From: a virus | Length of the DNA: 25,078 bases | Reading direction: 5' to 3' (one strand) | Virus record (IMG/VR): IMGVR_UViG_3300034061_002000 | Coordinates: 1-25,078 of that record | Shown: positions 1-25,078 of the stretch, one piece after another | Position numbering within the stretch: the first letter of the stretch is position 1 | Layout of the letters: the number at the start of each line of letters is the position of its first letter | Translations under genes and position numbers: made by a program | The notes under the pieces: model-generated | What the model was told of the DNA's origin: nothing | What the model saw: only the letters and a program-made list of their open reading frames with translations | The model's database searches: none

Positions 1-34
1 ACCATCTATTTAGGAACTTTATCTTAAGTTTCAT
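1..34 (-). CDS. Partial small gene cut by the window edge
   Basis: Only the first 11 codons are visible (MKLKIKFLNRW), reading leftward out of the window. The start ATG (32-34) overlaps the stop codon of the upstream 40-residue gene in the ATGA arrangement, which suggests translational coupling in the leftward cluster. Nothing can be said about function. The start is inferred only from the overlap and the open frame. Confidence 0.45.
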   Translation of the reverse strand, partial: MKLKIKFLNRW

Positions 35-153
35 ATTGACATTCCTCCTGTTTGACCGGTTACTACTTTGTACAATGCGAATGCTACTGCTACGCCTACC
101 GACGTTCCCATGATGATGTTGAACGCCTTTGCTAAAAAGATTACTGCTTTCAT
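31..153 (-). CDS. Small single-pass membrane protein (40 aa)
   Basis: The frame encodes 40 residues with a hydrophobic N-terminal stretch (AVIFLAKAFNIIMGTSVGVA and onward to about residue 27) ending in a polar tail, so it is probably inserted in the membrane. Its leader, positions 151-167 on the minus strand, is identical over 17 nt, including the ATG, to the leader of the gene at 899-1009. That supports this start and suggests a shared A-rich translation signal in place of a Shine-Dalgarno sequence. It follows the 165-365 gene by 11 nt and overlaps the next gene by 4 nt. I do not recognise a family; a function in membrane modification or lysis control would be a guess. Confidence 0.6.
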   Translation of the reverse strand: MKAVIFLAKAFNIIMGTSVGVAVAFALYKVVTGQTGGMSI

Positions 154-164
154 GTTGTTTTGTT

Positions 165-365
165 TTAGTTGTTAGTAATTTGTGGATGCAATCTCCAAAA
201 GTCATCAGCGCTGAGCGTTTGCTCGTCATAAACAATCACCCAACCTTTGTTGGTGTAGCTTGAGCGATGCAATTTGTAGCGGATGTCTTGGCCACCGAAA
301 TGTTGTTGGTCTACCTTTACCAACGTCCCGTTGATAAGTGCTTTGAAGGTTTTTAAAGTTGTCAT
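165..365 (-). CDS. Hypothetical protein, 66 aa
   Basis: A 66-residue soluble protein in the leftward cluster, starting MTTLKTFKALINGTLVKVDQ. It has alternating hydrophobic and polar residues and several aromatics (Tyr/Trp), suggesting a small beta-rich or mixed fold. No signal peptide or membrane segment is visible. The start lies 2 nt downstream of the stop of the 36-codon gene at 368-478, and the stop lies 11 nt before the next gene, so it fits a co-transcribed cluster. I do not recognise it. Confidence 0.65.
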   Translation of the reverse strand: MTTLKTFKALINGTLVKVDQQHFGGQDIRYKLHRSSYTNKGWVIVYDEQTLSADDFWRLHPQITNN

Positions 366-367
366 AA

Positions 368-478
368 TTATCTGTATCTAAATGGGATTAATAACTTGCG
401 TGTCTTAACTAACACGCCCTCTTTAAAGAAGCCAATTATCTCATAACGGCCCTCGATTCTGATTACTCTAGTTTCCAT
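368..478 (-). CDS. 36-aa duplicated mini-gene, copy 1
   Basis: Encodes 36 residues, METRVIRIEGRYEIIGFFKE followed by a strand-like segment ending in PFRYR. A second copy lies at 899-1009. The two differ at 11 of 111 nucleotides, yet 9 of these changes are silent and only one codon (Lys19 versus Gln19) changes the amino acid. That is direct evidence that this very short frame is translated and under purifying selection. The protein is basic and probably a small beta sheet. Function is unknown. A 119-codon gene lies between the two copies, so the duplication is not immediately tandem. Confidence 0.8.
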   Translation of the reverse strand: METRVIRIEGRYEIIGFFKEGVLVKTRKLLIPFRYR

Positions 479-511
479 AATTTTTTTGATTCCCAGGCAT
501 GGGTTTATAGG

Positions 512-871
512 TTAGTAAAAATATCCTTGAAATTCGCATCCATCTAATGGAACGTTTGTCCATTCTTGCGGTACTTCGTAAATGTTTGGATGGATTGCCT
601 CCGGCTCTTCGTAGTACAATTGGATGCCTATATTTCTGAGTGTCTCATACTCTTGGTCCGGATCGTTGTCATCGTTGAAAAGGTATCCGTTCATCTCTGC
701 AATTAAGATAAAGATGTCGATGCCACCAAAGATGCCGTAGCCATTGTAGTTGTGCTCTACATACTCGTTGCCATTGTCGTCTACAACTACAACTTTGAAA
801 GCCCCTTTTGAGCTGTGTACATTACTAATTGAGCGATTAGTGTCGGTTGTTTTGAAACTGAAAAATCCCAT
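512..871 (-). CDS. Hypothetical acidic protein, 119 aa
   Basis: A 119-residue acidic protein without signal peptide or membrane segment. The middle carries an EYVEHNYNGYGIFGGIDIF segment with a glycine/aromatic-rich GYGIFGGxD core, followed by a helix-like region and an acidic stretch (NDDNDPDQEYET). I have a vague memory of GYGxFGGKD-type motifs in small unknown proteins of large phages and other viruses, but cannot name a family. It sits between the two copies of the 36-codon gene in the leftward cluster, 27 nt downstream of copy 2. Confidence 0.75.
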   Translation of the reverse strand: MGFFSFKTTDTNRSISNVHSSKGAFKVVVVDDNGNEYVEHNYNGYGIFGGIDIFILIAEMNGYLFNDDNDPDQEYETLRNIGIQLYYEEPEAIHPNIYEVPQEWTNVPLDGCEFQGYFY

Positions 872-898
872 GACTATTTTATTTTAACGTTATTGTAT

Positions 899-1009
899 TT
901 ATCTGTATCTGAATGGTATTAATAATTTGCGTGTCTTAACTAACACACCTTCCTGAAAGAAGCCAATGATTTCATAACGGCCTTCAATTCTGATTACTCT
1001 AGTTTCCAT
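899..1009 (-). CDS. 36-aa duplicated mini-gene, copy 2
   Basis: Near-identical paralogue of the gene at 368-478: 35 of 36 residues match, the single difference being Gln19 in place of Lys19, while 9 of the 11 nucleotide differences are synonymous. The start is supported both by the conservation and by the leader (1007-1023), which shares 17 identical nt with the leader of the 31-153 gene. The intergenic sequences flanking the two copies differ, so the duplication is old enough for the spacers to diverge. Function is unknown. Confidence 0.8.
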   Translation of the reverse strand: METRVIRIEGRYEIIGFFQEGVLVKTRKLLIPFRYR

Positions 1010-1055
1010 GTTGTTTTGTTTTAATTGGTTTGTGGTGCAGTGAGTATCGCTCTCA

Positions 1056-1166
1056 TTAATTAGTCATTCTAACTACACCTAATGCTTGCACGTCACGTGA
1101 AACTACGTGCTCTCTTTTAATCTCTACAGGCATCACAATTTGGCCTGTGATTTTGACGTCGACCAC
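1056..1166 (-). CDS. Possible small protein with GTG or uncertain start
   Basis: On the minus strand an open frame runs from just after a TAG (1224-1226) to a TAA at 1056-1058. Its last 36 codons read like a real protein, with VVDVKITGQIVMPVEIKREH near the start and RMTN at the end. The only early start codons are a GTG at 1164-1166 and an ATG eleven codons further in. Choosing the GTG gives 36 codons, the same length as the duplicated gene downstream and a similar pattern of beta strand, glycine and Lys/Arg-rich end. There is no A-rich leader before the GTG. The coding-like sequence continues upstream of it to 1223 without a start, so it could be the 3' part of a decayed or frameshifted gene. 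Confidence 0.4.
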   Translation of the reverse strand: MVDVKITGQIVMPVEIKREHVVSRDVQALGVVRMTN

Positions 1167-1440
1167 CTGAGTAGTGTATCGAGCGCCCCGGCTTCGCTGA
1201 GTCTTTATACTTACAGCACCGGCCTAGTGTGACTCACCTAGTTAGTTTATAGTCTTATCAATATGTCAAAGAACTGAGCTTAGAGCTAGTGTAGCGGGCC
1301 TACCTTTGAACCGACTTACCGCAGTGAGCTCCCCGAAGGGCACCTAGTAAGGCTTTATCGTTTCGGCCACCTATCAGCAACATGGCTCGTCGCTTGTACG
1401 TCTGAAGGCTTGCTAGTAAGAAGTGTTGTTGTTAGCTCGT
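1167..1440 (-). other. GC-rich leader region, possibly a structured RNA
   Basis: About 270 bases between the leftward promoter and the first leftward gene candidate hold no credible start-to-stop frame. GC content is about 45-57 percent by 60-base block, clearly above the AT-rich genes on either side. Self-complementary stretches are visible, for example GAGCT at 1283-1287 pairing with AGCTC at 1327-1331 and enclosing GCGG/CCGC (1294-1297 with 1319-1322), and a CCCCGAAGGG hairpin at 1331-1340. These would allow a structured leader or small RNA, but I recognise no known RNA family. Confidence 0.35.
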
Positions 1441-1450
1441 TTGCTTGATA

Positions 1451-1480
1451 CAAATATACGTCAACTATTTGAATTGTCAA
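1451..1480 (-). promoter_or_regulatory. Leftward Bacteroidota-type promoter
   Basis: On the minus strand a perfect TATATTTG box (1458 down to 1451) is preceded by TTG (1480-1478) with a 19-base spacer, matching the Bacteroidota TTG-N17-20-TAnnTTTG promoter. Transcription would start near 1444 and run through the leftward small-gene cluster. The GTCAACTA sequence occurs twice nearby (1460-1467 and 1477-1484), overlapping the -33 region. This pair of direct repeats is placed where an operator would act. Confidence 0.65.
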
Positions 1481-1494
1481 CTATACTTTGACAA

Positions 1495-1989
1495 TTATTT
1501 TCACATTTTATGCTAATTTATATTCATTCTAAATAAGGACAGGTTGTCTTTTGAATGTAAAAGGTTGATTTACAGTTAGTTATAGACAAACTCAGCACTG
1601 GGAAACGCGCAATCACTTTGGTATTTATTTTTGTAGGTAGGTGCAACCCTCACCTTTCAAGCGTGCAACCGAACTACGCAACGAACGAACGGCATGACAT
1701 CAGGCGCGCCGAATGAACGGCCGGCCGGTTGGTTTCAAGGTGTGTTCTATTTAACATAATGCAAATTATACAACAAGCCTAGCAACCGACATGACAAACG
1801 GCAGCGCGCCCTGATGCCCGTCTGTATTGGTATTCACGTCAAACGGCAGGCCCCACCAAAAAGCCAAAAAGTTCGGCCGAAAAGTTCGAAAACCGAACCC
1901 CCCCGGTCGAAATACAAATCGTTTTCCTTTCGTGCCGGCTCGCGTCACATGGGGGTATTACCCAAACACTCCATGTATCTAATAATCAT
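1495..1989. other. Divergent intergenic region, GC-rich and palindromic
   Basis: About 500 bases separate the leftward and rightward programmes. The part from about 1640 to 1960 is strikingly GC-rich and holds many self-complementary elements: GGCGCGCC at 1703-1710, GGCCGGCC at 1719-1726, TTCGGCCGAA near 1874, ACATGG/CCATGT arms at 1947-1952 and 1971-1976, and a direct repeat CAAACGGCAG at 1795-1804 and 1840-1849. Short frames on both strands here are not convincing as genes. It could be a regulatory or replication region, a structured RNA, or an intergenic repeat acquired from a host genome. No known family was recognised. Confidence 0.5.
1698..1816. repeat. Inverted repeat CATCAGG(G)CGCGC
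   Basis: CATCAGGCGCGC at 1698-1709 is matched in inverted orientation by GCGCGCCCTGATG at 1804-1816. The arms are identical apart from one extra G/C in the second arm, and 94 bases lie between them. The arms could pair in RNA or extrude as a cruciform. The enclosed sequence includes the FseI-type GGCCGGCC palindrome and an AT-rich segment (ATAATGCAAATTAT). Confidence 0.55.
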
Positions 1990-1997
1990 TATATTTG
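1990..1997 (+). promoter_or_regulatory. TATATTTG -7 element before the 2011 gene
   Basis: TATATTTG inside ATTATATTTGT, ending 13 bases before the ATG at 2011. This leaves a leader of only a few bases. The same ATTATATTTGT core precedes the genes at 2615 and 6172. No TTG is seen at the -33 position, so recognition may rely on AT-rich upstream sequence or on a phage factor. Confidence 0.6.
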
Positions 1998-2010
1998 TAA
2001 AAAAAAGATC

Positions 2011-2499
2011 ATGAAAAATTACGGTATGCCGTTCAAGAACTCGGCAATTGATAAGTTAGGAAGCAAGTTCGGAGATCCAGAAAAGCCGAATGTAGAAGGT
2101 CCTGTAAATTTAATGGGTGTTCAGAATGCTCTTAACAGAGGTGTTGCAGGTATTAAAAATGCTGCACAGACTATAGCTAATACTAAGATCAACAATCCTA
2201 TTAAAGTTGATAAGAGTTCTAAATTTATAACAGCTAGTCCAATTGGTAAAGAAACAACAACCACAAGAAAGGGATTAACAGGAGATAGAACTATTACTAA
2301 AAAAGTAGCTAAAGATTACGAAACAGGTTCTACAACTTATTCAAGATCTGCAACTAATCCTAGAGGTGGTAAGATGGTTGAAACCAGCAAGACTGTATCT
2401 TCAGCAGGTGATGTAGTTAAGAATAGAACTCGCTATGACCAAAAGGGTGATGTGATGACTAGCAAGAGCAGATCTAAGACTGGTAAGTTATTCCAATGA
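2011..2499 (+). CDS. Basic low-complexity phage protein, 162 aa
   Basis: A 162-residue protein rich in Lys, Ser, Thr and Gly, with few hydrophobics and no membrane segment or signal peptide. The N-terminal MPFKNSAIDKLG resembles the IPFKNADIDFIG near the start of the protein at 6610, suggesting a shared short N-terminal tag among these phage proteins. The C-terminal half (about 75-162) is a run of Thr/Ser/Lys-rich segments, probably extended or disordered. Such proteins occur next to structural genes of Bacteroidota phages, so a virion-internal or DNA-binding role is conceivable. The start is fixed by the promoter immediately upstream. No function is recognised. Confidence 0.75.
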   Translation: MKNYGMPFKNSAIDKLGSKFGDPEKPNVEGPVNLMGVQNALNRGVAGIKNAAQTIANTKINNPIKVDKSSKFITASPIGKETTTTRKGLTGDRTITKKVAKDYETGSTTYSRSATNPRGGKMVETSKTVSSAGDVVKNRTRYDQKGDVMTSKSRSKTGKLFQ

Positions 2500-2543
2500 T
2501 CATTACCTTATTTCCAACGCTCGGCCTATCTGTTGGTCTTGAA

Positions 2544-2583
2544 TACCTACCTTCGGAAGGCGATTTACGTCCGGAATTGGTAT
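2544..2583 (+). other. Hairpin before the 2615 gene
   Basis: Between the 2011 and 2615 genes, CCTTCGGAAGG is a short perfect stem-loop nested inside AATACC/GGTATT arms that run into the next promoter. No T-run follows, so it does not look like an efficient intrinsic terminator. It could be a weak terminator, an RNA stabiliser or an operator. Confidence 0.3.
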
Positions 2584-2591
2584 TATATTTG
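2584..2591 (+). promoter_or_regulatory. TATATTTG -7 element before the 2615 gene
   Basis: TATATTTG within the same ATTATATTTGT core as at 1990, 23 bases before the ATG at 2615. The AT-rich leader (TTAATTATTAAATTATC) lacks a Shine-Dalgarno sequence, in line with Bacteroidota initiation. Confidence 0.6.
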
Positions 2592-2614
2592 TTAATTATT
2601 AAATTATCTATAAC

Positions 2615-3799
2615 ATGGCAATAATGCGCACAAATCGACTCACGTCGAAAACAACTCCACCACAGAATAAAATTCAGACTACAAAAGATGTGACTGTTAG
2701 TAAAAAGTCACGACCTATGGGTATGTCTCTCGGTCCTTCTGGAGAAATAAAAGCAAAGAATGCTACTCTAACAAGTGCTGAATGGGATGCTGAAAAATCC
2801 AACAAAGAGTACAATGATGCAATGAAAAGAGGTGAGGCTGTTAGTATCAATGACCCATCTATCGATCCATTAACAAGAAAATTAGTTATGGGATCATTTG
2901 GATCAACAAGTGGACCAGGAAGTAAAGATGTATTTGGTGATATTGAAGATATTACTGTTCCTAAAGGATATAAAGCCACTAGTTATAAAGATATATATGG
3001 TAGTGATTTTAATCCTGATGAGTTTCGTGGAGCTGCTAAGGCTGGAAAGCTTGATCAATATATGAAGGATAAAGGTTACAAAGAAGGTCAATCTTGGTCT
3101 CCTAATTTTGGTTCATATACAAAATATAAGACAAAACCTCCTGTATCTGAAAAAGCTCCTATGGAAAAAATGCCTGTTGGCAAGGCAAAGCTTACACTTC
3201 CAAAGGGAAAACTTAAGGTAACTGAAAAGGAAGAGTATGCATTTAATCCTGCCACTAGAGGAACTAAGACTAAAACCAAAACTTCTGCGGCTATGACTGG
3301 TGGTGGTGATAAATTAGTTAGAGCTAAAAATCCAAGTGGAAGTTTAGGTGCTGCTCGCGTTACTACTGAGAAGAAAAAAGCTACTTCTGGATACAACCGT
3401 GAGAAAGCTTTATTTGAAGCTAAGGCTGGAACGTCTGTATCTGGTAGAGATTTCAGTAATATGTCTGCGTCTGAAATTAAGTCTAAGCGAGCTGAGTTGA
3501 AGCAAGATCGTCGTGACTACCGTAAGAGCTCACTTGATTATAATGTAAAGGCTCCATCAATTAAGGAGGCTACTATGGACATTCGTCAAGCTCGCAAAGC
3601 TGAGACCTATACTCGCAAGGCTGAGGCTGGCAAGTTGAGTCATTTCACACCTGGATATAGAAAAGATGAGAGCAAGCAGGGCGTAAATCGCATTGAGGCA
3701 TTCAAGGGATCTGTAGATAATGCAACCAATCGAAACACAATGAAAGCTAAAATTGACGCGATATCTTCAAAAAATTCAAATAAAACGAATATATACTAA
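2615..3799 (+). CDS. Large basic low-complexity protein, 394 aa
   Basis: A 394-residue, very Lys-rich protein without membrane segments. Residues 1-60 are Thr/Lys/Pro-rich. Around 65-75 it has KEYNDAMKRGEAVSI, similar to the EAYAEAKRRGEVVKF segment of the protein at 6610, a motif seen in small phage-associated proteins. The middle has tracts of Lys-Thr and Pro-Lys, and the C-terminal third is helix-like and rich in Arg, Lys and Ala. It is flanked by its own promoter upstream and a strong terminator downstream, so it is a separate transcription unit. A virion-internal, DNA-binding or scaffolding role is possible but unproven. I do not recognise the family. Confidence 0.75.
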   Translation: MAIMRTNRLTSKTTPPQNKIQTTKDVTVSKKSRPMGMSLGPSGEIKAKNATLTSAEWDAEKSNKEYNDAMKRGEAVSINDPSIDPLTRKLVMGSFGSTSGPGSKDVFGDIEDITVPKGYKATSYKDIYGSDFNPDEFRGAAKAGKLDQYMKDKGYKEGQSWSPNFGSYTKYKTKPPVSEKAPMEKMPVGKAKLTLPKGKLKVTEKEEYAFNPATRGTKTKTKTSAAMTGGGDKLVRAKNPSGSLGAARVTTEKKKATSGYNREKALFEAKAGTSVSGRDFSNMSASEIKSKRAELKQDRRDYRKSSLDYNVKAPSIKEATMDIRQARKAETYTRKAEAGKLSHFTPGYRKDESKQGVNRIEAFKGSVDNATNRNTMKAKIDAISSKNSNKTNIY

Positions 3800-3821
3800 A
3801 ATTACTTTAGTAATTCCACAG

Positions 3822-3847
3822 AAAGCCCTCCAAGTGAGGGCTTTTTT
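3822..3847 (+). terminator. Rho-independent terminator
   Basis: AAAGCCCTC, loop CAAGT, then GAGGGCTTT running into six T residues. This is a textbook intrinsic terminator 22 bases after the stop of the 2615 gene. It separates that unit from the chaperonin operon. Confidence 0.9.
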
Positions 3848-3848
3848 G

Positions 3849-3878
3849 TTGCACAAAGCAAAAAATTCACTAGATTTG
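3849..3878 (+). promoter_or_regulatory. Promoter of the groEL-groES operon
   Basis: TTG at 3849-3851 and TAGATTTG at 3871-3878 with a 19-base spacer match the Bacteroidota promoter consensus. The -33 element overlaps the end of the terminator T-run. The ATG of groEL is 18 bases past the -7 box. No CIRCE-type inverted repeat (the HrcA operator of many bacterial groE operons) is seen. Confidence 0.7.
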
Positions 3879-3895
3879 TCAAAAAATCAAGTGAA

Positions 3896-5458
3896 ATGGT
3901 AGTAAAACATGTACATTTAGGCGACGAAGGTCGTCAAAAGCTCATCAAAGGCATCAAAACGATCGCTGGAGCAGTAAAAAGCACATTAGGTGCGCGAGGC
4001 CGAACGGTCTTAATTGAGTCAGAGCACCATGTTGGTGGTATTACAGTAACAAAGGACGGTGTGACGGTCGCTAAGTCGATCAATCTATACGACCCGGTTG
4101 AGAACTTGGCTGTTATGATGGTCAGACAGGCTGCTGAGAAGACGGCTACTGTTGCTGGCGATGGTACTACGACAAGTGTGGTGTTAGCTGAGGCTATTGT
4201 TGATGCTGCATCTGACGTATTAACATCTGATGACAACGTGACTGAGGTGATCAGGGAGATTAATAGCATCACGACAGACGTCGTGACGCATCTAACCAAA
4301 CGTTCTAAGAAGTTATCTGGCAAGAAGCTCAGAGATGTGGCTTCAATTAGTGCAAACAATGACACTGAGATTGGCGGCATGATCGCTGACGCGTTCAGTG
4401 AGGTAAAGATGGTATCTGTAGAGAACAGCAAGGACCATAACACGTATGTTGAGGTGATCAAGGGCATTAAGGCTGACCGTGGTTGGTCTAGTCGTCACTT
4501 TATTACTGACTACAAGCGTCAGGAGGCTGTGTTAGAGAACCCATATGTGTTGATCACTGACCAAGAGATCAATAACTTGTTAAACATTGAGCGCATTCTA
4601 CAACATGTTGTAGCCAACAACAAGCCACTCCTAATCATCGGTGAGATGACACCAGCTGCTTTGAACACATTGAACATTAACGTTGCTCAGGGCAAGATAA
4701 AGGCATGTCATATTATTCCACCGAACTTTGGGTACCGTCAGAAAGACTTGCTTGAGGACTTGGCGATCGCATTGGACGGCACATACTTCAGTGAGGACAC
4801 TGGTGATGACTTGTCATTGATTGACGTTGCTCACCTAGGTCGTTGTGCTAAGGTGATCGTTAGTAAGGACAATACGATTTTTATGCCTTATAGCAGTTCC
4901 CAAACTGCTATTGATAATCGCATTGCTGACATCAACGAGACGATCTTTGACGGCATCACTAAAGAGGAGATGGACAACCGTAAGGAGCGAATGGCCAACC
5001 TATCTGGTGGTGTTGCTGTGATCTACGTTGGTGCATTGAGTGATATTGAGCAGAAGGAGAAGCGCGACCGCATTGATGATGCTGTCTGTGCAGTTGAGGC
5101 GGCCTTAGAGGAGGGCATTCTACCTGGAGGTGGTGTTGCTCTATATGAGTATGCTAAGAACTATCCAAACACATCTACTGCTGAGAAGATTATGCACAAG
5201 GCATTAATGGCTCCAATGCGTCAGATCCTTGACAACGCTGGTAAAGATGCTCAGTTCATCATGGACGGCATCCTTCCGTTCCCTAACGAGGGCTACGACG
5301 TGAAAGGAGAGCAGTACGGTGACATGATTAAGCTTGGCATCATTGACCCAGCGAAAGTCACTAAGAACGCCTTATTAAACGCTGTGTCGGTCGCTACAAC
5401 GATCATGAGCACAAACGCTATCATTACAAATATCAGAGCAGATGAAAGTATTAAATAA
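3896..5458 (+). CDS. groEL: Chaperonin GroEL (phage-encoded, 60 kDa class)
   Basis: A complete group I chaperonin of 520 residues (E. coli GroEL has 548). The ATPase signatures are intact: TKDGVTVAK with Asp54, AGDGTTTSVVLAE with Asp89 and DDAVCAVEAALEEG with Asp395, equivalent to Asp52, Asp87 and Asp398 of E. coli GroEL. GILPGGGVAL and KVTKNALLNAVSVAT follow. The apical domain is diverged: by hand alignment DRGYLSPYF becomes DRGWSSRHF, Leu234 becomes Glu and Val263 becomes Asn, so the substrate-binding surface is altered. The Gly-Gly-Met tail is absent (it ends IRADESIK). It would form a ring that folds proteins in the cytoplasm, probably virion proteins. It overlaps groES by 17 nt and has its own promoter. 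Confidence 0.97.
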   Translation: MVVKHVHLGDEGRQKLIKGIKTIAGAVKSTLGARGRTVLIESEHHVGGITVTKDGVTVAKSINLYDPVENLAVMMVRQAAEKTATVAGDGTTTSVVLAEAIVDAASDVLTSDDNVTEVIREINSITTDVVTHLTKRSKKLSGKKLRDVASISANNDTEIGGMIADAFSEVKMVSVENSKDHNTYVEVIKGIKADRGWSSRHFITDYKRQEAVLENPYVLITDQEINNLLNIERILQHVVANNKPLLIIGEMTPAALNTLNINVAQGKIKACHIIPPNFGYRQKDLLEDLAIALDGTYFSEDTGDDLSLIDVAHLGRCAKVIVSKDNTIFMPYSSSQTAIDNRIADINETIFDGITKEEMDNRKERMANLSGGVAVIYVGALSDIEQKEKRDRIDDAVCAVEAALEEGILPGGGVALYEYAKNYPNTSTAEKIMHKALMAPMRQILDNAGKDAQFIMDGILPFPNEGYDVKGEQYGDMIKLGIIDPAKVTKNALLNAVSVATTIMSTNAIITNIRADESIK

Positions 5459-5702
5459 GTTCTTACTAGTAAAGAAAGTAGCTGAGCAGAAGCAGACCAA
5501 GAGTGGTTTGCTTCTGACCGGTGAGGACGCTAGTGACATGAGATATCATAAGGCTATAGTCTACAAAGTAGGTGATAACATCATTGGAATAAATTCTGAG
5601 GATACTATCCTATACGACAAAGTACAAAGCCATGAGGTCATCCTTGATAATGAAAGGATGACTATAATTCAGGAGAGGGACGTTGTTTGCGTCTTCGATT
5701 AA
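5442..5702 (+). CDS. groES: Co-chaperonin GroES
   Basis: An 86-residue GroES/Hsp10-type protein (about 95-97 in bacteria). It has the usual N-terminal strand (VLNKFLLVKKV), a mobile loop EQKQTKSGLLLTGED whose SGLLLT corresponds to the GGIVLT that docks on GroEL, and the C-terminal ERMTIIQERDVVCVFD matching the family pattern of a final strand ending in DVVAV. The shortening falls in the middle, where the roof hairpin lies. The start lies inside the end of groEL in another frame, so translation is coupled. Its 3' end overlaps the convergent gene at 5662-6147 by 41 nt. It likely caps the phage GroEL or the host GroEL. The order groEL-groES is the reverse of the common bacterial operon. Confidence 0.92.
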   Translation: MKVLNKFLLVKKVAEQKQTKSGLLLTGEDASDMRYHKAIVYKVGDNIIGINSEDTILYDKVQSHEVILDNERMTIIQERDVVCVFD

Positions 5703-6147
5703 AATCTGTTATTGCAATAGCTAAGGTCTTCTGATTGAACGGTGCGTTTTTTCGGAAGGCCTTATTGCGTCTTACTGACGTTGGTATTGGTTCTTCACCT
5801 GTCAGCTTCTTATAGATAGACGTAATCATTTTCTTGGTCTTAAATGACACCTCATACAGCTGCCCCTCATTATAATTTTTCTGTCGCCATTCACTGATCC
5901 ATCCATCCTTCAGTAATCTGTTGAAGCGTTCTTTATCCCAGGTCATGAAGTTTTTATATTCGTCAAAGTCTGACTTTCTGAATAATCTATTGCCATGTAA
6001 AAAGAACAGCATCTCAAGATCTGACAGTGTGACGCCATAGTTAACTTGGGCCCAACGTCTAACAATTGCCCACTCTGTAAGAAAGTCATACTTCAGCGGT
6101 TCGCGTTGTATTATTCTTTCGTATATTATTGTTTTTCTAACTTTCAT
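5662..6147 (-). CDS. Probable winged-helix (MarR-like) transcription regulator
   Basis: A 161-residue basic protein read opposite to its neighbours. Residues about 40-115 follow a winged-helix layout: helix LSDLEMLFFLHG, a linker, a helix FDEYKNFM, a likely recognition helix DKERFNRLLKDGWI, then a beta wing around WRQKNYNEGQLYEVSF and a final helix KKMITSIYKKLTGEE. The C-terminus is Arg/Lys-rich. I recall similar unnamed proteins annotated as MarR-like regulators in Bacteroidota phages, but this is memory. It is transcribed from the palindromic promoter at 6148-6165 with a leader of only a few bases, and could bind that palindrome to control itself and the rightward genes. Its 3' end overlaps groES antisense. 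Confidence 0.65.
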   Translation of the reverse strand: MKVRKTIIYERIIQREPLKYDFLTEWAIVRRWAQVNYGVTLSDLEMLFFLHGNRLFRKSDFDEYKNFMTWDKERFNRLLKDGWISEWRQKNYNEGQLYEVSFKTKKMITSIYKKLTGEEPIPTSVRRNKAFRKNAPFNQKTLAIAITDFNRRRKQRPSPEL

Positions 6148-6165
6148 TATATTTGTACAAATATA
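6148..6165. promoter_or_regulatory. Divergent promoter on a perfect 18-bp palindrome
   Basis: TATATTTGTACAAATATA is perfectly self-complementary, so a TATATTTG -7 element appears on both strands, back to back. A TTG lies at 6129-6131 for the rightward direction (16-base spacer), and CAA at 6186-6188 gives a leftward TTG (20-base spacer). The leftward ATG (6147) abuts the palindrome and the rightward ATG is at 6172, so both mRNAs would be nearly leaderless. A dimeric repressor bound to the palindrome would block both directions. Confidence 0.65.
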
Positions 6166-6171
6166 TTGATA

Positions 6172-6342
6172 ATGGGACTATATAGCAACATTCACGCAAA
6201 AAGAGAGCGAATTAAGGCTGGATCAGGCGAGAAGATGCGTAAACCAGGCGAGAAGGGAGCACCTACTGCTCAGAGCTTCAAAGAAGCCGCTAAAACAGCA
6301 AAAGATGGCAAAGGATCCAAGACTAGAAAGAGCAGGGGTTAG
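6172..6342 (+). CDS. Small basic conserved phage protein, 56 aa
   Basis: A 56-residue Lys/Arg/Gly-rich protein starting MGLYSNIHAKRERIKAGSGE, a sequence I recognise as a widespread small protein of unknown function in phages, usually MGLYxNIHAKRxRIxAGSGEKMRKPGxKGAPT. I chose ATG 6172 over earlier in-frame ATGs because the family begins there and because the palindromic promoter ends just upstream. Its 3' end overlaps the next gene by 38 nt in another frame. It is probably disordered or nucleic-acid binding; function unknown. Confidence 0.85.
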   Translation: MGLYSNIHAKRERIKAGSGEKMRKPGEKGAPTAQSFKEAAKTAKDGKGSKTRKSRG

Positions 6343-6610
6343 TGGCTTTAATAAGCCTAAGCGAACTCCAGGTCATTCCACAAAGAGTCATATTGTGGTT
6401 GCTAAAGAAGGTGATCAGGTGAAGACTATTCGTTTTGGACAGCAGGGCGTTAAGACCAATCAGACGGTTGGTCAGCGTGAGGCATTTAAGAGTCGTCACG
6501 CAAAGAACATATCTAAGGGTAAGATGAGCGCTGCTTATTGGGCTGACAAGGTGAAATGGAGTCCAAGCAAGACTGCATCTCCTAGTACTAAATGGAAAAA
6601 GGGATCATAA
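6305..6610 (+). CDS. Conserved small phage protein (DUF6321-like), 101 aa
   Basis: A 101-residue basic protein with the recognisable pattern DPRLERAGVSGFNKPKRTP, THS-to-HIVVAKEG, VKTIRFGQQGVKT and FKSRHAKNISKGKMSAAYWA. This matches, from memory, a widespread phage family of unknown function (DUF6321) that usually accompanies the MGLYxNIHAKR protein found immediately upstream here. No membrane segment. It overlaps both neighbours (38 nt upstream, a TAATG stop/start downstream), so the three are one translational unit. A virion or DNA-associated role is likely but unproven. Confidence 0.85.
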   Translation: MAKDPRLERAGVSGFNKPKRTPGHSTKSHIVVAKEGDQVKTIRFGQQGVKTNQTVGQREAFKSRHAKNISKGKMSAAYWADKVKWSPSKTASPSTKWKKGS

Positions 6611-6990
6611 TGGATTACAATAAGATACCATTCAAGAACGCAGACATTGACTTCATAGGAAAGAAGAAGCGTATTCGCGATATGCGTGGTGATGAGTATG
6701 TCAACATGCCTAACGGTGAGGTATCATCACACTTAATGTCTAGCCGCGGAAAGGAGGCATTCCCGACTGTTTTCCCTAATAAGCCTGGGTCACATGAATA
6801 CAAAGATTGGACTGATATGCCTAATACATCTGAGGCATATGCTGAGGCTAAAAGAAGGGGAGAAGTAGTTAAATTTGCAACTGAAAAAAGAGCTGAGAAG
6901 ATGGCATTTGGCGCCTGGAAGAAGGGCGACGCTAGAAAAGAAGCAATGCGTAACTATGATAATTATAAGAAATCACAAAGGTCTAGGTGA
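6610..6990 (+). CDS. Basic conserved phage protein, 126 aa
   Basis: The start is taken as the ATG overlapping the upstream stop (TAATG at 6608-6612) rather than the in-frame ATG 18 bases earlier, giving 126 residues. The N-terminus (MDYNKIPFKNADIDFIGKK) resembles that of the 2011 protein. Residues about 34-86 carry a pattern I associate with small phage proteins: NGEVSSHLMS, then FPTVFPNKPG, then EAYAEAKRRGEVVKF. The last feature recurs in the 2615 protein. The C-terminus is Lys/Arg-rich. Function is unknown; linkage with the small basic phage proteins around it suggests a structural or packaging-related role. Confidence 0.75.
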   Translation: MDYNKIPFKNADIDFIGKKKRIRDMRGDEYVNMPNGEVSSHLMSSRGKEAFPTVFPNKPGSHEYKDWTDMPNTSEAYAEAKRRGEVVKFATEKRAEKMAFGAWKKGDARKEAMRNYDNYKKSQRSR

Positions 6991-7183
6991 TACAGTCGCG
7001 GCTATAGCTGAGACCGTAGGTATCAAGACACTAGTCGAAGCAGTGACTGATGACTGCGGATGTGGTCAAAGACAAGAAGCTCTTAACGATCCAAACCTAT
7101 TAATAAATAAAATGTTCTATGGGACAAAGCAAGACATCGAAGTACTACGCAGCCAACCCGAAGGCAGCGGAGAAGAGGCGTGA
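6956..7183 (+). CDS. Small conserved phage protein with DCGCG motif, 75 aa
   Basis: I place the start at ATG 6956, inside the end of the previous gene (35-nt overlap), because the family-like sequence begins there: KGLGDTVAAIAETVGIKTLV, then DDCGCGQRQEALN. I recall this as a recurrent small protein of large phages (GLGDTVxxxTxxTGIKxxV with CGCGxRQ). The two cysteines in CGC could bind a metal or iron-sulphur group, but that is only a possibility. The last 21 codons overlap the next gene in another frame and may be less constrained. Function unknown. Confidence 0.7.
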   Translation: MIIIRNHKGLGDTVAAIAETVGIKTLVEAVTDDCGCGQRQEALNDPNLLINKMFYGTKQDIEVLRSQPEGSGEEA

Positions 7184-7379
7184 ATATCAGCGTGAGTTGA
7201 ACTCCACTGAGGAGCGCAAGAAATACCGGGCTGAACACACAAAAGCTCGTCGTGCCAATGGCATCGACGGTAAGGGAGGCCCTGACATGAGTTCCACAAA
7301 AAGTGGTAAATTTGTAAAAGAAAAACCAAGTAAAAATCGTGCTCGCAATGGCTCAAACGGCCGCAGCACTAAAAAATAA
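7119..7379 (+). CDS. Small basic conserved phage protein, 86 aa
   Basis: An 86-residue Lys/Arg-rich protein with YYAANPKAAEKRREYQREL followed by EERKKYRAEHTKARR and a Gly/Ser/Lys-rich tail ending SNGRSTKK. The pattern YYxxNPxAxxKKxxYxxxxxxxxER is familiar from small unknown proteins of phages, often found with the DUF6321-like and GLGDTV proteins seen just upstream. It is predicted to be helical then disordered, with a probable nucleic-acid affinity. It overlaps the upstream gene by 65 nt. Confidence 0.8.
   Translation: MGQSKTSKYYAANPKAAEKRREYQRELNSTEERKKYRAEHTKARRANGIDGKGGPDMSSTKSGKFVKEKPSKNRARNGSNGRSTKK
7307..7314 (+). promoter_or_regulatory. Possible internal -7 element
   Basis: TAAATTTG inside the end of the 7119 gene, about 70 bases before the 7385 gene that opens the appendage block. 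It matches TAnnTTTG but lies within coding sequence and has no clear -33 partner, so it may be chance. Confidence 0.25.
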
Positions 7380-7384
7380 GTAAG

Positions 7385-7651
7385 ATGGCATATCAAAAAT
7401 TACAGGCAGAACGCGCAGCAGTAGTTACACCTAGCAACACTGTTGACATTCCATACATCGGTGGTGACGGCACTACTCCATCATGGCCTTGCGTCCTTTA
7501 TATCGGAGGATCTGGTAACGTAAGAGTTCTTACAGCAGGTGGTGATGACATAACGTTTTTCAATATGGCTGCTGGTTCATTCCTGCCTGTTCAAGTAACT
7601 AGAGTATTTGCTACAAATACCACAGCTACTAACATTGTAGCCCTTTGGTAA
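7385..7651 (+). CDS. Small beta-rich putative virion protein, 88 aa
   Basis: An 88-residue protein lacking a signal peptide, composed of strand-like segments with GG turns: PCVLYIGGSGNVRVLTAGGD, ITFFNMAAGSFLPVQVTRV and a C-terminal TNTTATNIVALW. The pattern LYVGxxGxxxVxTxGGDxVxFxxVxxGxFLPVQVxxVxxTxTxATxIxALW is one I know from small phage proteins next to structural genes, where a decoration or spike role is suspected. It is followed after 1 nt by the large fibre gene, consistent with a virion surface component. Confidence 0.7.
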   Translation: MAYQKLQAERAAVVTPSNTVDIPYIGGDGTTPSWPCVLYIGGSGNVRVLTAGGDDITFFNMAAGSFLPVQVTRVFATNTTATNIVALW

Positions 7652-7652
7652 G

Positions 7653-9749
7653 ATGATTGGTCTTGGTATAGCTAATTCTTTAGGTGTAAACCTATCAGGA
7701 ATAAATCCTGCTGCTAAGTCATTTGTATCAGCTACTGGAATAAGCGGTCCTAATGAAGTTAAGGCTATTAATGATCTAGTGAACGGTCTGCAAGCTGACG
7801 GGATATGGTCTAAAATGAAAGCGGTGTATCCTTTTGTTACTGATAATAGAAACTTGCTTGGATATACTGAGGATTTTGGTAATGCCTATTGGACTAAACA
7901 AAGTGCAACGGTTTCTACAAATACAACTACAGCTCCAAATGAAACTTTAACTGCTGATACATCTGCATTTAGTTCTACTGTACAATCTTTTGTTAGAGCA
8001 TCAAGTATCTCCATAAATTCAGGTCAGACATATACAATAAGCGTTTATGTAAAAAAATCAGCAAGTAGCGGAGCAAACAACATAAGAATTACAACTAATG
8101 ATACAATTGCTTGGAATACGGGTATATCACAAAAATTTGCTTTAACTAATTCTTGGCAGAGAATAACTCTCACAGGTGTTTTAACAAGTAGTGTTAATGT
8201 TTGTCACATTGTTTTTGGTTCAACAGGTATAGATGGTAATGTTGATGCTACTTGCGGTGGTAATGTAGATATGTGGGGAGCGCAACTCGAACTCGGCTCT
8301 ACTGCTACAACATACCAACCAATATCAACTACTCAGCAAGCATACATAGCAAACCAATTCAAATACAACCTTGTCAATCCACTTGATACGGATGCTGCCT
8401 TTAGACTTGTGTTTAACGGAGGATGGACTCATTCAAGTTTGGGAGCTACTCCTAACGGTACGAATGGTTACGCTGATACGAAGTTAACACAAACTGCCGC
8501 AGGAATGTTTAGTAATTCACATTTCAGTTTTTATTCAAGGACAAATAGTACAACTGCAATTGCCCAAGTTGAAATGGGTGTAGGTTTAACTACGGGTACA
8601 ACTTATTCGAATTTATTAATGCGACTTGACACGGCTACAAGTTATGTTGGTGGTACCGTAGGAAGCAGAAACGCTTTATCAACTTCAGCAAATTCGACTG
8701 GACACGTTATTGTAAATGGTTTAAGTGCATCTGCAAAAGCGTTTAAAAATGGCACTTTGATTGCTACTGATACAGCTACTCAAACTGGTGTATTAAATAC
8801 ATTGCCAATTTATATAGGTTGTCAAAATGCCAATACTATCGCAACTAATTTTTCAAGTCGTCAAGCAGCATTCACCTCAATTGGAGATGGTTTAACCGAT
8901 ACCGAAGCAGCTAACCTATACACACGAGTTCAAACGTTTAACCAAGCATTAGGACGTCAGGTTGGTGTGCCTATCGTTTCTGATGCCGATGCTCAAGCGT
9001 TTTTAAACTCAGCAGAAATTACGGACTTAACTCAAGCTAACGCAATCAACACGCTTGTTACTGATTTAAAAGCACAAGGTTTATGGACTAAAATGAAGGC
9101 AGTCTATCCGTTTGTAGGTGGTACGGCATCAACTCACAAATGGAATTTAAAAGACCCAAGAGACCTTGATGCTGCGTATCGCTTGGTGTTTAATGGTGGG
9201 TGGACACATAGCTCAACTGGTGCTACTCCTAATGGAACAAATGGTTTTGCTGATACCAAGTTGAATGATTTATCGGTTATGTCTGATTCGTCAAATAGTT
9301 TAGGTTTTTATTCAAGAACAAATAACTCTTTGTTAAATTGTAATGATATAGGGGCTTATGATGGTTTATATTTTACAGGATTAAGGTTTAATAATAATAA
9401 TACAACTTCATTTGCTCATAATGGCACAGATGGAGCAAGTGGAAGTGCCGTTTTATTTAATAGCACATTATCAAGCGCGGCATTTTTAACACAAAGCAGA
9501 ACAAGTTTAACATCGTTAAAATTTATACGAAATGGCGTTGTGTTGGCGTCTACAACAAATACTAAAACGGGAATAAATGCTAATCAAACATTTTATGTAG
9601 GTGCCACAAATGGCTTGTTTGGCGCGCAACAATATGGCAATAGAGAATTGGCATTAGCATATTTTTCAAACGGTTTAACAGACACCGAAGCAGCAGCACT
9701 TAACTCAGCAGTACAAACATATCAAACAACTTTAAATAGAAACGTATGA
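7653..9749 (+). CDS. Tail-fibre or surface protein with duplicated module and CBM-like insert
   Basis: A 698-residue Thr/Asn/Ser-rich, beta-dominated protein with no signal peptide. It contains two copies of one module, about residues 31-440 and 455-698. Each begins with AIN-LV--L-A-G-W-KMKAVYPFV, continues with D-DAA-RLVFNGGWTHSS and GATPNGTNG-ADTKL, and ends with GLTDTEAA-L---VQT. Copy 1 carries an extra segment, about 65-230, starting NLLGYTEDFGNAYWTKQSAT and ending VDMWGAQLELGSTATTYQP, which resembles carbohydrate-binding beta-sandwich domains of phage appendages. The role is most likely host-surface binding. It overlaps the next gene by 4 nt (ATGA). Confidence 0.75.
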   Translation: MIGLGIANSLGVNLSGINPAAKSFVSATGISGPNEVKAINDLVNGLQADGIWSKMKAVYPFVTDNRNLLGYTEDFGNAYWTKQSATVSTNTTTAPNETLTADTSAFSSTVQSFVRASSISINSGQTYTISVYVKKSASSGANNIRITTNDTIAWNTGISQKFALTNSWQRITLTGVLTSSVNVCHIVFGSTGIDGNVDATCGGNVDMWGAQLELGSTATTYQPISTTQQAYIANQFKYNLVNPLDTDAAFRLVFNGGWTHSSLGATPNGTNGYADTKLTQTAAGMFSNSHFSFYSRTNSTTAIAQVEMGVGLTTGTTYSNLLMRLDTATSYVGGTVGSRNALSTSANSTGHVIVNGLSASAKAFKNGTLIATDTATQTGVLNTLPIYIGCQNANTIATNFSSRQAAFTSIGDGLTDTEAANLYTRVQTFNQALGRQVGVPIVSDADAQAFLNSAEITDLTQANAINTLVTDLKAQGLWTKMKAVYPFVGGTASTHKWNLKDPRDLDAAYRLVFNGGWTHSSTGATPNGTNGFADTKLNDLSVMSDSSNSLGFYSRTNNSLLNCNDIGAYDGLYFTGLRFNNNNTTSFAHNGTDGASGSAVLFNSTLSSAAFLTQSRTSLTSLKFIRNGVVLASTTNTKTGINANQTFYVGATNGLFGAQQYGNRELALAYFSNGLTDTEAAALNSAVQTYQTTLNRNV

Positions 9750-9994
9750 AATTAGCAGACATCACAACCGAAGATATCACCACCTTAGTAGGACTTTTGA
9801 CTGAGGTGCAAAAAGACGAATTAGTCGGAGTTTACTACTCTGCTGACTCAATCTACAATCCTATTCAAGATATAGACGATAATTGGATAATTTCAGTAGA
9901 AGAAATGATTTACACCACTAACGAAGAGACGTTATGGGTGAAAGACCTTGACTTAATCACATACAAACCTAAACCAACTCCATCACCATTCTAA
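9746..9994 (+). CDS. Small acidic protein after the fibre gene, 82 aa
   Basis: An 82-residue acidic protein, MKLADITTEDITTLVGLLTE at the N-terminus and a Pro-rich end (KPKPTPSPF). It overlaps the fibre gene by 4 nt and the next gene by 1 nt. Small acidic proteins directly after fibre genes are sometimes fibre-assembly factors, but no diagnostic motif is present, so that is only a positional guess. Confidence 0.7.
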   Translation: MKLADITTEDITTLVGLLTEVQKDELVGVYYSADSIYNPIQDIDDNWIISVEEMIYTTNEETLWVKDLDLITYKPKPTPSPF

Positions 9995-10317
9995 TGACCG
10001 GAAAGTTTACAAATCAGGGAACACTATCAGTATCAGGGACTATATTACATACGGCCCCTGATAACAACGTTTCTGAAATTCGTTTACTTCGATTTAACAA
10101 TCCGGCAGCCTATACGTTGACATTAAGGAAGTATACGGCTGGTGTTCCGACGCAGGTATATTCAATCAATCTAGCAGCCGGTGATACTATCACTGATTCT
10201 TTTCAATATTTTTTAGACGAGAACGACTACATACATGCCACATCAAGTGTTGCAGGTACAACATTTATAGTTGAGGGTGAGGACATGCCTAACATAAATG
10301 TTGTAAGATGCAAGTAG
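9994..10317 (+). CDS. Small beta-rich structural protein, 107 aa
   Basis: A 107-residue beta-rich protein with strand-like segments (IRLLRFNNPAAYTLTLRKYT, VYSINLAAGDTITDSF, TTFIVEGEDMPNINV). The arrangement resembles small virion-surface or baseplate proteins, but no family is recognised. It starts on the last base of the upstream stop codon and overlaps the large fibre gene by 10 nt. Confidence 0.7.
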   Translation: MTGKFTNQGTLSVSGTILHTAPDNNVSEIRLLRFNNPAAYTLTLRKYTAGVPTQVYSINLAAGDTITDSFQYFLDENDYIHATSSVAGTTFIVEGEDMPNINVVRCK

Positions 10318-11993
10318 TTGATGTAAATGGTAATATGTTTGGCTATGATCACTTAGAGATCATAGGTATAGATGGGAAGCCTAAAACGCCACCTTTTAGC
10401 ATTACCATTGGTACTACAGCTATATTAGGTGGCACAGTCGGTAGAGTATTATTTGAGGGAGCCGGTAATGTAGTTCAGGAATCTGCAAATCTATTTTGGG
10501 ATAATATAAATGGAAGGTTAGGCATTGGAACTAGTAGTCCAGCTGTCTCTATAGATGCTAGAAATGGATTTAATTTATATACATCTGGAGCAGCGGCAGG
10601 ATCTCATTATCTTGAAGCATTTTCAACAACTAGTACAGATGCAACTTTAAATTTTAGAAGAACAGCTGGAGCAAATGGTTTATACAGATTTACATTAACT
10701 GGAGCTCAATTAAATTCTGATAATACAACAGGTGAGTGTCAATTAAGAGCTGCTAATAGTTTCTTTTGGTCTATTTATTCTAATGGGTTAGAAAGAATTA
10801 GAATACCATTAACGGGAAATATTCTTATAGGAACAACAACAGATGCTGGCTTTAAATTAGATGTTAACGGCACTGCTAGAGTTCAGGGAGTTATTACAGG
10901 AAGTGTAGGTAGTGGCTCATTAACATTAGGCGCTGCTTCTGCAAACCAAACAGCAATAGCAGTAACAGGATATTTTACAGGTAATGGCGCTATAACCACT
11001 AGTAATAGTAATGGTAGAGGTTTTAACGCGAATATAGGAGCCCAAAATACAGGTATAACCGTTACTTATAATGGTCTTGCACAAGGTCAAACAGTTATAA
11101 ATAGTTATTTTTTAGTAAGCGGCAATATAAATCTTGTAGATGGAGCAATTGATCTTAACGGATTTAATTTTACTCCAACAATAGTAAGTGAAGTAGGCGC
11201 TACTATTAAAGCATTCTCTAGTAGTTTGAGTGCAGCTTCTAATCATTATAATTTATACTTATCGGGAACTGCTCAAAACTATATTGCAGGAAATGTAGGA
11301 ATAGGAACTACAAGTCCTTCTCAAGTATTGCATGTTGCAGGAAATGCTAGAGTTACAGGAGCTATATACGACTCAACTAATTCTCCAGGAACATCTGGCC
11401 AAGTATTATCATCCACAGTTACAGGAACTGCATGGGTAGCAGCAGGAGGAGGAGGAGGAGGAGGAGGAGGTGGTATTCATGCTTTATTAGGCCCTAAAAC
11501 TGGATTTGTAGTTAGTAACAATTTAACATCAACGGGAATGGGGTCTACCATTCAAGTTACAAATAGACTAATGTCAAGTCCGTTTATACCAGCTAAAACT
11601 TTTACATCGTCAAGCCTAACTTTTAGAGTTTTTCAAGCTGTTGCTTCAGCTTTATCTAAGATTATGATTTATTCGGATTTAAACGGATATCCTAACACAT
11701 TATTATTTGAAAGCGCAAATATTGATTGTTCAACAACTGGCACAAAAACAATATCAACTTCATTTACATTTACAGCGGGTACTATTTATTGGCTGACATT
11801 TTGGACTAATTCAACACCAACTGTTTTTACAATAGCTTCAACAAATATGTATGCAATTAGAACACAAGGCGCTGTGCCAAGTCCAGCAAATTTAGTTTCC
11901 GTTACTCTTACATACGGAAGCGCTCCTACAACTTTAACTGGCACTGCTGAATCAAGCCAAGCAATGCCATTCATTGGTATAACACAAGCCTAA
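10308..11993 (+). CDS. Tail-fibre protein with GIGT repeats and polyglycine hinge
   Basis: A 561-residue fibre-like protein. Three copies of a shaft repeat occur at about residues 71-84 (LGIGTSSPAVSIDA), 171-194 (NILIGTTTDAGFKLDVNGTA) and 328-351 (GNVGIGTTSPSQVLHVAGNA), the GIGTxxPxxxLDVxGxAxxxG type common in fibres and adhesins of Bacteroidota and their phages. Ten glycines (380-389), eight of them encoded by GGA, form a flexible hinge before a C-terminal beta domain (390-561) rich in Ser/Thr that is the likely receptor-binding head. It lacks a signal peptide and lies amid virion genes. It overlaps the previous gene by 10 nt. Confidence 0.8.
   Translation: MQVVDVNGNMFGYDHLEIIGIDGKPKTPPFSITIGTTAILGGTVGRVLFEGAGNVVQESANLFWDNINGRLGIGTSSPAVSIDARNGFNLYTSGAAAGSHYLEAFSTTSTDATLNFRRTAGANGLYRFTLTGAQLNSDNTTGECQLRAANSFFWSIYSNGLERIRIPLTGNILIGTTTDAGFKLDVNGTARVQGVITGSVGSGSLTLGAASANQTAIAVTGYFTGNGAITTSNSNGRGFNANIGAQNTGITVTYNGLAQGQTVINSYFLVSGNINLVDGAIDLNGFNFTPTIVSEVGATIKAFSSSLSAASNHYNLYLSGTAQNYIAGNVGIGTTSPSQVLHVAGNARVTGAIYDSTNSPGTSGQVLSSTVTGTAWVAAGGGGGGGGGGIHALLGPKTGFVVSNNLTSTGMGSTIQVTNRLMSSPFIPAKTFTSSSLTFRVFQAVASALSKIMIYSDLNGYPNTLLFESANIDCSTTGTKTISTSFTFTAGTIYWLTFWTNSTPTVFTIASTNMYAIRTQGAVPSPANLVSVTLTYGSAPTTLTGTAESSQAMPFIGITQA
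11445..11468 (+). repeat. (GGA)8 microsatellite in fibre gene
   Basis: Eight consecutive GGA triplets followed by two GGT codons encode ten glycines. The unit is three bases, so slippage would lengthen or shorten the hinge without breaking the frame. Confidence 0.95.
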
Positions 11994-11996
11994 ACA

Positions 11997-12155
11997 ATGC
12001 CACAAGTAAGAAACGAAATATATGACGACAACGGACTTGTAAGAGTCGAATACATTGAGGTTGACCAACCAACCGCAGAGGAGCTTATTGCCCAAAAGGA
12101 AGCTGAGTTATTAGCCGTATTTGAAGAACTCAAAAGATTAAAAGAAAAAATATGA
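11997..12155 (+). CDS. Small acidic coiled-coil protein, 52 aa
   Basis: A 52-residue protein starting MPQVRNEIYDDNGLVRVEYI, with a C-terminal helix rich in Glu, Lys and Leu (EELIAQKEAELLAVFEELKR) likely to form a coiled coil. It begins 3 nt after the fibre stop and overlaps the next gene by 4 nt (ATGA). Short helical proteins of this kind behind fibre genes may be assembly partners. This is a positional inference only. Confidence 0.7.
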   Translation: MPQVRNEIYDDNGLVRVEYIEVDQPTAEELIAQKEAELLAVFEELKRLKEKI

Positions 12156-12421
12156 AAACACAACCACAACAGGGGGTAGCTATTGAACCAGTAGTATTCC
12201 CACTTAACCAAGGAACTGCGACACAGATGTCAGTTCTAATTCTTAATTTTACAACTGAGGCAACTACTTGCGAAACTTATTGGCAATTGCTAACCGAGGA
12301 CAACAAGCAGCTTTCACAAGGTAACTATACCTTAACTGAAGAACAATTCGCAGCTTGGGGTACAGATAATAATGTTGTAAATCAGTATGTTGCTGATGAT
12401 ATTGGAGTAACAATCTTATAA
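12152..12421 (+). CDS. Hypothetical protein, 89 aa
   Basis: An 89-residue protein of mixed strand and helix character, with SVLILNFTTEATTCETYWQL and YTLTEEQFAAWGTDNNVVN. There is no membrane segment or signal. It resembles other small unknown proteins found between fibre genes of Bacteroidota phages, but I cannot name a family. It overlaps the upstream gene by 4 nt. Confidence 0.7.
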   Translation: MKTQPQQGVAIEPVVFPLNQGTATQMSVLILNFTTEATTCETYWQLLTEDNKQLSQGNYTLTEEQFAAWGTDNNVVNQYVADDIGVTIL

Positions 12422-12432
12422 AAACAAGAACC

Positions 12433-12576
12433 ATGATAACGTTAAACGAAGAACAAGTAAAGCAAATTGAAGCACTATTGGCGGAGATGCCTGGTAAGTT
12501 CTGTATTCCTATGTTGAATATTCTGAATGCTGCTTCTAAGCTAGCTGAAAACGAAGAAGAAGATGATACCATTTGA
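12433..12576 (+). CDS. Small helical protein, 47 aa
   Basis: A 47-residue helical acidic protein, MITLNEEQVKQIEALLAEMP followed by a second helix and an EEEDD tail. The leader is AAAACAAGAACC, A-rich. Its end overlaps the next gene by 14 nt in another frame, and the gap to the previous gene is only 11 nt, which supports its being a real member of the operon. Function unknown. Confidence 0.65.
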   Translation: MITLNEEQVKQIEALLAEMPGKFCIPMLNILNAASKLAENEEEDDTI

Positions 12577-13198
12577 TCAAAAGTTTCATACAGTCCCTGG
12601 ATTTGTACAAACACAGGAAAAGGGATCAGCATTAGCTAACTCACAACGTGAGATTTATACAATGCAGGATATCATTAGCACTATTGGTGCTTCAAAACTT
12701 TTTGCACAGACATCTAATAGTATACCGGTAACAGCAACTACGGTTGAGACCACGGTGATAGATGGAGGTGTTGGCACACTATCTGTTCCAGCAAATGGAT
12801 TTCAAGTAGGTGACAGCTTTTCTGCCGTTTTAAGCGGAATAATTAGCTCTGCAAATAATGAAACAATTAGATTTAAGTTAAAGTCTGGCTCAGTGATATT
12901 AGGAGATTCAGGGTTAATAACACTACCTACTACTACAAATAAACATTGGGATCTTCATGTCTTATTTACAATTAGATCTATAGGAGGCCCGGGTGTTGCA
13001 CAAATAATGACGTCCGGTGCCTTGACTTACTCCAAGGACTCATCTAATGCATTTGAAGGGCAAGACTTTAGCTCTCTTAATAATACCACATTTAATACCA
13101 CTACGCCAAACACATTAGATATTACAGCTCAATGGGGTTCAAATAATGCAGCAAATAATATATACAGTCAGATTTTCATCCTTAACAAGATATACTAA
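12563..13198 (+). CDS. Virion appendage protein with shared N-terminal module, 211 aa
   Basis: Residues 6-36 (QKFHTVPGFVQTQEKGSALA, then NSQREIYTMQDI) match the N-terminus of the protein at 16790 in 27 of 31 positions, while the rest is unrelated. The remainder (about 45-211) is a Thr/Ser/Asn-rich beta-sandwich-like domain with TVETTVIDGGVGTLSVPANG and a C-terminal IYSQIFILNKIY. The layout suggests a conserved virion-attachment segment joined to exchangeable outer domains. It abuts the lysis cassette, overlapping the spanin-like gene by 1 nt. Confidence 0.7.
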   Translation: MIPFDQKFHTVPGFVQTQEKGSALANSQREIYTMQDIISTIGASKLFAQTSNSIPVTATTVETTVIDGGVGTLSVPANGFQVGDSFSAVLSGIISSANNETIRFKLKSGSVILGDSGLITLPTTTNKHWDLHVLFTIRSIGGPGVAQIMTSGALTYSKDSSNAFEGQDFSSLNNTTFNTTTPNTLDITAQWGSNNAANNIYSQIFILNKIY

Positions 13199-13611
13199 TG
13201 AGATATATATTAATCCTATTGTTACTTGCATCATGTAGCCCGAAGGATAGGTTTACACGCCTAATTGAAAAGCATCCTGAGTTAATAACTACTGACAGTA
13301 TCACTATTCATGATACTGTTAGAGTTGTTGTACCTGAGGTTAAGGTAGACACTGTTGTGAAGGTGAATGATCTTTTAGATACTATCTACATAGAGAAAGA
13401 ACAACTAAAGGTAAAGGTATGGATGAAAGGTGACGATGTATTCATTGAAGGTAAGTGTGACACTGTATACATAGATAAGATAATTGAAAGACGTATACCT
13501 GTTAGGTATTACGAGAAGACGCCGGCATGGAAGAAGCTGCTAAATAACTTGTTGCCTATTTTAATTATCTTTGCTATAGTTTATTTTGTTTACAGATTTA
13601 TCAAGAGATGA
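13198..13611 (+). CDS. Putative unimolecular spanin (u-spanin) lipoprotein
   Basis: A 137-residue protein with a lipoprotein signal at the N-terminus (MRYILILLLLASC, lipobox Leu-Ala-Ser-Cys with Cys13) and one transmembrane helix at the C-terminus (about 117-135, LLPILIIFAIVYFVYRFI). An outer-membrane lipid anchor plus an inner-membrane C-terminal helix is the defining design of u-spanins such as phage T1 gp11 (about the same length). The periplasmic stretch between is beta-rich with recurring DTV/DTI elements. U-spanins disrupt the outer membrane at the last step of lysis. Its place at the head of the lysis genes supports this. Sequence homology was not tested. Confidence 0.7.
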   Translation: MRYILILLLLASCSPKDRFTRLIEKHPELITTDSITIHDTVRVVVPEVKVDTVVKVNDLLDTIYIEKEQLKVKVWMKGDDVFIEGKCDTVYIDKIIERRIPVRYYEKTPAWKKLLNNLLPILIIFAIVYFVYRFIKR

Positions 13612-13865
13612 TGCAAGAATTAATTCAGTTTGGCATGGTTACAGCCATCGCTATTATAGGATATTTTTTAAAGATGGTACACGCAGATGTTCGTAAAAAT
13701 ACTGAGGATGCAGGAAAGCTCAAAGGAAAAATTGAGTTAGTAGAGCAAGAGTCACGTCTTAAATATCAAGCCATCCAGGAGCAGACTCAACTTGAGATAA
13801 AGAATTTAGCTAGAAGTGTGGCTGAGTTATCTGACGCAGTAAAACAACTAATAATTAATAGATAA
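13608..13865 (+). CDS. Single-TM coiled-coil protein of the lysis cassette, 85 aa
   Basis: An 85-residue protein with one hydrophobic segment near the N-terminus (about 8-24, FGMVTAIAIIGYFLKMV) followed by a long charged helix with heptad-like spacing (EDAGKLKGKIELVEQESRLK and onward). It overlaps the u-spanin-like gene by 4 nt and shares a TAATG stop/start with the next. It could be a holin regulator, an antiholin or a structural membrane protein; no family was recognised. Confidence 0.7.
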   Translation: MMQELIQFGMVTAIAIIGYFLKMVHADVRKNTEDAGKLKGKIELVEQESRLKYQAIQEQTQLEIKNLARSVAELSDAVKQLIINR

Positions 13866-13999
13866 TGGATACAGTATCAACTGCACCTGACTTTGGTGTA
13901 TTTTCTCAATTAGGAGAGTATGGGCCACTTGGGCTTGCTGTCTTGGCATTGGGCTATGTGGCTTGGTTGTTTATTAAAAGACACTTAGATAATAAGTAA
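13865..13999 (+). CDS. Small TM protein, 44 aa, paralogue of the next gene
   Basis: A 44-residue protein with one transmembrane segment (GPLGLAVLALGYVAWLFI) and a short basic tail. About 15 of 24 aligned positions around the membrane helix match the protein at 13999 (LGEYGPLGLAVLALGYVAWL against LTQYGVLGFAVLALGYLCWM), so the two arose by duplication. It uses TAATG stop/start overlaps on both sides. It may act as a holin or antiholin partner. The size is below common gene-calling thresholds. Confidence 0.75.
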   Translation: MDTVSTAPDFGVFSQLGEYGPLGLAVLALGYVAWLFIKRHLDNK

Positions 14000-14241
14000 T
14001 GTCATTTGGTCCTTTTGAAGTATTAACTCAGTATGGAGTGTTAGGATTTGCTGTCCTAGCACTTGGTTATTTATGCTGGATGTTCCTCAATAGACTCATG
14101 AAGAGTGAGGATGATCTGAAAGCAAAGTTGAATGATCTTGAAGGCGAGTATAGAGAAAAGCTAGATGAGAAGCTTACAGAAAGCACTGAGAGCTCTAAAA
14201 GTCTCAAGGAGATAGTTCTTATGTTCTTAAGTAAGAAATGA
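13999..14241 (+). CDS. Single-TM protein with coiled-coil tail, 80 aa
   Basis: An 80-residue protein with one transmembrane helix (about 13-30, GVLGFAVLALGYLCWMFL) followed by a charged helix (KSEDDLKAKLNDLEGEYREK). It is the longer paralogue of the preceding 44-residue gene, differing mainly by the added cytoplasmic or periplasmic coil. Tandem membrane paralogues in a lysis cassette suggest a holin/antiholin pair, but topology and function are inferred. It overlaps the next gene by 4 nt. Confidence 0.7.
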   Translation: MSFGPFEVLTQYGVLGFAVLALGYLCWMFLNRLMKSEDDLKAKLNDLEGEYREKLDEKLTESTESSKSLKEIVLMFLSKK

Positions 14242-14597
14242 AACGTAAGCTCATCATTGTAGGCTCTCTATTCATTACGCTAGTGGTAATGCAAGTATTC
14301 TCAAGCGGACATGGTCACGTTGTTGTGGTTGAGGATAACATACAGCTTACTGGTGAGAACAAGAAGCTTACAAAGAGTGTAAGTACGTTAAAGGCGGCAA
14401 ACAAGCAGCTCACAGAGGACAAAGAGAACCTTGAGCAGATGGTGTCTGAAGTGATAGGTGATTTGGATAGTACAAAGTCGGTGGTAAAGGACATTAAAAA
14501 AGAGTTACAAAATGAAAAGGATATTGTTCGTAGTCAGTCTACTGGTCAGCAGTTTGAGTTTCAGCCAATCACGTTACCCACTTCAGACGGTAATTAA
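14238..14597 (+). CDS. Rz-like i-spanin candidate (N-terminal TM, coiled coil)
   Basis: A 119-residue protein with an N-terminal membrane anchor (KLIIVGSLFITLVVMQVF, about 4-21) and an extended coiled coil (about 32-95) rich in Lys, Glu and Leu. This matches the general design of inner-membrane spanins (Rz). Its last 86 nt overlap, in another frame, a secreted protein gene, like the nested Rz/Rz1 arrangement. It lacks sequence similarity that I can recognise, so the assignment rests on topology, position and overlap. Confidence 0.6.
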   Translation: MKRKLIIVGSLFITLVVMQVFSSGHGHVVVVEDNIQLTGENKKLTKSVSTLKAANKQLTEDKENLEQMVSEVIGDLDSTKSVVKDIKKELQNEKDIVRSQSTGQQFEFQPITLPTSDGN

Positions 14598-15066
14598 TGG
14601 TGACTCTGTGGTCATTCTTACGAAGACTCAGGCAGATACTATAAACGCAATATTCGAAAGTCAGAAGGCTAAGATTGCTAATTTTAAATCCGAGGTAAAG
14701 ACCAAGGATTCTATTATATCAGTTAGGGATACAGTGCTTATGATGTATAGTCAGCAAGTAGTTCAATACAGAAATGTAATTGATCTTCAGATTGTACGTG
14801 AGGATAAGTTAGACACTATACGCGAGTGGCTTCAGAAGAGAGCTATTGAGGGCGCTTGGATATACTACTCATACATTAACAATGAGATAGTAGCTGTAGA
14901 CCTCTCTGATTACGTTGTAAGAAAGGATGACTATACGGGTGATATTATGTTCTATAAGAGAACTGATGACTGCCCTAATCACGATGAAGAAAAAGAACCG
15001 CCTGTTGGTTGGCACACTGATATTGTAAAACCAAGAAGACCTAAACTAAATATTTTTAAACTATGA
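14512..15066 (+). CDS. Secreted protein overlapping the Rz-like gene, 184 aa
   Basis: A 184-residue protein with a clear signal peptide (MKRILFVVSLLVSSLSFSQS), likely cleaved near residue 18-20, which fixes the start within the previous gene. There is no cysteine in the cleavage region, so unlike classic Rz1 it is not a lipoprotein. Residues 30-100 are helical and contain repeated DT(I/V) elements (TQADTINAIFESQKAKIANF, DSIISVRDTVLMM). The C-terminal part has WIYYSYINNEIVAVDLSDYV followed by an acidic/Pro-rich tail. It could be a periplasmic partner of the upstream membrane protein. No family is recognised. Confidence 0.7.
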   Translation: MKRILFVVSLLVSSLSFSQSRYPLQTVINGDSVVILTKTQADTINAIFESQKAKIANFKSEVKTKDSIISVRDTVLMMYSQQVVQYRNVIDLQIVREDKLDTIREWLQKRAIEGAWIYYSYINNEIVAVDLSDYVVRKDDYTGDIMFYKRTDDCPNHDEEKEPPVGWHTDIVKPRRPKLNIFKL

Positions 15067-15317
15067 AAAAGTTTTTTAGAGAATTGATCTCAGACGACAA
15101 CCAAATTAACGAGCAAGCCTTTGTTGGCGTTGTATCGTTTTTTGCTATGGTATTTGTTTTATTAACAGATGTATTCACTGGTATAATTGGTAACGAGTTA
15201 GTCATTAAAGAATTTATCTTTGATGGATTTATGTTACTAACTTTGGGGGCGTTTGGCATCACAACTGCCGGGCGTATCATGAAACTCAAAAATAAAGATA
15301 AAAATGAAGATAACTAA
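15063..15317 (+). CDS. Putative holin, 84 aa
   Basis: An 84-residue protein with two hydrophobic segments, about 19-37 (AFVGVVSFFAMVFVLLTDV) and 52-68 (FIFDGFMLLTLGAFGIT), and a strongly basic/charged C-terminus (MKLKNKDKNEDN). The design matches class II holins, and the sequence DDNQINEQAFVGVVSF with a later FDGFMLLTLGAFG resembles holin-like proteins I recall from Bacteroidota phages. It lies directly before the endolysin and overlaps it by 14 nt, the usual holin-endolysin order. It would permeabilise the inner membrane to release or activate the lysozyme. Confidence 0.75.
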   Translation: MKKFFRELISDDNQINEQAFVGVVSFFAMVFVLLTDVFTGIIGNELVIKEFIFDGFMLLTLGAFGITTAGRIMKLKNKDKNEDN

Positions 15318-15762
15318 GACAGGAACAGCAGGTATTGATCTTATCAAGGTATTTGAAGGATTTAGATCAGCGCCATACAAATGTCCGGCAGGTATCCCTA
15401 CCATTGGATACGGAGCTACATTCTACCCTAACGGCAAGAAGGTAACTATGGCTGATAAAGCTATAACTGAAGCTGAGGCTGTAGATTTGCTTAAGCATAT
15501 GCTCGTTAGCTTTGAGAAGTATGTTGACAGCTATTGTAGAGATGACATCAATCAAAATCAATTTGATGCGTTAGTGTCGTTTGCTTACAACCTAGGTCCT
15601 GCTAACTTAAAAGCTTCTACTCTATTGAAGAAAGTAAATGCCAATCCAGAAGATGAGTCTATTAAATTAGAGTTCATGAAATGGGTTAAAGCAGGCGGTA
15701 AAACATTAAAGGGTCTCGTCAGAAGAAGAGAGGCTGAGTCAGTATTATATTTTAAAAAATAA
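15304..15762 (+). CDS. Endolysin, GH24 lysozyme (muramidase)
   Basis: A 152-residue phage lysozyme of the T4/lambdoid GH24 family, cleaving the MurNAc-GlcNAc bond of peptidoglycan. The catalytic pattern is Glu18, then Cys27, then Thr33 within FEGFRSAPYKCPAGIPTIGY, i.e. Glu-8x-Cys-5x-Thr, where T4 lysozyme has Glu11-Asp20-Thr26. Cys at the Asp position occurs in other GH24 members. The NQFDALVSFAYNLG motif and the C-terminal GLVRRREAESVLY are also typical. No signal-arrest sequence is visible, so it depends on the holin. It overlaps the holin gene and is followed by the M15 peptidase 3 nt later. Confidence 0.95.
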   Translation: MKITKTGTAGIDLIKVFEGFRSAPYKCPAGIPTIGYGATFYPNGKKVTMADKAITEAEAVDLLKHMLVSFEKYVDSYCRDDINQNQFDALVSFAYNLGPANLKASTLLKKVNANPEDESIKLEFMKWVKAGGKTLKGLVRRREAESVLYFKK

Positions 15763-15765
15763 AAC

Positions 15766-16233
15766 ATGCAACTAAGTAAAAACCTATCACTCGCAGAAGT
15801 AACACGTAGCGAAACTGCAAAACGTCGTGGCATTTCTAATATGCCAACACCTGAACACATTGAGAACTTCAAGAAGTTGGCTGAGAACGTGTTTCAACCT
15901 ATCCGTGACCACTTCGGTGTTCCTATCCATTTAAGCTCAGGATATCGCTCAGCAGCGCTTAATAAGGCAGTTGGTGGTGCATCATCTTCACAGCATTCAA
16001 AAGGTGAGGCTATTGACATTGATATGGATGGTAGTGCAAATGGAGTTACTAACAAGATGGTGTTTGACTTTATTAAAGCAAACGTAAATTTTGACCAATT
16101 GATTTGGGAGTTTGGAACAGATGCAAACCCTGATTGGGTTCACGTTTCTTACAACTCTGATGGCGCGCAACGCAAACAAATTCTTGTTGCTAAGCGTTCA
16201 GGAAGTAAGACTGTTTATGTTCCATACAAGTAA
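15766..16233 (+). CDS. Peptidase M15A-type endolysin (zinc D,D-carboxypeptidase-like)
   Basis: A 155-residue protein with the M15A zinc-binding arrangement: His77 and Asp84 in SQHSKGEAIDIDMD, and His126 in DWVHVSYN. The upstream SSGYRSAALNKAVGG segment is also characteristic. The family hydrolyses peptide bonds in the peptidoglycan stem or cross-bridge, so it would complement the GH24 lysozyme that cleaves glycan chains. No signal peptide or membrane segment is visible. It ends the lysis block, and a new -7 element follows 14 nt later. Structural-protein roles of M15 domains in virions are an alternative. Confidence 0.93.
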   Translation: MQLSKNLSLAEVTRSETAKRRGISNMPTPEHIENFKKLAENVFQPIRDHFGVPIHLSSGYRSAALNKAVGGASSSQHSKGEAIDIDMDGSANGVTNKMVFDFIKANVNFDQLIWEFGTDANPDWVHVSYNSDGAQRKQILVAKRSGSKTVYVPYK

Positions 16234-16246
16234 CATTTTTTTTTGT

Positions 16247-16254
16247 TAACTTTG
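16247..16254 (+). promoter_or_regulatory. TAACTTTG -7 element after the lysis block
   Basis: TAACTTTG, 5 bases before the ATG at 16259, in the only intergenic gap between the lysis and the next gene block. It overlaps an inverted repeat (AGTAACA at 16229-16235 with TGTTAACT at 16244-16251, a T-run in the loop) that could serve as terminator or operator. No -33 TTG is seen. The resulting mRNA would be almost leaderless. Confidence 0.5.
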
Positions 16255-16258
16255 CTAC

Positions 16259-16390
16259 ATGAAGAAAATTGAACAGTCAGTCAAGAAGGATGTCAAGGTT
16301 AGTCGCCCTGGTATTCATTCTAAAAGCAAGACATCAAAGTTAAAGTCTTCTAAGAATTACGTAAAACAAAATCGAGGTCAAGGACGATGA
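16259..16390 (+). CDS. Tiny basic conserved phage protein, 43 aa
   Basis: A 43-residue Lys/Ser/Arg-rich protein containing KVSRPGIHSKSKTSKLKSSK and ending QNRGQGR. I recall SRPGxHSKxxxSxxKxSKNYxKxxxGQGR as a recurrent tiny protein in Bacteroidota phages and other bacterial viruses. It has a -7 element just before the start and overlaps the following gene by 4 nt. Function unknown; probably disordered and nucleic-acid binding. Confidence 0.75.
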   Translation: MKKIEQSVKKDVKVSRPGIHSKSKTSKLKSSKNYVKQNRGQGR

Positions 16391-16788
16391 AAGTACAGAA
16401 CTATATCACAGAGACTCCAAACACTAATTGCCGTGTATTTGGTTTGAATGCCAGCGGGTCTACTGTTAACTTCAATGTGCCTGCTTTATTGGCCTTAAAT
16501 CAAACCCCTACTGTTGATGCAACAAACGCATTAACTTCCGCTACACTTATAAACGTCAACACATACTTCACAGGAACAGCAGGTGCATCTTTTGCGGTTA
16601 CTCTTCCTGCATCTAATTCAAATCTTGATGGCGTTAAGTATGTGGTCATGTCAACAGCAACTAGAGCTACAACTACATGGGTATCAGCAGGCGCTGCTAT
16701 TGTTGGTGCTCCTGCTACATTAACAGCAAACACACCGGTATGTCTTCAGTATAGTCATGCATTTTTAACTTGGTATATATCTTTATAA
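16387..16788 (+). CDS. Beta-rich putative structural protein, 133 aa
   Basis: A 133-residue Thr/Asn/Ala-rich protein with no signal or membrane segment. Strand-like segments alternate (VDATNALTSATLINVNTYFT, SFAVTLPASNSNLDGVKYVV) and it ends FLTWYISL. Composition and neighbours suggest a virion surface component. It starts at the ATGA overlap with the previous gene and is followed after 1 nt by the 16790 appendage gene. Confidence 0.65.
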   Translation: MKVQNYITETPNTNCRVFGLNASGSTVNFNVPALLALNQTPTVDATNALTSATLINVNTYFTGTAGASFAVTLPASNSNLDGVKYVVMSTATRATTTWVSAGAAIVGAPATLTANTPVCLQYSHAFLTWYISL

Positions 16789-16789
16789 T

Positions 16790-17239
16790 ATGGCAACAAT
16801 TCCAACAGGGCAGAAGTTTCATACAGTACCATCTAACGTTCAAACAGTTGAGCGTGGATCAGCATTAGCTAATTCTCAGCGTGAGATCTATACTATGCAA
16901 GATATTGTGGATACTACTCGCCCATATAAGGTATATACTGCTTTGTTTGTGCAGAGTGGGGCAAGTAACCCTATAGTTAATATATTAGAGAATACTTTGA
17001 CAGGAGATATTACTTGGACAAGAGATGATGTTGGAATATATTTAGGTATATTAACAGGTGAGTTTACTTTAGACAAAACATTTTCTTTAATGACATTATT
17101 TTCAGGTTCATTAGTTACTATTAATTCATTTAGGAGTGATGAAGATACATTTGTTATAAATATTAGTGAATTAAATTCGCCAAATAATCCTATTGATCTT
17201 GATGGAGTACTGCAAATAGAAATCAGAGTATACAATTAA
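16790..17239 (+). CDS. Virion appendage protein sharing N-terminal module with 12563 gene
   Basis: A 149-residue protein whose N-terminus (QKFHTVPSNVQTVERGSALA, then NSQREIYTMQDI) matches the 12563 protein in 27 of 31 positions, then diverges completely. The rest is a short beta-rich domain (DITWTRDDVGIYLGILTGEF, LQIEIRVYN at the end). A shared anchor with different outer domains is the pattern expected for proteins that attach to a common virion site. The role as fibre or decoration is inferred. Confidence 0.65.
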   Translation: MATIPTGQKFHTVPSNVQTVERGSALANSQREIYTMQDIVDTTRPYKVYTALFVQSGASNPIVNILENTLTGDITWTRDDVGIYLGILTGEFTLDKTFSLMTLFSGSLVTINSFRSDEDTFVINISELNSPNNPIDLDGVLQIEIRVYN

Positions 17240-17247
17240 AATAAAAT

Positions 17248-17484
17248 ATGAATAAAATTACACAAAAAGAGCTCGACGCGTTGGTTAACGCTAACCGAGT
17301 TTACAGAGACCTAAAATTCAATCTAGCAGACATCGAGATGAGCGTTCGTCGTTTAGGCGTGCAGAAAGATCTCACTATGCAGCAATTAGAAACAGCTGCT
17401 GAAGCTCTTACTAAAGAGCAGCAGACCATCTTTGATAAGTATGGCGATGTCAGTGTAAATCTACAAACAGGTGAGTATAATTAG
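17248..17484 (+). CDS. Coiled-coil protein, 78 aa
   Basis: A 78-residue helical protein with heptad-like spacing over most of its length (LVNANRVYRDLKFNLADIEM, LTMQQLETAAEALTKEQQTI) ending in a conserved-looking YGDVSVNLQTGEY. I recall this FxKYGDVSINLQTGE ending in small coiled-coil proteins of Bacteroidota phages, without known function. The next gene starts from a GTG within its end (14-nt overlap). Confidence 0.75.
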   Translation: MNKITQKELDALVNANRVYRDLKFNLADIEMSVRRLGVQKDLTMQQLETAAEALTKEQQTIFDKYGDVSVNLQTGEYN

Positions 17485-17692
17485 AAAAATTTCCATTGGT
17501 CCTGACTACATGAAGTGCATGCACTACATGGTTGGTCAGACTGTCCTAGATAGAACTTGGGAGATCAACACCATCCGAAAAGAGGATGATGGTGCTATCT
17601 GCGTTTGGATTATCAAGGATGGTGAGATTATTAAATGGAAATCATTCTCTAACGCAATGCCCATTGCGATAGAATACAAAATAGATTACTAA
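17471..17692 (+). CDS. Hypothetical protein with GTG start, 73 aa
   Basis: A 73-residue protein whose start is best placed at GTG 17471 (GTGAGTATAATTAGAAAAAT), because IIRKISIGPDYMKCMHYMVG includes residues ahead of the first ATG that look conserved in related phage proteins from memory. The pattern is a short beta-strand protein with IRKxSIGPDY, HYxVGQ, an acidic turn and a C-terminal AMPIAIEYKIDY. No membrane segment. It overlaps the previous gene by 14 nt and shares one base with the next ATG. Function unknown. Confidence 0.7.
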   Translation: MSIIRKISIGPDYMKCMHYMVGQTVLDRTWEINTIRKEDDGAICVWIIKDGEIIKWKSFSNAMPIAIEYKIDY

Positions 17693-18249
17693 TGAAATCA
17701 CCATACTGCTTCATCATTAAACCAGTAGGTCAGAGGCGGTACGATAACATAAAGAAGTTCGGAGATACCGACTTCTATATCAGCTCCTCACAAGAAGACC
17801 ATAAGACATCTAATCGCTTCGCTGAAGTGGTCAGCGTGCCTATTTACTACAACGGCCCTGTTCAACCAGGCGACACTGTTGTGGTACACCACAATGTGTT
17901 CAAATACTACTACGATATGAAAGGTCGTCAGAAAAGTAGTTGGAACTATATCATGGATGATATGTTTTTAGCTGAGCTAGATCAGGTGTATATGTATAAA
18001 AGAGATGCTGATTGGCAGGCCGTTGATCCGTTTATATTTATCAGACCAATACCAAATGAGGATAAGTTAATTAGCTCTACTGGTGCACATGAGGCACTGT
18101 GGGGTGAGGTTGTATATAAAACAAATACAATCTCCAATGTGAATGTTGGCGATGTGGTCTCATTCACACCCGATAGCGAATATGAATTTATAATAGATGG
18201 AGAGACTATCTATCGAATGTATAATAAGAACATATGTCTAAAAAGGTAG
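17692..18249 (+). CDS. Protein with two GroES-like modules, next to the terminase
   Basis: A 185-residue protein with two successive segments that each follow the co-chaperonin (GroES/Cpn10) pattern. Module 1, about 5-100: CFIIKPVG, a loop, then FAEVVSVP, VQPGDTVVVHHNVFK, and YIMDDMFLAELDQVYM. Module 2, about 113-185: FIFIRPIPNEDKLISS, then GEVVYKTN, VNVGDVVSFTPDSEYEFIID and GETIYRMYNKNICL. The [GA]EVV, GDxV and final Tyr...Ile features align with GroES. No clear mobile-loop GGIVL motif is seen in either half, so GroEL docking is uncertain. It may be a chaperonin cofactor, as T4 gp31 is for its capsid, or a structural protein on the same fold. It overlaps the next gene by 16 nt. Confidence 0.6.
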   Translation: MKSPYCFIIKPVGQRRYDNIKKFGDTDFYISSSQEDHKTSNRFAEVVSVPIYYNGPVQPGDTVVVHHNVFKYYYDMKGRQKSSWNYIMDDMFLAELDQVYMYKRDADWQAVDPFIFIRPIPNEDKLISSTGAHEALWGEVVYKTNTISNVNVGDVVSFTPDSEYEFIIDGETIYRMYNKNICLKR

Positions 18250-18509
18250 AAATTATTGAGGCTGCGAAAGAAGCCATCAATGAGTTAATAAAGGTGCTTA
18301 AGTCACCTATCATCACTCATGCTGAGGACGACATATCGGCTGACAAGATGAAGAACGCAGCGTCAGCTAAGCGTTTGGCATTTGAGGATGCTATGTTCAT
18401 GCTCAATAAAATTGAGGAAGAAGAAAATAAGGCTGCAGAGGGACCGGTTGTCGAGGTAACACTCGGTAAGTCAGGCTTCGCAGAGGGAAGAGCACGACAT
18501 GGAAAATAA
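18234..18509 (+). CDS. Small helical protein preceding TerL, possible TerS
   Basis: A 91-residue helical, charged protein: VEIIEAAKEAINELIKVLKS, then a second helix AASAKRLAFEDAMFMLNKIE and an acidic/Lys tail with TLGKSGFAEGRARHGK. It lies directly before the large terminase with an 11-nt overlap, the usual place of the small terminase subunit. It is shorter than most TerS proteins and shows no obvious helix-turn-helix, so the assignment is positional and weak. Confidence 0.55.
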   Translation: MSKKVEIIEAAKEAINELIKVLKSPIITHAEDDISADKMKNAASAKRLAFEDAMFMLNKIEEEENKAAEGPVVEVTLGKSGFAEGRARHGK

Positions 18510-20718
18510 ACTGTACTCTATAGTAAATGACTACGTCAATAAGACTGCTCTTAACACTAAGAACAGCAAGAAGTCATGGGACTATGGATACAACAAAGAG
18601 TATGACCTCATTGTTATATCTAAGGATGGAACCATTGGTGAAATCTATGAGATAAATGGACTTAAGGTTGCGTTGCCGTCTACTCCTAAGGTAGTAGAGA
18701 ACAGAGGTAACAAATGGCAACCGGTCGATTATCCAGCCGAGCTACAGAAAATTAAGTCAATATTTGACTGGAACAGAAGAGACAATGCGTTCAAACTGAA
18801 GTACGTCGACATGATCGAGACTGAGTTTGAGAGGCGCGAGAAAGGCTTTTGGTTTATTAACAACGGAAATCCAACATACATAACTGGGACGCACTACATG
18901 TACCTTCAGTGGACAAAGATTGATATTGGTCTTCCTGACTTCCGTGAGTCCAACCGTATATTCTACATATTCTGGGAGGCATGTAAGGCAGATAGCAGAG
19001 CGTTTGGTATGTGTTATCTAAAGAACCGTCGTTCAGGTTTCTCATTTATGTCGTCGGCAGAGACGTCAAACACAGGTACAATTGTAAGAGATGCTAGGCT
19101 TGGCATTCTGTCCAAGACGGGCGCCGATGCCAAGAAGATGTTTACCGACAAGGTTGTACCAATTGTAAGAAATTACCCCTTCTTTTTCAAGCCGATCCAG
19201 GATGGTATGGACAACCCGAAGACGGAGTTAGCCTTCCGGGTTCCTGCGAGTAAAATTACGCGCAAGAACATGGATGAGGAGCGCGATGATGACATAGAAG
19301 GGTTAGATACTACCATTGACTGGAAAAACACCGCAGACAACAGCTATGACGGTGAGAAACTACTTTTACTTGTACATGACGAGAGTGGTAAATGGGAAAA
19401 GCCTGAGAACATTCTAAACAACTGGCGAGTCACCAAGACTTGTTTACGTTTGGGTAGTCGTATCATTGGTAAGTGTATGATGGGGTCCACGTCAAATGCG
19501 CTCAGTAAGGGTGGTGAGAACTTCAAGAAGTTGTTCTATGACAGCGACCCAAACAAACGATCTGCCAATGGTCAGACTAAGTCAGGGCTTTACTCTTTGT
19601 TTATTCCAATGGAGTGGAACATGGAGGGCTTTATTGACGAGTATGGATGGCCTGTATTTGAGGATCCTAAGAAGCCCATTATGGGCATCGATGGTGAGGA
19701 GATTACTATGGGTGTCATAACCTATTGGAATAACGAGGTGGCTGCAATGAAGTCAGACTCTGACGCACTCAACGAATACTACCGTCAGTTTCCTAGAACA
19801 GAGTCACATGCTTTCCGTGATGAGAGCAAGTCGTCTCTATTCAACTTGACTAAGATATACCAACAGATTGACTACAACGATGCGATGATCAAAGATCACG
19901 TCCTAACAACCGGTTACTTCCATTGGAAGAATGGAGAGAAGGATAGCGAGGTCATTTGGACACCTGATCCGAAGGGTAGATTTATTGTGTCGTGGATCCC
20001 TGACGCTAAGATGCGTAACAATGTCATTAAGAGGGATGGTAAGTTCTATCCTGGCAATAAAGACATTGGCGTGTTTGGATGTGACCCTTATGACATCTCA
20101 GGCGTAGTTGGTGGTGGTGGATCGGCAGGAGCATTGCATGGCATCACTAATTTCCACATGGAAAGTGCTCCAACCAATCACTTCTTTTTAGAGTATATCG
20201 CTCGTCCTCAGACTGCTGAGATATTTTTTGAGGACGTATTGATGGCTTGTTTTTTCTACGGAATGCCTATACTTGTAGAGAATAACAAACAGCGACTATT
20301 GTACCACTTTAAGAACAGAGGATACCGTCCATTTTCAATGAACAGGCCTGACAAGCATACGTCTAAACTATCAAAGACAGAGCTTGAATTAGGCGGTATT
20401 CCCAACTCTAGTGAGGACGTAAAGCACGCGCATGCCAATAGTATCAACACATACATCGAGGAATATGTTGGTATTGATGCGGAAGGAAACTATAGGGAGA
20501 AAGAGTCTATGGGTGACATGTATTTTACGAGAACATTAAATGATTGGGCCCGATTTGATATTAATAACCGAACTAAACATGATGCCTCGATTAGTTCAGG
20601 ATTGGCATTAATGGCATCAAGAAGACACCTATTTATACCTGTTAAACAGGAATCTAAAATAAGTGTTAAATTTGTAAGATATAAGAATACTGGCATAAGA
20701 AGCGAAATTATCGAATAA
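18499..20718 (+). CDS. Terminase large subunit (TerL)
   Basis: A 739-residue packaging motor and nuclease. The ATPase has a degenerate Walker A (LKNRRSGFSFM, Lys175 to Ser182, with RSGFS in place of the usual GKS/T), a Walker B (KLLLLVHDE, Asp294 and catalytic Glu295) and the coupling motif MGSTSNALSKGG. The RuvC-like nuclease shows Asp529 in GVFGCDPYDI, Glu594 in ILVENNK and Asp695 in KHDASISSG, the three acidic residues expected to bind metal. It drives DNA into the prohead and cuts the concatemer. The gene overlaps the upstream small helical gene by 11 nt and touches the portal start. The large size resembles TerL of crAss-like and other large Bacteroidota phages (from memory). Confidence 0.93.
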   Translation: MENKLYSIVNDYVNKTALNTKNSKKSWDYGYNKEYDLIVISKDGTIGEIYEINGLKVALPSTPKVVENRGNKWQPVDYPAELQKIKSIFDWNRRDNAFKLKYVDMIETEFERREKGFWFINNGNPTYITGTHYMYLQWTKIDIGLPDFRESNRIFYIFWEACKADSRAFGMCYLKNRRSGFSFMSSAETSNTGTIVRDARLGILSKTGADAKKMFTDKVVPIVRNYPFFFKPIQDGMDNPKTELAFRVPASKITRKNMDEERDDDIEGLDTTIDWKNTADNSYDGEKLLLLVHDESGKWEKPENILNNWRVTKTCLRLGSRIIGKCMMGSTSNALSKGGENFKKLFYDSDPNKRSANGQTKSGLYSLFIPMEWNMEGFIDEYGWPVFEDPKKPIMGIDGEEITMGVITYWNNEVAAMKSDSDALNEYYRQFPRTESHAFRDESKSSLFNLTKIYQQIDYNDAMIKDHVLTTGYFHWKNGEKDSEVIWTPDPKGRFIVSWIPDAKMRNNVIKRDGKFYPGNKDIGVFGCDPYDISGVVGGGGSAGALHGITNFHMESAPTNHFFLEYIARPQTAEIFFEDVLMACFFYGMPILVENNKQRLLYHFKNRGYRPFSMNRPDKHTSKLSKTELELGGIPNSSEDVKHAHANSINTYIEEYVGIDAEGNYREKESMGDMYFTRTLNDWARFDINNRTKHDASISSGLALMASRRHLFIPVKQESKISVKFVRYKNTGIRSEIIE
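20667..20674 (+). promoter_or_regulatory. Possible internal -7 element before the portal gene
   Basis: TAAATTTG inside the end of terL, 43 bases before the portal ATG. It fits TAnnTTTG but lacks an obvious -33 partner and lies in coding sequence. It could provide separate expression of the head genes or be coincidental. Confidence 0.25.
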
Positions 20719-23141
20719 TGGATAAACCATCAGTTGTTATCTCCTCATTACCCTTTCCGGACCAAATGGCGCCAGATGAAATTAAGGCGACATATGAGTA
20801 TGGATTAAAGGTAGGAAAAGCCATCGAAGGGGAGTGGTTTAAGAGGAAGTCTAATTCAAGCAGATTTTATCAGCAGTGGGGTGAATTCCACCGCCTGAGA
20901 CTATATGCCCGTGGAGAACAGCCTGTACAGAAGTACAAGGACGAAATCGCTGTTAATGGCGACATATCAATGCTTAACTTAGATTGGACTCCGGTTCCAA
21001 TCATCCCTAAGTTTGTTGACGTTGTTGTTAATGGCATGTTAGACAGACCATACACCATTAAGGCTGAAGCACAAGACGTTCTATCTGCTGAGAAGAAGAA
21101 CGTGTTCCAGGATATGATCGAGGCTGACATGGTAGCCAAGGACTTCTTAACAATGACTAAGGAAACACTTGGCATTGACGCATTCAACGTAAATCCAGAT
21201 GAGATACCTGCGAATGATCAAGAGCTTTCTCTGTACATGCAAATGAACTACAAGCCATCTATTGAGATTGCTGAAGAGGTTGCCATCAACACACTTCTCA
21301 AGATGAATGACTATGAGGATGTGTTGAGAGACTACTACTATGACGTTGCTACGTTAGGGGTTGGTGTTGTAAAGCATGAGTTCCTTATCAACGATGGTGT
21401 TAAAGTCGAGTATGTAGATCCAGCTAACTGGATACATAGTTATACTGAAAAAAATGACTTCTCTGATTGTTTCTACTTCGGAGAGGTTAAGCAGGTTCAC
21501 TACACTGAGCTGCTTAAAATGAACCCAAATCTTACTGACGAAGAATTAACTGAGATTAAGAACGCAGGATCTGCTTGGTATGACTACTTTCCAATAGTTC
21601 GTAATTACCAAGACGATGCATTCTTAAATGAAGTTGTGACGTTGTTGTATTTCAATTACAAGACACACAAAAAGTTTGTTTGGAAAAAGAAATTGCTTGA
21701 GAACGGAGGAGAGCGAGTAATCCGTAAAGATGACAACTTCAACCCACCACCAAACGAAATGTTTGAGGTAGTTGAGGCTGTTCGCGACGTTTGGTATGAA
21801 GGTGTATTGGTCGGTGGATCAAACATTGTCATCAAATGGGAAATGATGAAGAACATGGTGCGTCCTAAGTCTGCATCACAAAAAGCACTTCCAAACTACA
21901 TTGCTTACGCTCCACGTTACTATAAAGGAAACATTGAGTCACTCGTTCGCCGAATGATCCCATTTGCTGATCAGATACAATTAACTCACTTGAAGTTACA
22001 GCAAGTTATGGCTCGCGTAGTTCCTGATGGTGTGTTCATTGATGCTGACGGTATTAATGAAGTAGACCTTGGTACAGGTGCAGTATACAATCCTGAGGAT
22101 GCACTCAACCTATACTTCCAAACTGGTAGTGTGATTGGACGTAGCTACACCCAAGATGGTGAGTTCAACAACGCGCGTATTCCAATCCAAGAGCTCAACT
22201 CAAACAGTGGTCAAGCTAAGATGGCTGCCCTTATCGGCAACTATAACCACTACTTGAATATGATCCGCGACGTGACGGGTGTAAATGAGGTGCGCGATGC
22301 ATCTACACCACATCCGGATGCATTGGTTGGTGTTCAGAAACTTGCAGCACTTAACTCAAACACAGCTACTCGCCACATCTTAGACGCTGGTATTAATACC
22401 ACTAAGAGAGTTGCTGAATGCTTGTCTATTCGTGTTGCTGACATACTTGAGTATGCTGACTTCGCTGAGGAGTTTGCTATGCAGATTGGCAAGTACAACA
22501 TGGCTATACTTGAGGACGTTAAAGATCTTTACCTGCACGACTTTGGTATCTTTATTGAGATTGCCCCAGATGAAGAGCAGAAGGCACAACTTGAGCAGAA
22601 TATTCAGATGGCGTTGCAGCAGCAGACAATTGACCTAGAGGATGCAATTGACATCCGCATGATTAATAACATCAAGCTTGCCAACGAGATGCTTAAGATG
22701 AAACGTCGTAAGCGTATGGAGCAGAATCAAAAAGAAAAAGAGATGGAGTTCCAAATGCAGATGCAGACAAACATCCAATCTTCTCAAGCAGCTGCTGAGG
22801 CTAAGGCACAGGTCATCCAATTGGAAGGCCAAACGAAAGCACAGATCAAGCAGATGGAAGTTCAAGGTGACATTCAGAAGATGCAGGCAGAAGCTGAGCT
22901 CAAGAAAGAACTGATGGCTATTGAATTCCAATACAACATGCAGTTGAATGGAATGCAGATGCAGACATTGAAGGACCGTGAGGCTGAAAAAGAAAAGGCT
23001 AAAGATAAGCGAGTAGACCTACAGGCCACTCGTCAGTCTGAGCTAATCAACCAACGACAAAATAACTTACCACCTCAAAACTTTGAGAGTACAGAAGATT
23101 CACTTGATGGCTTCGATTTAGAAGCATTTGGACCTAAATAA
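20718..23141 (+). CDS. Portal protein
   Basis: An 807-residue protein at the standard place after terL. Residues about 60-560 have the portal-like pattern: WTPVPIIPKFVDVVVNGMLD near the N-terminus, NVDG-like strands, then LTHLKLQQVMARVVPDGVFI, GRSYTQDGEFNNARIPIQEL and the conserved-looking DVTGVNEVRDAST followed by DALVGVQKLAALNSNTATRH. From about 610 to 770 a long Gln/Lys/Glu/Met-rich helix forms the crown or barrel coil. The dodecameric portal is the DNA entry channel of the head. The middle part is very like portals of crAss-like Bacteroidota phages as I remember them; a search would settle this. It shares one base with the next start. Confidence 0.85.
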   Translation: MDKPSVVISSLPFPDQMAPDEIKATYEYGLKVGKAIEGEWFKRKSNSSRFYQQWGEFHRLRLYARGEQPVQKYKDEIAVNGDISMLNLDWTPVPIIPKFVDVVVNGMLDRPYTIKAEAQDVLSAEKKNVFQDMIEADMVAKDFLTMTKETLGIDAFNVNPDEIPANDQELSLYMQMNYKPSIEIAEEVAINTLLKMNDYEDVLRDYYYDVATLGVGVVKHEFLINDGVKVEYVDPANWIHSYTEKNDFSDCFYFGEVKQVHYTELLKMNPNLTDEELTEIKNAGSAWYDYFPIVRNYQDDAFLNEVVTLLYFNYKTHKKFVWKKKLLENGGERVIRKDDNFNPPPNEMFEVVEAVRDVWYEGVLVGGSNIVIKWEMMKNMVRPKSASQKALPNYIAYAPRYYKGNIESLVRRMIPFADQIQLTHLKLQQVMARVVPDGVFIDADGINEVDLGTGAVYNPEDALNLYFQTGSVIGRSYTQDGEFNNARIPIQELNSNSGQAKMAALIGNYNHYLNMIRDVTGVNEVRDASTPHPDALVGVQKLAALNSNTATRHILDAGINTTKRVAECLSIRVADILEYADFAEEFAMQIGKYNMAILEDVKDLYLHDFGIFIEIAPDEEQKAQLEQNIQMALQQQTIDLEDAIDIRMINNIKLANEMLKMKRRKRMEQNQKEKEMEFQMQMQTNIQSSQAAAEAKAQVIQLEGQTKAQIKQMEVQGDIQKMQAEAELKKELMAIEFQYNMQLNGMQMQTLKDREAEKEKAKDKRVDLQATRQSELINQRQNNLPPQNFESTEDSLDGFDLEAFGPK

Positions 23142-23773
23142 TGGCATATATAGAACATAACTTCTTCCCTTTGAAAGTATTCGTTAGAAATGAATACATG
23201 TATCAACACCAAAAAGGACAAGGAGAATTTACACCAGGTGTTATAATGTCGGTTAGATGTATGCCTGGTCAAGCTGCGCTATTCCAAGTTCTATTAGAGA
23301 ACGGAGTAATGCGCGATAAGTTACCAAGCCATGCGTTATTGACTAAACCTGAGCTGCCTGATCCAGATCTACCTTTCCACTTCTTGCAGATATGGAACTG
23401 TTTCTCTTATAACTTCACGTTACTGCACCTATCTTATGTATATGATACTAAGGTTGAAGTGTATATGAAGGACCATAAGTTCTATCCGGGTAGTTATTAT
23501 GCTACCATTAACTGGGGAGCAAATGACTTAAACACTGATCTATCGTTAGCAGAAGATGCCTTAGAACATAAGAGTCATCACATTATTTTGCTTGACAACG
23601 GTCAGATAGCACTACAGCCAAACAACCGTATCAAGTGGTCTGAACCTTCATTTGTAACAAAACCTTTTCCAGAGCGCCCTGACTATCTAGTGAATACAGA
23701 CTACTACAACTGCGAGAGCTTTGATAAGTGGCACACAGAGGATTCTGATCGTATGTTCTACGATAATGAATAA
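23141..23773 (+). CDS. Conserved hypothetical protein between portal and scaffold, 210 aa
   Basis: A 210-residue protein of mixed strands and helices, with YIEHNFFPLKVFVRNEYMYQ, FTPGVIMSVRCMPGQAALFQ, LPFHFLQIWNCFSYN and a C-terminal acidic tail. Many aromatics and no signal or membrane segment. I recall a similar conserved unknown protein in Bacteroidota phages, beside the portal. The position suggests a head-completion or head-assembly role, which is inferred. It is followed by a promoter-bearing gap. Confidence 0.75.
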   Translation: MAYIEHNFFPLKVFVRNEYMYQHQKGQGEFTPGVIMSVRCMPGQAALFQVLLENGVMRDKLPSHALLTKPELPDPDLPFHFLQIWNCFSYNFTLLHLSYVYDTKVEVYMKDHKFYPGSYYATINWGANDLNTDLSLAEDALEHKSHHIILLDNGQIALQPNNRIKWSEPSFVTKPFPERPDYLVNTDYYNCESFDKWHTEDSDRMFYDNE

Positions 23774-23786
23774 ATAAAATAATTAT

Positions 23787-23794
23787 TAACTTTG
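23787..23794 (+). promoter_or_regulatory. TAACTTTG -7 element before the scaffold gene
   Basis: TAACTTTG, 15 bases before the ATG at 23810, identical to the box at 16247. The surrounding AT-rich sequence has no TTG at -33. It would give extra transcription of scaffold and major capsid genes, which are needed in the highest amounts. Confidence 0.55.
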
Positions 23795-23809
23795 TCAAAA
23801 TTAAATTAA

Positions 23810-24928
23810 ATGGAAGGTGAATTTAAAGTAAGAGCTGTAGAGTTCGAAGAGAAGTCTGTAGCTGAAAAAGAAGCTGAGCTTCTTGAAGGATTAGAAGATC
23901 ACTCTGGTGATAATGATACAATCAAGGTAGACTTGACTGAAAATCAACCACCAGTTGAGACAGTAGTAGAAAATCAACCACAAGAGGTTGACTTAGATGA
24001 TAACAAAGTTCTTTCATATCTAGGGAAAAGATGGAACAAAGAGATCACATCTTTGGATGAGTTAGTTGAGCAGCGAGCACAAGCTGAAGAACTACCTGAG
24101 GATGTCTCTGCGTTTCTAAAGTATAAAAAAGATACCGGGCGTGGTATTGAAGACTTCATGAAATTGAATGTTGACTATAGCGCCATGGATGAAGATTCTT
24201 TGCTTTACCAATACCACAAAGAACAGAACCCTGAGCTTGATGCTGATGAGGTTAAGTTCGAGCTTGAGTCCAAGTATTCATATGATGAAGACTTTGATGA
24301 CGATAAGCATATTAAAAAGGTAAAGCTAGAACGTAAAAAAGAGCTGACTAAGGCTCGTGACTACTTTAATAAACTAAAAGAACAGTACAAGGCGCCGCTT
24401 GAGTCAAGGGAAGCCTTTGTTCCGGCAGAAGAAAAAGAAGCTTACGAATCTTACAAGCAATATAAACAAGCCGCAACTAGCGAGCAAGAGGAACAAACGA
24501 AGCGGTCTCAGTATTTTGCTGACAAGACGAGTGAGTTGTTTTCTGATAAGTTTGAAGGTTTCAAATTTGCAATTGACGAAAACAAAGCGCTTACCTACAA
24601 GCCAGCAGAAGCTAAGTCACTTCTTGAGGAGCAGTCTTCACTAAAGAACTTTGTAAATAAGTTCCTAAACGAAGAAGGTTACCTAAAGGATGCTGAGTTA
24701 TTCCATCGAGCAATAGCGATTGCTTCGAACCCTGATAAGTTTGCGAAGTTCTTCTATGAGAAGGGAATGGCAGATACAGTTGATACAGTCTCTAAGGAGT
24801 CAAAAAATATCGATATGGTGCGTCAATCTACTCAGGTGACTAAGAAAACTGAAGGTGGTTTTCAAGTAAGAGCTGTAGAGCCTAGTTACGGTAACAGATT
24901 AGTTATTAAACAAAAACCTAAAAACTAG
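23810..24928 (+). CDS. Scaffolding-like acidic protein
   Basis: A 372-residue very acidic, helical protein just before the major capsid gene, the usual place of a scaffold. Residues 10-60 are Glu/Asp-rich, followed by helix-rich segments (YKKDTGRGIEDFMKLNVDYS, KELTKARDYFNKLKEQYKAP, DAELFHRAIAIASNPDKFAK) and a basic C-terminus (VIKQKPKN), which in known scaffolds contacts the capsid shell. The first and last segments share (E/G)F(K/Q)VRAVE (residues 4-11 and about 350-357), encoded by an identical 17-nt sequence at 23826-23842 and 24864-24880. No protease motif is seen. Confidence 0.75.
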   Translation: MEGEFKVRAVEFEEKSVAEKEAELLEGLEDHSGDNDTIKVDLTENQPPVETVVENQPQEVDLDDNKVLSYLGKRWNKEITSLDELVEQRAQAEELPEDVSAFLKYKKDTGRGIEDFMKLNVDYSAMDEDSLLYQYHKEQNPELDADEVKFELESKYSYDEDFDDDKHIKKVKLERKKELTKARDYFNKLKEQYKAPLESREAFVPAEEKEAYESYKQYKQAATSEQEEQTKRSQYFADKTSELFSDKFEGFKFAIDENKALTYKPAEAKSLLEEQSSLKNFVNKFLNEEGYLKDAELFHRAIAIASNPDKFAKFFYEKGMADTVDTVSKESKNIDMVRQSTQVTKKTEGGFQVRAVEPSYGNRLVIKQKPKN

Positions 24929-24934
24929 AAAAAA

Positions 24935-25078
24935 ATGGCTGGTACATTATCCGCATCTCCGGGTCCATTATTGACCCCGAGCTCTGTAAAGGCAACATTG
25001 CCTACAAACTACATCACTAACTTTGACTTCTTGAACCAGTATCTTCCTGATACTTATGAGCAAGAATTCGAGCGCTAT
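24935..25078 (+). CDS. Major capsid protein, N-terminal part
   Basis: The first 48 codons of a gene that runs off the window. The N-terminus MAGTLSASPGPLLTPSSVKA, with an extended arm, then TNYITNFDFLNQYLPDTYEQ and EFERY, follows a pattern I know from major capsid proteins of crAss-like and other Bacteroidota phages (NFDFLxQxLPxTYEQEFERY). The position after portal and scaffold-like genes is as expected. The gap to the upstream gene is 6 nt and there is no separate promoter, so it depends on that at 23787. Confidence 0.7.
   Translation, partial: MAGTLSASPGPLLTPSSVKATLPTNYITNFDFLNQYLPDTYEQEFERY

Follow-up and report, generated by a model that had tools for sequence, protein, structure and literature searches.

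A viral genome record with a GroEL-GroES gene pair and a possible second, two-domain co-chaperonin

The window analysed here is the whole of viral record IMGVR_UViG_3300034061_002000, 25,078 bases long, and its source is best explained as a podovirus-like phage whose host is a member of the Bacteroidota. When the window was compared with phage records at the nucleotide level, no near relative appeared. The features that bear on its chaperonin genes are as follows.

3820-3848, plus strand, intrinsic terminator closing the upstream gene (stem AGCCCTC-CAAGT-GAGGGCT, then a T run)
3866-3895, no strand assigned, inverted repeat overlapping the promoter, TTCACTAGATTT-GTCAAA-AAATCAAGTGAA
3871-3878, plus strand, Bacteroidota-type -7 promoter element TAGATTTG, a match to TANNTTTG
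3896-5458, plus strand, groEL, 520 aa (Pfam, PHROG and PDB sequence matches; ATPase residues intact)
5442-5702, plus strand, groES, 86 aa (Pfam Cpn10, 1.2e-11), starting inside the 3' end of groEL
5662-6147, minus strand, convergent gene, about 160 aa (PHROG 17028, function unknown)
17692-18249, plus strand, tandem GroES-like protein, 185 aa, a possible second co-chaperonin (PHROG 13932, 6.2e-19)
18499-20718, plus strand, terminase large subunit, beside the tandem gene (PHROG 6681, 2.4e-178)
20718-23141, plus strand, portal protein, also beside the tandem gene (PHROG 6547, 1.7e-156)

The coordinates and family assignments agree with the initial annotation in its central point, an intact 520-aa GroEL followed by an 86-aa GroES with an overlap of 17 nt (positions 5442-5458). 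Exactly this overlap is kept in 24 relatives and dN/dS is low, which makes a chance overlap unlikely. The pair had also been described as having its own promoter and being isolated by a terminator, and here only the upstream part stood: a promoter-like element and a terminator precede groEL, but no terminator was found 3' of groES, the end of which falls within the convergent gene on the minus strand. The start given for the feature, position 3849, proved to be the tail of the upstream terminator.

That terminator has a predicted folding energy of -18 kcal/mol (z -3.2), equalled by none of 200 shuffled sequences. Single matches to TANNTTTG arise by chance, and the weight rests on conserved position: the motif lies 24-26 nt 5' of the groEL ATG in the window and in each of the 24 relatives that share the 17-nt overlap, and this position is constant despite differing flanking sequence. 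Both the terminator and the element TAGATTTG were absent from the output of a general sigma-70 and terminator scan of the window. The inverted repeat over the promoter, matched by 2 of 200 shuffles, is a possible operator. Close relatives (L007, L008, L011 and L016) have inverted repeats of other sequences at the same place, and at least four different repeat sequences occur at the groEL promoter among close relatives, as though the specificity of the operator had diversified. The convergent gene is also found 3' of groES in close relatives and in ctfjg026, where the copy is annotated "repressor protein"; in our own reading its product has a winged-helix look, and it could be a regulator of the groEL promoter. 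A palindrome, TATATTTGTACAAATATA, lies at 6148-6165 between divergent genes, with a -7 element on each strand.

The window GroEL has two marks of a group I chaperonin, a near full-length Cpn60 match (Pfam Cpn60_TCP1, E 9.5e-56, residues 23-512 of 520) together with the catalytic ATPase residues. The PHROG groEL profile matched at E 1.2e-127, and sequence matches to GroEL chains in the PDB span residues 4-516. The aspartates D54, D89 and D395, already read as intact ATPase residues from the sequence, correspond to E. coli D52, D87 and D398 and are present in 14/14 members of the phage clade, with the surrounding motif conserved. Apical positions such as L234 and V263 of the E. coli protein bind substrate and GroES. 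The changes noted in this groove are present and common to the clade: E. coli L234 corresponds to E232, where 14/14 clade phages have Glu and 80/80 bacteria a hydrophobic residue; V263 corresponds to N260, Asn in 12/14 clade phages and Val in 80/80 bacteria. Further altered positions are Y199W and Y203H, and the Gly-Gly-Met tail, which the initial annotation reported as lost, is missing throughout the phage GroEL clade. It is plausible that the complex is specialised for phage proteins. Inter-ring positions have diverged as well (K105 is Asp, the E434 loop is deleted, and S463 and V464 are changed), so the double-ring cycle may not apply to the phage GroEL, and a single-ring form is possible; the R452/E461 pair is retained in the window as Arg/Asp.

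The bacterial GroELs nearest to the window protein are only about 39-42% identical to it, with Flavobacteriia prominent among the top matches. A phylogeny had been proposed as a check on the origin of the genes, and in it the window GroEL falls in a phage-only clade, outside any recent host lineage (support 100 in a quick tree, 100/100 in a careful one). A deep position as sister to Flavobacteriia was not rejected by the AU test (p 0.21). Taken together, the phage-only clade and the identity of about 40% exclude, at the level of sequence comparison, a recent transfer of groEL from a host, while an old transfer remains compatible.

Gene order is opposite to that of bacteria, as had been claimed: in a sample of 80 bacterial loci, all 77 with a detectable GroES read groES-groEL. 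Among phages, groEL-groES is the order in the window clade, in ctfjg026 and in the Flavobacterium elemo phages, and groES-groEL that in immuto, Calle_1 and DAC20. In Bacteroides phage DAC20 a GroES-like gene lies directly 5' of groEL (L116:2718-2981), both being annotated as hypothetical; the record named "Acinetobacter phage MD-2021a" (L003) also has groES-groEL, amid genes of bacterial metabolism, and appears to be host DNA, not phage. The elemo phages and ctfjg026 rule out the idea that a reversed pair is unique to this phage. Nor is a full GroEL-GroES pair in a phage as unusual as had been supposed, with examples both published and in GenBank: some phages carry both genes (PMC7185714), and both were reported in Maribacter phage Panino (PMC11590407). 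The phage pair and its reversed order are thus real and already on public record.

The GroES has a Cpn10 domain (Pfam 1.2e-11; PHROG GroES, E 1.9e-11) and a GroES fold, its AlphaFold2 model (pLDDT 76) matching GroES structures, with Foldseek E values down to 3e-5, and also T4 gp31. The mobile-loop motif SGLLL is retained, the gene adjoins groEL, and the roof segment is short, like that of gp31. Its description as a shortened GroES holds against E. coli, where the difference is 11 aa, but against the likely host lineage the shortening is only about 5-6 aa because flavobacterial GroES is itself short.

The gene at 17692-18249, which the initial annotation did not mention, lies about 12 kb from groEL. 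PHROG 13932 carries the name "co-chaperonin GroES". The AlphaFold2 model of its 185-aa product (pLDDT 82) is matched best in the PDB by two long 7ekq chains over its full length, and next by single GroES chains; a PDB sequence search gave the name of one of the long chains as a Cpn20 co-chaperonin subunit. The predicted fold follows that of a Cpn20-type protein, with its two GroES domains, over the whole length, whereas profile comparison sees only the C-terminal half (GroES, 96%, E 2e-9); the N-terminal half went unrecognised as GroES by profile and is GroES-like by predicted fold only. Searching PDB sequences with the tandem protein itself returned nothing useful. The N-terminal half has a low-confidence loop (approximately residues 12-40) with conserved residues at the place of the mobile loop; its VHHNVFKYYYDMKGR motif is very conserved and lacks an equivalent in GroES. 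No clear mobile-loop motif was seen in the C-terminal half.

The tandem gene was found in 77 records of the phage collection, annotated as cpn10 in some and as hypothetical in others. "Chaperonin cpn10" is a core gene of the Pervagoviridae (PMC8776804), and the annotation of Calle_1 leads us to infer that this core gene encodes the tandem protein. The homologue in phi38:1, gp089, is annotated "hypothetical protein" among several neighbours called "structural protein", a hint that the tandem protein is not an abundant part of the virion. In elemo and Calle_1 the tandem gene lies within structural blocks.

By profile, groEL, groES and the tandem gene occurred together in all 11 longer records that cover both places and are readable by the profiles used (nine from IMG/VR, G001-G004, G006-G008, G010 and G012, plus ctfjg026 and elemo). 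Both groEL and the tandem gene are present in phi38:1 and Calle_1, whose single GroES is too distant for the profile, though Calle_1 has one by annotation. In other records groEL lies about 7-12 kb upstream of the tandem gene, and three records with the tandem gene and without groEL (57.6, 40.3 and 38.8 kb) are not counter-examples, as the expected place of groEL would lie past the end of the contig; likewise, a 47.4 kb record with groEL-groES and without the tandem gene ends before the tandem place downstream. The tandem gene was found in none of 395 sampled genomes of the host class; the single-GroES profile matched 134/149 host genomes. Values of dN/dS from pairs with unsaturated synonymous sites were about 0.05-0.12 for groEL, 0.10-0.13 for groES and 0.05-0.11 for the tandem gene, indicating that all three are under purifying selection. 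Phage GroELs of this type are made, since the homologous GroEL of phi38:1 was detected in free virions as well as in cells under infection (PMC13288928). Marine phages of the phi38:1 type commonly carry GroEL (PMC5332604).

We propose, with a probability of roughly 0.6, that these genes encode a folding machine of the phage's own, dedicated to virion proteins and having two lids, the activity, clients, lid roles and timing being inferred. The phage would encode its own group I chaperonin, with groEL and groES co-transcribed from a promoter of their own that is probably regulated, and with their translation coupled. GroEL would bind ATP and, through a groove unlike that of the host, unfolded proteins of the phage, most likely those of the virion or for packaging, and GroES would cap it through the SGLLL mobile loop, its short roof perhaps giving large clients more room, as is thought for T4 gp31. 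While virion proteins are made, the two-domain co-chaperonin may serve as an alternative or mixed lid, in the way that plastid Cpn20 can join with Cpn10. A more specific version, in which the lids are exchangeable, GroES serving early or general clients and the tandem protein replacing it or mixing with it to alter chamber symmetry or size for capsid and packaging proteins, is speculative, and we would not bet on it; if true, it would give the plastid Cpn10/Cpn20 system a counterpart among viruses.

Several known systems frame this proposal. The elemo phages and ctfjg026 share with the window groEL followed by groES and a separate tandem GroES-like gene in a structural block, but their GroELs are only 38-48% identical to that of the window, and the pair overlaps by 1 nt in elemo and not at all in ctfjg026. 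The Cellulophaga phages phi38:1 and Calle_1 (Pervagoviridae) also have a GroEL and a tandem gene upstream of terminase and portal, the tandem protein being about 30% identical to that of the window; unlike the window, Calle_1 has its single GroES 5' of GroEL with one gene between. Chloroplast Cpn20 has two GroES-like domains per chain, as predicted for the tandem protein, which by contrast is viral, is encoded beside packaging genes and, in sequence searches, resembles no PDB chain. How a two-domain lid serves a seven-fold chaperonin is a puzzle already known from plastids. Plastid Cpn10(1) is functional only as a hetero-oligomer with Cpn20 (PMC4242682). The giant phages EL, OBP and AR9 likewise encode GroEL relatives (PMC7185714, PMC9598537), but these function independently of any co-chaperonin, and the identity between EL and GroEL is only 22%, as against about 40% between the window protein and bacterial GroEL; the adjoining groES and the 39-42% identity rule out a lid-independent chaperonin of that kind here.

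The alternative that we take most seriously, although we consider it unlikely, is that an ordinary GroEL-GroES pair adds general folding capacity and that the tandem protein acts separately in morphogenesis, for instance as a helper in packaging or assembly, with a GroES-like fold and no contact with GroEL. The position of its gene beside terminase and some 12 kb from groEL would suit such a role, as would the N-terminal half that profiles fail to recognise and the conserved VHHNVFKYYYDMKGR motif; against it, the tandem gene occurs with groEL in every record that covers both places, and the best fold matches of its product are co-chaperonins. Less probable still is that the tandem protein, and perhaps GroES too, acts like gp31 on the GroEL of the host, redirecting it to phage clients, while the phage GroEL does something else, such as preventing aggregation. 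T4 gp31 replaces GroES on host GroEL, according to its database annotation, and gp31 and CocO of RB49 resemble the window GroES in their reduced roof, retained mobile loop and GroES fold. Those phages, however, supply the lid only and use host GroEL (PMC9598537), whereas the window phage encodes a GroEL of its own and so falls outside the gp31 type, and its groove and lid genes are conserved together. That the genes were recently captured from a host and have no phage-specific function we regard as very improbable: the deep position beside Flavobacteriia that the AU test left unrejected is the point in its favour, set against the low identity to bacterial GroELs, the fully supported phage-only clade, a gene order unlike that of all bacteria examined, and purifying selection.

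Earlier annotations record the tandem protein only as "cpn10" or leave it unnamed, and a description of it as a tandem protein or second lid was not found in the open-licence literature, though it may be noted elsewhere. A phage lineage that combines a GroEL with both a single and a tandem lid, and that has cultured relatives (elemo, Calle and phi38:1), would offer a simple test system, and such phages would show whether a complete chaperonin gets tuned to phage clients.

Elsewhere in the window, adjacent genes at 15304-15762 and 15766-16233 encode a phage lysozyme and an M15 peptidase, both cell-wall enzymes, and a 698-aa protein (7653-9749) with a match to a carbohydrate-binding domain is possibly a tail fibre or spike.
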